A stretch of DNA of 64,000 nt from an uncultured Acinetobacter sp. (GTDB taxonomy: Bacteria; Pseudomonadota; Gammaproteobacteria; Pseudomonadales; Moraxellaceae). The DNA is taken from positions 1 through 64,000 of the forward strand of contig NZ_CANQLZ010000003.1 of the NCBI RefSeq assembly GCF_947624825.1. The letters run 5' to 3'. This document shows, piece by piece, positions 1-64,000 of the stretch; positions within the stretch are counted from its first letter, which is position 1; each line of letters opens with the position of its first letter. The notes beneath the pieces were generated by a model. It was not told where the DNA came from. It did not search any database and saw only the letters and a list, made by a program, of their open reading frames with translations. The position numbers were made by a program, and so were the translations under genes.

Positions 1-2
1 GA

Positions 3-71
3 AATAAGTTTAGAGTTAAAGATATTGATAAATTATTTAAAGATTACTGTAATGATTTATTTGGTATTTAG
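3..71 (+). CDS. Possible C-terminal end of a gene cut by the window edge
   Basis: The third frame is open from the left edge to a TAG and reads as a charged helical tail ending in 'KDYCNDLFGI'. It resembles the end of a small DNA-binding or excisionase-like protein, but with about 22 codons no family can be named. It overlaps the 3' end of the reverse-strand ORF that follows, so at most one of the two is likely to be real. Confidence 0.25.
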   Translation, partial: NKFRVKDIDKLFKDYCNDLFGI

Positions 72-255
72 CTATATAACCACGCTCGCGTAATGTGGCA
101 TAAATTGCACGCTTTATTTGCGGACATTGGCTATTTTTATGTTTTTGAAATAACAAAGTTTCGCTTTCACTACGTAACACTTGTTTAAGCTGTAATACGT
201 GTGTTGTATTTTGAGGAAAAAAGCGTTTAAAAAACTGACGTATTCGGGGGGACAT
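37..255 (-). CDS. Hypothetical 72-residue basic protein
   Basis: This short open frame encodes a strongly basic product with many Lys, Arg and Gln residues and the segment 'AIYATLRERGYIAKY'. No signal peptide, membrane segment or known motif is visible, and there is no clear Shine-Dalgarno sequence before the ATG. It could be a small regulator-like protein or a chance ORF. I do not recognise the family. Confidence 0.3.
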   Translation of the reverse strand: MSPRIRQFFKRFFPQNTTHVLQLKQVLRSESETLLFQKHKNSQCPQIKRAIYATLRERGYIAKYQINHYSNL

Positions 256-461
256 ATAACACTATACTAACTAAGATAAGCTGATCTTATCGAGTTTTAA
301 ATCAACTGCATATTCCTTTTTCACGCCATATTGTTGTGTTTGTGTAATATTAATTTTATCGTCTTCGGTGGCGATCTAAAGCTTAAATACAACGCATCAT
401 ATCTTTTTTTCATCTCAATAAAAAATGAGCTCAAAATTTATGTTGTGAGAATCTGTATTTG

Positions 462-468
462 TGCACCA
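462..468 (+). promoter_or_regulatory. NtrC-like half-site upstream of atzF
   Basis: TGCACCA matches one half of the enterobacterial NtrC operator and lies about 105 bp upstream of the sigma-54 promoter at 573. The second half (TGGTGCA) is not found at the usual spacing, so this is a weak candidate. Nothing else is recognised in 256-572 apart from a short dyad, GATAAG-N5-CTTATC, near 273. Confidence 0.25.
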
Positions 469-572
469 AAATAAAAACATCAGATCTAAAATCAATCATA
501 TTGCTGCTCATTTAATTTTTCACGTTCAATAAAATAAAGCTATCTAGCTGAAATATATAGATTATACAAAGT

Positions 573-588
573 TGGCATAAGTTCTGCA
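573..588 (+). promoter_or_regulatory. Sigma-54 (-24/-12) promoter of atzF operon
   Basis: TGGCATAAGTTCTGCA has GG and GC at the exact spacing of the RpoN consensus TGGCAC-N5-TTGCA. There are mismatches at the sixth base and at the first T of the -12 box. It lies 40 bp before the atzF start. Three other units of the same pathway in this window have the same type of promoter, which supports it. Confidence 0.65.
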
Positions 589-602
589 TAATGGTATCCA
601 AA

Positions 603-614
603 CTTGTATACAAG
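603..614 (+). promoter_or_regulatory. Palindromic operator CTTGTATACAAG before atzF
   Basis: This perfect 12-bp palindrome sits between the sigma-54 promoter and the ribosome binding site (TAGGA). Its core TTGTATACAA resembles operators of FCD-type GntR regulators, and such a gene (6109-6810) ends this operon. A related half-site (TATACAA) lies near 564. I infer that the downstream GntR protein represses its own operon here. Confidence 0.55.
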
Positions 615-627
615 ATAGGATGCAACA

Positions 628-2451
628 ATGGGCAATAATAAAATGATGGGTTGGACAATTTCAGAATGGCATCATGCTTACCAACACCAAGACATTCAAC
701 TGGATGACTTATATCAATATGTCAGCCAATTTGATCAAAACGATCCAGCTTGGATTTCAATTGCATCCCGTGAAGTGCTCAGTGCACAAATCAATGCCTT
801 AAATGAAAAAGAGCATGCAAAGCAACTGCCACTTTATGGTATTCCTGTTGCGATTAAAGACAATATTGATGTTGCAGGTTTTGCAACCACGGCTGCATGT
901 AAAGTACTTACACAAGTTAAAGATCAAGATGCTTTTGTGATCTCACGTCTTAAACAAGCGGGTGCCATTATTGTGGGCAAGACCAATCTCGATCAGTTTG
1001 CGACAGGCCTGGTTGGCACACGTTCTCCATTTGGTACAGTCACTAATACCTTCAACCCAGACTATGTCAGCGGTGGTTCAAGTTCGGGGTCGGCCAGCGT
1101 AGTGGCGCGTGGCTTAGTGCCGATTGCTTTAGGTACCGATACAGCAGGTTCGGGACGTGTACCAGCAGGATTTAATAATATTGTTGGACTTAAGCCAAGC
1201 AAAGGACGTTTTTCCAATACAGGATTAATGCCGGCATGTAAAAGTATTGACTGTATTTCCATCTTTGCTTTGACTGCTATAGATGCAGAAATTGTCGGCA
1301 ATATTATGGAAGGCTACGATACACAGGACAGTTATTCACGTGTAAACCCACAAACAGCTCCTGCAAAATTCAGTCAAAGCTTAAACTTTGCTATTCCGGC
1401 CCAGTTAGAATTTTTTGCCGATGAACAATCAAAGACTGCTTATGAAAATGCATTACAACAACTCAAAGCCTTAGGTGCGACATTCACCCCAATTGATTTT
1501 TCCGCATTCTCTATTTTGGCAGCACAATTATACCAAGGCTCATGGGTGGCTGAACGTACAGCGGCAGTTACTGATTTATTAAAAACCAACCACCAAGATT
1601 TTGATCCAACTGTATTAGAAATCATCCAAAAAGGTCATCAGTATTCTGCAGTGGATGCTTATCAAGCAGAATATCTTAAACAAGATTTGGCGCGTTTTAT
1701 TCAAATGCAACTTGCTGACTTTGATGCGTTAATTGTTCCAACCTCACCCACAATTCACCGTATTGAAGATATGGTCACGGCGCCGATTGAAAACAATAGC
1801 CATTTTGGTACCTATACAAATTTTACCAATTTGGCAGATTTGAGTGCTTTAGCAGTACCAGCGGGTTTTCGTCGCGATGGCTTACCTTTTGGTATTACGT
1901 TAATTGCGCCGGCGTGGCATGACACAGCATTACTTGATTTTGCAAAAACATGGCAACAGCATACCAACTTACCCCTAGGTGCATTCAATAAAAAATTACC
2001 CCAGCAGGAGCACAGCCAAACGGTCTCGGCACATCATTTTCGAGTTGCTGTGGTCGGAGCACATTTAACCGGAATGCCCCTTAATTTCCAACTGACGACG
2101 CGTCATGCTGTGCATGTAGAAACCACACACACTTCGGCAGATTATGCTTTATATGCCTTACCAGGTACGGTACCACCGAAACCAGGTCTAGCACGTGTAG
2201 ATAAACATCAAGGACAGAAAATTGTTGTAGAACTTTGGGATATTCCAAAGGCACGTTTTGGTGAATTTGTGGCAGAAATTCCAACACCATTGGGTATGGG
2301 CAATGTAGAGCTCAGTGATGGACGTTGGGTTAAAGGTTTTATCTGTGAGCCCTATGGACTCAATGGTGCGACAGATATTAGTGCATTGGGTGGATGGCGT
2401 GCCTATATCCAACAACTCAATCACACTAAAAACAACGCGGCACTGGCTTAA
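628..2451 (+). CDS. atzF: Allophanate hydrolase (AtzF)
   Basis: This enzyme hydrolyses allophanate to two ammonia and two CO2 in the cytoplasm, the last step of urea carboxylase and guanidine breakdown. Residues about 25-450 form an amidase-signature domain with the Ser-cisSer-Lys elements: Lys77 in 'VAIKDNID', the 'GGSSSGSAS' loop near 149-155, and the nucleophile in 'DTAGSGR' near 175. Residues about 470-607 form the C-terminal domain typical of allophanate hydrolases ('GTVPPKPGL', 'CEPYGLNGA'). The length of 607 is normal for a stand-alone enzyme. TAGGA lies 7 nt before the ATG. It is followed after 51 bp by the urea carboxylase, and it is the only allophanate hydrolase in the window, so it probably serves both carboxylases. 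Confidence 0.95.
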   Translation: MGNNKMMGWTISEWHHAYQHQDIQLDDLYQYVSQFDQNDPAWISIASREVLSAQINALNEKEHAKQLPLYGIPVAIKDNIDVAGFATTAACKVLTQVKDQDAFVISRLKQAGAIIVGKTNLDQFATGLVGTRSPFGTVTNTFNPDYVSGGSSSGSASVVARGLVPIALGTDTAGSGRVPAGFNNIVGLKPSKGRFSNTGLMPACKSIDCISIFALTAIDAEIVGNIMEGYDTQDSYSRVNPQTAPAKFSQSLNFAIPAQLEFFADEQSKTAYENALQQLKALGATFTPIDFSAFSILAAQLYQGSWVAERTAAVTDLLKTNHQDFDPTVLEIIQKGHQYSAVDAYQAEYLKQDLARFIQMQLADFDALIVPTSPTIHRIEDMVTAPIENNSHFGTYTNFTNLADLSALAVPAGFRRDGLPFGITLIAPAWHDTALLDFAKTWQQHTNLPLGAFNKKLPQQEHSQTVSAHHFRVAVVGAHLTGMPLNFQLTTRHAVHVETTHTSADYALYALPGTVPPKPGLARVDKHQGQKIVVELWDIPKARFGEFVAEIPTPLGMGNVELSDGRWVKGFICEPYGLNGATDISALGGWRAYIQQLNHTKNNAALA

Positions 2452-2502
2452 AAAGTCTCAAAATTTAAACCTATAAAAATTGACAAAAATAAGAGGATGA
2501 CA

Positions 2503-5500
2503 ATGTTCACTACTGTTTTAATTGCAAACCGAGGCGAAATTGCTGTACGTGCGATCCGTACTTTGAAAAAAATGGGCATTACATCTGTTGCTGTCTATTC
2601 AGATACAGACCGCTATGCACAACATGTCTTAGATGCCGATCTTGCGGTGTCATTAGAGGGGATTAAACCCAGCGATACTTATTTAAGTATTGAAAAGCTG
2701 ATTGCAGCTGCTAAACACACGGGTGCACAAGCGATTTTCCCAGGCTATGGCTTCTTGTCGGAAAGTGCAGATTTTGCCCGTGCTTGTGAAGATAACCAGA
2801 TTGCCTTTATGGGACCTACAGCGCAACAAATCTTAGAATTTGGTTTAAAACATCGCGCACGTGAACTTGCAGCTGCAGCTGAGGTGCCAATGACACCGGG
2901 AACAGGCTTACTGCAAAGTTTAGAAGAGGCATTAGTGGCTGCTGATCAGATTGGTTATCCTATTATGCTCAAAAGTACTGCAGGCGGTGGCGGGATTGGC
3001 TTAACACGTTGTGATGATGCACAGGCATTGCATCTTGCTTATGAAAGCGTAAAGCGTATGGGAGAACAATTTTTTAAAGATTCAGGGGTTTTTTTAGAGC
3101 GCTTTATTGATCAAGCGCGTCATGTCGAGGTACAGATTTTCGGTGACGGTCAAGGACAAGTGGTCGCACTGGGTGAACGCGATTGTTCATTACAGCGTCG
3201 TAACCAAAAAGTTGTAGAGGAGACGCCAGCACCACATTTACCTGAAGCAACCCGACAAAAATTACATCAAGCTGCCGTGCAACTGGGGCAATTGGTCAAA
3301 TACCGTAGTGCAGGCACCGTTGAATTTATTTATGATGCAGCACGAGATGAGTTTTATTTCTTAGAGGTGAATACTCGATTACAGGTTGAGCATCCTGTCA
3401 CAGAAATGGTGACGGGCTTAGACCTGATTGAATGTATGTTAAAAGTTGCGGCAGGAGAGACACTTGATTGGGCATTTTTGGCTAATATTCAACCCAAAGG
3501 TGTGGCAATTGAAGTACGAATTTACGCTGAAGATCCAGTCAAAAATTTTCAACCCAGCCCCGGGATTTTAACCGATGTGTATTTCCCTAAAAATGTACGC
3601 GTTGATACATGGGTTAGTACAGGCACTGAGATTTCTCAATACTTCGATCCAATGATTGCTAAAATTATTGTGCATGCACAGAATCGTGAAGCAGCACTGA
3701 GCACATTAAAAACAGCACTGGCCGAAACTCGCCTCAATGGTATTAGTACCAATTTAGATTATGCATTAAGTGTAGTATCAGATTCACGCTTTGAAAATAT
3801 GCAGATTTGGACACGCATGTTGGATAATTTCAACTATATTCCGAACGTCATCGAGGTCATTCAAGCCGGTACACAAAGCTCAATCCAAGATTATCCAGGC
3901 CGTGTAGGATATTGGGATATTGGTGTACCACCGTCAGGTCCTATGGACGACTATGCATTTCAACTGGCGAATAAAATTGTGGGCAACGCACAAACTGCAG
4001 CCGGTTTTGAATTTACCTTAGAAGGACCTACGCTTAAATTTCATGCCCAAAGCATTATTGCTTTAACCGGAGCACCATGTTGTGTCAGCCTTGATGGCAC
4101 GGCTGTAGACTTTTGGCAACCGATTGAGGTGAAGGCTGGGCAAACCTTAAAAGTTGGTCAAGTTGAATCAGGCTGTCGTACCTATTTGGCGGTGCGAGAT
4201 GGTTTAAATGTTCCCGAATATTTAGGGAGCCGCTCTACTTTTGCTTTGGGTAATTTTGGTGGGCATGCCGGACGCGTTTTGCGTGCCGGTGACATGATCA
4301 AGATGGTGAATCCTGAGCTGCCAAGCGACGGCTTACCCTTGGCGATTGCTGAGCCTCAAGCACTTGCACAGGATTTAATTCCAACATATGGCAAAACCTG
4401 GGACATTGGGGTGTTATATGGGCCACACGGGGCACCAGACTTCTTTAAAGCTGAATACATCGAATATTTTTTCGCATCAACCTGGAAAGTCCATTTTAAC
4501 TCTAATCGTCTGGGGATTCGTTTAAGCGGACCTACGCCAAGCTGGGCACGTGAAAATGGCGGAGAAGCAGGTCTACATCCCTCTAATGTACATGATTGTG
4601 AGTATGCCATTGGTGCGATTAACTTTACTGGTGATTTTCCAGTGATTTTAGCCAAAGATGGTCCAAGTCTTGGTGGGTTTGTCTGTCCTGTAACCATTGC
4701 AAAAGCAGAGTTGTGGAAAATTGGACAACTCAAAGCTGACGATACCCTGCGTTTTTATCCAATGTCGATTGAGCAAGCCAATGCTTTAGAAATCGCGCAA
4801 AAGCAACGTATTGAGGATTTTTCTCAGGCTCCTCAAAGCATTAATAGCCAAGATCAAGCTGTTGTTGAAGCACAAAGTATTCTTGCAGTCAAAGCTGCTA
4901 CAGATCAAGCACCAAAAGCAGTATACCGTCAAGCAGGCGATAGCTATATCTTATTAGAGTATGGTGAAAATGTACTAGATTTAGCTCTACGTTTACGTGT
5001 GCATCGTTTAATGCAACTGATTGGTGAAGCCAAACCAGCAGGTATTTTAGAGTTATCGCCTGGTGTGCGCTCATTGCAAATTAAATATGATGGCTTATGC
5101 CTCCCTCAAAGGCAGTTAATTGAGTTTTTACTTGGTCTTGAACAACAACTGGGGGATTTAAGTGATCTTAAAATCCCATCTCGTATTATTCATCTGCCTA
5201 TGGCATTTGAAGATTCAGCAACTTTAGCTGCAGTCACACGTTATCAAGAAAGTGTCTGTGCCGAAGCGCCATGGTTACCTAATAATGTCGACTTTATCCA
5301 ACGTATCAATGGCCTAGACAATCGCCAACAGGTCAAAGATATTATTTTTGATGCCAACTATCTCATTTTAGGTTTGGGCGATGTGTATTTAACTGCACCT
5401 TGTGCCGTACCACTTGATCCTCGCCATCGTCTATTGAGCTCCAAATACAACCCTGCACGTACTTTTACCGCAGAAGGGACCGTGGGTATTGGTGGCATGT

Positions 5501-6105
5501 ACATGTGCATTTATGGTATGGATTCCCCAGGTGGCTATCAATTGATTGGCCGTACGCTACCTATTTGGAATAAATTTAAGAAGAACAAGCAATTTGGTGA
5601 TCAACAATGGTTTTTAAGATTCTTTGATCAAATTAAATATTATGAAGTCAGTGAAGCTGAATTGGATCAATTTCGTGCCGACTTTGCTCATGGATTAGCT
5701 GAAATTAAGATTGAAGAGACTGAGTTTGATTTTGCACAATATCAAGCTTTCTTAATTCAAGAACAAGACAGCATTGCAACGTTTAAAGCACAGCAACAGC
5801 GTGCATTTACAACAGAAGTGGCACGTTGGAAAGATCAATTTGATGCTCCTACTGAAATAGAGGTCGTACAAGATCATACCGACTATAGTCAATATGCAGC
5901 TTTAAATGCGTCTATGACCGGTAATATTTGGAAAATTTTGGTAGAGTCGGGGCAACGTGTTAAAAAAGGCGAGACCATTGCCATTATTGAAGCGATGAAA
6001 ATGGAATTACCTGTCTATGCTGATGAAGATGGCATTGTCAAAGCCATTATTTGCCGTGCTGGTCAAACAGTGCAAAGCGGTGAACCATTGGTTTATATGG
6101 AGTAA
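2503..6105 (+). CDS. uca: Urea carboxylase, paralogue 1
   Basis: This is a biotin-dependent enzyme that carboxylates urea to allophanate using ATP and bicarbonate. Residues 1-450 are biotin carboxylase with the ATP-grasp glycine loop 'STAGGGGIG'. The middle holds the KipA/KipI-like (AHS2 and AHS1) carboxyltransferase domains, and the C-terminus is a biotinyl domain with 'EAMKMEL' (biotinylated Lys near 1166). The ORF opens at 2497, but AAGAGG fits the ATG at 2503, which starts 'MFTTVLIANRGEI'. In the carboxyltransferase the protein reads 'GAINFTGD', where the riboswitch-linked paralogue at 21037 has 'GAIDFTGD'. The Asn form fits urea as substrate (inference). It is co-transcribed with atzF and stops 3 bp before gntR. 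Confidence 0.93.
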   Translation: MFTTVLIANRGEIAVRAIRTLKKMGITSVAVYSDTDRYAQHVLDADLAVSLEGIKPSDTYLSIEKLIAAAKHTGAQAIFPGYGFLSESADFARACEDNQIAFMGPTAQQILEFGLKHRARELAAAAEVPMTPGTGLLQSLEEALVAADQIGYPIMLKSTAGGGGIGLTRCDDAQALHLAYESVKRMGEQFFKDSGVFLERFIDQARHVEVQIFGDGQGQVVALGERDCSLQRRNQKVVEETPAPHLPEATRQKLHQAAVQLGQLVKYRSAGTVEFIYDAARDEFYFLEVNTRLQVEHPVTEMVTGLDLIECMLKVAAGETLDWAFLANIQPKGVAIEVRIYAEDPVKNFQPSPGILTDVYFPKNVRVDTWVSTGTEISQYFDPMIAKIIVHAQNREAALSTLKTALAETRLNGISTNLDYALSVVSDSRFENMQIWTRMLDNFNYIPNVIEVIQAGTQSSIQDYPGRVGYWDIGVPPSGPMDDYAFQLANKIVGNAQTAAGFEFTLEGPTLKFHAQSIIALTGAPCCVSLDGTAVDFWQPIEVKAGQTLKVGQVESGCRTYLAVRDGLNVPEYLGSRSTFALGNFGGHAGRVLRAGDMIKMVNPELPSDGLPLAIAEPQALAQDLIPTYGKTWDIGVLYGPHGAPDFFKAEYIEYFFASTWKVHFNSNRLGIRLSGPTPSWARENGGEAGLHPSNVHDCEYAIGAINFTGDFPVILAKDGPSLGGFVCPVTIAKAELWKIGQLKADDTLRFYPMSIEQANALEIAQKQRIEDFSQAPQSINSQDQAVVEAQSILAVKAATDQAPKAVYRQAGDSYILLEYGENVLDLALRLRVHRLMQLIGEAKPAGILELSPGVRSLQIKYDGLCLPQRQLIEFLLGLEQQLGDLSDLKIPSRIIHLPMAFEDSATLAAVTRYQESVCAEAPWLPNNVDFIQRINGLDNRQQVKDIIFDANYLILGLGDVYLTAPCAVPLDPRHRLLSSKYNPARTFTAEGTVGIGGMYMCIYGMDSPGGYQLIGRTLPIWNKFKKNKQFGDQQWFLRFFDQIKYYEVSEAELDQFRADFAHGLAEIKIEETEFDFAQYQAFLIQEQDSIATFKAQQQRAFTTEVARWKDQFDAPTEIEVVQDHTDYSQYAALNASMTGNIWKILVESGQRVKKGETIAIIEAMKMELPVYADEDGIVKAIICRAGQTVQSGEPLVYME

Positions 6106-6108
6106 ACC

Positions 6109-6810
6109 ATGAGCCTTCTACATTCACCGAAGGCATCAGCACGCAGCTCAGACAATTTGTCTGAGCTGGTGTTTGAAAAAATTAAAAACGATATTTTTGA
6201 TTTTCAATTGATGCCAGGACAATATTTTACTGAATCTGAAATTGCCCAAATCTATTCTGTAAGCCGAACACCCATACGCCAAGCCTTATACCGTTTACAA
6301 CAAGAAGGTTATGTGGATGTGCAGTTTAGACGCGGTTGGCAAGTTCGTCCTTTACATTTTAAGAGTTATGAAGAACGTTATGATCTTAGAATTTTATTTG
6401 AATGTCATGCCATTGAGCAACTTTGTAAAATACCACAACCTCAATTAAATCAATTGCTTTCTGAACTTACTACAATATGGTGTGTTGAGCCTGAGAATTA
6501 TATAGGTGATCTTAAGCTACTTGCACAGCAAGATGAAGCATTTCATAGTCAGTTGGTCATGTTAGCAGGCAATCAAGAAATGACCAAACTTCATCATGAG
6601 TTAAATGAAAAAATTCGTATGATTCGTCGCTTAGATTTCTCTAAAATCCATCGTATTGAAGCCACTTATGCACAACACCAAAATATACTCCGTTTAATTT
6701 TGGCAAAAGACCTAAAAGCAAGTATTCAAGCGTTAACTGGACATATTATGCAAAGCCGCAATGAGGTAAAAAAAATTACCCTAGAGATTTTAGCCTTAAG
6801 TGCTAATTAA
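6109..6810 (+). CDS. GntR-family (FCD) transcriptional regulator
   Basis: Residues about 15-80 form a winged helix-turn-helix with 'YSVSRTPIRQALYRL', the GntR recognition segment. The rest is an all-helical FCD ligand domain with spaced acidic and His residues (for example 'RYDLRILFE', 'QDEAFHSQL'), which in this family often bind a metal and a small acid. It starts 3 bp after the urea carboxylase stop and so belongs to the same transcript. Its likely role is local control of the urea/allophanate operon, with a ligand such as allophanate or a related compound. The palindrome at 603-614 is a natural target. The ligand is unknown. Confidence 0.88.
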   Translation: MSLLHSPKASARSSDNLSELVFEKIKNDIFDFQLMPGQYFTESEIAQIYSVSRTPIRQALYRLQQEGYVDVQFRRGWQVRPLHFKSYEERYDLRILFECHAIEQLCKIPQPQLNQLLSELTTIWCVEPENYIGDLKLLAQQDEAFHSQLVMLAGNQEMTKLHHELNEKIRMIRRLDFSKIHRIEATYAQHQNILRLILAKDLKASIQALTGHIMQSRNEVKKITLEILALSAN

Positions 6811-7625
6811 ACACTTTTTATGATATTTCATGTGAAGACTCCCTTTAGGGTAAATATGACCTTGTCACAAGCTGCGTGTGTCTAGCTGTCAATTATGCTA
6901 TAAAGTTGGCTAACTACTTAAATCTGGTTACGAAAATTATAGCTATACTGGGATTCAGTTGGTTCGCTACAAAGGTCATGCATTAAATTAAGTAACATAA
7001 CATATATTGCAGTATGGCGGCAGTGATCGATAAGATGCTTAGAATTATTTACATTATGGCAATCAAAGATCACAGTAGCTTGACCGTTTAGTAGTGACCA
7101 TGCTAAACCCAATATACATCTTCCTCAAAGTAGGTTTTAATGACCCATTGAACCAACATTTAACCCATAAGTTGGCTGTCTATAAATGTTAGACGAAAAA
7201 GTTGAGGACTCAAATGGTAATCAATGGTGAGATAGATATTATTTAGTCAGTAAATCGAAAATAATAAAATGACTTTATTTCTAGATTCACGCTATTTGAT
7301 TCAACCCTTATAGGTATTTTTGCTTCTCATTCCTTGAATAAAAAAATTTTCATAGTACATAAGAAGTTATCTAAATGTGTTCGCTTCAACGTGATCATCC
7401 TTTTAATTGTCTATTTTTTGGCAATATGAAACATTCTCATAAAATTTGAATCTTAAAAAAGGGTTAATTATATGGTTAATATTAAATCTATTTTCTTTAA
7501 TAATTATATAAATAACAATAACTTGTTTTATTAATGTGATGCGTCTTACACGCATCATACTTAGTGCTTGTTATTTTTACAAAAGTGCTTTAGATTGCAC
7601 ATGTGTACCTTACATTAAAATTGCT
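6811..7625. other. AT-rich intergenic stretch before the integrase
   Basis: About 800 bp with no convincing gene. A 64-codon reverse frame (6918-7112) lacks a ribosome binding site and any known motif, so I do not call it. The integrase ORF in the track begins at 7536, but its first 30 codons are unlike the family and are excluded. No tRNA or clear att repeat is seen. Confidence 0.5.
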
Positions 7626-8837
7626 ATGAGTTTAACAGAACAACGTATTCGCCAAGCCAAACCTCGTGATAAAACATACTTTATGGCGGATGATGATGGT
7701 CTGAGCCTAAAGATCGAACCCAATGGTACCAAGTCATGGAGTTACCGCTACTCTATGCCCAACAGTACCAAGCGCCCGCGTGTAAAATTAGGGATTTATC
7801 CTGAGATGTCATTAAAGCAAGCACGTCTTGTACGTGATGATAAAAAGGATGACGTCTTTAATCAAACCGAAGAAAGTAGCAGTATTCTAAGTTTTGAAAA
7901 AATTGCGCTTGAGTGGTTGGATTTTAAAGAAAAGAATGCGCTAAAAGACCGACCACGTTCAGGTGTGCTTGAATTGGCGCGTAAGGCCTTAACGCAAGAT
8001 ATTTTGCCTTTACTTGGCGATAAAGAATTTGAAAGCTTAAAACGTTTTGATTTGGTTCAAGTGATTCGCCATATTGAAAGTCGTGGCGTTAAAGAGCCTG
8101 TTAAAAAAGCGTGTAGTTATCTTAATCAAATCTATGATTATGCAGTCGCTATGGGATACACCGATTACAATCTTGCAATTGGTTTACAAAAGGTGATTAT
8201 TAAGCAACGTGTTAAACAGCACTATCCTTACTTACAAACTGAAAATTTACCTGATTTTTTAAGTCGTCTTAAGCAAAGCCAAGCACATCCGATTGTGAAA
8301 AAGGCATTGTGGCTAAAATTATATACAGGTGTACGTGGTGCTGAACTTTTATCTGCAGAACCACAACATTTTGATTTAGAAAATAAATTATGGCGTATTC
8401 CTGCCATGCATGTTAAACAATTTAGACGCCGTGTTGTGCTTGGGATGCAGGTGCCTGATTATTTGGTACCTTTGTCTGATCAAGCCATTGAAGTGATACG
8501 TTCAGCAATGGATTGGTCAACAGGTGAAAAATATGTGTTTGCAAGCCCACGTCATGCAGGTCAAGCCCTGCATTTTAATACCTTAAATACGCTGATTCGT
8601 CGTATGGGCTATAGTAGCGAACAGCTATCTTCACATGGTTTACGTTCTACTTTAAGTACGATTTTAAATGATTCGGGTCTGTTCCAATCGAGTTGGATTG
8701 AAGCGCAATTGTCACATACAGATAAAGACCAAACCCGTGGCAGTTATAACCATGCTGAGTATTTAAATCAGCGCCAAGAAATGATGCAATGGTGGGCAGA
8801 TTATTTGGATCAATGTATGCCTTTAACTATTGAATAA
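7626..8837 (+). CDS. P4-type tyrosine recombinase (integrase)
   Basis: This is a site-specific recombinase of the kind that inserts islands and satellite phages. The N-terminus ('LTEQRIRQAKPRDKTYFMAD', then a 'KLGIYPEMSLKQAR' segment) is the DUF4102-like arm-binding domain of P4-family integrases. The catalytic domain shows Arg in 'YTGVRGAELL', the 'HGLR' box, a second His in 'LSHTDKD', and the tyrosine region 'GSYNHAEYL' with the usual family ending 'MMQWWADYLD'. It looks intact at 403 residues. I chose the ATG at 7626 because upstream codons are not conserved-looking. No other phage or island gene adjoins it, and a terminator follows. Confidence 0.88.
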   Translation: MSLTEQRIRQAKPRDKTYFMADDDGLSLKIEPNGTKSWSYRYSMPNSTKRPRVKLGIYPEMSLKQARLVRDDKKDDVFNQTEESSSILSFEKIALEWLDFKEKNALKDRPRSGVLELARKALTQDILPLLGDKEFESLKRFDLVQVIRHIESRGVKEPVKKACSYLNQIYDYAVAMGYTDYNLAIGLQKVIIKQRVKQHYPYLQTENLPDFLSRLKQSQAHPIVKKALWLKLYTGVRGAELLSAEPQHFDLENKLWRIPAMHVKQFRRRVVLGMQVPDYLVPLSDQAIEVIRSAMDWSTGEKYVFASPRHAGQALHFNTLNTLIRRMGYSSEQLSSHGLRSTLSTILNDSGLFQSSWIEAQLSHTDKDQTRGSYNHAEYLNQRQEMMQWWADYLDQCMPLTIE

Positions 8838-8862
8838 TTGAGATGACTGATTGAAGCAGTCC

Positions 8863-8895
8863 ATGGGCATAAGATTGATCTTGTGCCCATTTTTA
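8863..8895 (+). terminator. Rho-independent terminator after the integrase
   Basis: ATGGGCA and TGCCCAT form an outer stem with an inner AGAT/ATCT stem, followed by TTTTT. It ends the integrase transcript 26 bp after its stop. Confidence 0.8.
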
Positions 8896-8965
8896 ATTGC
8901 ATATACGTTTAGGTTTTGCTTTAAATCAGCAGATGCAGTCGTGATAGGATTTTTTTAAACACCTA

Positions 8966-10393
8966 TTAAAATTGATGATTTGAGCATTGTACTTGTAGCC
9001 AATCTCTTAAGCTAACAAGTGCACTTCTAATCCTTGGATTTAAAGGATAGCCAGCATTTAACCTAATGAAATTAGAGTATTTTTCATCTGAACTAAATAC
9101 TTCACCAGGTACAATATTGATACCTTGCTGTTGTGCAAATTTGTAGATATCAAGCCCCTTAATCTTGGTAGGCAGTTGCATCCATAGGCAGTAGCCACCT
9201 TGAGGTTGGGTGATTTTTATGTTGATCTCTTTAAAAATCTCAATCATAAAATTTCTGTATTCATCAACTTGTTGAGCCAGCGTAAATCTTAATTTATTTA
9301 AATGCTGTCGATAGGCGCGACAATGTATAAAATCTGCTAATCCAAGCTGTAATGGCGTATTGACGAGACTTGATAAAGACAATAAACGGTCTTTAAGATG
9401 TTCTTGTTGTGCAGGCAAACATAACCATCCTATCCGATAAGCGGGTGATAATGACTTGGAAATGGAACTACATAAAAACACACGCCCTTGTGTATCCCAA
9501 TATTGAATAGGTAGGGGCCTTAAAGTGGTGTGACCACATTCTGAATAGATATCATCTTCAATGATAAAACATTCATATTGAGCGGCCAGTTGAGCAATTT
9601 TTTCTTTATCGCTGTTGCTTAAGCAAAATCCCAGAGGATTATGATAATTGATGGTGAGTAAGCATACTTTTGCCTTTGATGTTGCCATAACGTGTTCTAG
9701 GCGCTGTAAATCTATACCGTTATGAGATGCAGGGATTTCTAAAATATTGCGTCCTAAGTTAGCAAGCAATAATTGTTGCCCATTATAATTTGGCGTTGGC
9801 ACAATAATATTGTCCCCAACTTGTGTTAGGAGCTGAATCACAATAGAAATGGCTGACAAACAGCCGTGCGTGATAAAAATTGAGTTTTCATTGATATAAA
9901 TACCATCTTCAGCGCAATGACTTGATAATGCTTGACGTAGTTTAAGATGACCTTGTTTATCACTATACAGAAAGTCTTGTGGTGCACTATGTTTTAGCGC
10001 GCGTTGGATTGATCTTCTCAAAGTATCAGTTGGGATAAGTTTGGGTGAAAGTTGGATTGCTCCTAAATGTACGCCTGATGGATGAATAGAAGCTTCTTGT
10101 ATTTCATTTTGCAGTTCTAAATTACTAATCGCTTGTGCGCATGAACTAAAATATGGATGAGTCGGTGGCTCTAGCACGCTATGAATATTTTTAACAAAGT
10201 AGCCACTTTTGGGCTTGGCCACAATAAGACCTCTTACTTCTAATAATTCATAGCATGCTTTGGCTGTTGTTATACTGACAGCATGATGACCTGCAAAAGA
10301 GCGTAAAGAGCTCAGCTTATGATGGGGTGGAAGATCTCCTGACACAATACTCTCAGTTAATCGATCCGCTAAATTTTGATAATGAAAAGCCAC
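8966..10393 (-). CDS. MocR-type regulator (GntR wHTH fused to aminotransferase)
   Basis: Residues 1-70 form a GntR winged helix ('HAVSITTAKACYELLEVRG'). Residues about 100-470 form a fold-type I aminotransferase domain with the PLP lysine in 'SSISKSLSPAYRIGWL', the 'NYHNPLG' cofactor segment and 'IIEDDIYSE'. Proteins of this class (MocR/PdxR/GabR) sense PLP or an amine-PLP adduct and usually act on a neighbouring or divergent gene. The divergent gene here encodes a small lipoprotein, so the target is not obvious. The length of 475 residues is normal and nothing is missing. It might also be annotated as a PLP-dependent aminotransferase, but the N-terminal wHTH makes it a regulator. Confidence 0.9.
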   Translation of the reverse strand: MAFHYQNLADRLTESIVSGDLPPHHKLSSLRSFAGHHAVSITTAKACYELLEVRGLIVAKPKSGYFVKNIHSVLEPPTHPYFSSCAQAISNLELQNEIQEASIHPSGVHLGAIQLSPKLIPTDTLRRSIQRALKHSAPQDFLYSDKQGHLKLRQALSSHCAEDGIYINENSIFITHGCLSAISIVIQLLTQVGDNIIVPTPNYNGQQLLLANLGRNILEIPASHNGIDLQRLEHVMATSKAKVCLLTINYHNPLGFCLSNSDKEKIAQLAAQYECFIIEDDIYSECGHTTLRPLPIQYWDTQGRVFLCSSISKSLSPAYRIGWLCLPAQQEHLKDRLLSLSSLVNTPLQLGLADFIHCRAYRQHLNKLRFTLAQQVDEYRNFMIEIFKEINIKITQPQGGYCLWMQLPTKIKGLDIYKFAQQQGINIVPGEVFSSDEKYSNFIRLNAGYPLNPRIRSALVSLRDWLQVQCSNHQF

Positions 10394-10484
10394 ATCTGTA
10401 CTCTTTTTTTAAATAATATTGTGTCTGTATTTATTTATAGCAAAAATTTAACATGAATAAAAATAACTTCAAGACCCTTCAATC

Positions 10485-10832
10485 ATGATGAATCCGTTAA
10501 TCACTATTTTAGTTCTCATATTTTTATGTACAGGTTGTACGATTGAGGAAAATTTGCAGATCAAACAAATGAATTATATCTGCACAGCACTGAGCAAAAA
10601 TTACTTGAAGATGAGTCAATTTGATGGCTATGAAGTATGGCATAAACCTCATTCAGACCATCAAACAATTGAGTTTTTCTACGCTCAGCCAAAGCATTCA
10701 GGACAAATCTCATTTTATCCGCATAATAAACTGCTTGAATGCAAAAAAGAAAAAACGCTGTATGTACTCAGTGAAATTGACCCATTGTCACAACACAAGA
10801 CTCCAAGGTTAAGCTTAAAAGTTGCACTGTGA
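10485..10832 (+). CDS. Small putative lipoprotein of unknown function
   Basis: The product is 115 residues with a short hydrophobic signal and a lipobox ending 'LCTGC' (Cys18), so it is probably lipid-anchored in the envelope. The mature part has two further Cys residues (in 'MNYICTAL' and 'KLLECKK') that could form a disulfide. Two adjacent ATG codons are possible starts. It is divergent from the MocR gene and ends 2 bp from the convergent GFA gene. I do not recognise a family. Confidence 0.65.
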   Translation: MMNPLITILVLIFLCTGCTIEENLQIKQMNYICTALSKNYLKMSQFDGYEVWHKPHSDHQTIEFFYAQPKHSGQISFYPHNKLLECKKEKTLYVLSEIDPLSQHKTPRLSLKVAL

Positions 10833-10834
10833 TC

Positions 10835-11278
10835 TTAAGTAAAATATCTATCTAATTCAGAACGATTAGGTAATTCACTATAGGCATGGTCTACCGTTAT
10901 TGCTGGTGCCCAATTGATTTTTGAATGAAGACAAAAACTGAGTCTGGTTTGAATATTCGGTAGTTCATTTAGTAAGCCAAGAGGAATCCACATCCATGTG
11001 CTATTGCTGACTTGATTGGGTACAGGAGAACCACACAGCTTACAAAAACAAGCACTAAAGCCTGAGGCTTTTTTAAAAGCCTCAATATACTCTACGCCTG
11101 CTGTCCATTCAAAAAAGCTCTGGTTGACTAAAGTTGCTGCATTGGATGCAGTACCACTTTGCTTACGACATAAGCTACAGTGACAGTAATATATAGTTTT
11201 AATGTCTTGATGAATAAAGAAATTAATATTCCCACATAAGCAGCTACCGCTATAATTAACAGTCTGATCCATACACAT
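10835..11278 (-). CDS. GFA-family zinc protein
   Basis: This 147-residue protein has the Mss4-like zinc fold of the GFA family, named after glutathione-dependent formaldehyde-activating enzyme. Metal ligands are visible as 'GSCLCGNI', 'CHCSLCRKQSG' and 'CFCKLCGSPV'. Members bind zinc and some bind glutathione or act as S-hydroxymethyl glutathione synthases, but most are uncharacterised, so no reaction is assigned. The start may be Met1 or Met3. It is convergent with the small lipoprotein gene. Confidence 0.82.
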   Translation of the reverse strand: MCMDQTVNYSGSCLCGNINFFIHQDIKTIYYCHCSLCRKQSGTASNAATLVNQSFFEWTAGVEYIEAFKKASGFSACFCKLCGSPVPNQVSNSTWMWIPLGLLNELPNIQTRLSFCLHSKINWAPAITVDHAYSELPNRSELDRYFT

Positions 11279-11408
11279 ACCATGCTTAAAAATAAATCAA
11301 ATTTTCTCTGAATATCTAAACCTTAAAATTGTGAATGCACTGCAATATTAAAGCCAGACTCACCCAAATAGAAGATGACGATATACTTGAATGGGTTTGG
11401 CTAATGAT

Positions 11409-11990
11409 CTAAAAATTTATCTCAAATTCCATGCGTTTAGCGGTGTTTAACGCAATCTCTCGAGTGGTCACTTTAGCCACAACGTATAAAGATGCATGAA
11501 TACCAGAAGAGATTCATGCAGCAGTTAAGATTTTATCTTGATCAACAAATTTAACATTCTTAATCACATTAATTTGGGGATATTGTGTTTCTAAGCGCTC
11601 AAGATCCATCCAGTGTGTGGTAGCACTTAACCCGTCTAATAAACCTGCTTCTGCCAATATAAAAGCACCGGTGCAGATAGAAAAAGTCATTTGGGTAGTG
11701 TAGTGTTGTTGCCTAATCCAATTTAAAAGTGTGGTGTTATAAAGCTCTACTGTTTCAGCACCATAGCCGCCGGGAATCACCAATATATCCAGCTGCGGAC
11801 AATCTTCTAAAAGATAATCACATTTAACCACAAGACCATTTCTGGCTGAAATTTCATGTTTTTGTGCAATGGTCAATACGTTAAAAATTCTATTATTATT
11901 GTCATCTAAGCTGATCCCAAAGACTTCATACGGACCTGCAAAATCCAGCACCTCAACTTCATCAAATAATAAAATACCAATATTTATCAT
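11409..11990 (-). pseudogene. DJ-1/PfpI-family gene with one in-frame stop
   Basis: The intact part (158 codons) carries the DJ-1/PfpI fold: 'ILLFDEVEVLDFAGPYEVFG', 'LVIPGGYGAE' and the nucleophile elbow 'FSICTGAF', close to isonitrile hydratase-like members. After 'KILTAA' a TGA occurs at 11514-11516. The same frame then continues as 'ISSGIHASLYVVAKVT' and runs to a TAG at 11409-11411. Relatives have 'GIS.GI' at this point, so TGA replaces a glycine codon (GGA) by one base. The truncated product would lack the last helix and strand. A sequencing error cannot be excluded. Confidence 0.85.
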
Positions 11991-12044
11991 AAACTTATCC
12001 TAAGATTTTATAGTATTGTGTACAAATATATGTTTTTCATGATG

Positions 12045-12167
12045 TTACATATTTTTATCTTGCATTGCTGGCATTAAAATTTCTTTTACACAACTGGCTT
12101 TAGAAGTTGAAAGAATAAATCGAATGGCTTGGATGACATCATTCAGCGGAATCAAGCGATGATCTGT
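12045..12167 (-). pseudogene. 3' remnant of a short-chain dehydrogenase gene
   Basis: The reverse strand reads 'HRLIPLNDVIQAIRFIL' and then 'CVKEILMPAMQDKN' before a stop. This matches the C-terminal tail of YdfG-like SDR enzymes ('..P.DVA.AI.F.L....V.V.EI...P'). The upstream part, with the cofactor and catalytic motifs, is gone: an in-frame stop lies just before it and no SDR sequence follows. It is a relic on the same strand as the broken PfpI gene. Confidence 0.6.
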
Positions 12168-12262
12168 TTAAAGTTACCCTATCCATTTAGATGCAAATCA
12201 TCTTAAATAGCACAGATTGACCAAAAGGTTATTTGCAGTACAAAGATTAAAATCCTACCTAC

Positions 12263-12388
12263 GTGACGGTTCCCCTGGCAACAGATCTATGGGGATCTGC
12301 TTTGCCTAAGCCACAGCGTTTATATATACAATTTGGTCAGCGGATTACAGTATCGCAATTTAAAGAGCTTAAAGATGTACCCTGGTAA
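12263..12388 (+). pseudogene. Possible 3' remnant of a lysophospholipid acyltransferase-like gene
   Basis: A 41-codon stretch reads 'VPLATDLWGSALPKPQRLY' followed by 'IQFGQRITVSQF', with a TAA. This resembles the end of the PlsC-like catalytic domain, where 'LP.P..LY..FG.PI' is common. The frame is closed by a TAA upstream and there is no start or acyltransferase HX4D box. The remaining sequence between 11991 and 12638 shows no gene. Confidence 0.4.
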
Positions 12389-12638
12389 CTTCGAGCAACA
12401 AATTATAAAACAGATTTACAAAGCTATCGTATGTAAGATTATGCCAGTTGGTCATGGTTAAGACGCCAATTAACGCAAGGCTCATTTTAATAATGGATAC
12501 ATTCAAGGCTGATCAGGACGCAGAATTTTTAAGTGACTTGAAGCATTGAGCTTTAAAAAGTTAACACATTGTAACTTCATTTGCAGGTATGCTGTGATTA
12601 TTCACTATTAAAAAAATGTACAACAATAAAGAGAAGCT

Positions 12639-13631
12639 ATGTTGATTGATGAATGTATTGAAAATTTAAAGCAATCTAAACACCTATTCAGCAGCAGTAG
12701 CGCGTATGTCACTCAACTACAAAAGCTTGTACAAGCCAGTGCTGATGTCCCTCATTCTGGTGAAGGGGCAACCTTAAGACGTTGGCAAATTTTATCTCAG
12801 CTTGCAGCCTTAGATTTAAGCTTGGTCAAATGGTTTGAATCACATTTAGATGCATTAAGTATTCTACGTGAGTTGGGTCATGCAGCACAAAATGATGCAA
12901 TCTACGCAGTTTGGGCAGCAGAGGGTGGACCTCAAGCTTTAAATGTGACAAATGATTTATGTCATGGTGTTAAACCTTGGTGTTCTGGAGCCGGAATCGT
13001 TGAAAAAGCTTTAATGACTTATCGAGATGAAGCTCAACAAACGCAACTAATTTTAGTTGATTTACGTGATGCAAATATACAGATCAACCATAGCGTTTGG
13101 CAGGCTGTTGGGATGCAACAGACACAAACAGCCAATATTTTCTTTAATGATGTTGCTGTTGAAAAGGTTGCTGCGCCCAATGCTTATTTAAGCCGACCTG
13201 GATTTTGGCACGGTGCAGCAGGAGTTGCTGCCTGTTGGTATGGAGCATGTACACATTTAGCCCAAAAATTAGCAGATCATTTACGCTATAAACCGCATGC
13301 TTTTAAAGCCATGTATTTAGGTGAAATCAGTACAGCACTGCATGTCAATCGCCAATATTTTCAGGAAATCGCACGGCGTATTGATCAATCACCGAAACAC
13401 AGTCATGAATATCAAATCCGTATCCTGCGTCAATGTACCGAACACACAGCGCGTTTAGTTATGGAACGAGTAGGCTTAGCTTTAGGGGCAGCACCTTTTT
13501 GTCAAGATGGGCACTTTGCCCAACTTATTGCAGATTTAACAGTATTTATTCGCCAAACGCATGGTGCATTTGATTTAGAGCAGATTGGGACATTGGCAAT
13601 TAATGAGGAGGCAGAAACATGGATGCTATAA
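12639..13631 (+). CDS. Acyl-CoA dehydrogenase-like flavoprotein
   Basis: This 330-residue protein is related to the acyl-CoA dehydrogenase family, with the small N-terminal helices, the middle beta domain ('GVKPWCSGAGIV', 'QTANIFFNDVAV') and a helical C-terminal domain. It is shorter than the usual 380 or so, and I do not see the usual catalytic glutamate segment near the end, so the reaction is open. It starts a tight four-gene unit: the PIG-L gene begins inside its last codons, followed by the methyltransferase and glycosyltransferase. An AGAGAAG site precedes the ATG. In that context it may act on a pathway intermediate and not in fatty acid oxidation (inference). Confidence 0.75.
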   Translation: MLIDECIENLKQSKHLFSSSSAYVTQLQKLVQASADVPHSGEGATLRRWQILSQLAALDLSLVKWFESHLDALSILRELGHAAQNDAIYAVWAAEGGPQALNVTNDLCHGVKPWCSGAGIVEKALMTYRDEAQQTQLILVDLRDANIQINHSVWQAVGMQQTQTANIFFNDVAVEKVAAPNAYLSRPGFWHGAAGVAACWYGACTHLAQKLADHLRYKPHAFKAMYLGEISTALHVNRQYFQEIARRIDQSPKHSHEYQIRILRQCTEHTARLVMERVGLALGAAPFCQDGHFAQLIADLTVFIRQTHGAFDLEQIGTLAINEEAETWML

Positions 13632-14398
13632 AACATGACATTGTGGATGACCGCGTCATTATAGGCGATGGTACAGATGCGCAAACTTGGCAAGATTGGC
13701 AAGGCTTACAACAACTGCCTGTATTTAATATAAAAACAGCTTTCCCCGAAGGTCGCCGTGTATGTATTTTAGCACCACACCCAGATGATGAGATTTTGGG
13801 CTGTGGTGGTTTGGTGCAGCAATTGGTGGCTCAAGGCAATCCTATTTTAATCATTGCAGTAACCAATGGAGCTGCAAGTCATCCCGATTCAACTCAGTAT
13901 ACCTCCAATGATTTAAATGACCTAAGACCACAAGAAACCCAAGCAGCCTTACATGTATTAGGTGTGGCAGAACACGTTGAACGTATAGCATTAAATCTAC
14001 CCGATGGACAGGTATATCAACAACAAAATTCCCTGTATTTAGCGCTAGAACATATTATTCATGATCAGGATATTTTGGTAGCTACCTTTGCGCAAGATGG
14101 TCATCCAGATCATGAAGGCACAGGTAAGATTGCCGAAAAATTTGCTCGTGATCATGGCTTGCTGTGTTATCAAGTTTTAATTTGGGCATGGCATTGGGCT
14201 GTGCCTCATGATGCCCGTATTCCGTGGTCGCGTGCACAACGCTTAGAGCTGAGTTTAACTGAGCAACAAAAAAAACGTGACGCGATCAATTGTTTTAAAA
14301 CCCAAATTGAAGTTGACCCAACTACCCTCAATCCACCTATTTTATCAACGCATGCCATTGAGCGTTTGTGTAAAGCTGGGGAAGTCTATATATGCTAA
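13619..14398 (+). CDS. PIG-L/LmbE-family deacetylase
   Basis: Members are zinc-dependent N-deacetylases acting on N-acetylated sugars or related amides. The zinc motifs are clear: 'APHPDDE' near residue 52 and 'DGHPDHEG' near 160. The ATG at 13619 overlaps the acyl-CoA dehydrogenase-like stop by 13 bp and has GAGGAGG upstream. Its 3' end overlaps the methyltransferase start. The 45-residue N-terminal extension before the Rossmann-like core is of unknown use. The natural substrate cannot be read from the sequence. In this operon it may be a glycosylated or acylated amine made by the neighbouring genes. Confidence 0.87.
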   Translation: MDAIKHDIVDDRVIIGDGTDAQTWQDWQGLQQLPVFNIKTAFPEGRRVCILAPHPDDEILGCGGLVQQLVAQGNPILIIAVTNGAASHPDSTQYTSNDLNDLRPQETQAALHVLGVAEHVERIALNLPDGQVYQQQNSLYLALEHIIHDQDILVATFAQDGHPDHEGTGKIAEKFARDHGLLCYQVLIWAWHWAVPHDARIPWSRAQRLELSLTEQQKKRDAINCFKTQIEVDPTTLNPPILSTHAIERLCKAGEVYIC

Positions 14399-14988
14399 AC
14401 ACCCAACTCTATTTTGATGAGATCTATGCCAACAAAGATGATCCGTGGGGTTATGAGCAACGTTGGTATGAACAGCGCAAACGTCATATCTGTTTAAGTG
14501 TGTTGTTAAAACCACATTATCAACAAGCCTTAGAAATTGGGTGCAGTAATGGAGTGTTTAGTGAGGCACTTGCAGCGCGCTGTGATCAATTACTGTGTTT
14601 AGATGGGCATTTTAAAGCTGTAGATCTAGCACGGCAGCGTTTGGCGGCTTATTCACACGTGGAAGTGCAACAGGCTTGGGTACCCACACAGCTCCCTCAT
14701 CAATCCTTTGATTTAATCATTGTGAGTGAGATTTTATATTATTTGGATACTGTTGCACTTGATGAGGTGATGACGTGGCTGAATAAACATTTAATACCAG
14801 GTGGGACTTTATTGTGTTGTCATTGGCGTCATTCAATTGAAGGCTTTGAGTTAGATGGTAATTTGGTGCATCAACACTTACAACAGCTCAACTTAGACCA
14901 TTATTTAACTGTAAAAGACCCTGATTTTTTGATTGATGTTTGGTCAAATGCCAGTATTAATCTGGCACAACAAGAAGGTTTAGTATGA
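14392..14988 (+). CDS. NodS-like SAM-dependent methyltransferase
   Basis: This class I methyltransferase of 198 residues has 'DDPWGYEQRWYEQRKR' at the N-terminus, the signature of the NodS-like group. The SAM site is 'ALEIGCSNGVFSEAL', with the acidic ribose binder in 'LLCLDGHF' and 'DLIIVSEILYYL' as motif post II. NodS N-methylates a deacetylated glucosamine residue, which fits the PIG-L deacetylase just upstream, but the substrate here is unknown. It overlaps both neighbours by a few bases, so translation is probably coupled. Confidence 0.85.
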   Translation: MLNTQLYFDEIYANKDDPWGYEQRWYEQRKRHICLSVLLKPHYQQALEIGCSNGVFSEALAARCDQLLCLDGHFKAVDLARQRLAAYSHVEVQQAWVPTQLPHQSFDLIIVSEILYYLDTVALDEVMTWLNKHLIPGGTLLCCHWRHSIEGFELDGNLVHQHLQQLNLDHYLTVKDPDFLIDVWSNASINLAQQEGLV

Positions 14989-15668
14989 TTGGTGTCGTAA
15001 TTCCTGCATGTAATGAAGAACAATCAATCAAATCTTGTTTATTGGCATTACAACACGCCATTGATATCGTTGCAGATCATGTGCAAGTCCGTGTTGTGGT
15101 GGTATTGGACAGTTGCACAGATCAAACCTTGACACATGTGCAAGCATTGAACATTGACTATTTATGTTGTGAATTACGTTGTGTGGGGCAAGTGCGTGAT
15201 TTGGGGGTACGTTATTTGCTAGAGCAAGGTGCTACATGGATTGCCTGTACCGATGCCGACAGTACAGTGAGCCCCAATTGGTTGGTCTCACAATTAAAGC
15301 ATCAACCAGCCGATTTGATTTGTGGCGTGGTGTGTATTTCAGATTGGCAAGACTTATCAAAACAGACTCAAGCTTTATATCAAGTTCACTATCAAGATCG
15401 TATGGGGCATCGGCATATACACGGCGCCAATTTAAGTTTTAGCCGTGAGGCATATTTAAAAGTCGGTGGTTTTTTGGGTTTAAGTTGTCATGAAGATGTA
15501 GATTTAGTGCAACGCATGCTGGCCCAAAACTTTGAGGTACTTTGGAGTAATCAAGTTCGGGTCACCACCAGTAGCCGCTTAGACGGACGTGTAGACGAAG
15601 GCTTCGCACATTTTTTAAGGAATCTACATACCAAACAACAGTTATTGCAAAAAGCGAGCAACTCATAG
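14985..15668 (+). CDS. Family 2 glycosyltransferase
   Basis: This cytoplasmic GT-A fold enzyme has 227 residues. 'IGVVIPACNEEQSIKSC' opens the nucleotide-binding domain, 'IACTDADSTV' holds the metal-binding DxD-like motif, and 'GHRHIHGANLSF' plus 'CHEDVDLVQRM' give the acceptor and catalytic ED segment. No membrane anchor is seen. ATGA overlaps the methyltransferase stop. It is the last gene of the four-gene unit, which together could build and trim a small glycoconjugate. Confidence 0.85.
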   Translation: MIGVVIPACNEEQSIKSCLLALQHAIDIVADHVQVRVVVVLDSCTDQTLTHVQALNIDYLCCELRCVGQVRDLGVRYLLEQGATWIACTDADSTVSPNWLVSQLKHQPADLICGVVCISDWQDLSKQTQALYQVHYQDRMGHRHIHGANLSFSREAYLKVGGFLGLSCHEDVDLVQRMLAQNFEVLWSNQVRVTTSSRLDGRVDEGFAHFLRNLHTKQQLLQKASNS

Positions 15669-15774
15669 AATTAAACTCTAAATATTAAAATATTGTTTTT
15701 ATAAGCAAAATAATAATAAATTTGGAATTTTAAGCTTTAATACCAAAAAACGCTGAATTTTTATCCAAAATGTG

Positions 15775-15780
15775 TATAAT
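15775..15780 (+). promoter_or_regulatory. Candidate -10 box before the MFS gene
   Basis: TATAAT in the context GTGTATAATTTCG is a perfect -10 hexamer. A weak -35 (CTGAAT) lies 16 bp upstream. Transcription from here would run at once into the hairpin at 15793-15836, so that hairpin could be a leader attenuator as well as a terminator for the upstream operon. Confidence 0.4.
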
Positions 15781-15792
15781 TTCGCCAAATCA

Positions 15793-15836
15793 CCCCTGTA
15801 GAGATTCTTTTTTAATCTCAATATACAGGGGTTTTT
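15793..15836 (+). terminator. Long hairpin with U-run after the GT2 operon
   Basis: CCCCTGTA pairs with TACAGGGG and GAGATT with AATCTC, separated by a 4-nt bulge, and TTTTT follows. It lies 125 bp after the GT2 stop and about 52 bp before the MFS start. It most simply ends the four-gene operon. Confidence 0.65.
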
Positions 15837-15887
15837 CTATGGATATTGTGCAATTGGACGCTTCACTTTATTTGCTTAGGTATTTCG

Positions 15888-17087
15888 ATGTTGCAATCAA
15901 AAACCGTAGCGCATGTTGCGCGCGTCCAAGCACCCCCGCTATCGGCGCAACGTTTAGCTACCTTATTATGTTTCTTTAGCTTGGGCTTTTCCACTGCGGC
16001 ATGGGCACCCCTCATTCCGTTTGCCCAGCAACGTTTGTCTTTGAATCATGCAGATTTTGGTGGTTTATTGTTATGTGCCGGTATTGGCTCGATGTTGGCA
16101 ATGCCACTGACAGGGATGTTGATCCAAAAAATGGGTGGACGTTTAATTATTGCCGTGACATTGGCAGTATTTATTGTGGTTTTGCCTTTATTGGCCATGC
16201 TACCCACCACGTGGGCTTTAGGTATAAGTCTATTTGCCTTTGGTGCAGCTGCAGGAAGTTTAGGCGTTGCAATTAACTTACAAGCCGTCATGGTTGAAAA
16301 ACAGTATGCCAAAAACATGATGTCGAGTTTCCATGGCATGTGTAGCTTAGGTGGTTTATTGGGCGTGATGAGCATGACTGTTTTATTGGCACTGGGATTA
16401 AGCCCATTACTTGGTGCTTTAATCATTGCAGCCTGTATTTTACTGGTGACTTTGCTGGCTGTGCCCAAATGTTTACAATCTGCACCCACAGAATCTGAGA
16501 AGTTGGGTCCAAAAACCAAACGTGGTTTACCAAGCCCTTTTATTGTCCTGATTGGCATCATGTGTTTTATTGCATTTCTATCCGAAGGTTCGGCTATGGA
16601 TTGGAGCGGGATCTACTTAACTCAAGAATTTGGGGTAGACGCAGCTTATGCAGGTCTGGCGTATACATGTTTTGCCATTACCATGACCATGGGGCGCTTT
16701 GCTGGGCGTCGGATTCAGCACTATTTTGGAGAGGCTAAAACTGTGTTTTTAGGTGCCTTAATGGCAGGTTTAGGCTTAAGCGTGGTGATCTTAGCACCAC
16801 ATTGGCTGATGGTGTTATTGGGCTATAGTTTGTTAGGATTAGGATGTGCCAACATCGTTCCGATTATGTTTTCGCGTGTAGGGCGACAAAATCAAATGCC
16901 CAAAGCTGCAGCATTATCTTATGTATCGACCTTTGCATACACCGGCTCACTGTTAGGTCCAGCTTTGGTAGGGCTAGGCAGTGAAGTCTTTGGCTTAACT
17001 GCCGTATTTGCGGTGATTGCTATCGGTCTAAGTTTAATTGCTGTGGTCAATTATTTCACGTTAAAACACGAGCAAATTGCTGTTTAA
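15888..17087 (+). CDS. MFS transporter, YbjJ-like
   Basis: This inner-membrane major facilitator has about 12 hydrophobic segments over 399 residues. The first is 'LLCFFSLGFSTAAWAPLIPF', and a cytoplasmic basic loop ('KCLQSAPTESEKLGPKTKRG') sits at the midpoint. It resembles the YbjJ group of uncharacterised carriers, for which no substrate is known. The track ORF starts at a TTG (15846). I prefer the ATG at 15888 because AGG lies at a fair distance before it and the hydrophobic core follows soon after. It converges with otsA, and the stop codons overlap. Confidence 0.82.
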   Translation: MLQSKTVAHVARVQAPPLSAQRLATLLCFFSLGFSTAAWAPLIPFAQQRLSLNHADFGGLLLCAGIGSMLAMPLTGMLIQKMGGRLIIAVTLAVFIVVLPLLAMLPTTWALGISLFAFGAAAGSLGVAINLQAVMVEKQYAKNMMSSFHGMCSLGGLLGVMSMTVLLALGLSPLLGALIIAACILLVTLLAVPKCLQSAPTESEKLGPKTKRGLPSPFIVLIGIMCFIAFLSEGSAMDWSGIYLTQEFGVDAAYAGLAYTCFAITMTMGRFAGRRIQHYFGEAKTVFLGALMAGLGLSVVILAPHWLMVLLGYSLLGLGCANIVPIMFSRVGRQNQMPKAAALSYVSTFAYTGSLLGPALVGLGSEVFGLTAVFAVIAIGLSLIAVVNYFTLKHEQIAV

Positions 17088-18472
17088 ACCTCATGCAAAT
17101 GTCTTGTATTGGCGTGTCTTAAATCTTTAAGAAACGAGGCGCGCCAAGCGTAAATATCATTCAGCTCAAGGTCTTTGATCAGGGCATGGTAACGGATCAT
17201 GCGTTCAGATAAAGGCATATCAAGTGCTTTACTTAAGGCATCTTTTAAGCTTTTAATGTCATGCGGATTAACTATTAAAGCCTGCTGCATATGTTCTGCA
17301 GCGCCAGTATGGCAAGATAAAATCAACACCCCAGGATTATTGGGATCTTGTGCTGCAATATACTCTTTGGCAACCAAATTCATGCCATCTTTCAATGAAT
17401 TGACCCAACACACGGCACTTTTTTTGTAAAGTTGCATCAGTTGATGATGAGGAATCATTTGATTGGTGACATAAATGGGTTGACCCTCTAAGCTAGATAA
17501 ATCTTGATTGATCGAGGCAATGCGCTGATTTACGCTGTTATAGAGGTGTTTGTAGGTCTCGACCTCCATCCGGCAAGGACAAGCCACCTGTATTACGGCA
17601 AAACAATCGGAAGCTTGTTGTTCTTTGATCCAAGATTCAATGGCATCTAAACGTTCTAAAATGCCTTTAGAGTAATCCACACGTTCGGCTGAGATAATCC
17701 ACGGCACATTGTGCTTGGGTATAGGGTCAAAGTAGTCTTGTAGCAACAAGTTATCGCCTTGAGCTGCCTGTTGAATTGCATAAGGATCAATCCCAATTGG
17801 ATAAGCTTGTACTAAAACGCGGCGCTGTTGATAAAAAATCGTGTTGTGTTTAATGGCAGTATTGAGCAAAGATTGGTACACCTCAATACACTCGTCTTGG
17901 TCCGCTTGCGTTTGTAGACCAATAACATCATAAGCCAATAAATCTGTGAGCAGCGTATTCGCCACATGCAATTGCTGCCAATGGTCTGTATCACTAAAGG
18001 GAATATGTAAGAAAAATCCAATGCGATTTTTTAAGCCCAATTGTCGGCACTGCTCGGCCAAACTTAAAAAATGATAGTCATGCACCCAAATGATATCGTC
18101 TTCTTGGGCGATTTCGGCAATCTTTTGGGCAAAGCGTTGATTCACTTGTTGATAGGTTTGAAATTGTGTTGGGTCTTCAACCATCAAATCCAAGCGACTA
18201 TGTAGCATTGGCCATAGAGTATTATTGGCAAAACCTGAATAGAAGTTTTGATATTCATTGTGATTCAATGGCGTGGTGACATAGGTCACTTGATCATGCT
18301 GTTGCTCTTGAAATTCCAATGGGTGCGTATCAGATACTTGTGCACCGTTCCACCCTAACCATGTTCCGCCGTGATCTTTTAGGGCATCGTTTAAAGCCAC
18401 AGCCAGCCCACCCACCGCTTGTCCAACTTGAGGTTGTGTGACCCGATTAGATACTACAATTAACTGACCCAT
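17084..18472 (-). CDS. otsA: Trehalose-6-phosphate synthase (OtsA)
   Basis: This GT20 enzyme makes trehalose 6-phosphate from UDP-glucose and glucose 6-phosphate for osmotic and desiccation tolerance. Visible family motifs are 'LIVVSNRV' at the start, 'AVGGLAVALNDAL', 'GTWLGWNG', 'IWVHDYHF', 'GFFLHIPF' and 'SAERVDYSKGI'. The track ORF has 21 extra codons overlapping otsB. The ATG at 18472 gives the normal family N-terminus and lies 2 bp after the otsB stop, with GGAAAAA upstream. Length is 462 residues. UDP-glucose can come from the galU gene further on in this window. Confidence 0.95.
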   Translation of the reverse strand: MGQLIVVSNRVTQPQVGQAVGGLAVALNDALKDHGGTWLGWNGAQVSDTHPLEFQEQQHDQVTYVTTPLNHNEYQNFYSGFANNTLWPMLHSRLDLMVEDPTQFQTYQQVNQRFAQKIAEIAQEDDIIWVHDYHFLSLAEQCRQLGLKNRIGFFLHIPFSDTDHWQQLHVANTLLTDLLAYDVIGLQTQADQDECIEVYQSLLNTAIKHNTIFYQQRRVLVQAYPIGIDPYAIQQAAQGDNLLLQDYFDPIPKHNVPWIISAERVDYSKGILERLDAIESWIKEQQASDCFAVIQVACPCRMEVETYKHLYNSVNQRIASINQDLSSLEGQPIYVTNQMIPHHQLMQLYKKSAVCWVNSLKDGMNLVAKEYIAAQDPNNPGVLILSCHTGAAEHMQQALIVNPHDIKSLKDALSKALDMPLSERMIRYHALIKDLELNDIYAWRASFLKDLRHANTRHLHEV

Positions 18473-18474
18473 TG

Positions 18475-19251
18475 TTATTTTTCCATTTTTATTTGAATTA
18501 TTTTTGCTGTAAATTGCGCTAAAAAATCTGTGCATTGTTGGATGTTGTGTACACGATAGGAGGCTTGCGTTTCACCTTGTCCCACTTTAATGCTGCTTCC
18601 ACCAAGTGAGTTGACCATTGCAAAGCCATCTTCATCGGTTACATCATCGCCAATAAAGATAGGATGAGCGTGTTGAAGTGCTAAAGCATGTTGTATACGT
18701 TGTATCGCATGTCCTTTGTTGGCCGCTTTAGGGGCAATTTCCCAGACATATTGTCCTTTTTTTAAATAAAAATCAGGAAAACCGTGCACAAGTTTCTGTG
18801 CAATTTGTTCTACACAATGCGCTGATTGCGGATATTCACGGTAATGTAGGGCAATAGCGTAATCTTTATATTCTAGACGCAATGCCATTCCTTTACAGGC
18901 TTGAGTAACACGCTGTTGTAAATCTTGAATAACAGCAAGGTCTAAATTTGGAGCCTCTCTTTTTTGATTTAAATAAATATCTAGACCATGGCTTGCGGCA
19001 ATATCTAATTTCAACCCTTGCGCAAGTTTTTGCGCTTCTGTTAAACAGCGACCCGTGAGCAAAATTACTGGAATGTCTAAGGTAATTAAGCCATTTAAAA
19101 GCTCTAAGGTGTGTGACGGAATAAAGCTATCTTTAGGATCAAGCTGAAATTCAGCTAAAGTGCCATCGATATCTAAATAGAGCACGTAGTGCACCTGTTT
19201 TGACAGAGTATCTAAAAAATTTGAGACAGCCTGACAGGGGCTTTGCATCAT
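18475..19251 (-). CDS. otsB: Trehalose-6-phosphate phosphatase (OtsB)
   Basis: This HAD-superfamily phosphatase releases trehalose from trehalose 6-phosphate. The nucleophile motif is 'LYLDIDGTLAEF', followed by 'ILLTGR' and the metal-binding 'IFIGDDVTDEDGF'. At 258 residues it is typical of bacterial OtsB. It is the first gene of the otsBA pair. Its promoter must lie in the 19252-19450 region, which it shares with the divergent guanidine operon. Confidence 0.94.
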   Translation of the reverse strand: MMQSPCQAVSNFLDTLSKQVHYVLYLDIDGTLAEFQLDPKDSFIPSHTLELLNGLITLDIPVILLTGRCLTEAQKLAQGLKLDIAASHGLDIYLNQKREAPNLDLAVIQDLQQRVTQACKGMALRLEYKDYAIALHYREYPQSAHCVEQIAQKLVHGFPDFYLKKGQYVWEIAPKAANKGHAIQRIQHALALQHAHPIFIGDDVTDEDGFAMVNSLGGSSIKVGQGETQASYRVHNIQQCTDFLAQFTAKIIQIKMEK

Positions 19252-19367
19252 AAAGACAGGTCTTATTATTAAAAAATAGAAATCTTGTTATAACAGTACT
19301 TAAGGCAACTGCGCTGCTTAAATTACAAAGCGCTAACATGCGGACTATTGACGCTTACATGTGTCTT

Positions 19368-19390
19368 TTTTGGCGCATGCTGCGCCAAAA
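19368..19390. promoter_or_regulatory. Perfect 10-bp inverted repeat between otsB and the guanidine operon
   Basis: TTTTGGCGCA-TGC-TGCGCCAAAA is a perfect dyad 68 bp upstream of the sigma-54 promoter, in the position expected for an enhancer-binding activator. It has no U-run on either side, so it is not a terminator. It could equally control otsB. Its half-site is one base from the NtrC half-site TGCACCA, but the half-sites face outward, unlike NtrC operators. Confidence 0.55.
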
Positions 19391-19457
19391 TTGAACAAAA
19401 TATTTTTGAATTTGTGGTTTTTTAGTGTGATAAAAACAAAAAAAAGTAATACCAAAT

Positions 19458-19473
19458 TGGCACAGCCTTTGCA
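19458..19473 (+). promoter_or_regulatory. Sigma-54 (-24/-12) promoter of the guanidine operon
   Basis: TGGCACAGCCTTTGCA matches the RpoN consensus TGGCAC-N5-TTGCA at every consensus position. Transcription would start near 19485, just before the riboswitch. This implies activation by a nitrogen-responsive enhancer-binding protein such as NtrC (inference). Confidence 0.85.
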
Positions 19474-19493
19474 TCTACTCATACCATCATAAA

Positions 19494-19603
19494 GTGATCT
19501 AGGGTTCCGATTTATGTGAAATATCATAAAGGTCCGAGACCGAGAGTTCACGGCTTAAGTTTAAAGCTCAAGCTACACGGAGGGATAAAAGCCCGGGAGG
19601 TAA
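19494..19603 (+). promoter_or_regulatory. Guanidine-I (ykkC) riboswitch
   Basis: The conserved blocks of the class are present in order: CTAGGGTTCCG, GGTCCGAGACCGAGAG, an ACGG segment, CACGGAGGGATAAAAGCC and CCGGGAGG. The class binds guanidinium and turns genes on. It lies between the sigma-54 start site and the first carboxyguanidine deiminase gene, leaving about 25 nt before the start codon. No classical U-run terminator is obvious after it, so control may be on translation or on a short alternative hairpin. Confidence 0.93.
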
Positions 19604-19628
19604 ACCGTTAACAAATTGGGGCAGATGC

Positions 19629-20366
19629 ATGAGCACAATAAACTATCACGAAGATCACGTCCTCTGGACTGAACATTTACCGGGTGGACATCACTGGTCA
19701 GCACGTATTCAGCGTGGCGCAGTACTACAACTCAAGTCCTTAGGTCAAAATGCCAATGTGGCGCTGTACTGTGTAAACAGTGAAGATAAATTCGAACGCT
19801 ACAACATGCCAGACAGCTTAAAAGGGCAACATACGGCATTTTTAAGTACAGGGCATATCCTTGCATCTGATCTTGGTCGAGCGATGGTTTCCATTGTCAA
19901 AGATGACCACGGTTGGAATGATGCATTCTGCGCACCAAGCACCGTACAACAAATCGAAAAACAATTTGGCACGCAAACCTTCCAAGATGCGCGTAATGAC
20001 ATGTACAGAAGTGGCAAAGACTCTTTACTGCTTGAGATGACCAAATTTGGCTTATCTGCAACGGATTTAAGCAGCACTTTAAATCTCTTTTCTAAAGTCC
20101 AACCAAATGACAATGGCAACTTGAGCTATGTGGTCTCTGACAATACCGATCAAGTGATTGAATTACGCTTTGAAATGGATTGCTTGGTGTTTTTATCATC
20201 TGCACCACATGCCTTAGATAACAGCACGGAATATGCACCTGCCGAAGTTCAGCTTTCACTGTTTAAAGCATTACCTTTATTTGATTACGATGTATGTCGT
20301 GATTCATGCCCGCAAAATCAGCGTGCATTCCAAAACAATAATCGCTACTACGCATTAAGCGCTTAA
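19629..20366 (+). CDS. cgdA: Carboxyguanidine deiminase subunit (UAAP1-like, DUF1989)
   Basis: This is one of the two DUF1989 proteins long called urea carboxylase-associated. The pair is now known to deiminate carboxyguanidine, the product of guanidine carboxylase, to allophanate and ammonia. It has 245 residues and opens with 'EDHVLWTEHLPGGHHWSARI'. A Cys-rich tail ('YDVCRDSCPQNQRA') is present. It is the first gene after the guanidine riboswitch, and GGGGCAG lies before the ATG. The next DUF1989 gene follows at once. I assigned the A/B letters by gene order only, so they may be reversed relative to published names. Confidence 0.85.
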   Translation: MSTINYHEDHVLWTEHLPGGHHWSARIQRGAVLQLKSLGQNANVALYCVNSEDKFERYNMPDSLKGQHTAFLSTGHILASDLGRAMVSIVKDDHGWNDAFCAPSTVQQIEKQFGTQTFQDARNDMYRSGKDSLLLEMTKFGLSATDLSSTLNLFSKVQPNDNGNLSYVVSDNTDQVIELRFEMDCLVFLSSAPHALDNSTEYAPAEVQLSLFKALPLFDYDVCRDSCPQNQRAFQNNNRYYALSA

Positions 20367-20381
20367 TTGGGGGGAATGATC

Positions 20382-21035
20382 ATGACAGCACTTGTTAAAT
20401 TAGAAAAATCGGTTTTAAGCGAAGTCTGTCCTGCTGGTGAAGCATGGATGTGCGAAGTCAAAAAAGGGCAGTATTTCCGTATTGTAGACTTAGAGGGCAA
20501 CCAAGCGGTTGATACGCTCTTTATCTCGGCACATAACCCTGAAGAGCGTTATAGCGCAACTGATACATTGGCAATCAATCAGCAGATTTATTTAGAAAAA
20601 GGCACAGCTTTATACACCAATTTTGGCAATAAAATTGCCACCATTCATGATGACAATTGTGGTCATCATGACACTTTAGGTGGTGCATGTTCATGTGAGA
20701 GCAACACCGTTCGTTATTCACATGACAAATTTCCAATGCACAGTTGTCGTAACAATTTCATGATTGCACTGTCACAACATCCAATTGCGAAAAAGCACGG
20801 TCTAAACGTGCGTCACATTGGTCCAAACATTAACTTCTTTATGAATGTGCCAGTTACAAGTGAAGGACATTTAAAGTTTGATGATGGTATTTCTGCACCA
20901 GGTAAATATGTGGAAATTAAAGCCGAGATGGATTTGATTGTGTTGATCTCCAACTGCCCACAGCTGAATAACCCATGTAATGCCTATAACCCAACTAAAA
21001 TTCAATTGATCATCCGTGAAGGCGAGGACGCATAA
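20382..21035 (+). CDS. cgdB: Carboxyguanidine deiminase subunit (UAAP2-like, DUF1989)
   Basis: This is the second DUF1989 subunit, probably forming a hetero-oligomer with the product of the preceding gene. Likely metal ligands are in 'DDNCGHHDTLGGACSCES', with 'MHSCRNNF' further on. The end of the domain is 'MDLIVLISNCPQLNNPC'. The track ORF starts at a TTG. GGGGGGA sits 7 nt before the ATG at 20382, which I take as the start and which gives 217 residues. It ends 1 bp before the carboxylase start, so translation is coupled. Confidence 0.86.
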   Translation: MTALVKLEKSVLSEVCPAGEAWMCEVKKGQYFRIVDLEGNQAVDTLFISAHNPEERYSATDTLAINQQIYLEKGTALYTNFGNKIATIHDDNCGHHDTLGGACSCESNTVRYSHDKFPMHSCRNNFMIALSQHPIAKKHGLNVRHIGPNINFFMNVPVTSEGHLKFDDGISAPGKYVEIKAEMDLIVLISNCPQLNNPCNAYNPTKIQLIIREGEDA

Positions 21036-21036
21036 C

Positions 21037-24000
21037 ATGTTCAATAAAGTATTAATCGCCAACCGTGGTGCAATTGCGTGTCGTGTTATTCGTACATTAA
21101 AAAAATTAGGTATCCAATCGGTTGCGGTGTATTCAGAAGCCGATCGTGATTCACTCCATGTGACTTTGGCCGATGAAGCGGTGTATATCGGTGAAGCACC
21201 AGCCAGTCAAAGCTATTTAAATGTCGATAAAATTTTAGAAGTGGCCAAACAAACCGGTGCGCAAGCGATCCATCCGGGTTATGGCTTCTTGTCTGAAAAT
21301 GCTGAATTCTGCGACTTGTGTGAATCACAGGGTATTGCTTTTATTGGGCCAAATTCAACACAAATGCGAGAGTTTGGCTTAAAGCACACGGCACGTGAAC
21401 TTGCGATTCAAGCCAATGTACCGTTACTTCCGGGTAGTCAGCTCTTAGCCGATGAAGTTGAAGCACTGTTTGAGGCCAATCGTATTGGCTATCCTGTGAT
21501 GCTGAAAAGTACGGCCGGTGGTGGTGGTATTGGAATGCGTTTGGTTTGGAACGAAACAGAGCTGAAAGATGCATACACAACGGTGTCTTATTTAGCGCAA
21601 GCCAACTTTAAAGATGCAGGTTTGTACCTCGAGAAATTCGTGGAAAATGCCCGTCACATCGAAGTGCAAGTTTTTGGTGATGGCCAAGGTCAAGTGATTG
21701 CACTGGGTGAGCGTGATTGTTCGGTACAACGTCGTAACCAAAAAGTGATTGAGGAAACCCCAGCACCGCATATCAATGATACGCAACGTGCTTATATCCA
21801 AAATGTTGCCATTCAACTGATGCAGTCGGTGAATTACCGTTCTGCCGGTACGGTTGAATTCGTGATGGATACCGACACACAAGAATTCTATTTCTTGGAA
21901 GTGAACACCCGTCTACAAGTCGAACATGGCGTGACCGAGCAAGTCTTTGGTGTGGATTTGGTGGAATGGATGGTGACATTGGCTAGCGGTGATTGGACTG
22001 CACCAATTGAAAAACTCGAATCCAAAGGTCATTCGATTCAAGTGCGTTTATACGCTGAAGATCCAATTAAAAACTTCCAACCGAGTGCAGGCTTACTGAC
22101 ACATGTTGAGTTTGATGCCAATGCCCGTACTGAAACATGGGTAGAAACAGGCTCAAATGTATCGTCATTCTATGACCCGATGATTGCTAAAATTATTGTG
22201 ACAGCAAACGATCGTGCTTCTGCCATTCAAGCCATGACGGATACTTTGGCGAAAACCTCAGTTGCAGGGATTGAAACCAATCTTGAATATCTACAAAACA
22301 TCGTGGATGGTGAAGTGTTTAAAGCAGGGACACAAACCACACGTTTCCTAAATACTTTTGAGTGGAAAACCCAAAAGGTTGAAGTTTTACAAGCCGGTAT
22401 TCAAACTGCTGTGCAAGACGTCACAGGTCGTTTGGGCTACTGGGATGTCGGTGTGCCACCATCAGGTGCGATTGATCCATTGTCTTTAAATGTCGCAAAC
22501 CAGTTACTTGGCAATGCCTATAACACTGCAGGGCTCGAATGTACGCTACAAGGTCCAACATTAAAATTCCATTGTGACAGCCAAATCGTGCTTGCCGGTG
22601 GCGATATGCTATCGACTTTGGATGGTGAAACTGTACCGATGTGGCAGACCGTGAATGTGCGTAAAGGTCAGGTGCTAAAATGTGGCAAAATCGCGACAGG
22701 TTGCCGTACCTATATTGGTATTAAAAGCGGTTTGAATGTGCCTGAATATCTCGGCTCACAAGCGACCTTTACCTTAGGTCAGTTTGGTGGTCATGCAGGG
22801 CGCAACTTATTGATTGGCGATATGCTTCCAATTACTGCATTTAGCTCCGATGAAGTGAAAACGCTTGCACCTGAACAAGTACCGTCATTTAGCCATGAAT
22901 GGGAAATTGCGGTGATGTACGGCCCACATGGTGCGCCTGATTTCTTTACCAAAAATGATATTGATACTTTCTTTGCCAATAGCTTTGAGATTCACTTTAA
23001 CTCAAGCCGTACTGGTATTCGTTTAATCGGGCCAAAACCTGAATGGGCACGTATCGACGGCGGTGAAGCAGGTCTGCATCCATCCAATATTCACGACAAT
23101 GCCTATGCCATTGGTGCGATTGACTTCACCGGTGATATGCCGATTATTCTTGGTCCAGATGGTCCAAGTTTGGGTGGCTTTGTCTGTCCTGCAGTGGTGA
23201 TTCACTCTGAACTGTGGAAGTTGGGTCAATTGAAAGCCGGTGACAAAGTTAAATTTGTGCCTGTGAGCTACACCCAAGCCAAAGTGCTCAATGAAAAATA
23301 TCATGCGCAACTAGAAGCATCAGATACACAAACTGTGGCATTTGATGAGTCGTTCTATCCTGAACTTGCAACCTTAAAAAATGCCGTGTTGCATGTATTA
23401 AAAGGTGAAAATGGTGCGCCTGATGTGGTGTACCGTCCTGCTGGCAACAACTACATGTTGGTGGAATATGGAGAGTTGGTGCTTGATCTAAACTTACGTT
23501 TCCGTATTCATGCACTGATGCAATGGGTTCAAAAGCAAAATATTCAGGGCATTATCGACCTAACACCGGGTATTCGTTCTCTACAAATTCATTTTGATTC
23601 GATCAAGCTCGATCAATTGGATTTACTGCGCTTATTGCAAGTCGCTGAAGCTGAACTGCCTGATGTGACGCAAATGCAAGTGCCATCTCGTACTGTGTAT
23701 TTGCCACTCGCTTGGGAAGATTCACAAACCCAATTGGCAACCGAACGTTATATGCAAACTGTGCGAAGCGACGCACCATGGTGTCCTGATAATATTGAAT
23801 TTATCCGTCGTATTAATGGCTTAAAAGATAAGCAAGCCGTGAAAGACGTGGTGTATGACGCACGTTATTTGGTTATGGGTTTGGGCGATGTTTATCTCGG
23901 TGCGCCTGTCGCAACCCCACTTGATCCACGTCAGCGTTTAGTCACCACCAAATATAACCCTGCACGTACATGGACACCTGAGAATGCCGTGGGTATTGGT

Positions 24001-24642
24001 GGTGCATATATGTGTGTCTATGGTATGGAAGGTCCGTGCGGTTATCAGTTTGTGGGTCGTACTACGCAAATGTGGTCACGTTACCGCAAAAATGCTGACT
24101 TTGAGCAAGGCAAACCGTGGTTATTGCGCTTCTTTGACCAAATTAAGTTTTATGAAGTCTCTGAAACTGAACTCATGCACATGCGTGAGGATTTTAAAGC
24201 AGGTCGCTTAAAACTGCGTATTGAAGAAGGCGTGTTGAACTTAAAAGAGTACAACCACTTCTTAACTGAAAACCAAGCATCGATTTCTGCATTTAAATCT
24301 GTGCAACAAGCCAACTTTGATGCAGAACGTCGTCGCTGGCATGAGGCAGGACTTGCAGAATATGTGTCTGAAAGCTTAGATGCTTTAGATGATGGGGAAG
24401 GGATTGAAGTACCTGAAGGTGGTTGTGCAGTAGAATCGCATATGCCGGGTTCAATTTGGAAAATTGAATGTCAGTCAGGGGATATTGTGGAAGAAGGTAC
24501 AACTTTGGCAGTCATTGAAGCAATGAAAATTGAGATTCCCATTCTTGCGCCTGAACGTATGAAAGTTGAAGCGATTACCATTGAAAAAGGGCAAACCGTG
24601 AAAACAGGTCAGATATTGTTTACCTTGGCGCCAGTGGCCTAA
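21037..24642 (+). CDS. Guanidine carboxylase (urea carboxylase family), paralogue 2
   Basis: This biotin-dependent carboxylase is homologous over its whole length to the enzyme at 2503. It has a biotin carboxylase domain ('STAGGGGIGMRL'), KipA/KipI-like carboxyltransferase domains ('VGVPPSGAIDPLSLNVANQL') and a biotinyl domain with 'IEAMKIEIP'. It sits directly behind the guanidine riboswitch and the cgdAB genes. Family members in this setting prefer guanidine to urea. In the carboxyltransferase it has 'GAIDFTGD' where paralogue 1 has Asn, and an acidic residue would suit the guanidinium cation. The start at 21037 follows the cgdB stop. The first seven codons of the track ORF belong to cgdB in another frame. 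Confidence 0.9.
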   Translation: MFNKVLIANRGAIACRVIRTLKKLGIQSVAVYSEADRDSLHVTLADEAVYIGEAPASQSYLNVDKILEVAKQTGAQAIHPGYGFLSENAEFCDLCESQGIAFIGPNSTQMREFGLKHTARELAIQANVPLLPGSQLLADEVEALFEANRIGYPVMLKSTAGGGGIGMRLVWNETELKDAYTTVSYLAQANFKDAGLYLEKFVENARHIEVQVFGDGQGQVIALGERDCSVQRRNQKVIEETPAPHINDTQRAYIQNVAIQLMQSVNYRSAGTVEFVMDTDTQEFYFLEVNTRLQVEHGVTEQVFGVDLVEWMVTLASGDWTAPIEKLESKGHSIQVRLYAEDPIKNFQPSAGLLTHVEFDANARTETWVETGSNVSSFYDPMIAKIIVTANDRASAIQAMTDTLAKTSVAGIETNLEYLQNIVDGEVFKAGTQTTRFLNTFEWKTQKVEVLQAGIQTAVQDVTGRLGYWDVGVPPSGAIDPLSLNVANQLLGNAYNTAGLECTLQGPTLKFHCDSQIVLAGGDMLSTLDGETVPMWQTVNVRKGQVLKCGKIATGCRTYIGIKSGLNVPEYLGSQATFTLGQFGGHAGRNLLIGDMLPITAFSSDEVKTLAPEQVPSFSHEWEIAVMYGPHGAPDFFTKNDIDTFFANSFEIHFNSSRTGIRLIGPKPEWARIDGGEAGLHPSNIHDNAYAIGAIDFTGDMPIILGPDGPSLGGFVCPAVVIHSELWKLGQLKAGDKVKFVPVSYTQAKVLNEKYHAQLEASDTQTVAFDESFYPELATLKNAVLHVLKGENGAPDVVYRPAGNNYMLVEYGELVLDLNLRFRIHALMQWVQKQNIQGIIDLTPGIRSLQIHFDSIKLDQLDLLRLLQVAEAELPDVTQMQVPSRTVYLPLAWEDSQTQLATERYMQTVRSDAPWCPDNIEFIRRINGLKDKQAVKDVVYDARYLVMGLGDVYLGAPVATPLDPRQRLVTTKYNPARTWTPENAVGIGGAYMCVYGMEGPCGYQFVGRTTQMWSRYRKNADFEQGKPWLLRFFDQIKFYEVSETELMHMREDFKAGRLKLRIEEGVLNLKEYNHFLTENQASISAFKSVQQANFDAERRRWHEAGLAEYVSESLDALDDGEGIEVPEGGCAVESHMPGSIWKIECQSGDIVEEGTTLAVIEAMKIEIPILAPERMKVEAITIEKGQTVKTGQILFTLAPVA

Positions 24643-24651
24643 AACACAATA

Positions 24652-24678
24652 AAAAAAGACCGCTTTGGCGGTCTTTTT
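24652..24678 (+). terminator. Terminator of the guanidine operon
   Basis: GACCGC-TTTG-GCGGTC with A-rich and TTTTT flanks forms a strong hairpin 10 bp after the carboxylase stop. The A-run before it could also make it act on reverse transcripts. Confidence 0.9.
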
Positions 24679-24679
24679 C

Positions 24680-25349
24680 ATAGCCATGCTATATGTCACA
24701 ATCTTTTCAAGTTAAAACCATATTAAGTATATGGGTATCCAATAAATCACATAAATTTTCAATTCAATTAGTATTTGAGTCGTATTCATGTCTTATGATG
24801 ATGCTCTTTAAAGCACCATACTTGATCAAGGTCTAGAAACATCTCTTGGATCAGTGTGGACTCAATTGTCATAGAGGTTATTACGTCATCAAGTGTTTTA
24901 AATGCCATACCAAACAAGTATTGCCTGCCTCACAAAGGATCTATTTTAAAATAAGTATGCATGATTTACTCTTTTTTATATTTAGCTCTTCGTTCAAAGC
25001 GTATTGTAGCCAATATAGTGTTTACATCGAAACTGAGTATTAGCACTTTTATTTTAAGCATTTTTAAAAAATCAGCCATAAAGCATGTGTATAAACATGA
25101 ATAGCGATTTGAATCATGATATTGAAAAATATGAACGCAAATGATTTAAGGTGAATCTAGCAACACCTTAACCTATATGACCAACAAAACATAAAAGCTC
25201 TGTTTGTAAGTGTACGCCTCAAATTTGATCTAAAAAAAAGTAACAAAGGATGTGTGCTTACACAATCTCACCTCAATAGACTCAATTCGGCGCGTCAAGT
25301 ACGGTAATAAAAGTTAAAATACAGCCTTCAGGGTAAGAGCAAAGCAGCA
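24680..25349. other. Non-coding stretch before the lipase-like gene
   Basis: About 670 bp with no supported gene. The 65-codon frame at 24846 lacks a ribosome binding site and family features. A short TGTGT-gctt-ACACA dyad lies near 25249, and the sequence around it could hold the promoter of the next gene. Confidence 0.5.
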
Positions 25350-27262
25350 ATGATCAAAGCATTATTAAGCAAAAGACAGCAACGCTTATGCGTCGCTTTG
25401 GGGCTGGTGTTTATGCTATTAAGTGGTTGTCAGATGGTGAGTATCCAAGAACGTAAGATTGATCAAACCATACAAGCACGTACGCAAGACATTATTAATA
25501 GTCAATATTTAAGTGCAGATAGCATCAGTTTACTCAAGCTTTTATCCTATACCCCAAGTACGTGTTTAAGTGATATTGCCACGTGTAGTGCCCATGTTTT
25601 GGCGCGTCAAGTGATTGCACCTCATGAACGCTATAGTACATTAAGTGAATTATATTTAGCCCATGCACAGCAGCTTGAAAAAAAACGCTTGCTTGGTAAA
25701 GATCGTGAGCAAATTGCCCAAGCTTATGATTTGAGTTTGAAGTATAGCTATTTGTATTTATTTAAATCTGGCTTAGATCCCAAACAGCACACTTTTGATC
25801 TGCGTCAGATGCAAGTGAGAACCTTTTATAATTATTCATTGTCCAAATTAATCACATTCAAGTATCAAGCCCATCCAAGTGCTCAAGTGCCCGCAACATT
25901 TCGTGTAGGTGCGCAAGATTATCATATTAATACCTCTTTTTATCCGGCTTTAAAAGACTTGACCATTCAAGATTTGCAATCGAGTTATGTGTTGAATTTT
26001 TCTGGTTTTGACAAGGTAAATCGTCAAGATGGTTTAGGTGCAGAATTTATTGTGGTGAAAAAAGATCAAGCACCTATTGCCAATGATTTTATTTTAGATC
26101 CACTTACTCATTATGCCACCCAAGACAATCCACGTATTCATGAGCCAAAATATTTGTCTGTGACGGCTACGGTTCAACCTATACTACAAGATGCAACTGC
26201 TGAGCAAATCTTAAGCTCAAAGACTCCCCTTAAGATTGATCTTTATCATCCATATCAATATAAAACTGGTCAAATTAACGGGCAGAGCTATACCCTAACA
26301 GCAAACTACACAGCCCCGTTTGCTTACTGGTTGGCACAAAATCAGCTGGGTAAATTTGGTTATCTAAGTTTACTTGATCGAGCAGGAACATTGCGTATGC
26401 CACACCTTTATATGTTAGAGCCTTATCAAGCGAATAAAAAAATTGTGGTTTTGGTGCATGGTTTAGCAAGTAGTCCTGAAACATGGATGAACTTGACCAA
26501 TAATATTTTAGGTGATCCTACACTTCGAGCCAATTATCAAGTATGGATGGTGTCTTATTCAACCAATATGCCAATTTTTGAAAGTCGTTTTCAGATTCAG
26601 GCTGTATTAAAGCAAGCCTTTGCACAAACTGAACAGGGTTCTGCTTCCAATCAAGATGCTGTTTTAATTGGACATAGTATGGGTGGAATTATTAGCCGTT
26701 TATTGGTGAGTGATATAGATATTTCTAAGCAGGCGATTCCATTGATGAATTATGAACAATATATCCGTTTGCAGCAAAACCCTATTATTAAGCAACGCTT
26801 TGACTTTAAAAATGATTTACCTTTTAGCCGCGCTATTTTTGTTGCAGCACCACATCGAGGCAGTGATTTAACGGATCGTTGGTATGTGGAGTGGGCCAAG
26901 AAATTGGTCAAACTGCCCACCTCTTTTTTTGATCAAGTGAATATTGAATTAACGGGCAGCACCAGCACACAAGGTTTAATCCAAAATGGACCAGATGATT
27001 TAAGCCCTAATTCACGTTTTATGCAACTGACCCATCAAGTAATGCCAAAAGCCAATCTGCCTTATCATTCAATCATGGGCAGTGTAAAAAAACCAATCTG
27101 CCGAGTGCTATGTCTGATGGGATTGTGCCGTATACAAGCTCACATTTACAGCAAGAACAATCAGAACAGGTATTTCAAGGTGGGCATTCAATCCATGCCA
27201 AATCCGAAACGATTTTGGAATTAAGACGGATTTTGCATGAGCACTTAGACCAATCGAATTAA
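25350..27262 (+). pseudogene. Lipase-like alpha/beta hydrolase lipoprotein with a frameshift
   Basis: The N-terminus has a signal with lipobox 'LLSGC' (Cys27), so the protein is probably an envelope lipoprotein. The hydrolase core has 'VVLVHGLASSPETWM' (oxyanion region) and the nucleophile elbow 'IGHSMGGI'. After 'YHSIMGSVKK' an A7 run at 27075-27081 shifts the frame. With one more A the reading continues as 'TNLPSAMSDGIVPYTSSHL' and then 'FQGGHSIHAKSE' to a TAA at 27262. That distal part holds the likely catalytic Asp (SDG) and His (GGHS). The 624-residue frame in the track ends in an unrelated tail and would be inactive. A homopolymer sequencing error is possible. Confidence 0.82.
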
Positions 27263-27273
27263 ACTCGTTCAAT

Positions 27274-27299
27274 AAAAAGACCGCTATAGCGGTCTTTTT
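27274..27299. terminator. Bidirectional terminator between lipase-like gene and nitroreductase
   Basis: AAAAAGACCGC-TATA-GCGGTCTTTTT is a symmetrical hairpin with A and T tracts, 11 bp after the corrected lipase stop and 18 bp from the nitroreductase stop. It serves both convergent genes. Confidence 0.9.
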
Positions 27300-27317
27300 A
27301 CTTTATGAATGATCGAT

Positions 27318-27950
27318 TCAGTTCAAATCCCTCACAAACTCTTCACGAGGGATACGGAATTTTTTAAGCCCGATTAACCAATCTTGCTCGGCATTGCGTC
27401 GGCCTAGTGCAAGCAGCACCACAGATTTCAGTCCTTTTTCTTTCAAGCCTAAAAAATCGTCAAGCCCATCTTTATCAAAGCCCTCCATTGGGGTGGTATC
27501 AATCCCTAATTCTGCTGCAGCAGCAATTGCCATGGCAAAACCAATATGTGCTTGCTTTGCGGTGTGATGATGTTGCTGTTCAGTTGTAAAACCTGCAAAT
27601 AAATCTTTTAGATTTTGCACCACATCCATCGTGGTATCGAGTGGTAAATTACGCTCTGCATTCATGGTGTTGTAGCGTTGATCAATCTGCTCATTTGTAA
27701 TTGTATCCCATGCTGCAAACACCAATAGATGCGAGGACTGAGTAATCTGAGGCTGATGTAGTGCAATTGGTGCGATCTGTTGTTTTAAAGCTTGATTGCT
27801 GATTGAAATAATATGAAATGGTTGTAAACCTGCCGAAGTTGGAGCAAGGCGCGCTGCTTCTAAAATCTGATCAACATCGGCTTGATCTAATTTTTCACCG
27901 GTCATTTGTTTGGTTGCATAACGCCAGTTTAATGCTCCAAGTAGTTTCAT
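27318..27950 (-). CDS. NAD(P)H-dependent nitroreductase family protein
   Basis: This FMN-dependent oxidoreductase of the nitroreductase fold has 210 residues. 'NWRYATKQMT' is the N-terminal FMN segment, 'AARLAPTSAGLQPFHI' the conserved second motif, and 'PMEGFDKDGLDDFLGL' with 'KSVVLLALGRR' the C-terminal part. It is closest to NfsB-like enzymes that reduce quinones and nitroaromatics. It lies just downstream of the qorB-like pseudogene in the same direction, so the two may have been a quinone-response unit under the HxlR regulator. Confidence 0.88.
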   Translation of the reverse strand: MKLLGALNWRYATKQMTGEKLDQADVDQILEAARLAPTSAGLQPFHIISISNQALKQQIAPIALHQPQITQSSHLLVFAAWDTITNEQIDQRYNTMNAERNLPLDTTMDVVQNLKDLFAGFTTEQQHHHTAKQAHIGFAMAIAAAAELGIDTTPMEGFDKDGLDDFLGLKEKGLKSVVLLALGRRNAEQDWLIGLKKFRIPREEFVRDLN

Positions 27951-27968
27951 TGTTATCTTCTTATAATG

Positions 27969-28835
27969 TTAAATAGATTTGGTATACAGCGTTTTTAAAT
28001 AATCTTCGAGTGGCGCCGTTGCACGACCCAACAACATTTCTAAATCGTGACTTTTAACTTCATATTGATGCCGTTGAATGTCAGCAACCGTGCCATGTGT
28101 TAAATAAATCAAAAATTCAGCTAATCCAATCTCTTGCAGTAAGGCTCGGTATGCAGTTGCATCAAGTTGGGTATAGTTCACATCTTGCTTGGACATTTGA
28201 GATAACAGCATTGTAATATCTTGATAGCGATAAGCACGACTACCGACAAGCTCATAGGTTTTATTTTCATGCCCATCTTGCATTAATGCGTTTGCAGCTG
28301 CTTCACCAAGTTCTGCATGCGTGGCATAAGACACTTTGTCTTGGCCTGCTTGAAGCGCCAATCCAGTCGTGATTGCACGTTCACCAATAATTTGTGGAAT
28401 AGCCTCGGCATACATAGTGTTACGCAATAGGGTATAGCTCAGTCCGCTGTTTTTTAAATAATTTTCGGTTTAAAAATGGCTGATCATTAAATCTTTTACC
28501 GCAGATGTTTCAATATTTTGAATCGACAACCCTGTATATAGAATGTGTTTTACACCTACACTTTTTGCAGCATTAATCACATTTTTATGCTGTTCAAAGC
28601 GATTGTGTTCCATGGTAGAAATGAGCAACAATTTATCAATATTTTGAAATGCCGCCTGTAGGGTTTCAGGTTGATTAAAATCAGCATAGACAACTTGAAT
28701 CCCTTGTTTAACATATGCTGCAGCTTTTTGTTCGCTGCGTGCTAGAACGGCAAATTCATTCAAAGCTAAATGCTGTTGTAATTGTTTGACAACGTGTTGT
28801 CCTAGATTTCCTGTGGCACCTGTAACTAAAATCAT
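27969..28835 (-). pseudogene. qorB/ytfG-like NmrA-family gene with one in-frame stop
   Basis: Two track ORFs in the same frame make one QorB-like NAD(P)H:quinone oxidoreductase of about 288 residues. The first has the Rossmann motif 'VTGATGNLGQHV' and 'KSVGVKHILYTGL'. It ends 'LMISHF' with TAA at 28470-28472, and the frame continues 'TENYLKNSGLSYTLLRNTMY', which joins the second ORF. In E. coli QorB the matching stretch is 'HIETEKML', so TAA replaces a Glu codon (GAA) by one base. The divergent HxlR gene is its usual partner. The product is probably inactive unless the stop is an error. Confidence 0.88.
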
Positions 28836-28896
28836 GTGGCTGTCCTATGTATCTTGTTTGCTTGTCTAAATTTATACCGCAGGCACAGCAGATGTT

Positions 28897-28916
28897 CACT
28901 ATACTCTTGTATAGTG
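28897..28916. promoter_or_regulatory. Operator CACTATAC-N4-GTATAGTG between qorB-like and HxlR genes
   Basis: This is a perfect 8-bp inverted repeat with a 4-bp spacer in the divergent region. Its GTATAG-type core is like operators of HxlR/QorR regulators. It overlaps the likely promoter zone of both genes. Confidence 0.75.
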
Positions 28917-28964
28917 TCAATATTGGGATCAATCACTACAGTCAACGCAAGCTAGGACAAAAAT

Positions 28965-29357
28965 ATGAGTGACTTTATGGCGCAAAATACTGCAACTTTG
29001 AGTGAAGATGATCAGTGCAATATCAAGTTTATCGTTGCTCTAAAAAATGCCATGAATGTGATTAATGGCAAATGGAAATTGGCAATTGGCAATTGGCAAT
29101 TGGCAATTGTCGCCACCATGATTAAACAGCCGCGCCGTTTTAATGAAATTGAACACTTACTGCAAGGCATTACCCCACGCATGATTTCTAAAGAGCTTAA
29201 AGAGTTAGAATTAAATAATGTGGTGCATAAAACTGAAATGATTGATCCTGAGTCTGGTCGTATCACTGCAATGTATGATCTTACCGATTCAGGGCGTAAA
29301 CTTGAAAAACTCATGGTACAAATGGCAGTTTGGGGACAAGAGCATCAAGGTGCATAA
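28965..29357 (+). CDS. HxlR-family redox regulator (QorR/YtfH-like) with a 7-residue insertion
   Basis: This winged-helix regulator has Cys18 in 'DDQCNIKF', the position of the redox-sensing Cys in QorR and YodB relatives, and 'RRFNEIEHLLQGITPRMISKEL' as the HTH. Family members read '..GKWKLAIVATM..'. Here the segment is 'GKWKLAIGNWQLAIVATM', because a 7-bp unit occurs four times at 29078-29105. Three extra units add 21 bp, which keeps the frame but lengthens a helix next to the DNA-binding domain. The effect on activity is unknown. It is divergent from its likely target, the broken qorB-like gene. Confidence 0.87.
   Translation: MSDFMAQNTATLSEDDQCNIKFIVALKNAMNVINGKWKLAIGNWQLAIVATMIKQPRRFNEIEHLLQGITPRMISKELKELELNNVVHKTEMIDPESGRITAMYDLTDSGRKLEKLMVQMAVWGQEHQGA
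29078..29105 (+). repeat. Tandem repeat, four copies of ATTGGCA
   Basis: Four perfect copies of the 7-bp unit ATTGGCA are followed by a degenerate copy, ATTGTCG, inside the HxlR gene. One copy plus the degenerate unit gives the family-like protein, so three units look like an expansion. Since 7 is not a multiple of 3, loss or gain of one unit would shift the frame. Confidence 0.92.
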
Positions 29358-29983
29358 ACATTTGTTTATGAATCATATAATCTAACTCTTGTCCAACAAA
29401 CGATTTTATAACCAAGCTGGTTGCTCTCATTTCGATCATATATAAAATGAAGGCTTTGCATCCTCATCACAAAATTTTGCAATCTGCTACTGATATTATT
29501 TTTATTTGATTGCTCTCAAAAGAGCGATTCTAAGGCCTGAATTTGTACTGCCAAGCCAATTGGTGTTTTTCATATTGAAAATCATGTAGTTTAATTTAAG
29601 CTAAATTATAGGATTTGTTGACATATTTTCCAAAGAACTTAAATGCTGTTAAGCCAAGATTGCCGATATAATCCTTTTATGCACAACAAAAAATAGCGTA
29701 AAAAATTTAGATAGATATAGGGGATAATTCAATTAAATATTTATATATTCTTTTGTATAAAACATGAAAAATCATTGAGTAAAACTTTCAAATATTTTCT
29801 TTATTTATTAAGCATGCCTTGTATATAATTCATAGACTTTTTCAAAGGATTGAAGACATGAAAAATGCTTATGTTAACCGATAGAAAACACAAAAATTTA
29901 AAGCACACATACAGCAATTTATCATTGTATATAAACGACAAGAACACAGTCTCTTATCGTATTTATTTTCATGAGTAAGTCAT
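29358..29983. other. AT-rich non-coding stretch before the acetyltransferase
   Basis: About 625 bp with no supported gene. A good -10 box (GTATATAAT) occurs near 29821. A possible 8-codon mini-ORF (ATG at 29859, 'MKNAYVNR') follows an AAGGATTG segment. It could be a leader peptide or chance. Confidence 0.4.
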
Positions 29984-30703
29984 ATGATAAAAAACTTTTC
30001 TGAACTTAAAGATCACTTTGTCAATCATTCGATTTACTTTACCAGAACTGGAAAAGATCGCTTTAAAACTGATGACCCCATTCATTATCAAGACGGCATT
30101 CGTATCGAGCCGTATTGTGCTTTTTTAGTGGGTCGTAATCTATGGGAAATGGGCGCCTTTTCTTATAGTTGGTCTACCTTTCCTATGAGTACAAAAGTAG
30201 GGCGATATTGTTCTATAGCCACAGATATTAAAGTCATGGGATTGCGACATCCGCATGAATGGCTCACGACCTCAGCCACTACGTATGATCGAAATTTTAT
30301 TATTTACCAAAAATATCTAGATGAAAAAAATAAGTCACAGCATCCAAGAAGATTACCGAATATTCATGGTAATCAATTGGTAATCGATCATGATGTATGG
30401 ATTGGTTCTAGAGCAACCCTAAAAGCAAATTTGCATATTGGGATTGGAGCTGTGATTGCAGCTGATGCTGTGGTCACCAAGGATGTGCCTCCATTTGCTA
30501 TTGTCGGTGGCAATCCAGCAAAAATTATTAAATATCGTTTTGATCAAACCACCATAGAAAAAATCTTACAAACTCAATGGTGGAAATATGATTTTAGTGA
30601 CATACAAGATCTAGATATTACCAATATCGAGGTATTTTTAGAAGAATTCGAGAAGAAAAAGCATTTGCTTTTAGAAATGGATCTAAGCCCCTTAACACTT
30701 TAA
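29984..30703 (+). CDS. CatB-related hexapeptide O-acetyltransferase
   Basis: This left-handed beta-helix acyltransferase has 239 residues. Hexapeptide turns are visible in 'STKVGRYCSIATDIKVMGLR', 'DHDVWIGSRATLKANLHIGI' and 'IAADAVVTKDVPPFAIVGGN'. The catalytic His is probably the one in 'LRHPHEW'. Members acetylate sugars, capsular polysaccharides or xenobiotics such as chloramphenicol and streptogramins. The substrate cannot be told here. An ATP-grasp gene follows after 23 bp and probably shares the transcript, which points to modification of a small product and not drug resistance. Confidence 0.85.
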   Translation: MIKNFSELKDHFVNHSIYFTRTGKDRFKTDDPIHYQDGIRIEPYCAFLVGRNLWEMGAFSYSWSTFPMSTKVGRYCSIATDIKVMGLRHPHEWLTTSATTYDRNFIIYQKYLDEKNKSQHPRRLPNIHGNQLVIDHDVWIGSRATLKANLHIGIGAVIAADAVVTKDVPPFAIVGGNPAKIIKYRFDQTTIEKILQTQWWKYDFSDIQDLDITNIEVFLEEFEKKKHLLLEMDLSPLTL

Positions 30704-30726
30704 CTTATTGATATCGGAGAAAAGAA

Positions 30727-31779
30727 ATGGCAATATTTGGTGTACTCAAACCAAATAAAGTTTTGACAGATGTTGAAGAAATCTTTATTCAAGTTGCTCA
30801 AAATCGCAATCATCAAGCTTATGTATTTACTGCCAAAGATGTCTGTTTTACATCTCAGACGATTTTAGGTAAAACCATTGAGCACGGTAAAATTATTGAA
30901 AAAACATTTTCTTTTCCTGATGTGATTCAAAATCGTTTAGCTGTCAAAGCTGAAGATAAAGAAGTTTATCTTAAACTCGCTGAAATCATTCCATTTACAT
31001 CTAATCGTATTGGCACCAAAAAACAAGTTGAAGCAAAATTAAGTACAATTGCAGAGCTTCAAGAGTTTTTGATTGAAGTCCAAGAATGTAATGTAGAAAT
31101 AGATATTCTGAATTCAATTGAAAAATATAATAAAATTATTTTAAAACCAAACTCAAGTAACCAAGGCAAAGGAATTTATACGGTTGAAAAAACTGCCGAC
31201 CAATATCATGTTAAATTCTTAGATGAAGCGTTTTTCTACACACAAGAAGAACTCAGCACATTTTTGTCCACTAAGATTCTAAACAAGAGTTATACCTTAA
31301 GCCCATATTTTAAAAGCTTTACCAATAATGGCTTAAATACAGTTTTTAGACTGCAAATTAACCGAGGCACCAAGGGTCAATGGCAACTGATTAAGTTTTT
31401 CCCGTATATTAATATCAATACCGATATTGATATTACCAATGGTATGCAAGGTGCGCTGATTACCACCCGAGAGAAACTTTTTTTGGAGCAGTTTTACACA
31501 CAACATGCCGAAGAAATTTTAAAAAAAGTGAATTATTTATTTAAAGTTTTTCCATTGGCTTTTCAAAAAAAATATGCATGGCGCTTGGATTCGTTGGGTT
31601 TAGATTTAGGTATTGATCAGGCGGGAAATATTGCGATATTTGAAGTAAACGCGGGTCCAGGGATTGGTTTTATGGCTTATCCTGTTGCAAAAGCACAAGT
31701 AGATTATTATGAATGGTTAAAAGATAATGCGGTTAAACCATTTAAAAATAACTTCTTACCTTTAAACCTAAGATCTTAA
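30727..31779 (+). CDS. YheC/YheD-type ATP-grasp protein
   Basis: This 350-residue protein has an ATP-grasp fold of the YheC/YheD group, first known from Bacillus spore coat genes. The glycine-rich ATP loop is 'KPNSSNQGKGIYTV', and the metal-binding end is 'GIDQAGNIAIFEVNAGPGI'. Such enzymes usually form an amide or peptide bond through an acyl phosphate, but the reaction of this group is unknown. GGAGAAA precedes the ATG. It is paired with the acetyltransferase gene upstream. Confidence 0.8.
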   Translation: MAIFGVLKPNKVLTDVEEIFIQVAQNRNHQAYVFTAKDVCFTSQTILGKTIEHGKIIEKTFSFPDVIQNRLAVKAEDKEVYLKLAEIIPFTSNRIGTKKQVEAKLSTIAELQEFLIEVQECNVEIDILNSIEKYNKIILKPNSSNQGKGIYTVEKTADQYHVKFLDEAFFYTQEELSTFLSTKILNKSYTLSPYFKSFTNNGLNTVFRLQINRGTKGQWQLIKFFPYININTDIDITNGMQGALITTREKLFLEQFYTQHAEEILKKVNYLFKVFPLAFQKKYAWRLDSLGLDLGIDQAGNIAIFEVNAGPGIGFMAYPVAKAQVDYYEWLKDNAVKPFKNNFLPLNLRS

Positions 31780-32349
31780 TGCACTGATAAACATTAAACA
31801 CAGTTTGAGGTGTTTTTTCAGCTTCAGCGGAATTGATGGTCATGACGTTGATGAGGTGTTATCTAGATGTAATATTTTATCAGATACAGAACTTACATCT
31901 AGCGTTGCTTCTTGAATTGGGTGTTAGCCCAATTTAGGAAGTCGCTCAGGATAAATTTTGCTGTAGTAAAACGATGTAAGATTTAACCAGTTACTTTTTT
32001 TAGGATAACACCTGAACTTGAACTGCTGCGCAATGAAGAAAATGCACTACCATGGTCTGATCTCTAAACCATGGCGAGCTTATAAAATTGAATCGCTTTG
32101 ATTGGCTACAAACGAGCTATTTTTAATTTAAAAGTGTTTATTTTACATGCATCAAACAAGGTTATTAACTTGGATGTCTCAAAACAACACCTTTTAATGA
32201 ATCTAAAAAAGGCGAGTGTATCAAAATTACAACATCTAACAAGCTTAAAAAAAATCTGACAATTACGACTTTATTGACGCAATTACTTCACTTCAACTGT
32301 ATTGAGTTTCATCTATCGCCACGCAAGTGAAGCAGTTCAAACCCGAAAC

Positions 32350-32365
32350 TGGCACACTTTATGCA
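32350..32365 (+). promoter_or_regulatory. Sigma-54 (-24/-12) promoter of the RHH-binding-protein unit
   Basis: TGGCACACTTTATGCA has the exact -24 box and a GC at -12 with one mismatch (ATGC in place of TTGC). It lies 150 bp upstream of the RHH gene. An inverted repeat ends 17 bp upstream of it and could be an activator site. Confidence 0.7.
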
Positions 32366-32367
32366 AC

Positions 32368-32409
32368 CCTTTTAGTCATACAAATTATAAATTTCGTCAT
32401 ACTAAAAGG
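32368..32409 (+). promoter_or_regulatory. Leader operator with CCTTTTAGT/ACTAAAAGG and two TCATAC boxes
   Basis: A perfect 9-bp inverted repeat spaced by 24 bp starts 2 bp after the sigma-54 -12 box. Inside it, TCATAC occurs twice (32376 and 32397), 21 bp apart, about two helical turns. TCATAC is also the half-site of E. coli NikR, and the next gene is NikR-like, so autoregulation is plausible. Confidence 0.5.
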
Positions 32410-32516
32410 ATATTTGCTCATGCTGCTTAAAAAATTATATCCCATTAAAATCTTTCTCACGAATTTGTGCACTGCACGCGCTGGCCTATATATCGTACAG
32501 CCTCAACATAAGGTGA

Positions 32517-32996
32517 ATGATTCAGGTGCCTAAATCTAAACTTGCGCGCATTAGTATTACTTTGCCGCAAAGCACACTTATTGCGCTCGATGAAAAAATT
32601 GTCGATCCACATTACGAAAATCGCTCCCAAGCCATTGTGGAGATGATCCATCAGCAACTCGTAAGTAAAAATGATCAGGCCAATGCGGTTATGGTTGGTA
32701 CACTCACTGTACTGTATAGTATACAATCTAAAAATATTCATTATCAAATAATTGATTTACAACAACAATATTTAAAACAGATTATTAGTTCACAACATAT
32801 TCAACTTAATGACCAAAAGATCATGCAAGTGATGTTATTACAAGGCAAAAGTCATGATCTAAAATGCATCAGTCAAAGTCTGATTGCTCTAAAAGGCGTC
32901 ATTAAAGGGCATTTGGAATTAATGGATGCTGTTATGCCACCCTTGGCACAAAATGATCAGCTAAAGGAACCATATATATGCCAAGCCTTCAATTGA
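32517..32996 (+). CDS. NikR-like ribbon-helix-helix regulator lacking nickel ligands
   Basis: Residues about 8-50 form a ribbon-helix-helix DNA-binding domain ('LARISITLPQSTLIALDEKI', 'NRSQAIVEMI'). The rest follows the ACT-like C-terminal domain of NikR ('ISSQHIQLNDQKIMQVMLLQG', 'LKGVIKGHLELM'). In E. coli NikR the high-affinity nickel site uses His76, His87, His89 and Cys95. Here only the first His has a match and the 'HVHINHDDC' segment is shortened away. So this protein probably senses something else. It precedes the ABC binding-protein gene by 55 bp, behind a sigma-54 promoter, suggesting a regulator of nitrogen-compound uptake. Confidence 0.75.
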   Translation: MIQVPKSKLARISITLPQSTLIALDEKIVDPHYENRSQAIVEMIHQQLVSKNDQANAVMVGTLTVLYSIQSKNIHYQIIDLQQQYLKQIISSQHIQLNDQKIMQVMLLQGKSHDLKCISQSLIALKGVIKGHLELMDAVMPPLAQNDQLKEPYICQAFN

Positions 32997-33051
32997 TAAC
33001 ACAAACTTACCCTCAAACCATACAACCTTATTTTAATACAAGCAGAGGGAT

Positions 33052-34071
33052 ATGATGAAAATAACGAGCTTTATCTTATATGCAAGTTTGGGGCTGTTGA
33101 TTGGCTGTGACAAAACGGCACCTATTCCACAGCCAAGCCAACATACCAAGTTACAAACAACCATGCAGCCCATCAAAATTGGCTATAGCGATTGGCCAGG
33201 ATGGGTGGCATGGCAAGTGGCGATTGATAAAGGTTGGTTTAAAGAAGCAGGTTTAGAGGTTGAGTTTAAATGGTTTGATTATTCTGCTTCTATGAATGCA
33301 TTTACCGCAAATCAGCTCGACGCGATTTCAATTTCCAATGGTGATAATTTAGTAGTTGCTTCAGGCGGCACACGCGGCATGATGATTATGGCCACTGATT
33401 ACTCAGCAGGTAATGATGTCATTATTGCTAAATCAGGTGTGCATAGTATTGCTGATTTAAAAGGTAAAACGATTGCGGTTGAAAAAGGTCTCGTTGACCA
33501 TCACTTGCTCAATACTGCGCTGCAAGATGCAGGTATACAAGAGCATCAAGTCAAGCTGATTAATGCGGTTACTAACGAATTACCGCAAGTATTTGCCAGC
33601 CCACAAGTGGATGCCATTGCGGTATGGCAGCCTGTTGCCAATCAAGCTTTACACAGCGTAGCAGGTGCTCAGATTATTTATTCATCTCAAGATAAGCCTG
33701 GTCTGATCTATGACACTTTAACAGTCAATATGACGCATTTGGCACGTCATCCTGACGCTTGGAAAAAAATAATCCAAATTTGGGATCGTACCGTGCATTA
33801 CATTGAAGATCCAAAGACACGCCAAGATGCACTCAATATTATGGCCAAACGTGTGGGAGTAGATGCGGCACAATATCAACATTTGCTTGAAGGTACGCAT
33901 TTATTAGACATTCAAGCCAATCAAGCAGTATTTGAAAAATCCAAGCAATTTGATTCCATTTATGGCTCAAGTTATCACGTGAATCAGTTTAATTTAGACC
34001 AAGGCGTATATACTCACCAGCTTGATGTAGATGGTTTAATTTATCCACAATTATTACAATCACTGCGTTAA
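33052..34071 (+). CDS. ABC transporter substrate-binding lipoprotein, NMT1/TauA-like
   Basis: This periplasmic binding protein has a lipobox 'LLIGC' (Cys19) and the NMT1/TauA-like fold: 'IGYSDWPGWVAWQVAIDKGW', 'DAISISNGD', 'LKGKTIAVEKGLVDHHLL' and 'VDAIAVWQP'. Such proteins bind nitrate, taurine, pyrimidines or, in clusters with urea carboxylase genes, an unidentified nitrogen compound. The matching permease and ATPase genes are at 38481-40285 on the other strand, separated by an efflux operon. Guanidine or urea is a reasonable ligand guess but unproved. The start is Met1 or Met2. Confidence 0.83.
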   Translation: MMKITSFILYASLGLLIGCDKTAPIPQPSQHTKLQTTMQPIKIGYSDWPGWVAWQVAIDKGWFKEAGLEVEFKWFDYSASMNAFTANQLDAISISNGDNLVVASGGTRGMMIMATDYSAGNDVIIAKSGVHSIADLKGKTIAVEKGLVDHHLLNTALQDAGIQEHQVKLINAVTNELPQVFASPQVDAIAVWQPVANQALHSVAGAQIIYSSQDKPGLIYDTLTVNMTHLARHPDAWKKIIQIWDRTVHYIEDPKTRQDALNIMAKRVGVDAAQYQHLLEGTHLLDIQANQAVFEKSKQFDSIYGSSYHVNQFNLDQGVYTHQLDVDGLIYPQLLQSLR

Positions 34072-34076
34072 AAAAA

Positions 34077-34109
34077 AAGCCAAGCAAAGAGGGGAGAATT
34101 GCTTGGCTT
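34077..34109 (-). terminator. Terminator hairpin, U-run on the reverse strand
   Basis: AAGCCAAGCAA and TTGCTTGGCTT form an 11-bp stem with an 11-nt loop. Eight A's on the left become a U-run in the reverse transcript, so it ends the DUF2256 gene. It also lies 6 bp after the binding-protein stop and may help end that transcript. Confidence 0.75.
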
Positions 34110-34228
34110 AAAGGATGACTGTAAATTTGGTCGGTAGACCAACCTAGAAGGTTGGCTACCTATTCTGTTGTTAGAATAAAAAAAAGCCGCCAAGTTGTAA
34201 AACAGATAAAAATTATAAAATTGATCGT

Positions 34229-34372
34229 TTATTTAGATTTTAAACCACGTTGTCTACGGCAGCGTTCTGAGCAATACTTCACCTCGTCCCAGCAGCGCTG
34301 CCATTTTTTGCGCCAAGTAAAACTCAAACCACAGCAGATACAAATTTTTTGAGGTAAATGTTGTTTTTTCAT
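34229..34372 (-). CDS. DUF2256 small Cys-rich protein
   Basis: This 47-codon gene is missing from the ORF track. It starts '[20 protein letters not shown]', then '[19 protein letters not shown]', which is the whole DUF2256 signature with two CxxC/CxxxC-type pairs (probable zinc ribbon). The forward frame at 34152 is its shadow. DUF2256 genes are often found beside photolyase or cryptochrome genes and beside TIGR03643-type genes. The divergent gene at 34503 is of the latter type. Confidence 0.85.
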
Positions 34373-34502
34373 AATAATCAAGTCCGTCTAATTAATTTCA
34401 ATTAAAACAAGATTTAAGCAACAAAAAATCACATATATTTCACTTTTTGTCGCTTAAGATAAAGTTTAAGCAGAGCTTTGTGTCAAGCAATAAGGGGATG
34501 AC

Positions 34503-34754
34503 ATGTCACATACAGCCGCGGATGTATCAAGAGTCATTGAAATGGCATGGGAAGACCGCACTCCATTTGAAGCCATTTTACGCGAATATGGATTGAATGA
34601 AGCAGCAGTGATTCGCCTCATGCGTCAAGAGCTTAAAAGTAGCAGTTTTAAATTATGGCGTAAACGTGTCACAGGGCGTAAAACCAAGCATGTTGCGCTA
34701 CGCTGTGATGGCGTGATTCGTGCCTACTGTAGTCGTCAATATAAACCCACTTAA
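34503..34754 (+). CDS. TIGR03643/DUF2805 family protein
   Basis: This 83-residue protein has 'EMAWEDRTPFEAILREYGL' followed by 'EAAVIRLMRQELKSSSFKLW' and 'RKRVTGRKTKH', the full family signature. The arrangement suggests a short HTH-like nucleic-acid-binding protein, but no function is known. It is divergent from the DUF2256 gene, a common partner, and ends 18 bp before the efflux adaptor gene. No photolyase gene is near, unlike the usual neighbourhood. Confidence 0.85.
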   Translation: MSHTAADVSRVIEMAWEDRTPFEAILREYGLNEAAVIRLMRQELKSSSFKLWRKRVTGRKTKHVALRCDGVIRAYCSRQYKPT

Positions 34755-34772
34755 GCCAGGAGAGTGCTTTTG

Positions 34773-35939
34773 ATGTTGTTGCGTAAGAAAAAATATCTGT
34801 TACTCGCAGCAATTGCACTGTGCGTTGTGTTGTGGTTGTTTTGGCAAAAAGTGCAAGGGCCTATTGTTGCCACTTATCATGTGCAAACCCAAGCCTTAGT
34901 ACAAACAGTCGTGGCTTCAGGTCGTCTTGAAAATGTATCACGTAGTGAAATTGGCAGCCAACTTTCAGGTGTGGTATTAGAGCGCCGTGTTGACGAAGGT
35001 CAGCAAGTGAAAGCTGGCGATGTTTTGTTGGTGATTCAATCTGATGATGTCAAAGCGCAAGTTAAAGAAGCTGAAAATGCTTTAACAGAGCTTCGTCAAG
35101 TGCGCTATCCGCAAGCACAAGTGGAACTCAAAAGTGCTGAATTACAGCTTGAACAAGCCAGTCGCGAGGCAAAACGTCGTCAAAATACCGAAGTTGGTGT
35201 ACTGTCGGTAGAAGAAAAAGAACAAGCGCGCGAGGCAGAACGCTTAGCCCGCAATCAATTGGCGGCAGCACGTCTAAAAGCACAAAGTTTAGCAGCAGGT
35301 CAAGTCGAAGAGCGCACTTTAATGGAACGTCTGAATGCATTAAAAGCACAATTGGCGAAAAGTGAAGTTCGTGCACAAGTTGCCGGTACCATTTTGACCC
35401 GCAATGTTGAGGTCGGTGATGTGGTACAACCGGGTCAAAGTTTATTTAGCCTCGCGGTAGATGGTCCAACCCAAATTTTAGTCCCGCTAGATGAACAAAA
35501 TTTACCGTATTTGGCTTTGGGGCAGTCGGCACAAGTGATTGCTGATGCCTATCCAAATCAAGCTTTTCCTGCTCAAGTTAATTTTATCGCGCCACGTATT
35601 GATCCACAACGTGGTACGGTAGATGTAAAGCTTGCAGTTGATCCTGTGCCTGAATTTTTACGTCAGGACATGACGGTATCGGTTAATATTGAAACTGCCA
35701 AACGTGATCAAGCCTTAGTCATTAATAATGATGCATTATTTAATGTGCGTGGTGCACAAGCAGATGTATGGGTGGTACGTGATCAAACATTACAACGTCA
35801 AACACTGCAATTGGGATTAAAAAGCAGTACCCAAAGTGAGGTACTACGCGGCTTAAAAGCAGGTGATCAGGTGTTACGTGATCCAAATCAGGGGCAAGAT
35901 GCACAACGTGTGCGCATTGAGCAGGTAAGCCAAGATTGA
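34773..35939 (+). CDS. HlyD/MacA-type periplasmic adaptor
   Basis: This membrane-fusion protein links an inner-membrane ABC exporter to an outer-membrane channel. One N-terminal membrane anchor ('LLLAAIALCVVLWLFW') is followed by the split lipoyl domain ('GSQLSGVVLERRVDEGQQVK' and 'EVGDVVQPGQSL'), an alpha-helical hairpin rich in Ala, Glu and Gln (about residues 90-205), and beta-barrel parts. AGGAGAG precedes the ATG at 34773; the track's GTG start at 34764 is too close to it. It is first in an adaptor-permease-ATPase operon with no outer-membrane gene, so a shared TolC-like channel is likely. Confidence 0.88.
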   Translation: MLLRKKKYLLLAAIALCVVLWLFWQKVQGPIVATYHVQTQALVQTVVASGRLENVSRSEIGSQLSGVVLERRVDEGQQVKAGDVLLVIQSDDVKAQVKEAENALTELRQVRYPQAQVELKSAELQLEQASREAKRRQNTEVGVLSVEEKEQAREAERLARNQLAAARLKAQSLAAGQVEERTLMERLNALKAQLAKSEVRAQVAGTILTRNVEVGDVVQPGQSLFSLAVDGPTQILVPLDEQNLPYLALGQSAQVIADAYPNQAFPAQVNFIAPRIDPQRGTVDVKLAVDPVPEFLRQDMTVSVNIETAKRDQALVINNDALFNVRGAQADVWVVRDQTLQRQTLQLGLKSSTQSEVLRGLKAGDQVLRDPNQGQDAQRVRIEQVSQD

Positions 35940-37150
35940 ATATTCGACGCCTGTGGACCAATTGGCTGATTGCAATTGGTTTTTTACGTGAGGGACGCAG
36001 TCAATCGCTGATGATTATTGGTGGTGTTGCCATTGGTGTGGTGGTGATTGTCTTCATTAGTGCTTTGATTCAAGGCTTACAAGCCAACCTGATTGAACGT
36101 ACTTTAGGTACACAAGCCCATATCAGTTTGCATGCACCACAACAGGTGAATCAGATCATCACCCCACCCAATACTGTGCAAATGGTCTATGAAGATCAGC
36201 GCGCACAGCGTCTACGCTCAATTAACAATTGGCAAGAAGTGCTGAGTAATCTTGATCACATTCAGACACTACAAGCCGTTTCCCCAATGGTCTCTGGGCC
36301 GGCTTTGGTCAAGCGTGGCGATGCTATTCAATCAGTGGCCATTATGGGGGTGGATTTAGCACGCTACCAACGTATTGTGCCCTTGCAAGATTATCTGATC
36401 CAAGGTCAAATTCGTTTAAAAGCAGATGATGTGTTAATTGGCAGTGAAATGGCCAAAGATCTAGGTGTGCGTGTAGGCAGTAAAATTCGTTTGGACAATG
36501 GTTTAGATGTAAACGCGGTCATGAATGTGGCAGGTATTTTTGAGCTTGGCATACGGGAATTAGACTCGCGTTATCTTTACGTTGACTTAAAACGCGCACA
36601 GTCTTTGCTCAACTTACCCGGTGGTGTCACCGTCATTGACCTACGCATTGATGATATTTTTGCGGCAGAAGAAGTTGCAGCACAGATGCACCGTCTCACG
36701 GGTTTAAAAGCAGACAGTTGGATTGGCAGTAATGCCCAATTAATGAATGCCATCTCAGCGCAAAGTTTATCTACCAATATGATTATTGTATTTGTGGCAA
36801 TTTCAGTGGCATTTGCAATTGCCAGTGTTTTGTCAATTAGTGTGGTACAGCGTACACGTGAAATTGGTATTTTACGTGCCACAGGTGCCAGTCGTGATCA
36901 AATTTTGGTGATTTTCTTAATTCAAGGCGCAGTATTTGGCCTATTGGGTTCGGTGCTGGGGATATTAACCAGTTACGCTTTAGTGTGGTCGTTTAATCAA
37001 TTTGGGCCGGGTTTATTTTATATTCCAATCTCGCCTAGCTTAATTACTGTCGCTTTATTACTGGCAACTTTAAGTGGTTTAATTGCCGCAGCCATTCCTG
37101 CACGCCGTGCTGCACGACTCGACCCAGTAGAGGCCATCCGTCATGTATAG
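35936..37150 (+). CDS. MacB/FtsX-type ABC permease
   Basis: This 404-residue permease has one N-terminal membrane helix ('MIIGGVAIGVVVIVFISALI'), a large periplasmic MacB-like domain (about 45-270), and three C-terminal helices ending 'AAIPARRAARLDPVEAIRHV', the family signature. The start is a TTG overlapping the adaptor stop (TTGA). The ATPase gene starts inside its last codons. It powers export of an unknown substrate in a mechanotransmission-type system. Confidence 0.88.
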   Translation: MNIRRLWTNWLIAIGFLREGRSQSLMIIGGVAIGVVVIVFISALIQGLQANLIERTLGTQAHISLHAPQQVNQIITPPNTVQMVYEDQRAQRLRSINNWQEVLSNLDHIQTLQAVSPMVSGPALVKRGDAIQSVAIMGVDLARYQRIVPLQDYLIQGQIRLKADDVLIGSEMAKDLGVRVGSKIRLDNGLDVNAVMNVAGIFELGIRELDSRYLYVDLKRAQSLLNLPGGVTVIDLRIDDIFAAEEVAAQMHRLTGLKADSWIGSNAQLMNAISAQSLSTNMIIVFVAISVAFAIASVLSISVVQRTREIGILRATGASRDQILVIFLIQGAVFGLLGSVLGILTSYALVWSFNQFGPGLFYIPISPSLITVALLLATLSGLIAAAIPARRAARLDPVEAIRHV

Positions 37151-37859
37151 TTCTCCTGAAGTATTACGTTTAGAGCATTTAAAGAAATCCTATAATATTG
37201 GGCAACCTAATGAAATTGAGGTTTTACATGGTATTGATTTTACCATTCAGCGGCATGACTTCGCGGCTTTAATTGGCCCCTCAGGCTCGGGCAAAAGTAC
37301 GTTACTTAATATTTTAGGCTTACTTGACCAACCCACGAGTGGCGAGATTTATTTACTTGGCCAACCCACAAGTCAAATGCATGACCAAGAGCGCACGCGC
37401 TTACGTGGGCAAAGCATAGGCTTTGTATTTCAGTTTCATCATCTGATTCAAGCCTTTAGCGTGCTTGAAAATGTGCTGATGCCATTAATGTTAGTGCATG
37501 GACGCCCCAATCAGCAGGCGATTGAGCGCGCGCATTATTTACTTGAAGCTGTCGGCTTAAAAGACTTCGCCAAGCGTAAAGCCAGTCAACTCTCAGGCGG
37601 TCAACAACAGCGCGTTGCAATTGCGCGTGGCTTAATTACGCAACCAGCATTACTGCTTGCTGATGAGCCCACAGGTAATTTAGACAGTCAAACCGCCAGT
37701 GAAGTCTTTGAATTATTCCGTGAAGTCAATGCCCAACATGAATGTGCAGTTTTATTGGTGACACATGATCCAAGGTTGTCTGCCACCTGTGACCGTACCA
37801 TTAACTTGGTGGATGGGCGGATTGAAAGTGATACCTTAACGACCAAGACACTTGACTAA
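37143..37859 (+). CDS. LolD/MacB-type ABC exporter ATPase
   Basis: This 238-residue nucleotide-binding subunit has Walker A 'GPSGSGKST', the 'FVFQFHHL' Q-loop, the signature 'LSGGQQQRVAIARGL', Walker B 'LLLADEPTGNLDS' and the switch His in 'VTHDPRL'. The 'EPTGNLDS' form is typical of the LolD/MacB/FtsE group. It overlaps the permease gene by 8 bp. Confidence 0.92.
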   Translation: MYSSPEVLRLEHLKKSYNIGQPNEIEVLHGIDFTIQRHDFAALIGPSGSGKSTLLNILGLLDQPTSGEIYLLGQPTSQMHDQERTRLRGQSIGFVFQFHHLIQAFSVLENVLMPLMLVHGRPNQQAIERAHYLLEAVGLKDFAKRKASQLSGGQQQRVAIARGLITQPALLLADEPTGNLDSQTASEVFELFREVNAQHECAVLLVTHDPRLSATCDRTINLVDGRIESDTLTTKTLD

Positions 37860-38067
37860 AGTGATAGCTTTTCACTTCCTCAATCAAGTTGGAGATGACC
37901 TATCATCAATCTAGCCAAACCACTTATACATCATTAAACATCGGGTAAAAGATGTTCAAAAATATTTAGCTTTGTGCAATGAGCGTCTTTAATCTAGACT
38001 TTTTAAAATTGCTAAATTTAAATTGTGCTCAAAATAAGGTAGATTAGCTGTTTTTAAATTTGGATAG

Positions 38068-38313
38068 ATGGTTATGAGCGTAATTGAAGCCTTTGAAGCC
38101 AAGAAAAATGCATATTTTGATTATGACTTTAATCCAATTGATGTAGACGATAATTTTCCTGATTGTATTTATAAGTCATTGGTTGGTGAACTCTATAAGC
38201 ATGTCATTGAATATCCTGATGCAACTTATTGTATCTATTACAGTGAACAGCTTTTAGGTGAAGAATGGGAGAAGCTTCAACATGATTGGCAACGTTATTG
38301 CCCACACGCTTAA
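38068..38313 (+). CDS. Hypothetical acidic 81-residue protein
   Basis: The product is acidic and aromatic-rich ('YFDYDFNPIDVDDNFPDCIY', 'YCIYYSEQLLGEEW') with no signal or membrane segment. It has GGAT before the ATG, and a second ATG lies two codons in. A good terminator follows its stop, supporting expression. I do not recognise the family. Confidence 0.6.
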   Translation: MVMSVIEAFEAKKNAYFDYDFNPIDVDDNFPDCIYKSLVGELYKHVIEYPDATYCIYYSEQLLGEEWEKLQHDWQRYCPHA

Positions 38314-38317
38314 CTTG

Positions 38318-38338
38318 ACCTCCTACGGGAGGTTTTTT
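38318..38338 (+). terminator. Terminator after the acidic small gene
   Basis: ACCTCC-TACG-GGAGGT followed by TTTTT, 5 bp after the stop codon at 38313. Confidence 0.9.
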
Positions 38339-38429
38339 CATCACAACACCCTCAATGAGAAAGCCATCTCGTCAAGCTTAAACACATTGAGGTGCTGAGT
38401 CTGTAAAACATGAGCCTTGATGATTTTTG

Positions 38430-38458
38430 CGCGCCATGAAATGAAGTTAAATGGCGCG
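38430..38458. repeat. Inverted repeat CGCGCCAT/ATGGCGCG
   Basis: An 8-bp perfect stem with a 13-nt loop lies 22 bp beyond the stop of the ABC ATPase gene (reverse strand). There is no U-run after it in the reverse direction, so it may be a weak terminator or an mRNA 3'-end stabiliser. Confidence 0.5.
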
Positions 38459-38480
38459 TTCATATTCAATCAGGCATTTT

Positions 38481-39344
38481 TCATTTGGTACTTACTTGTG
38501 TCATTCGTGGAATCTTAGGTAAATTGGCAAGTGCCGGATCAAGTGTTTCTTCAGTCACATGCACTAAAGCGTCAACGCGTTGTCTTAACTGCTTAAAGGC
38601 TTCGCTTTGCATGACCTCTGCATCACGCGGACGGGGTAAACCAACCTCAATAATTTCTTTAATTTCACCGGGATTGGCTTTGAGCGCCACAATACGATCT
38701 GCCAATAAAATCGCCTCATCCATATCATGCGTGACAAAAATAATCGTAATATCAATATTGGTCCATAAATCCATCAGATGCTTTTGCATTTTTTGGCGTG
38801 TATGTGGATCGAGTGCGCCAAAAGGTTCATCCATGAGTAAAATTTTTGGCTGATTGACCAAGGCACGCGCAATCGCAACCCGTTGTTTCATGCCGCCTGA
38901 CAATTGGTACGGGTACTGATTGGCATATTGTTCTAAACCAATAATATTGATCCACTCACGTGCTTGAGCCTCAGCCAAAGGATGGCTTTCACCTTTCATT
39001 AAGGGACCAAACATCACATTTTCTTTGACTGTTTTCCAAGGAAATAGCGTATAGCCTTGGAACACCATGCCACGTTCAGGACTTGGACCGGTCACCGTTT
39101 GACCATCGACCAATAACATACCACTGCTGTAGCCATCTAAACCTGCCACTACACGACTCAAGGTTGATTTGCCACAACCAGATGGACCAATGACACAAAT
39201 AAATTCACGTTTATGAATTTGTAAATTAATTTGATTTAAAATGGTGCGCTGAGTTTGACCTTGTTGGAAGACTTGGCTTAAATTTTTAGCTTCTAAAATG
39301 ACAGGACGTTGATAAATCTGCTCAAAGTAAACCGAGGTTGTCAT
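38481..39344 (-). CDS. ABC importer ATPase, TauB/SsuB-like
   Basis: This nucleotide-binding subunit has Walker A 'GPSGCGKST', 'VFQGYTLFPW' as Q-loop, signature 'LSGGMKQRVAIARAL', Walker B 'ILLMDEPFGALD' and 'VTHDMDEA'. It is the nitrate/taurine/sulfonate type. The track ORF has six extra codons. The ATG at 39344 overlaps the permease stop as ATGA and gives 'MTTSVYFEQIY'. With the permease gene and the binding lipoprotein at 33052 it would form one importer, probably of the type linked to urea carboxylase clusters. Confidence 0.9.
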   Translation of the reverse strand: MTTSVYFEQIYQRPVILEAKNLSQVFQQGQTQRTILNQINLQIHKREFICVIGPSGCGKSTLSRVVAGLDGYSSGMLLVDGQTVTGPSPERGMVFQGYTLFPWKTVKENVMFGPLMKGESHPLAEAQAREWINIIGLEQYANQYPYQLSGGMKQRVAIARALVNQPKILLMDEPFGALDPHTRQKMQKHLMDLWTNIDITIIFVTHDMDEAILLADRIVALKANPGEIKEIIEVGLPRPRDAEVMQSEAFKQLRQRVDALVHVTEETLDPALANLPKIPRMTQVSTK

Positions 39345-40285
39345 GCTTTTACTCCTTTCCATTTAAATAAACGTTGGCCTAATTTCATTAGTAACACATC
39401 ACACACCAAACCGATCATGCCAATAATCAAAATTGCGGCAAAGACATTGTCAAAATTTTGGTAGCGTGCTTGTTGGGTAATAAACCAAGTAATTCCTGAG
39501 GTACTGCCAATGAGTTCTGCCACAATTAAATAGGTCCATGCCCAACCCAATAGCACTCTTAAATCACGATAAATGTCGGGTAATGCAGCAGGAATCACCA
39601 CGTTAAATAGACTCTTTGTTTTACTGGTCCCTAAGGTAAAACCTGCTTCAATCAGGCTTTTATCAACAGTTTTTGTGGTGTTGGCAATAATGAGAATTTG
39701 TTGAAAAAGTGTACCAATCACAATAATGGCGATTTTAGGTGCATCATTAATACCCAAAATTGCCACTGCCAGTGCGCCAAAAGCAGGCGCAGGCAAATAA
39801 CGAAAAAACTCAACAAAAGGTTCAATCAATTGCGAGATAGTTTTAGAAAATCCACATAGAATGCCTAAAGGAATGCCAATCAATGATGAAATAAAGAACG
39901 CACTAAATACCAATTGAATACTGTGCCACAGACTTTGGTGAAACCAAGGTGCAGCTGCTTGTGTAGGCGGTGTGGTAAACGCCGTGACCAATGCAGTGGC
40001 AACCTCATGCGGGGCGGGTAAATAAATTGGATTGCTGAGTAGACCTTGGGGTGGTGTTAGGCCTTGATCAACTGCAAGTTGCGCTTGTTCAGTAAAGATA
40101 TGACGTTCAACCCGACTGTCGACCTGTAAAAATGTGCTACTACCTGCATCGGTGATATGTACCTGCGGATGCCAAACGGCTGGAATGTAGCTTATGGCAC
40201 ACCAAATTAAGATTGGAATTAAAAATGAGCCAAGGCCGAACAATATTTTTTGTTGAGGGCTGAGAGATTGTGTTACGTAGCTCAT
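39341..40285 (-). CDS. ABC importer permease, TauC/SsuC-like
   Basis: This 314-residue permease has the BPD_transp_1 fold. A first helix ('ILFGLGSFLIPILIWCAISY') is followed by a long periplasmic insert of about 80 residues, then five or so helices with the EAA loop 'IEAGFTLGTSKTKSLFNVVI'. The insert is larger than in TauC and is seen in permeases near urea carboxylase genes (from memory). It is first in its operon behind a sigma-54 promoter. Confidence 0.88.
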   Translation of the reverse strand: MSYVTQSLSPQQKILFGLGSFLIPILIWCAISYIPAVWHPQVHITDAGSSTFLQVDSRVERHIFTEQAQLAVDQGLTPPQGLLSNPIYLPAPHEVATALVTAFTTPPTQAAAPWFHQSLWHSIQLVFSAFFISSLIGIPLGILCGFSKTISQLIEPFVEFFRYLPAPAFGALAVAILGINDAPKIAIIVIGTLFQQILIIANTTKTVDKSLIEAGFTLGTSKTKSLFNVVIPAALPDIYRDLRVLLGWAWTYLIVAELIGSTSGITWFITQQARYQNFDNVFAAILIIGMIGLVCDVLLMKLGQRLFKWKGVKA

Positions 40286-40332
40286 AACGTTGCCTATTGA
40301 TCATACTTTTTATATAAAACGTAATACCAATA

Positions 40333-40348
40333 AGCAAAATGAGTGCCA
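40333..40348 (-). promoter_or_regulatory. Sigma-54 (-24/-12) promoter of the permease/ATPase operon
   Basis: On the reverse strand the sequence is TGGCACTCATTTTGCT, a full match to TGGCAC-N5-TTGCW. It lies 48 bp before the permease start and directly after the lipocalin terminator. A TCATAC box (40301) follows it in the leader, as in two other sigma-54 units here. Confidence 0.82.
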
Positions 40349-40349
40349 T

Positions 40350-40378
40350 AAAAAAGCAGCCCATGAGCTGCTCTTTTT
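40350..40378 (-). terminator. Terminator of the lipocalin gene
   Basis: AGCAGC-N6-GCTGCT with U-runs on both sides lies 13 bp beyond the lipocalin stop on the reverse strand. It separates that transcript from the sigma-54 promoter that follows. Confidence 0.85.
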
Positions 40379-40390
40379 ATAATGTAAAAT

Positions 40391-40942
40391 TTACTGTTGT
40401 TTATAAGGTGTATAAATCAGATCACTTAAATCATAGCCCAATGACTTGGCATAGTTGAGGTATTCATCAACCACGGCTTGGTTTGGCTGTGGGTCGCGCG
40501 ATAATACCCATAAATATTTCTTGTTTGGCTCACCCACTAACACAGTTTGATAATCTTGATCAATTTTAAGCACCCAATAATCACCGCGTGCCACCGGAAT
40601 CCAACGAATGGCTTTAGGTAAGAAACTGACCTTTAACTTTGAATTGGCAGGTGCATTTTGAACAAAGCCTTCGGCTTTAGATTGCTTCATACTGCCATCT
40701 GCTTTGTAACAGCGGTTATCTACAGCAACATTACCTTTGGCATTCAAACTGTAATGGGCAGTGACATTGTAGGCACAGTCTTTTTGGAACATTAAAGGCT
40801 TACGTACTACTTCGTGCCACTGACCTAAATACTTATTTAAATCAACCTGCTCAACGGCTTGCACCTGAGTATTGGCAAAAGCCGGCGTCATGGCGCTTGC
40901 TGCAAGTAGGCATGCCAAGCTTATTTTTTTCAAGTGTTGCAT
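40391..40942 (-). CDS. Blc-like bacterial lipocalin
   Basis: This secreted beta-barrel protein binds lipids or other hydrophobic molecules. A signal peptide ends 'MTPAFA-NTQ', with no lipobox Cys, so unlike E. coli Blc it is probably soluble in the periplasm. Lipocalin motifs are 'YLGQWHEVVRKPLMFQ', 'YNVTAHYSLN', 'GDYWVLKI' and 'YLWVLSRDP'. The track ORF starts at a TTG at 40954. The ATG at 40942 ('MQHLKKISLAC') fits a signal peptide better. It is 183 residues long. Confidence 0.88.
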   Translation of the reverse strand: MQHLKKISLACLLAASAMTPAFANTQVQAVEQVDLNKYLGQWHEVVRKPLMFQKDCAYNVTAHYSLNAKGNVAVDNRCYKADGSMKQSKAEGFVQNAPANSKLKVSFLPKAIRWIPVARGDYWVLKIDQDYQTVLVGEPNKKYLWVLSRDPQPNQAVVDEYLNYAKSLGYDLSDLIYTPYKQQ

Positions 40943-41231
40943 ATTAGAGTCCAAGTCAAATTTATGTAGCTATGATGCTGAATTTCATAGTATTTTTACA
41001 GAGGTAAATGCGCTTAAAATTGTATAGGTATTGTGAGGATTTGAATAAAAATGTTTTCTATCGCTATTTCAGCTTCAATTGTGGATGAAATTTCACTTAA
41101 AAATCACACGCAAACTGAATCAATTTAAACAAATTTTTAATTTTTGTTATAGGTTTTGTAAGTAAAGACGAGATCTTGGCGCTTTTATATTATGTTGGGA
41201 CACTCTAAGAATAATCACATGATGTTCAAAA

Positions 41232-42086
41232 ATGATAAAAAAAGCGATCTTACCGGTTGCAGGGTTTGGAACACGACTACTACCTGCCAGTAAGGCGATT
41301 CCTAAAGAAATGATCAGTATTATTGATCGACCTGCAATTGATTATGTGGTGCAAGAAGCAATTAATGCTGGCATAGAGCATATTATTTTAGTCACACATT
41401 CGAGTAAAACCTCGATTGAGGACTATTTTGACTGCCATGCTGAACTAGAACAGCACTTGCTCAATAAAGATAAGCCAGAATTATTACAGAGTCTTCAGGT
41501 CATTCCAGCACACATTACGCTCAGCAGTGTACGTCAGGGCAAAGCCTTGGGCTTAGGTCACGCTATTTACGCAGCGCGGCACTGTTTGGCACCCAATGAA
41601 GGCTTTGCTGTGTTGTTGCCTGATGTATTAATTGATGAGCCATGTTCAAATTTAAAACAGATGATTGATGCCTATACAGCCAATCAAATAGCACAAATCA
41701 TGGTAGAACCTGTTGATCCACAACGTGTCGATCAATATGGGATTGTGGCCACTGATCAAGCACTTGCACCAGGCCAAAGCGCCTTCATTCACAGCATGAT
41801 TGAAAAACCTAGGCTGGATCAAGCACCTTCTAATTTAGCAGTGGTGGGGCGTTATGTATTACCACACCAGATTTTACCCATTTTAGCCAACACACCCGCT
41901 GGACAAGGTGGTGAGATCCAACTGACAGATGCCATTGTGCAACTTGATCAAATACAAGCCTACCACTTACAAGGGCAAAGTTTTGATTGTGGTCATCCGG
42001 CAGGTTACTTTAGCGCAACCTTGCATTATGCCAAACAGCATCCAACCCTTGGACATGAACTGCGTGAATTAATCAAAAATGCATAA
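41232..42086 (+). CDS. galU: UTP-glucose-1-phosphate uridylyltransferase (GalU)
   Basis: This enzyme makes UDP-glucose from UTP and glucose 1-phosphate. 'AILPVAGFGTRLLPASKAIPKEM' is the nucleotidyltransferase signature (quoted in two parts by family use: 'GFGTRLLPASK' and 'IPKEM'). 'LPDVLIDEP' gives the metal site and 'MIEKP' a conserved sugar-binding segment. It has 284 residues, normal for GalU. It leads a galU/ugd-like/pgi run, and a convergent pgm supplies glucose 1-phosphate. Confidence 0.95.
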   Translation: MIKKAILPVAGFGTRLLPASKAIPKEMISIIDRPAIDYVVQEAINAGIEHIILVTHSSKTSIEDYFDCHAELEQHLLNKDKPELLQSLQVIPAHITLSSVRQGKALGLGHAIYAARHCLAPNEGFAVLLPDVLIDEPCSNLKQMIDAYTANQIAQIMVEPVDPQRVDQYGIVATDQALAPGQSAFIHSMIEKPRLDQAPSNLAVVGRYVLPHQILPILANTPAGQGGEIQLTDAIVQLDQIQAYHLQGQSFDCGHPAGYFSATLHYAKQHPTLGHELRELIKNA

Positions 42087-42102
42087 GCGCTAGAGGAACC
42101 TT

Positions 42103-43362
42103 ATGAAAATCGTGGTATTTGGAAAGACCTTGTATGCAGGTGTTATGAGCGCTTTATTGGCTGAATCAGGGCATCAAGTCTATTGGTGTGATCATTTGGC
42201 AGAATATCTAAATTTTGAGGATCATTTTGAAGATCACTTATTAAAAGTCATGCTGATTAAACAAAAACGAATTGGCTTTTTAAAGCAATGTGATTTTGAT
42301 GCCTTAGACACCGACATTGATACATATTGGTTCTGTTTGAGCCCCTATGAAGAACAACAGGCTATTCGCCTTGCTCAACGTCTTCAACAGCGGCATATCA
42401 TTCATCCTAAATTGATGATTAACACAGCGACCTTTGGTCTGTATGGCACAGCTCAGCTACAGGATATTTTAAACCAAGATGAATGGGTCTACTTACCAGA
42501 TAATATCCGAGAAGGTAAGGCATTAAGCAGCTTCACTGACGCAGAACAATTGGTGGTCGGTTGTGATTGCAAACACACATTAAGCAAGGTGCAAGAGCTA
42601 TTGCGAGCATTATTTCCACAGCCGCAACAATATATTTGTATGCCCATTTTGGATGCTGAATTTAGCAAATTGAGTGTTTCAGGCATGTTGGGGGCCAGAA
42701 TCAGTTTTATTAATGACTTAGCCACTGTGGCTGAAAAAATTGGTGTTGATATTCAACATGTACGCGCCAGTATGGCAGCCGATCCTCGGATTGGGGGCAA
42801 TTACTTATTTCCAGGCATTGGCTTTGGTGGTGAGAATTTTTCACATGACATTTTAACCCTAACGCGTGCTGTGGCAGATGCAGGGGGGAAAAGTCGTTTA
42901 TTAGAACAGGTATGGCAAATTAATGAAGAACAAAAAGAGTTGTTGTTTCGCAAACTCTGGGCCTACTTTCACGGCGAATTAAACGGCAAAACCATTGCTA
43001 TTTGGGGTGCTGCGTATAAAGAAAATACCGCAAGCATTCACCAATCTGCCATTCATCCCATGCTTGCAGCGTTGTGGGCACAAGGCGCGGTTATTCGCTT
43101 ACACGATCCTGCAGCTTTACAAAGTATTGCCAGCATGTATGGCGAGCGCGAAGATTTGATTTTGTGTGAGCAGCAATATGACGCCATTAGCGATGCACAT
43201 GCTTTGTGTGTGTTAACGCCATGGCGGCAATATTGGAGCTTAGATTATCGTCAACTGGTCAATCGTATGCAGCACCCTTTATTACTTGATGGGCGCAATA
43301 TGTATCATCCTGAATATGTCAAAAATCAAGGTTTAGCTTATATTGGGGTCGGACGACAATGA
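42103..43362 (+). CDS. UDP-glucose 6-dehydrogenase-like protein with altered active site
   Basis: The protein has the three-domain layout of UDP-glucose dehydrogenases, with '[11 protein letters not shown]', '[20 protein letters not shown]' and '[17 protein letters not shown]' aligned to Ugd. Key residues differ. The catalytic loop reads 'GGENFSHD' in place of GGxCxPKD, so the nucleophilic Cys and the following Lys are gone. 'LPDNIREG' replaces 'SPEFLREG'. The N-terminal '[11 protein letters not shown]' lacks the usual GTGYVG. It probably does not oxidise UDP-glucose by the usual route. It starts 16 bp after galU and overlaps pgi by 4 bp. Confidence 0.8.
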
Positions 43363-44981
43363 GTCAAGAACAACGTTTACACGCGCTTGCCCAAGATATG
43401 CGTCAGCGCCATTTATATGATTTATTTTTACAAGAACAACAACGCTTTGAGCGTTTATCGGTACAACATGAGCAAATCATTTTTGATTTTAGTAAACAGC
43501 GTTTAAATGATGAGGTATTGGATGAATTAATTGGCTTTGCCAAAACCAAACAACTTGAGACTTGGATTGAACAACTTTTTTCACAACAAAAAATTAACTA
43601 CACCGAACAACGTGCTGCCATGCATTGGGCTTTACGTTTACCTGAATATAGCGAGCGACATCAAGATTTAAGTACTGAGGTACACGCACAACTGCAACGT
43701 ATGTTTGCTTTGGTTGAGCAGATTCATGCCGGTCAATATCGTGGTGTTACAGGACAAGTGATTCAAGATGTGGTCAATATTGGCGTAGGTGGCTCAGACC
43801 TTGGCCCAATGATGGTCAGTCATGCTTTAGCAGATTTTAAATGCCAAACAGCCAAAGGCCTAAATCTACACTTTGTTTCGACCATGGATGGCAGTCAGTT
43901 GTCTGATATTTTGCAACACCTACGACCTGAAACGACCTTATTTATTGTTTCCTCAAAATCATTTAGCACTATTGATACCTTATCTAATGCCCAAACCGCC
44001 CGACTATGGTTAAGTGCCAGTCTTGGGGAGCAAAGTTTGTTCTTAAAGCATCATTTTATTGGCATCTCAACCCGTGCCGACAAAATGACAGCATGGGGAA
44101 TTACCCCAGACAAACAATTCTTGCTTTGGGATTGGGTCGGTGGGCGCTATTCGTTATGGTCATGTATTGGTCTTCCGATTGCCTTAAGTATTGGTGTGGC
44201 ACAGTTTAAGCGGTTGTTGGCGGGTGCATATTCTGTCGATCAACATTTCCAATTGGCCGATTTTCGACAAAACATTCCAGTTTTAATGGCATTAATTGGC
44301 ATGTGGAATATCAATTTTTTACAGATCAATACCCACGCTGTTTTGCCTTATGATGGACGCTTAAAATATTTCACCTCGTATTTACAGCAACTTGAAATGG
44401 AATCCAACGGTAAATCCATTCAGCGCAATCATCAGCCTGTTGAGATGAATACTTGTCCGATTATTTGGGGGGAAGTCGGACCCAATGCACAACACGCATT
44501 TTATCAATTGTTGCATCAAGGTACCAATCAAGTCAGTTGTGATTTTATTGCACCGATTCATCGTTATGATCAGCAACAGTTTCAGCTTGAAAATGCCAAT
44601 TCCTTGATTGAACAACATTATTTGGCTTTATCCAATTGTCTAGCACAATCGCGTTTATTGGCTTTTGGCAATCATGCCTTAGAAAATGAAGACCTTGATC
44701 AACTGCCAGTGTATCAACACTATAGCGGTAATCAACCCAGTAGCACTGTACTAATGAAATCTTTAGAGCCTTATTCTTTAGGTATGCTGATTGCGCTGTA
44801 TGAGCATAAAGTGTTTGTACAATCGGTACTTTGGAATATTAACCCCTTTGATCAATGGGGCGTTGAAAAAGGCAAACAAATTGCCAATAGCTTATTGCCC
44901 GTATTGACCCATGCGCATGCTGATTTATCACATTTAGATGCTTCTACCCGTGGATTAATTCAAAGCATCCAAATGTTTTAA
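43359..44981 (+). CDS. pgi: Glucose-6-phosphate isomerase (Pgi)
   Basis: This enzyme interconverts glucose 6-phosphate and fructose 6-phosphate. Family signatures are '[15 protein letters not shown]', '[10 protein letters not shown]', '[11 protein letters not shown]' and '[10 protein letters not shown]', with the catalytic His in 'GTNQVSCDF' to 'HRYD' regions and the C-terminal '[12 protein letters not shown]'. At 540 residues it is full length. Its ATGA start overlaps the ugd-like stop. In Acinetobacter this module often sits at the end of the capsule locus; no capsule genes are present here. Confidence 0.95.
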
Positions 44982-44994
44982 GCCTAAACACACC

Positions 44995-46359
44995 TTAGCC
45001 ATGTAAGTTAATTAAATCTGTAAGCATTTGAATATAATCTTCGATCGGCTGTGGTTGTTGCTCGGTTCGTGTTTCAATATTCAAACGCAACAGGGGTTCA
45101 GTGTTTGAGGCGCGAATATTAAAACGCCAAGCACCAAAATCAAAGCCTAAGCCGTCGGTGTCATCAAGCTTAAGTACTTGGTCTGCAAAGTGCTGCTTTA
45201 ACGCCAAAATAGTACTTTGGCTATCTTTGACTGTAAAATTGATTTCGCCACTACATGGAAAACGCTGCTGCATAGTTTGGGTTAAGGCGGATAGCGGCAG
45301 CTGCTGCGTTGAGAGTAGATTCATCATCAATAGCCAAGGAATCATGCCACTGTCGCAGTAACCAAAATCACGAAAATAATGATGCGCACTCATCTCGCCG
45401 CCATAAATCGCATTTTCTTGTCGCATAACCTGCTTGATATAGGCATGCCCAGATTGGGAAGCTACAGCAATCCCTTGATGTTGCTCGATAATATCAATTG
45501 TGTTCCAAATTAAGCGTGAATCATGCACAATTTTTTGTTGAGGTGCTTGTTGTAAAAAAGCTTGTGCCAACAGACCCACCATGTAATAACCCTCGATGAA
45601 TTGACCTTGCTCATCAAAGAAAAAACAGCGGTCAAAGTCACCGTCCCATGCCACACCAAAATCCGCATGGTGTTCAAGCACAGCTTCACGGGTAGCAATG
45701 CGATTTTCAACCAGCATAGGATTAGGAATACCCATTGGAAAATGACCATCAGGATGATGTTGAATTTTAATTAGTTCAATGGGCAAATTGTGTGCCATAA
45801 ACGCAGCTTCTAAAGCATCAACAATGTGGCCGGCTGCACCATGACCGGGATTGGTGACAATTTTAAGCGGTTTAAGCTTTGGCTTTAGATAACCCATCAA
45901 GTGGGCAATATATTGCGGCACAATATCATACTTTTGACACTCACCTTGACGGCTAGGCAGGAGAAAGTCAGCGTTTTGCATGTACGCTTCTAGCTGGGTT
46001 AAACCGGTGTCTTTGCCAATGGGGCGGGCTTGTTTTCCCACCAATTTCATACCGTTATAGTCCAAGGGATTATGGCTTGCTGTAATTTCAATGCCACCCT
46101 CAACATCTAAGGCAAGTGCTGCAAAATAGACCTCTTCTGTGCCTGCTAAGCCTAAATCGAGGACATCAACACCGCCATCATTTAAACCATGAATGAGGGC
46201 TGTCTTAAGACTGTTGCTGCTTAAACGTACATCAGCGCCAACCGCAATGGTCTGAGGTTGAAACACATCAGCATAGGCACGCCCTAATGTATAGGCAAAT
46301 TTCGGGGTAATTTGTGTATCGAGTTTGCCACGAATATCATAGGCCTTAAAAGCAGTCAT
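44995..46359 (-). CDS. pgm: Phosphomannomutase/phosphoglucomutase
   Basis: This alpha-D-phosphohexomutase moves phosphate between C1 and C6 of glucose or mannose. The phosphoserine loop is 'ITASHNPLDYNGMK', the metal loop 'AWDGDFDRCFFFD', the sugar-binding loop 'YGGEMSAHHYF', and the phosphate-binding 'RASNTEPLLRLNIE'. The GEMSxH form suits a bifunctional AlgC/ManB-type enzyme. It has 454 residues and converges with pgi. It would feed GalU and, with Pgi, trehalose and cell-surface sugar synthesis. Confidence 0.93.
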   Translation of the reverse strand: MTAFKAYDIRGKLDTQITPKFAYTLGRAYADVFQPQTIAVGADVRLSSNSLKTALIHGLNDGGVDVLDLGLAGTEEVYFAALALDVEGGIEITASHNPLDYNGMKLVGKQARPIGKDTGLTQLEAYMQNADFLLPSRQGECQKYDIVPQYIAHLMGYLKPKLKPLKIVTNPGHGAAGHIVDALEAAFMAHNLPIELIKIQHHPDGHFPMGIPNPMLVENRIATREAVLEHHADFGVAWDGDFDRCFFFDEQGQFIEGYYMVGLLAQAFLQQAPQQKIVHDSRLIWNTIDIIEQHQGIAVASQSGHAYIKQVMRQENAIYGGEMSAHHYFRDFGYCDSGMIPWLLMMNLLSTQQLPLSALTQTMQQRFPCSGEINFTVKDSQSTILALKQHFADQVLKLDDTDGLGFDFGAWRFNIRASNTEPLLRLNIETRTEQQPQPIEDYIQMLTDLINLHG

Positions 46360-46524
46360 TATTATCTATCTCATTATTTTATAATAAAAATTAAGCTAAC
46401 AGCGTTTTTTGCTACTTTGGGTAACTAATCATTACTTTTTGTTAAGTTAAGCTTCGTTTCATCAGTGCTGATGTGCTGAAAGACTTGACATCCTGCTCAA
46501 TTTCTCGGTAAATATCTGCACACC

Positions 46525-46626
46525 TTAAGGCAGGGGAGTCTCCAAAGAGACTGAGAGGCTAGATGAGTATCACTCGAGCTAGCGACCCTTTGAACCTGAC
46601 CCAGTTAATGCTGGCGTAGGAAGACC
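46525..46626 (+). promoter_or_regulatory. TPP (thi-box) riboswitch
   Basis: Conserved blocks are present: GGGGAGTC, ACTGAGAGGCT, GACCCTTTGAACCTGA and CAGTTAATGCTGGCGTAGG. It senses thiamine pyrophosphate and represses the thi genes that follow. About 60 nt downstream, CATGGGTCTCTTTTTT can pair with AAGACCAT at the aptamer end to form a bulged terminator, so control may be by early termination. The rest of 46360-46728 has no gene. Confidence 0.95.
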
Positions 46627-46728
46627 ATCTTGATTTTATCAGCGCATATCCATTGTGCTGACTTCATTATTCCTGTACGTCGCATGGGTCTCTTTTTTGG
46701 AGATCAACATGTTATTTGAGTTTAGTGT

Positions 46729-47649
46729 ATGAGCCACTGGTCAATTTTGGGCAGTGGGGTCAGTGCGCTTTGTGTTGCCACCGCATTGCGCGCCCACGGC
46801 GAATCGATTGAAATCATTGTCAGTGAGCAGCCAAGTGCTTCACATTTTGCCGGCGGCATGCTCGCCCCTTTTTGTGAAGCAGAAGCCGCGCCTCATTTTA
46901 AAAGTTTATATGACTTTGATGCAATTAAATGGTGGAAGCGTTATACCCAGCAAGTCATTCAACGTGGCACGTTGGTACTTGCGCCACAACGCGATCATGC
47001 TGAACTTTCCCGTTTTGCAGCGCGTACCGTCCAGCATGAAAGGGTAGTACCTGCGCAACTTGAAGCAGATTTAGCACACTTTGCGCAGGGCTTGTTTTTT
47101 AAAAATGAAGCACATCTTGATCCACGCTTGGCTTTAGCTGAGTTAAAACATCATTTAATCCAACACGATGTACCCATCCATCAAGGGCAAGCGAGCGGTC
47201 GGATTATTGATTGCCGCGGGATCTATGCACAAGATCAGCTACCACTGCGTGCTGTACGTGGCGAGATGTTAATTTTAGAACAACCTGAATTACACCTCTC
47301 ACGTCCAATCCGTTTCTTGCATCCACGTTTTGCCTGTTATTTGGTGCCACGCCAAAATGGCCAATTTATGTTGGGTGCCACCATGCTTGAAAGTGATTCA
47401 CGCCAACCCATTAGTGTACGGAGCAGCATGGAATTGTTAAATGCAGCCTATGCCATTCATCCAGCTTTTGCTGAAGCGCATATTGTTGAAACAGGTATTG
47501 GCTTACGTCCTGCTTATCAAGACAATATTCCAAAAATTAACTATCACCATCAAATTTTTTATATCAATGGTATGCACCGTCATGGCTTTTTGTGTGCGCC
47601 ATGGCTTGCTGAAAAACTCGTTCAACAACTTGCAGGGAGCGCAACATGA
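46729..47649 (+). CDS. thiO: Glycine oxidase (ThiO)
   Basis: This FAD-dependent D-amino-acid-oxidase-type enzyme makes iminoglycine for the thiazole ring of thiamine. The FAD site is 'WSILGSGVSALCVATAL', followed by 'FAGGMLAPFCEAE'. 'LRAVRGEMLIL', 'VPRQNGQFMLGATM' and 'GLRPAYQDNIP' are typical of ThiO. At 306 residues it is a little short. It is first in the operon after the TPP riboswitch and overlaps thiS by 4 bp. Confidence 0.9.
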   Translation: MSHWSILGSGVSALCVATALRAHGESIEIIVSEQPSASHFAGGMLAPFCEAEAAPHFKSLYDFDAIKWWKRYTQQVIQRGTLVLAPQRDHAELSRFAARTVQHERVVPAQLEADLAHFAQGLFFKNEAHLDPRLALAELKHHLIQHDVPIHQGQASGRIIDCRGIYAQDQLPLRAVRGEMLILEQPELHLSRPIRFLHPRFACYLVPRQNGQFMLGATMLESDSRQPISVRSSMELLNAAYAIHPAFAEAHIVETGIGLRPAYQDNIPKINYHHQIFYINGMHRHGFLCAPWLAEKLVQQLAGSAT

Positions 47650-47843
47650 ATATTTATTTAAATGGTCAAGCAATTGACACCCAAAGCTTAAATCTTGCTG
47701 ATTTACTGCTTGAGCAGCATATAGATGCCAATGTGGTTGCCACAGCAATAGAGGGTGATTTTATCCCACGTAGCCAATATCACTGTACGCCTTTAATAGC
47801 AGGACAAAAAATTGAAGTCCTTGCACCAATGCAAGGGGGTTAA
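47646..47843 (+). CDS. thiS: Sulfur carrier protein ThiS
   Basis: This 65-residue ubiquitin-fold carrier ends in the required Gly-Gly ('EVLAPMQGG'). The C-terminus is adenylated and thiocarboxylated and then gives sulfur to ThiG. ATGA overlap with thiO and 1 bp before thiG show a coupled operon. Confidence 0.93.
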
Positions 47844-47844
47844 G

Positions 47845-48603
47845 ATGCAAGTTTATGGAACTCAACTACAATCGCGCCTGTTTTTAGGTACAGCGGGTTA
47901 TCCATCGCCTGAAACACTGCTACAGGCAATTCAAAGCGCTGATGTAGATGTAATTACGGTCAGTTTGCGCCGTGAAGGTTCCGGTGGACAAGGCTTTCGT
48001 GAATTATTAAAGCAGGTCAAATGCCGTTTTTTACCCAATACAGCAGGCTGCTATAGTGTTAAAGAGGCGGTCACCACAGCGCACATGGCACGTGAAGTGT
48101 TTAATACTCCATGGATTAAACTTGAAGTGATTGGGCATCCCGATACCTTACAACCCAATCCATTTGCCTTGGTTGAAGCAGCAAAAATTTTAAGCCAAGA
48201 GGGTTTTCAGGTGTTTCCTTATACCACTGATGATCTGATTGTGGCTGAAAAATTGCTTGAAGCCGGTTGTGAAGTACTGATGCCATGGGGTGCACCGATT
48301 GGTTCCGGTCAAGGCTTATGTCATATAGAAGCGCTACAACGTATGCGCCATTATTTTCCACAGACACCGCTGATTATTGATGCAGGCATTGGTGCACCTA
48401 GTCATGCAGCATTGGCGTTAGAAATGGGCTTTGATGCCGTATTGCTTAATACCGCAGTTGCACAAGCCCAAGACCCAGTAGCCATGGCACAAGCATTTGC
48501 GCTTGCAGTACAGGCAGGTCATGGGGCTTATCAGGCCGGCTTAATGCCAAAACGCGATTTAGCCCAAGCCTCAACGCCACTATTTGGCTTAGCGGAGTTT
48601 TAA
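47845..48603 (+). CDS. thiG: Thiazole synthase (ThiG)
   Basis: This TIM-barrel enzyme forms the thiazole phosphate from deoxyxylulose 5-phosphate, iminoglycine and ThiS thiocarboxylate. The Schiff-base Lys is in 'PWIKLEVIG'. '[11 protein letters not shown]', '[14 protein letters not shown]', '[12 protein letters not shown]' and 'VLLNTAVA' are family signatures. The track ORF starts at 47812 inside thiS. AAGGGGG and the ATG at 47845 give the normal N-terminus '[12 protein letters not shown]'. Length is 252 residues. Confidence 0.95.
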
Positions 48604-48604
48604 C

Positions 48605-49561
48605 ATGCCAAATCAACGCTATATCCGCCAAATGCAAATGCCACAGGTGGGTGAGCTAGGACAACAACGCTTACAACAGGCAAAGGTTTTGGTGGTGGGT
48701 GCAGGTGGGCTAGCAGCGTCATTACTGCCCATTTTGGCAGCCAGTGGTGTCGGCTATTTAAGGCTATATGATGCAGATCGGGTGGAATTATCTAATTTAC
48801 ATCGGCAAATTTTGTTTCGCATGTCAGACATTGGCGAGTATAAAGTCCTTGCAGCGCAACAACACTTACAGCAACTCAACCCCGAAGTATATGTAGATGC
48901 TGTACCTCAGCACATCGACAGCACTACCTTACAAGCGGCCTTGGTGGATATTGATATCGTGGTGGATGCCGCAGATCGTTTTGCCACCACCTATTTATTG
49001 TCAGATGCCTGTCATGCAGGAAAAATTCCGTTAATTAGTGCTTCGGTATTAGCGGAACAAGGCTATGTGGGTGGCTTTTGTGGTACAACAGCACCGAGCT
49101 ATCGTGCTTTGTTTCCTGAGTTACCGCATCAAGCTGCTTCTTGTCACAGCGCAGGTGTACTGGCTTCCAGTGTCGCCACTTTGGCCAGTTTGCAAGCACA
49201 TATGGTGCTGAATGTCCTATTACAGGCCAAAAAATCGGCCTTGGGTCAGTTGTTAGGTTTAGATTTAGCCACGTGGCACATCAGCAGCATGCGCTTTGAT
49301 CAACTGCCAGAACCTGAGGAAAGTCACATGTGGCTTGATCGTGCTCAACTTGGTGCAGATGACGTCATTTTAGAATTACGCGACCCCACCGAAATAGCAT
49401 TTCCAATCACAGGGGCAATTTACGTTAAGCTCGATACTTTGCCCATACAGGTCACGTCTCAACGGGTGGTATGTGTATGTAAAAGCGGAATCCGTGCTGC
49501 AAAAGCCGCCAAAATCTTAAAACAGCGTGGTTTTGCAACGGTGTATATTTTAGCGGATTAA
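48605..49561 (+). CDS. thiF: ThiF/MoeB/HesA-type adenylyltransferase with C-terminal rhodanese-like part
   Basis: This E1-like enzyme probably adenylates the ThiS C-terminus. 'VLVVGAGGLAASLLPILAA' binds ATP, with 'LYDADRVELSNLHRQILF' and 'VVDAADRF' as conserved segments. The CxxC zinc pairs of E. coli ThiF and MoeB are absent. The last 90 residues look like a short rhodanese domain with 'VCVCKSGIRAAKAA' as the active-site loop, as in MoeB-rhodanese (MOCS3-like) fusions, so one protein may both activate and sulfurate ThiS. It might also serve molybdopterin synthesis. It starts 1 bp after thiG. Confidence 0.82.
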   Translation: MPNQRYIRQMQMPQVGELGQQRLQQAKVLVVGAGGLAASLLPILAASGVGYLRLYDADRVELSNLHRQILFRMSDIGEYKVLAAQQHLQQLNPEVYVDAVPQHIDSTTLQAALVDIDIVVDAADRFATTYLLSDACHAGKIPLISASVLAEQGYVGGFCGTTAPSYRALFPELPHQAASCHSAGVLASSVATLASLQAHMVLNVLLQAKKSALGQLLGLDLATWHISSMRFDQLPEPEESHMWLDRAQLGADDVILELRDPTEIAFPITGAIYVKLDTLPIQVTSQRVVCVCKSGIRAAKAAKILKQRGFATVYILAD

Positions 49562-49567
49562 AATCTC

Positions 49568-49598
49568 TTGACCTTCCTATCATGGGAAGGTTTATTCT
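49568..49598 (+). promoter_or_regulatory. CueR-type copper promoter of copA
   Basis: TTGACC (-35) and TATTCT (-10) are 19 bp apart, the long spacer of MerR-family promoters. The spacer region holds the dyad ACCTTCC-N7-GGAAGGT, nearly the same as the E. coli CueR box. The cueR-like gene is downstream of copA in the same operon. Confidence 0.88.
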
Positions 49599-49631
49599 AT
49601 GTGTAAGGCTTGGTAGGTAAAGGATAGAACA

Positions 49632-52265
49632 ATGCAATCGGTTCAACTACAAATTTTAGGCATGACCTGTGCCTCTTGTGTAGCACGGGTTGAAAAAGCC
49701 TTAAATAAAGTTGAAGGCGTGACTGCGCATGTCAACCTTGCTACCGAACGCGCCGATGTGCAGGCTGAACAGCTTGATTATCTTGCCTTGCAAAAGGCGG
49801 TGCAAAGAGCAGGCTTTGATTTAGCAGTGCATTGTTATGAGTTAAATATTCAAGGCATGACTTGTGCCTCTTGCGTTGCACGCGTTGAAAAAGCCTTAAA
49901 AAAAGTTGCAGGGGTACTACAAGCTCATGTCAATTTAGCCACTGAACAGGCACAGGTCCATGCTTTAAGCAGCATTACGCAGCAGCAACTGATTCAAGCC
50001 GTACAAAAATCAGGATTTGATGTTCGTTTAGCGCAGATTCAATTACATATTGTGGGCATGAGCTGTGCCTCTTGTGTGGCGCGGGTTGAAAAAGCTTTAA
50101 AAAAAGTGGTGGGTGTGAGCAATGCGCAAGTTAATTTAAGCACTGAACAAGCCACGATTACTGTTGAGCATGTGGTGGACCCTGAACTTTTGATTCAACA
50201 GGTTAAAAAATCCGGTTTTGACGCCTATTTAACTCAAGATGCTCCACAGGATGGAAAACAACAGCAACAGCACCATTTAAAACGTGATTTAATCCTTGCA
50301 ACGGTTTTAGCGTTGCCTGTCTTTATTTTGGAAATGGGTGGACATTTAATCCCTGCTTTTCATCATTGGATTTTATCAACACTCGGACAATACAACAGTT
50401 GGGTGCTGCAATGGCTACTCACTAGCATAATTTTAATTGTTCCGGGACGGCATTTTTATCAAAAAGGCTTCAGCGCACTTTGGCGCTTACATCCTGATAT
50501 GAACTCTTTGGTTGCAATCGGCACACTTGCCGCCTATAGCTACTCGGTGGTCGCGACGTTTTTACCCCATCTCTTACCTGCTGCAAGCTTAAATGTATAT
50601 TTTGAAGCTGCCGCCGTGATTGTAGCGCTGGTGTTACTTGGGCGTTATTTTGAAGCACGTGCCAAAGGTCGCACCTCGCTTGCGATTCAACATTTGCTTG
50701 GTTTACAGCCTAAGACTGCGCATATTGAACAAGATGGGCAAAGCGTTGAAATTGCCATTCAAAATGTCCAAGCCAAGATGATGCTTTTGGTACGTCCCGG
50801 AGAGCGAATTGCCACAGATGGACAGATTGTAGAAGGGCAAAGCTTTGTAGATGAATCCATGATCAGTGGCGAACCCATGGCAGTGACCAAACAGGTCGGT
50901 GACGCCGTGGTGGCCGGTACCATTAACCAAAATGGTTACTTGAAAGTGCGTGTAACCGCTGTGGGACAAGATACGCTTTTGGCACAGATTATTCGTATGG
51001 TAGAACAGGCACAAGGCGGGAAATTACCCATCCAAGCCTTGATTGATCAAGTGACTTCGTGGTTTGTGCCGGTGGTTATGCTCTTGTCTGTACTGACCTT
51101 TATCGTATGGTGGTTATTTGGTCCGCAACCGAGTCTGAGCTTTGCTTTGGTCAATGCTGTGGCGGTGTTAATTATTGCCTGTCCCTGTGCGATGGGATTG
51201 GCAACACCCACCTCCATTATGGTGGGTACAGGACGCGGCGCGGAATTAGGCATCTTATTTCGCCAAGGTCAAGCCCTGCAACTGTTACAACAAGCCAAAG
51301 TGGTGGCTTTTGATAAGACAGGCACATTAACTGAAGGCAAGCCTCAGCTCACCGATGTACATGTGCTTGAGCATTTTGACGAGCAACGCGTGTTAAGTTT
51401 GGTTGCGGCAGTAGAACGACAATCTGAACATCCCATTGCACATGCCATTGTCAAAGCTGCAGATGATTTAGCACTGCCGTATTATCATGCCACAGACTTT
51501 CAAGCCCACGTGGGCTATGGTATTCAAGCTTGTGTTGACGGACATACCTTGCATATTGGCGCTGAACGTCTGATGCAACAACTCAACATTGACACCCAAC
51601 AGCTGCTCGCTTTAAGCCAAGAGTGGGGGCAAGCAGCCAAAACCCCGATTTTTATTGCCATTGATCAACAACTTGCGGGAATTTTAGCTGTTGCAGACCC
51701 GATTAAGCCAAGCAGTATCTCTGCCATTCAGGCATTGCATGAGCGAGGTATTCAGGTCGCTATGATTACAGGCGACCAACAGCACACAGCGCAAGCGATT
51801 GCCAAACAGTTAAAGATTGATCAGGTGATTGCCGAAGTTTTACCTGCAGGCAAAGTGACTGCCATTCAGGCATTACAACAATACGGACATGTGGCATTTG
51901 TGGGCGATGGGATTAACGATGCACCTGCCTTAGCACAAGCAGATATTGGAATTGCGGTGGGTACAGGTACTGATATTGCCATTGAAGCAGCAGAAGTGGT
52001 GCTGATGTCAGGTCATCTACACGGCGTCGCCAATGCCATTGCATTAAGTCATGCCACAATGAACAATATTCGCCAAAATTTATTTTGGGCGTTTATCTAC
52101 AATGCTGCACTGATTCCAATTGCAGCAGGTTTACTCTATCCAATGTTTGGCATTTTATTGTCGCCAATGTTTGCTGCTGCTGCCATGGCCTTATCCTCTG
52201 TGTTTGTGCTGAGCAATGCGTTACGTTTACGCGGTTTTCAGGCCCAATATGAGATAAAAACATGA
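49632..52265 (+). CDS. copA: Copper-exporting P1B-type ATPase (CopA) with three metal-binding domains
   Basis: This inner-membrane Cu(I) exporter has three N-terminal HMA domains with 'GMTCASC', 'GMTCASC' and 'GMSCASC' (about residues 1-200). The transmembrane copper site is '[11 protein letters not shown]', the phosphorylation site 'DKTGTLTEG', with 'SEHPIAHAI' and '[16 protein letters not shown]'. Most proteobacterial CopA proteins have one or two HMA domains, so three is on the high side. It has 877 residues. It overlaps the cueR-like gene (ATGA) and has a CueR-type promoter. Confidence 0.95.
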
Positions 52266-52846
52266 ACATTGGTTTGGTGGCTGCGCAAAGCGGTATTTCA
52301 GCCAAAATGATTCGTTATTATGAACAGATCGGCTTAATTCAAGCCACACGGCGTGCCAATGGTTATCGAGAATATACCCCACAGCACGTAGAAACCTTAA
52401 AATTCATTAAAAATGCCCGTGAATTAGGTTTTGATTTGAACAAAATTCAAACCCTATTAGCACTATGGCACAATCCGGCGCGCACCAGCCGTGAGGTAAA
52501 GGCACTGACCTTATCACACATTATCGCGTTGGATGAAAAGATTCATAGCCTACAACAAATGCGTCAAAAATTAACTCAATCGCTGGTGCAGTGTCGTGGT
52601 GATGACACCCCTGAATGTAGTATTTTAACTCAAATCTTAGGAGAAACGAGCATGAAATTTCATATTGATAACATGACCTGTGGCGGTTGCGCACGCAGTG
52701 TCACAGCCACCATTCAAGATCTCGACCCAAACGCACAAGTGAATATTGATGTTGCCAGCAAATTGGTTGAAATTGAGAGCCAACTTGATGCAGCACAACT
52801 CATTGCCGCTTTAACAGAAGATGGTTTTCCGCCAGTTTCTGTTTAA
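52262..52846 (+). CDS. cueR: CueR-like MerR regulator fused in frame to a CopZ-like domain
   Basis: Residues 1-130 are a MerR-family copper sensor: '[16 protein letters not shown]' is the HTH, followed by the dimer helix and the metal loop '[12 protein letters not shown]' with two Cys residues. Residues 131-194 are a CopZ-like copper chaperone ('[13 protein letters not shown]'). There is no stop between them. A good Shine-Dalgarno (TAGGAG) lies 9 nt before the ATG at 52652, so the chaperone may also be made alone. Separate cueR and copZ genes are usual, so this looks like loss of the cueR stop. Confidence 0.88.
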
Positions 52847-52868
52847 ATAACAGCAGGTATGCTTAAAA

Positions 52869-53423
52869 TCATACCTGCGACTCTTTGCCCAACAAGAGCT
52901 GCTGAATTTGCATTTTAAGTTGCTCAATCCATATCGGCTTTACCCCTTCAATCAAACAACGACTGATTAAACCTTCAATCAGTGTATAAATCAGATCAGT
53001 CCATTGGCCTTGTTGTATGTGCTGACAACTTTTTTCAACCAATTGATAAACCATATATTTATGTTGTTGCGCAATTTGTAAGATTGCGTCATGACTATCA
53101 TCGGTTTCAGCCACAGCCCGAACGAATAAACAGCCTTTAAAATCATCTTGTAAAAACCACGCCACATGCCAATCGAGCAGAGCCAAAATGGCGTCCATTC
53201 CAGACAAACCATCTAAGGCAGTTTGTAAATCACCTTGAAATTTTTCATCGCGCTTTTTAAGTACCGCAACAATCAGCTGCTGCTTATTTTTATAGTGGCT
53301 ATATAGTGTGGTTTTAGAGCAACCTGACACATCCCGAATGAGATCTACCCCGACAGCAGTAAAACTGTGCTGATTAAACAGATGTTCTGCTGTGGTTAAA
53401 ATTTTAAGCGCAGATTTAGACAT
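52869..53423 (-). CDS. TetR-family regulator
   Basis: The N-terminal HTH is 'LIRDVSGCSKTTLYSHYKNK', followed by a helical ligand domain with 'WHVAWFLQDDFKGCLFVRAV', the pattern of the AcrR/YcdC-like group. It has 184 residues. It is divergent from the HPP-family gene, with a clear dyad (53445-53458) between them, so it probably controls that gene and itself. The ligand is unknown. Confidence 0.88.
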   Translation of the reverse strand: MSKSALKILTTAEHLFNQHSFTAVGVDLIRDVSGCSKTTLYSHYKNKQQLIVAVLKKRDEKFQGDLQTALDGLSGMDAILALLDWHVAWFLQDDFKGCLFVRAVAETDDSHDAILQIAQQHKYMVYQLVEKSCQHIQQGQWTDLIYTLIEGLISRCLIEGVKPIWIEQLKMQIQQLLLGKESQV

Positions 53424-53444
53424 AAAATTCCTTAAAATAAAACT

Positions 53445-53458
53445 GTACAGGTCTGTAC
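53445..53458. promoter_or_regulatory. TetR-type operator GTACAG-GT-CTGTAC
   Basis: A 6-bp inverted repeat with a 2-bp spacer lies between the divergent TetR and HPP genes, with a core like known TetR-family sites (TACAGN2CTGTA). Confidence 0.75.
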
Positions 53459-53510
53459 TATTTTAATTCTATCGGTATGATGTTAAAAAGACAAGTTACG
53501 GATCTACATA

Positions 53511-53999
53511 ATGAGATTACTTGAACAAACAGGGATAAATCGAGCGGTTGGTATAGACGCACTACGCGGTTGCTTAGGTGGAACATTGAGTATTTTTATA
53601 CTGTTGCAATTAAGCCAAGTCAGTGATTATGTGTGGATTATGGCACCCTTTGGTGCAAGCTGTGTATTGTTGTACGCTGTACCACATTCTCCCTTAGCGC
53701 AAGCGAAAAATGTGATTTTGGGGCATGTGAGTAGTGCTTATGTGGGATTGCTGTTCTTAGAATTTTTTCCTATACACGCATTCACCATTGCTCTAGCAGT
53801 AGGCATTGCCATTGCTGTCATGCAATGTTTAAAGTGCATTCATCCCCCTGCAGGTGCCAATCCTTTGGTAATTTTGTTGACATACCAACAGGTGCACTAT
53901 GGCTGGGATTTTTTGCTGTTTCCAGTCTTGACTGGGGCTGTGCTGTTGGTAATTATTGCAAAAATCTTGAATAGATTGATGCGAAGATCAGCCCTTTAA
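53511..53999 (+). CDS. HPP-family membrane protein
   Basis: This 162-residue membrane protein has four or five hydrophobic segments and the family signature 'CIHPPAGANPLV' (HPP and a polar GANP). 'WIMAPFGASCVLLYA' is also conserved. Some HPP proteins transport nitrite in plastids and cyanobacteria, but bacterial members without added domains are uncharacterised. Its divergent partner is the TetR gene. Confidence 0.85.
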   Translation: MRLLEQTGINRAVGIDALRGCLGGTLSIFILLQLSQVSDYVWIMAPFGASCVLLYAVPHSPLAQAKNVILGHVSSAYVGLLFLEFFPIHAFTIALAVGIAIAVMQCLKCIHPPAGANPLVILLTYQQVHYGWDFLLFPVLTGAVLLVIIAKILNRLMRRSAL

Positions 54000-54001
54000 T
54001 T

Positions 54002-54961
54002 TTAACTGGATTTTTGTCTGGTGGCGAGCCAACACAACACAGCCCCCAAAGTCACGCACAACACCCCTTGCCAAAAGATCCACGACAAACTGGTACTCAG
54101 AAAAAATGCGGCAAATACAGCAGACAATACCGGAGTAAAGTAAGATGCTCCTGCCAACAAGGTCATGTTGCCAGATAAAATCCCGATGTTCCATGTGCCA
54201 TATCCTAAGCCAAGTCCTGCAGCAGCCAGCAGTAAAATCAAGCTATTGTCTACGGTAAAAATTAAACTTGGTGCCCCAATAAAAGCATATTTTATCCATA
54301 ACACCACCGCCACTAAGGCAAAAAACAAAGTCACCACATTATGTCCTTGGGAAGTGCGTACCGTGACTGCACAATACAAGCCCCATAGAATGGCTGCTGC
54401 AAAAGCCAAGCTATAACTGAGTGGATTACTGAGTAAGTTGGCCCATACTTGCGCCATATTCAGCCCAGTTTCAGCGGACAATACCAAAAAAATCCCAATC
54501 ATAGCAGCCGCACAACCCGGCACTATTAGGCCATTGGCTTTGACATTGTTCAATAAAATGGCAAATAACAAAGTAAAAGTCGGCCATAGATAATTGATCA
54601 TGCCCACTTCAATCGCTTGGCGAGAATTTTGTGCATAGCCAATGGCAAGGGCAAAGCATAATTCATAGGCAATAAACAATAAACTGCCCCAAAATAAATA
54701 ACGCTTAGGCACGTCTTTTAACTTAGGTAAGCCAATGGTAAAAAATAAAATGAGTGTGGCTAGGGTATAAATCAATGCCGCACCTGCCACAGCACCAAAA
54801 CTTTGACTCACACTACGCATTAATCCCACGTTACTGCTCCACAAAAACACTGCGCTTAAGCCAATCAGCGTGGCAGTGTTTGGCGTTAATTGAGGCAAAT
54901 ATCTGAGCAGCATGGTGGATAATCCTAAGCACAAAAGAGGAAGTTTTATTCTAATTTTCAA
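54002..54961 (-). CDS. EamA-family exporter, YddG-like
   Basis: This drug/metabolite transporter has about ten membrane helices in two EamA repeats over 319 residues. 'SAVFLWSSNVGLMRSVSQSFG' opens the first repeat and 'YFTPVLSAVFAAFFLSTSLS' is the second-repeat end. It resembles YddG, an aromatic amino-acid exporter. The substrate here is inferred only by this likeness. It is convergent with the HPP gene (2 bp apart). Confidence 0.82.
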   Translation of the reverse strand: MKIRIKLPLLCLGLSTMLLRYLPQLTPNTATLIGLSAVFLWSSNVGLMRSVSQSFGAVAGAALIYTLATLILFFTIGLPKLKDVPKRYLFWGSLLFIAYELCFALAIGYAQNSRQAIEVGMINYLWPTFTLLFAILLNNVKANGLIVPGCAAAMIGIFLVLSAETGLNMAQVWANLLSNPLSYSLAFAAAILWGLYCAVTVRTSQGHNVVTLFFALVAVVLWIKYAFIGAPSLIFTVDNSLILLLAAAGLGLGYGTWNIGILSGNMTLLAGASYFTPVLSAVFAAFFLSTSLSWIFWQGVLCVTLGAVLCWLATRQKSS

Positions 54962-55122
54962 GCATGATGAGCCAAATACCGATCATATTCAAGCCTCACT
55001 TACAAAGCATGAAAAAGTGCACTCAATTTGCAGCTCAAAGTAAAAAATTGCCATGATTTTATGGGCAAAAGCACAATCACGTCTGCTATATTAGCAAGCT
55101 GTTTAAACACATGAGAATGACA

Positions 55123-55749
55123 ATGTATACCGGTATTGTGCTTGGGACTGAACGCATTGAGGCGATTGAACAGCATGATGGTTTTCATACCATTTTTGTC
55201 AGCAACCAAAAGGGCTTTATGAATGATGCTTTTATTGGCGCGAGTATTGCGCTTGATGGCACATGTTTAACAGTGACCGGCATCAGTGAAGATAAAAGCT
55301 TAGTCAGTTTTGATATCGGACAGGTCAGCCTTGATTTGACTACATTGGGTCAGTTAAAAGAAGATGATGTGGTCAATATTGAACGTTCATTTAAAATGGG
55401 CATGGAAAATGGTGGACATAACCTGTACGGGCATATTGAAGGCACAGCTAAAATCGTCAACATCCTTCATATTGGGCAGACGGTACAGTTTGATATTCAA
55501 ATTCCAACACAGTGTATGAAGTACTTTTTCTTAAAAGGCTTTATTGGCTTACATGGCTGTAGTCTAACCATTAACCGGGTAGATTTAGCCGCTGAGCAAA
55601 TTTCAGTGAATTTAATTCCAGAAACCTTACGTTTAACTAAATTTGGTCAGATGCAAATCGGAGATCAAGTTAATTTTGAGATTGATCAGACCACACGTAC
55701 TTTGGTTGACACCTTAGAAAACATTTATGCACGTAAAACTGTAGTTTAA
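55123..55749 (+). CDS. ribE: Riboflavin synthase (alpha chain)
   Basis: This enzyme dismutates two 6,7-dimethyl-8-ribityllumazine molecules into riboflavin. The N-terminus 'MYTGIVLGTERIEAI' and the two lumazine-binding repeats are typical: 'GTCLTVTGI' with 'GGHNLYGHIEGTA', and 'GCSLTINRV' with 'LIPETLRLTKFG'. It is 208 residues, as in E. coli RibC. The track ORF opens at 55111, but MYTG at 55123 is the normal start. No FMN riboswitch is seen, and no other rib gene is near. Confidence 0.9.
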   Translation: MYTGIVLGTERIEAIEQHDGFHTIFVSNQKGFMNDAFIGASIALDGTCLTVTGISEDKSLVSFDIGQVSLDLTTLGQLKEDDVVNIERSFKMGMENGGHNLYGHIEGTAKIVNILHIGQTVQFDIQIPTQCMKYFFLKGFIGLHGCSLTINRVDLAAEQISVNLIPETLRLTKFGQMQIGDQVNFEIDQTTRTLVDTLENIYARKTVV

Positions 55750-55816
55750 TCATCAAGGGCCTTAACATTTAAGATGAAGGCCTTTTAAAAACCTAAAGAG
55801 GCTTTATTTAAGCGTA

Positions 55817-56701
55817 TCAAGTAAAATCATGTTGCAACAACATATGCAAAAAGCGCTCAGATAGATGAGACAGTTGCCCATTTTTATTATAAACCACACC
55901 TACATCTAATAATTCACCGTGATCTTCGATTTCAATTAAGCAGTGTTGCTGTAAATCAATATGTCCTTGAAAATGCCGTGGAATGGCACTTACCCCTAAA
56001 CCATGTGCAGTAAAATGTGCCAAAGCATTGATATGATGGCATTCAACTTTCACATTTAAGCCAATGCCGTGAACTTGGCAATGCTGCTCTAGAATATGTC
56101 GTACAATAGAAGGCCGTTGTAGGGTCACAAAAGGCTCTGAACACAGCTCTAACCACGTGATGCGATCACGTTGACTTAAATGGTGTTGTTTAGGAATGAG
56201 TGCCACGAAGCCTTCAGAAAACAGGGGTTTAAACATCAGTTGAGGATGGTTTTTTGGCTCAAAACAAATCCCGATTTCAAAAAATCCCTCTTGCACTTTT
56301 TCAAGAATTTTCTCGTGGGTAATGTCATGAATGGAAAAATGAATATTTGGGTGTTGCTGTGAAAACGCATAGATGACTTGCGGTAACACAGAATGCGTGA
56401 CAAAACTCATTGATGCAACATTGAGCGTTCCACGATGAAACTCAAAGCGCTGTTTGACATCTTTTTCCATTTCTTCCCATTGCGCCAATACTTTTTTTGC
56501 ATAAGGCATGAGCACTTGCCCTTCAGGACTCATGTCCACACGGCGTGTACTGCGTATAAATAATTTACCTCCCAATTCCTCCTCTAGAGTTTTAATACAT
56601 AAACTCAAAGCCGATTGGGTCAGGCATAATTCATTGGCGGCTTGTGCATAGTTTAAGGTACGTGCCAACACTAAAAAGGCTTTTAATTGTTTAAAGGTCA
56701 T
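55817..56701 (-). CDS. LysR-family regulator
   Basis: Residues 1-60 form the LysR HTH ('RTLNYAQAANELCLTQSALSL'), followed by the linker helix and the two-lobed periplasmic-binding-like effector domain ('GTLNVASMSFVTHSVLPQVI', 'FEIGICFEPKNHP'). It has 294 residues, the normal length. It is divergent from the 3-hydroxybutyrate dehydrogenase gene, so it may activate it in response to a ketone body or related acid (inference). Confidence 0.88.
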   Translation of the reverse strand: MTFKQLKAFLVLARTLNYAQAANELCLTQSALSLCIKTLEEELGGKLFIRSTRRVDMSPEGQVLMPYAKKVLAQWEEMEKDVKQRFEFHRGTLNVASMSFVTHSVLPQVIYAFSQQHPNIHFSIHDITHEKILEKVQEGFFEIGICFEPKNHPQLMFKPLFSEGFVALIPKQHHLSQRDRITWLELCSEPFVTLQRPSIVRHILEQHCQVHGIGLNVKVECHHINALAHFTAHGLGVSAIPRHFQGHIDLQQHCLIEIEDHGELLDVGVVYNKNGQLSHLSERFLHMLLQHDFT

Positions 56702-57033
56702 TGTAGGTCTTCATTTTTGTTCAAGCTTGCCAAGCAAAGCGAGTCTGGTTTTTTTTAAAGTGCTCAGTATTCATGAGTTTTTCTTATTAACCAAGCATTA
56801 TTTTCAACCTATTCAAGTCTATGTTTCTTTTATAGTGCTAAATGATCGTAGGTTTTTTAGCTTAAAGTTTATATTGTAGCTGTGATAACAGCACGGTGAT
56901 TGGCTTGCCACGCTATAAGACTAACCTATAAAAAATTGCCTAATCATAGTTTGACCATAAAACCATAATCACACACTTTACAGGATCGGGCACGATATGG
57001 TTGGGCAGCGTATAAAATTCAAGGAAGATAAGC
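56702..57033. other. Divergent regulatory region between LysR and bdhA genes
   Basis: About 330 bp with no gene. It should hold the promoters of both genes and a LysR site. AAGGAAG is the ribosome binding site of the dehydrogenase gene. I found no single convincing LysR dyad by eye. Confidence 0.45.
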
Positions 57034-57819
57034 ATGGAACAACTTTTAAAAGATAAAGTGGCTTTTATTACAGGATCTGCCAGTGGCATTGGGCTCAAGA
57101 TTGCGCAAAAATTTGCCCAAGCTGGTGCAAAAGTCGTGATTTGTGATGTCAATGTGGAAAAATGCCAGCAAGCTGCACAACAGCTACAACAACAAGGCTT
57201 TGAGGTCTTAAGTGCGCCGTGTGACGTCAGCGATGAGTCCCAATATCAACAGGCCATTCAAGACAGCCATACGCATTTTGGGCACTTAGACATTTTAATT
57301 AATAATGCAGGCTTTCAGCATGTGGCCATCATTGAAGAGTTCCCGACTGCAACTTTTCAAAAACTCCTCGATGTCATGTTAGTGGGGGCATTTATTGGCA
57401 TTAAACATGTTTTACCCATTATGAAACGTCAGAAATTTGGACGCATTATTAATATGGCATCGATTAACGGTTTAATTGGTTTTGCAGGTAAAGCCGGCTA
57501 TAACAGTGCCAAACATGGGGTCATTGGATTGACTAAAGTTGCTGCCTTAGAATGTGCCCGTGAGGGAATTACCGTCAATGCTTTATGTCCGGGCTATGTC
57601 GACACACCTTTAGTGCGTGGTCAGATTGTAGATTTAGCCAAGACACGTCAAATCAGTGAAGACTATGCACTTGAAGATGTTATTTTGGCCATGGTACCGC
57701 AAAAGCGTTTATTGTCGGTTGAAGAAATTGCCGACTATGCAATTTTCTTGGCAAGTGACAAATCAGGTGCTATTACCGGTCAAGCCGTAGTGATGGATGG
57801 CGGCTATACTGCACAATAA
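57034..57819 (+). CDS. bdhA: 3-hydroxybutyrate dehydrogenase (SDR family)
   Basis: This NAD-dependent short-chain dehydrogenase probably oxidises (R)-3-hydroxybutyrate to acetoacetate. Motifs are 'ITGSASGIGLKIA' (cofactor), 'INNAGFQHV', catalytic Ser in 'NMASINGLIG' and 'YNSAKHG' with Tyr and Lys. 'FQHVAIIEEF' and 'CPGYVDTPLVRGQI' are typical of 3-hydroxybutyrate dehydrogenases. It has 261 residues. The divergent LysR gene is its likely regulator. Confidence 0.88.
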   Translation: MEQLLKDKVAFITGSASGIGLKIAQKFAQAGAKVVICDVNVEKCQQAAQQLQQQGFEVLSAPCDVSDESQYQQAIQDSHTHFGHLDILINNAGFQHVAIIEEFPTATFQKLLDVMLVGAFIGIKHVLPIMKRQKFGRIINMASINGLIGFAGKAGYNSAKHGVIGLTKVAALECAREGITVNALCPGYVDTPLVRGQIVDLAKTRQISEDYALEDVILAMVPQKRLLSVEEIADYAIFLASDKSGAITGQAVVMDGGYTAQ

Positions 57820-57858
57820 GAGGGTGCCAATACTGCCTGAATCTCTAGGCAGTATTTT

Positions 57859-58554
57859 TTAACAAATCAGCAATAGACGATATTCACCATCTTTTTCAAC
57901 CGGTGCACGATGCACACAAGGAGCAACTTCTTGGGTAGGATGATCAACAGCCAAACGCCACAAATGTCCTACCCCCACATTAATTGGCTTGGCATCTGGT
58001 AAAGCCTGATAATGCAAATCAAAAAAATATTCTGTTAAAAACTGCTCAAAACCAGCTTCAGGTCCCTCATACAAAGCCAACAGTTGCGCTTTAACACTTG
58101 GAATTAAGATTTTTTGTTGAACTTGATCATTGGGCAACAGTTCACTGGCTGCGCCGTGATAAGTGCATAAAAAAGTATCTGTTGCTATAGGTGAGCGATC
58201 CACATGATATGAATAAACATCAGTTGCAATAAAATCGAGCTCATCATCGCGTGCATAGCACTGAATTAAATTCAGCACTGGTGCTGCACCAAGCGCAGTA
58301 AGTTGTTGTAAGTCTTTCAAAATGATTTGACGTGCTAAATCACCTTGCAAGGATAAATCAAGCGCGAGTAAGTCCGCAACGGATACCTCGGTGACATTGT
58401 CCTCTAAAGTCAAGCGACTCACAATTTCTTTAAAATCACCCACCAAAGCTCGCGACCAACATAAGGCATTGATTGTGCCTTGATATTTGGTGGTTACCAA
58501 TTCATTAAAATCACTTACCAAAGCAACGTTAGGCGAGGGGGAGATGAGATGCAT
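57859..58554 (-). CDS. DUF1826 family protein
   Basis: This 231-residue cytoplasmic protein has the DUF1826 pattern: 'NALCWSRALVGDF', 'YHVDRSPIATDTFLCTYHG' and 'APCVHRAP'. The spaced His, Asp, Cys and His residues could hold a metal. The function is unknown. It is convergent with bdhA and followed by arsC in the same direction after 240 bp, but that gap makes a shared transcript uncertain. Confidence 0.8.
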   Translation of the reverse strand: MHLISPSPNVALVSDFNELVTTKYQGTINALCWSRALVGDFKEIVSRLTLEDNVTEVSVADLLALDLSLQGDLARQIILKDLQQLTALGAAPVLNLIQCYARDDELDFIATDVYSYHVDRSPIATDTFLCTYHGAASELLPNDQVQQKILIPSVKAQLLALYEGPEAGFEQFLTEYFFDLHYQALPDAKPINVGVGHLWRLAVDHPTQEVAPCVHRAPVEKDGEYRLLLIC

Positions 58555-58796
58555 AGCAATTTATCAAAAATCGAGGGTGACCATTTTAAGACAATTGCAT
58601 GATCAAATGTAGCCTTAAATCAGGGCTAAATCGCTTAGTTTGTTATGATTTTCATCACCTTCGCAAGATGTTCACTATAACGATCACCAATTGAAGTCAA
58701 TCTAGTCATGCTCATTAAACTCATGGCGCTTGCGAAGTTACTTTTAAGCTCACCGTAATTTTAAAGCGTAATGACTTTAAAATACATGCAACGGAT

Positions 58797-59225
58797 TTAT
58801 TTCATCCGCTGACCCGCTTGATCAATGATCATTTCACCATCTTCTTTGGTAAAAGCACCTCGTTGAGGCACAGCTAAAATATCTAAAACAATTTCAGATG
58901 GTCGACACAATTTCACCCCCAATTCAGTCACGACAAATGGGCGATTGATTAAAATTGGATGCTCAAGCATAAACTGAATAAGCTGCTCATCTGTCCAATG
59001 AGGTCGATCCAATTTAAGCGTTTCAAAAGGTTCTACATTTTGACGAAGCGCTTCACGTACACAAAGACCTGCTTGTGCTATTAAAGCCATCAGCTCATTC
59101 TTGCTTGGCGGGTTCACAAGATACTCAATAATTTCAGGTTCTTCTCCTGTATTACGAATCAAAGCCAATGTATTTCTTGATGTTCCACACGCAGGGTTGT
59201 GATAGATCTTAACGTTTGATGACAT
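58797..59225 (-). CDS. arsC: Arsenate reductase (ArsC, glutaredoxin type)
   Basis: This enzyme reduces arsenate to arsenite using glutathione and glutaredoxin. The catalytic Cys is in 'HNPACGTSRNTL', with 'RPHWTDEQLIQFMLEHPILI' and 'NRPFVVTELGVKLCRPSE' further on, including the oxyanion-binding Arg residues. At 142 residues it is typical of the E. coli plasmid type. It is divergent from arsR, acr3 and arsH, and the ArsR operator lies between. Confidence 0.95.
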   Translation of the reverse strand: MSSNVKIYHNPACGTSRNTLALIRNTGEEPEIIEYLVNPPSKNELMALIAQAGLCVREALRQNVEPFETLKLDRPHWTDEQLIQFMLEHPILINRPFVVTELGVKLCRPSEIVLDILAVPQRGAFTKEDGEMIIDQAGQRMK

Positions 59226-59266
59226 GATATTTACTCAGAGCTGAATCATATTGCATTTATATATGG

Positions 59267-59278
59267 ATATACGTATAT
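59267..59278. promoter_or_regulatory. Probable ArsR operator ATATACGTATAT
   Basis: A perfect 12-bp palindrome lies in the 82-bp gap between the divergent arsC and arsR genes, inside a longer AT-rich dyad-like stretch. ArsR repressor binding here would control both directions. Confidence 0.65.
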
Positions 59279-59307
59279 TTGCAATAGCATATATTTGAGT
59301 TTAGATT

Positions 59308-59622
59308 ATGGATCAAGCAGATTTCTTTAAATGTCTATCTGACCAAACTCGTTTGGATATCTTAAAAATTATCTTACAAAGAAAAAATGTCTGTGTGTGT
59401 GAAATCACAGAGATTTTACAATTGAGCCAACCTAAGATTTCTCGCCACTTAGCTTTACTGCGTAACTTGTTAATTTTACTGGATGAGCGTAAAGGGCAGT
59501 GGGTGTATTACCGCTTAAATCCTGATTTACCCGTGTGGGCAACATCTATTCTTGAGGTATTAAAGGATGAAGTACTGAATTCACCTTCGAGCAACTTATC
59601 AATCTCTATGCAATGTGAGTAA
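59308..59622 (+). CDS. arsR: Arsenic-responsive repressor (ArsR)
   Basis: This 104-residue winged-helix repressor leaves DNA when it binds As(III) or Sb(III). The metal site is '[11 protein letters not shown]', the ELCVCDL-like motif in the DNA-binding helix, and the HTH is '[13 protein letters not shown]'. It heads an arsR-acr3-arsH operon and overlaps the acr3 ORF. Confidence 0.93.
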
Positions 59623-59626
59623 TGGG

Positions 59627-60667
59627 ATGGCCACTTCAAAACTCTCATTTTTAGATCGAAACCTTACGCTATGGATTTTTATTGCCATGGCAATAGGCGT
59701 AGGTATTGGGGTATTTTTCCCTCAAACATCCGTGCTGCTCGATCAATTTAGCATCAACTCAGTCAATATCCCGATTGCAATCGGGCTTATCTTGATGATG
59801 TATCCACCCCTTGCCAAAGTAGACTATGCAAGCTTGCCCAAAGTCTTTGAAGATAAGCGCACCCTTGTATTATCTTTAGTTCAAAATTGGCTGATCGCAC
59901 CTTGCTTAATGTTTGCATTGGCAATCATTTTTTTGCATGCCTATCCTGAATACATAACAGGGCTTATTCTGATTGGTTTAGCCCGCTGTATTGCAATGGT
60001 CTTGGTTTGGAATAACTTGGCAGGTGGTGATAATCAGTATGTGGCAGCCTTAGTCGCATTTAATAGTATCTTCCAAATTTTATTCTTTAGTACCTACGCT
60101 TGGTTGTTCTTAACCTTCTTACCGCCATTTTTTGGGGTAAAAGCACAAATTATTGATGTGAGTTTTTGGACAATTACCCAAGCGGTACTGATTTATCTCG
60201 GCATCCCATTCTTACTTGGTTTTTTAACTCGATTAATTTTAGTTAAAAATAAAGGTTTGGATTGGTATCAAGATAAATTTATTCCAAAAATCAGCCCACT
60301 GAGTCTGATCGCTCTTTTATTTACCATCGTAGCGATGTTTAGTCTGAAAGGTGGCGAAGTCGTCAGCCTTCCTCTAGATGTACTTAGAATCGCTATTCCT
60401 TTGACCATTTACTTTGTTGCGATGTTCTTTATCAGCTTCTTTATGAGTAAGTGGATGGGCAATGACTACCCTAAAACCACTGCTATTTCCTTTACTGCGG
60501 CAGGCAATAATTTTGAATTGGCACTTGCTGTTGCAATTGCCACTTTTGGACTCGCCTCACCTGTCGCGTTCACCACCGTGATTGGCCCGCTTGTTGAAGT
60601 ACCTGTATTGATTGTCTTAGTGACAGTTTCGCTATGGCTGAGAAAAAAAGTGTTTAAAGAGGCATGA
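59627..60667 (+). CDS. acr3: Arsenite efflux permease (Acr3 family)
   Basis: This inner-membrane As(III) exporter of the BASS fold has about ten helices. The conserved Cys is in '[19 protein letters not shown]', and '[15 protein letters not shown]' and '[10 protein letters not shown]' are further signatures. It is Acr3 and not the unrelated ArsB. The ORF opens at a GTG (59615). I prefer the ATG at 59627, which has GAG at a fair distance. It overlaps arsH. Confidence 0.92.
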
Positions 60668-60672
60668 GTTAC

Positions 60673-61377
60673 ATGAACTTACCCAATATTGATCTTGGTC
60701 TTTTAGAAAAGCCGACTTTAGAAAAAGTTCAGGCAAAAAAGCTTGAACATCAACCCAAAATCCTGCTTCTGTATGGCTCAAATCGTGATCGATCATATAG
60801 TCGTTTAGCTGTTCAAGAAGCCGGTCGCATCCTTGAATATTTTGGTGCGGAGGTGAAAATCTTCCATCCAAAAGGACTACCACTGCCTGAAGATGCTGAT
60901 ATGCAACATCCAAAGGTCAAAGAACTGCATGAGCTTTTAGCTTGGTCAGAAGGCATGGTATGGTGTTCGCCTGAGCGTCATGGCGCAATGAGCTCAATTT
61001 TAAAAGCTCAAATTGATTGGATTCCATTAGCAGCAGGTGCAATCCGTGCAACGCAAGGTAAAACTTTAGCAGTGATGCAAGTCTGTGGCGGTTCACAGTC
61101 ATTTAATGCTGTTAATCAATTGCGTATTTTAGGACGTTGGATGCGGATGATCACCATTCCAAATCAGTCCTCAGTACCTAAAGCATTTCTTGAGTTTGAG
61201 GAAGATGGGCGTATGAAACCGTCTGCTTATTACCAAAGAATTGTCGATGTGATGGAGGAGCTTTATAAATTTACGTTGTTAACCAGAGGGCAATCAGCTT
61301 ATCTGACTGATCGTTACTCTGAACGTGTTGAAAGTGCAGAAGAACTTTCAAAACGTGTGAATCAAAAGAAGATTTAA
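60673..61377 (+). CDS. arsH: Organoarsenical/NADPH-FMN oxidoreductase (ArsH)
   Basis: This flavodoxin-like NADPH:FMN oxidoreductase oxidises trivalent organoarsenicals. The FMN site is '[17 protein letters not shown]', with '[20 protein letters not shown]' as the ArsH signature and '[15 protein letters not shown]' further on. AGAGG fits the second ATG (60673, 'MNLPNIDLG') better than the first (60664), which overlaps acr3. A terminator follows 70 bp after the stop. Confidence 0.93.
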
Positions 61378-61446
61378 TTTTCTAAAACTCACACCACAAG
61401 GTTTCTACAAGATGAGATTGTCCTGACATGTAAGACATGTCTATTT

Positions 61447-61475
61447 AGCCCAGTGCTCACACGCTGGGCTTTTTT
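61447..61475 (+). terminator. Terminator of the ars operon
   Basis: AGCCCAG pairs with CTGGGCT around a loop of about 10 nt and is followed by TTTTT. Confidence 0.88.
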
Positions 61476-61638
61476 ATGGGTAAGATTTTTAATGCCTATT
61501 TTTAATAAAAATAAAGCATTATGGATGAGCTGAAGTACACTTTAATTCATTGCATCGAGCAATATTATAAGATTAGACGGCAGTTAAATTTCAACCAGTT
61601 TAATGACTCAATATGTCTAGCTTTTGGCAGGTAGACTA

Positions 61639-61761
61639 ATGAAACAGATGAATGATTTTGATTTGAAGCGATATGAACTCATTTTAAATCTTTTGACTTT
61701 GTTGGGCAAAACCAAAAGATCATTTTGTAATTCATGTGGTTTGGTAGGCTGGTCAACCTAG
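61639..61761 (+). CDS. Possible 40-residue small protein
   Basis: An open frame too short for the track starts with ATG 6 nt after a GCAGGTAG segment. It encodes a charged peptide with 'DFDLKRYELILNLLTLLGKT' and a Cys pair near the end ('FCNSCGLVGWST'). No family is recognised. It lies in the 457-bp gap between arsH and the MFS gene, which has no other gene. It may be chance. Confidence 0.3.
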   Translation: MKQMNDFDLKRYELILNLLTLLGKTKRSFCNSCGLVGWST

Positions 61762-61779
61762 CTGGCGATATCCAAAAAA

Positions 61780-61802
61780 AAGACAAGCACAATGCTTGTC
61801 TT
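61780..61802 (-). terminator. Terminator of the MFS gene
   Basis: AAGACAAGCA and TGCTTGTCTT form a 10-bp stem with a 3-nt loop. The A-run at 61773-61781 gives a U-run on the reverse transcript, 34 bp beyond the MFS stop. Confidence 0.88.
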
Positions 61803-61835
61803 GAGTTGGGTTTTGCATGCCATTTTATGGCATGT

Positions 61836-63266
61836 TTAATTTGAAAGTTTTTCGACTTTCATGCTTGCGCGGTAATACTGACAGCCTTTATACAACAACA
61901 ATACGCCTAAACAGCCTGCAACTGCATTCACAATAGAAATCGAATGTCCTACCATCAAGGTGTTTTCAAAATAACGATCGGTAATCAGTGCCACTGCTGT
62001 AGTGCCTATACCTAAAGCAATGAGATTAGATACCAGTAAAAATTTTGCTGAAACTTGAGCACGCAACTGATTTGGGGTCAACATTTGCGTGGCAGCAGCG
62101 GATGCCGGAATCGGAAAGGTTGAGAAAAACATCGCAACAAAAATAAGCGCGAACGACACATAAACATTGTCAACTTGAGTAAACAACACGCTTGGAATCA
62201 CCAATGCTGCGCAGCCAATTAAACCGGCACGCATGGCAGCGTCGCTGTAACCTTTCTTGGAAAAGAAATCAATCAACCAGCCACAAAACAACGCACCTGC
62301 AGTATTGGCCACCAAAATAATAATACCCAGAATATAACCTGTTTGACTTGCATCTAGACCAAAATGACGCATGTAATAAGCTGGTGCCCAACCTAATAAT
62401 GAATACAGCATCATGGTGTAAAAAGAAAAACCAATAAAGTGACAAAAAAAGGTTTTTTTATGTAGACCAATAAATGCCAAGGAATTTTTAAATGATGCTT
62501 TAACTGCAACACCATTTTGATCCATTTTTAAACCCTTACGTTTAGGCTCACGTACGGTTAACACCATCAACAAGGCCAATAACACACCGGGTAAACCAAC
62601 AATCATAAACGTCAGCTGCCAAGTTTTAACCTCTCCTACCACAGGTAAAACCACTTGGCTAACATCTTTAAGTAAACTAATTACATAGCCGCCAATTAAA
62701 AAAGCAAGCCCCGAACCAATAAATGCACCAACAGCGTATACACCTAAGGCACGACCAATTTTTTCTTTGGGAAATAAGTCAGCAACAATGGAGTAAAAGG
62801 CAGGCGATAAAGCAGCTTCACCTGCACCTACACTTAAACGTGCGATAAACATCTGAGCAAAGTTTTTACTTAGTCCACATGCAGCTGTTGCTAAGCTCCA
62901 AAATGCAATACCTGTTGCAATGATTTTAATGCGTGATTTTTTATCTGCTAAAGCTGCGATTGGTAAACCCATAACAGCATAAAATAAAGAAAAGGCTAAA
63001 CCTTGCAACAGGCTAAATTGGGTGTCTGAAAGCATCAAATCGGCTTTAATTGGCTCAATCATCAACGATAAAATTTGTCGGTCTACAAAAGATAAGATAT
63101 AGGCGACCATACAGATCAGCACCACATACCATTGGTAAGTACTGCTGTTTTGGGTGTTATCGGTTTGCTCTGTTTCAATGGGTGTTGGAGCACTCACTTC
63201 ACGTTGCAGCGCTTGTGGGTTGAGTGGAGCATCCACTTTTTCCACCGTTAGTGTTTTATCATTCAT
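61836..63266 (-). CDS. MFS transporter, spinster-like/aromatic-acid type
   Basis: This 476-residue major facilitator has about 12 helices after a long hydrophilic N-terminus of some 45 residues. 'AYILSFVDRQILSLMIEPIK' is the first-helix signature, and 'LPIAALADKKSRIKII' the motif-A loop between helices 2 and 3. It lies downstream of the paaZ end in the same direction, but each gene has its own terminator. The substrate is unknown. Uptake of an aromatic or other organic acid is possible. Confidence 0.85.
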   Translation of the reverse strand: MNDKTLTVEKVDAPLNPQALQREVSAPTPIETEQTDNTQNSSTYQWYVVLICMVAYILSFVDRQILSLMIEPIKADLMLSDTQFSLLQGLAFSLFYAVMGLPIAALADKKSRIKIIATGIAFWSLATAACGLSKNFAQMFIARLSVGAGEAALSPAFYSIVADLFPKEKIGRALGVYAVGAFIGSGLAFLIGGYVISLLKDVSQVVLPVVGEVKTWQLTFMIVGLPGVLLALLMVLTVREPKRKGLKMDQNGVAVKASFKNSLAFIGLHKKTFFCHFIGFSFYTMMLYSLLGWAPAYYMRHFGLDASQTGYILGIIILVANTAGALFCGWLIDFFSKKGYSDAAMRAGLIGCAALVIPSVLFTQVDNVYVSFALIFVAMFFSTFPIPASAAATQMLTPNQLRAQVSAKFLLVSNLIALGIGTTAVALITDRYFENTLMVGHSISIVNAVAGCLGVLLLYKGCQYYRASMKVEKLSN

Positions 63267-63303
63267 TTTGCGACTTCCTGTGCAAATATAGTGCTTGTAA
63301 TAT

Positions 63304-63343
63304 TTGATACATTATTTATTTTTATTATTTGTATATGTATCAA
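63304..63343. promoter_or_regulatory. Long-spaced inverted repeat TTGATACAT/ATGTATCAA before the MFS gene
   Basis: Two perfect 9-bp arms are separated by 22 bp of AT-only-like sequence, about 40 bp upstream of the MFS start. It may be a regulator site or two half-sites of a dimeric regulator. Confidence 0.5.
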
Positions 63344-63423
63344 TATTCTTTAATTTAGGCTGAAAAATTACAGCCGTCAATGTCATCTGTAGGAAAGATA
63401 CAAATTATTTTAAAAAAATAAAA

Positions 63424-63446
63424 AAGGGAATCATATTGATTCCCTT
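63424..63446 (-). terminator. Terminator of paaZ
   Basis: AAGGGAATCA-TAT-TGATTCCCTT has a U-run on the reverse strand and lies 18 bp beyond the paaZ stop. Confidence 0.9.
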
Positions 63447-63463
63447 CGTTGTTCGCATCTGTT

Positions 63464-64000
63464 TTAAACATCACGCTCCACAAGCGTTAGGATGTCATAA
63501 GTTGCAACCAACTCACCACGTTGGTTTTTCACTTTAATGTCCCACACAACAACACCATGTGGCTTTTGAGCTGGGTCACGTAAAGTTTTTGGGGTTTTTT
63601 GCTTACAGGTTAATTCAACTTGAATGGTATCGCCAATTTTTACCGGTTCTACAAAACGTAAGTTATCCATGCCGTAATTGGCAATGACCGGCCCGGCAGC
63701 AGCGTCTACAAATAAACCGGCAGCGGCTGAAACAATAAAATAGCCGTGCGCAACGCGTTCACCAAATAAAGATTCTGCAGCGGCGATTTTGTCAGTATGT
63801 GCATAGAAATAATCGCCGCTTAAGCCTGCAAAACTGACAATATCAGCTTCGGTAATGCTACGACGTGCTGTTAATAAACGCTCACCTATACGTAATTCAT
63901 CAAAAGATTTTTTAAACGGATGCACACGATCTTCAAATACATCAGCACCTGCTGTCCAACGGTGACCAATTTGTGTCAGTACATTGGGAGAGCCTTGTAA
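63464..64000 (-). CDS. paaZ: PaaZ, C-terminal part (cut by the window edge)
   Basis: The track shows a 153-residue MaoC-like ORF, but the frame stays open to the right edge. It reads '[15 protein letters not shown]' and '[21 protein letters not shown]' before the MaoC-like domain, which is how PaaZ joins its aldehyde dehydrogenase and hydratase halves. The hotdog domain has '[16 protein letters not shown]' and '[16 protein letters not shown]'. PaaZ opens oxepin-CoA and oxidises the resulting aldehyde in phenylacetate breakdown. The rest of the gene lies outside the window. The ATG at 63925 is internal and not the start. Confidence 0.9.

Follow-up and report, generated by a model that had tools for sequence, protein, structure and literature searches.

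A sigma-54 promoter upstream of Guanidine-I riboswitch operons in Acinetobacter and many other Pseudomonadota: a probable nitrogen-scavenging switch with NikR-like modulation in Acinetobacter

The guanidine operon and its genomic context

The window, that is the whole stretch of 64,000 nt analysed here, derives from an Acinetobacter genome of 2.86 Mb. It includes a Guanidine-I riboswitch, located between a sigma-54 promoter and a set of guanidine degradation genes:

19458–19473, + strand: sigma-54 promoter TGGCACAGCCTTTGCA, with the -24 GG at 19459–19460 and the -12 GC at 19471–19472
19488–19601, + strand: Guanidine-I aptamer (RF00442), covariance model score 75.4 bits (gathering score 63)
19629–20366, + strand: cgdA-type carboxyguanidine deiminase subunit (UAAP1), TIGR03425 score 270.6 (cutoff 206)
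20376–21035, + strand: cgdB-type carboxyguanidine deiminase subunit (UAAP2), TIGR03424 score 306 (cutoff 285)
21016–24642, + strand, likely start ATG at 21037: guanidine carboxylase of 1200 residues, TIGR02712 (urea/guanidine carboxylase) score 1852 (cutoff 1304)
24652–24679, no strand assigned: hairpin at the operon end, with a terminator-like run of T residues that the scan assigned to the - strand

The RF00442 match is full length (model positions 1–107) and above the gathering score, and both the UAAP1 and UAAP2 models of CgdAB are above their cutoffs. Guanidine carboxylases are distinguished by an Asp at the position equivalent to residue 1330 of the K. lactis urea carboxylase (PMC11410670). 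The operon enzyme carries this Asp (D703 in AIDFTGD) while a urea carboxylase paralogue encoded elsewhere in the window carries Asn (N709 in AINFTGD), the position having been located by aligning the two proteins and not by the HMM itself. The Asp is also present in 74/74 riboswitch-linked carboxylases with a recognizable motif. An earlier note on this DNA had placed cgdA, cgdB and a guanidine carboxylase 3′ of the riboswitch, an assignment which the three protein models and the diagnostic Asp uphold. A terminator scan found no intrinsic terminator between the aptamer and the cgdA ATG, and the fold of the leader RNA is unexceptional when compared to shuffled sequences (z -1.45).

The gene for the last step of the pathway, allophanate hydrolysis, is not part of this operon. 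It is found at a distance, together with that of the urea carboxylase paralogue:

573–588, + strand: sigma-54-like promoter TGGCATAAGTTCTGCA (7/8) of the allophanate hydrolase operon
628–2451, + strand: allophanate hydrolase
2497–6105, + strand: urea carboxylase paralogue (Asn in AINFTGD)
6109–6810: GntR/FCD regulator gene of the urea carboxylase operon

These three genes lie behind the sigma-54-like site and a palindrome, CTTGTATACAAG (603–614), and the region (573–6810) is possibly a second nitrogen-controlled urea operon. The window also contains a TPP riboswitch (RF00059, 46522–46640, 68.2 bits). A guanidine carboxylase with 95% identity is encoded by a 310-kb plasmid of Acinetobacter sp. 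NCu2D-2 (NZ_CP015595.1, 201576–205199), and the guanidine system may be mobile.

A full-consensus sigma-54 promoter precedes the riboswitch

The promoter TGGCACAGCCTTTGCA has no mismatch to TGGCACNNNNNTTGCW, with the -24 GG and the -12 GC ten bases apart in a consensus context. The predicted transcription start, counted 12 nt from the -12 element, is at about 19484, some 10 bases 5′ of the first aptamer stem. Since matches with two mismatches are no more frequent in the window than expected by chance (62 observed, 58.8 expected), the motif alone proves little, and it is position and conservation that settle the prediction. Genome-wide, the strict -24/-12 pattern identifies 28 sites compared to 2 with the reversed control, and strict intergenic sites precede nitrogen genes, encoding GltB-type, amino-acid binding and OHCU decarboxylase proteins and purine permeases, as well as a pilin gene.

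A Guanidine-I riboswitch is present in 99/176 Acinetobacter genomes, and every one of the 99 loci includes a -24/-12 element at the full score of 8, a score reached by none of 792 control windows (11 of these score 6 or more). The distance from the -12 GC to the aptamer start is 12–17 nt in these loci, with a single exception. The full-consensus element described in the earlier note, which had also proposed a search of Acinetobacter genomes for such RpoN sites, is thereby confirmed. We regard as very unlikely the explanation that the match arose by chance or marks only a minor promoter, with a sigma-70 promoter driving an operon controlled purely by guanidine. TTGGCA does look like a -35 hexamer and loosely defined -24/-12 matches are frequent by chance, but no acceptable -10 follows TTGGCA and our promoter scan revealed no sigma-70-type site in the 190 nt 5′ of the aptamer and no good sigma-70 promoter anywhere from the divergent gene to the riboswitch. 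Moreover, every scored position of the sigma-54 element is kept throughout Acinetobacter and the element is enriched across the phylum.

Distribution of the arrangement in the Pseudomonadota

An even draw of 399 Pseudomonadota genomes provided 58 Guanidine-I loci. A -24/-12 element was found in 39/58 within 80 nt and in 45/58 within 110 nt, compared to 8/348 control windows (2%). When sorted by their downstream genes, the element precedes most degradation operons (30/36) and importer operons (15/18) but none of the four others. The coupling is not universal because 13/58 sampled loci are without a recognizable element. A scan of the GTDB collection identified at least 118 stretches in which a -24/-12 element is followed by the aptamer core; the matches listed are mostly from Rhizobiales, Azospirillum relatives, Acinetobacter and Solimonas. 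The gap between the two elements varies with the group: about 10–12 nt in one sample group, 14–15 nt in most Acinetobacter and 34–84 nt in Pseudomonas-order and Burkholderia-like loci. Thus, while no paper describing this exact layout was found in the open-access literature, in keeping with the earlier note, the layout is not peculiar to the locus since it is common in Pseudomonadota.

Guanidine-II loci of Pseudomonadota, examined in the same way, carry no -24/-12 element, whether stand-alone (0/15, mostly with SugE-type exporters) or operon-internal (0/15). The comparison of Guanidine-I (45/58) with stand-alone Guanidine-II (0/15) gives a Fisher exact value of 2.6e-8. Because the element is missing from Guanidine-II loci, the predicted sigma-54 promoter tracks guanidine assimilation and not guanidine sensing as such. 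In a number of loci (L335, L336, L342, L343, L347–L349, L353–L360), a Guanidine-II motif lies inside the Guanidine-I operon, mostly just 5′ of the carboxylase gene, and such an operon reads guanidine twice.

A NikR-type operator and a probable NikR-like regulon in Acinetobacter

A second conserved element abuts the promoter, and related dyads accompany two further operons in the window:

19424–19453, + strand: NikR-type operator AGTGTGAT-N14-GTAATACC (GTGTGA-N16-TAATAC), ending 4 nt before the -24 element
32350–32365, + strand: sigma-54-like promoter TGGCACACTTTATGCA (7/8) of the nikR-like operon
32374–32403, + strand: NikR-type operator AGTCATAC-N14-GTCATACT, just 3′ of the nikR-like operon promoter
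32517–32996, + strand: NikR-like regulator (ribbon-helix-helix and NikR_C-type domains)
33052–34071, + strand: ABC substrate-binding protein related to TIGR03427 (below cutoff), a probable guanidine importer component
38481–39362, - strand: ABC ATPase of the importer operon
39341–40285, - strand: ABC permease of the importer operon
40299–40328, - strand: NikR-type operator GGTATTAC-N14-GTATGATC, just 3′ of the importer operon promoter
40333–40348, - strand: perfect sigma-54 promoter TGGCACTCATTTTGCT of the ABC importer operon

Across Acinetobacter, 60/63 non-redundant loci share the dyad AGTATTAC-N14-GTAATACT, which ends at a fixed spacing 4 nt 5′ of TGGCA. The Acinetobacter consensus can be read as GTATTA-N16-TAATAC, the architecture of the NikR box (GTATGA-N16-TCATAC). 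Relatives carry the same dyad just 3′ of the sigma-54-type promoters of the nikR-like and ABC-transporter operons. The window copies at 32374 and 40299 are degenerate and their identification rests on position and on these relatives. As a mismatch-tolerant count of NikR-type boxes over the genome is not above the control (25 and 32 respectively), boxes were accepted only when beside sigma-54 promoters and matched in relatives.

The NikR-like protein was found in 94/175 Acinetobacter genomes, all 94 of which carry the riboswitch (Fisher 4e-44, uncorrected for phylogeny). Only five riboswitch genomes are without it, and of these at least G163 is likely to have been outside that draw. In one riboswitch genome without the gene (L224, G007), the distal half of the dyad is gone, and a second (L275, G025) has a fragmentary NikR-like gene and a degenerate dyad. 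In a genome without the riboswitch (L321, G135, at about 4360–4414) the dyad is kept together with a decayed promoter, TTGGCACAGCATTTGA, which has lost the -12 GC; this looks like a remnant.

Could the dyad beside the -24 element serve another regulator, for example a GntR-type protein? Each half, AGTATTACT, comes close to a palindrome (GTA-N-TAC), as do some GntR operators, and the urea carboxylase operon includes a GntR/FCD gene (6109–6810). This operon has, however, a different palindrome of its own, CTTGTATACAAG, and the spacing of the half sites fits the NikR box. In relatives, such a dyad is likewise placed 5′ of the nikR-like gene, and this gene is confined to riboswitch-bearing genomes. 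We therefore judge it unlikely that the dyad serves a regulator other than the NikR-like protein, such as a GntR-type protein, and retain the NikR-like protein as its presumed regulator.

The protein itself scores below the NCBIfam curated cutoffs for NikR (89.5, 62.5 and 52.9 against 105, 83 and 175 respectively). Orthologues from relatives match Pfam PF08753 (NikR_C) with 70.9 bits and the NikR structure PDB 2bj1 with an E value of 1.6e-21. The AlphaFold model has a mean pLDDT of 46, too low for use. In an alignment of 11 homologues (E. coli numbering), every sequence has Q in place of the nickel ligand H89 and I or V in place of C95, while position 76 (H76) is Q or H and position 87 (H87) is H or T. 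Because of the H89 and C95 replacements, the protein is probably not an ordinary nickel sensor. At the nikR-like and importer operons, the operators overlap the start region, which suggests repression by the NikR-like protein; unlike these two downstream dyads, that of the guanidine operon sits upstream of the -24 element. The importer and regulator operons have sigma-54 promoters and NikR-type operators but no riboswitch. In one relative (L313, 5967–8260), genes for a 2OG-Fe(II) oxygenase and an SMR-family exporter also belong to the dyad-bearing transporter operon, a set reminiscent of methylguanidine demethylation (PMC12508155).

NtrC as the candidate activator

This genome encodes RpoN, NtrB and NtrC, all of which pass curated cutoffs, and hence both sigma-54 and an AAA+ activator. 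Only two strong sigma-54 activators were found in the genome: NtrC, beside NtrB, and a PilR-like protein, beside a PilS-like kinase. The arrangement TGCAC-N7-GTGCA represents the textbook NtrC dyad spacing. Upstream of the promoters, it is present in 30/63 non-redundant Acinetobacter loci (2.3 in shuffles), 22/45 loci of the phylum sample (3.7 in shuffles) and 31/98 GTDB loci (9.2 in shuffles). Most other spacers lie closer to the shuffled counts, the chief departures being N8 in Acinetobacter (15 observed, 1.9 expected) and a certain surplus of N9 outside this genus. In the window, the following element is a candidate:

19368–19390, no strand assigned: perfect palindrome TTTTGGCGCATGCTGCGCCAAAA, with weak NtrC-like half sites

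The best NtrC-type match of the window, TGCGCCAAAATTGAACA (19381–19397), is weak (7/10) and lies beside this palindrome. The region is probably an activator site, for which the support in this genome is weak. A terminator as the main reading of the palindrome was rejected because it lies between divergent genes.

Further information comes from Burkholderia cenocepacia, where the cluster (L333, NZ_CP091014.1) includes a divergent pair of Guanidine-I leaders, which have a -24/-12 element apiece and share one NtrC-type dyad lying between them, and encodes an Asp-type carboxylase. In published RNA-seq data from another strain, H111, the matching carboxylase and importer genes are strongly reduced in an ntrC mutant, the urea carboxylase with a log2 value of -6.0 (PMC5491218). 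There, these genes are annotated as urea carboxylase and transporter and are interpreted as urea utilisation functions, and the passages searched mention neither a riboswitch nor guanidine. The strain examined here for sequence elements is not that used for RNA-seq; NtrC dependence has been measured in H111 for a layout that appears to be the same. The NtrC targets published there as urea genes are probably guanidine genes.

We consider it very unlikely that sigma-54 is correctly assigned but that the activator is not NtrC, with the PilR-like protein or a NikR-like role dominating. Such an explanation would account for the weak NtrC site in the window and for the strongest conserved upstream element being a NikR-type dyad. 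Yet all three sets of loci show an excess of NtrC-type dyads with spacing 7, and the NikR family is without the AAA+ domain required to open sigma-54 complexes. The PilR-like activator is expected to serve the pilin gene, which has its own sigma-54 site. The Burkholderia genes, moreover, fall in an ntrC mutant (PMC5491218). NtrC would thus be the activator in this genome also.

A model for control of the guanidine operon

The observed promoter, aptamer and genes, their conservation, the enrichment of NtrC-type dyads and the co-occurrence of the NikR-like protein can be combined in a model which we consider highly probable: a two-stage, probably AND-type, guanidine nitrogen-scavenging switch with NikR-like modulation in Acinetobacter. 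Nitrogen shortage, read by NtrBC, would activate NtrC, and sigma-54 RNA polymerase would then initiate about 12 nt past the -12 element, placing the 5′ end of the RNA almost at the Guanidine-I aptamer. Binding of guanidine by the nascent RNA would allow cgdA, cgdB and the guanidine carboxylase to be expressed, with allophanate hydrolase supplied from its separate operon. In Acinetobacter, the NikR-like regulator would bind the two-turn dyad abutting the -24 element of the guanidine operon as well as the dyads just 3′ of the promoters of its own and the ABC-importer operons, most likely as a repressor or modulator adding a pathway signal. The role of NtrC in this genome, the expression platform and the need for guanidine in Acinetobacter are inferred, as are what the NikR-like regulator senses and whether it represses.

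The earlier note had envisaged expression only when nitrogen limitation and free guanidine coincide. Dual control is strongly supported by the comparative evidence and by the published NtrC dependence of the matching Burkholderia operon, but is incomplete in that the NikR-type operator would add a third input in Acinetobacter. A strict need for both inputs is a prediction for Acinetobacter, and the importer and regulator operons of the regulon carry sigma-54 promoters and operators but no riboswitch. A more speculative extension, to which we give limited credence, is a gate with three inputs: NtrC and sigma-54, the guanidine riboswitch, and a NikR paralogue without a nickel site which senses an organic pathway signal. 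This signal may be, for example, guanidine or one of its breakdown products.

It is debatable whether bacteria encounter guanidine chiefly as a poison or as a nutrient, and the promoter provides an answer locus by locus: Guanidine-I assimilation operons are tied to nitrogen starvation and Guanidine-II exporter operons are not. The arrangement represents a widespread case in which a riboswitch gives substrate control beneath a sigma-54 promoter. With it, 'urea carboxylase' genes published for an NtrC regulon can be renamed as genes that probably serve guanidine use, and a NikR-family protein comes to light whose signal can be tested. If the three-input reading is true, this protein would have shifted from metal sensing to metabolite sensing.

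Comparison with known systems

Among the main texts of the open-access literature searched, no publication connected guanidine riboswitches to sigma-54, RpoN or NtrC, and none linked a NikR-like protein with guanidine genes. A parallel in logic is Klebsiella nasF, where general nitrogen control at a sigma-54 promoter is combined with substrate control in the leader RNA, as proposed here. In the nas system, the nitrate-binding protein NasR antiterminates, whereas in the guanidine operon the RNA itself senses the substrate. The cyanobacterial glutamine riboswitch under NtcA also has a nitrogen regulator at the promoter and a riboswitch in the leader, but differs in sigma factor, ligand and purpose. 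With the NikR nickel repressor, the NikR-like protein shares sequence family, the ribbon-helix-helix and NikR_C domains and a dyad of the same spacing. It differs in the replacement of two of four nickel ligands, in its sub-cutoff scores and in being linked to guanidine genes and not to nickel transport. In the NtrC regulon of B. cenocepacia H111, the matching carboxylase and importer cluster requires NtrC, as proposed here, but is read as urea utilisation (PMC5491218). Finally, the Guanidine-I (ykkC) operons of Raoultella, Vreelandella and Pseudomonas syringae share the aptamer family, CgdAB, the carboxylase, related importers and the position of the riboswitch at the operon start, and the passages on promoters and sigma factors in the guanidine review and the Vreelandella paper describe neither a sigma-54/NtrC layer nor a NikR-type operator (PMC12186494, PMC12508155). 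The components are each known and their combination is widespread and, apparently, an undescribed variant.
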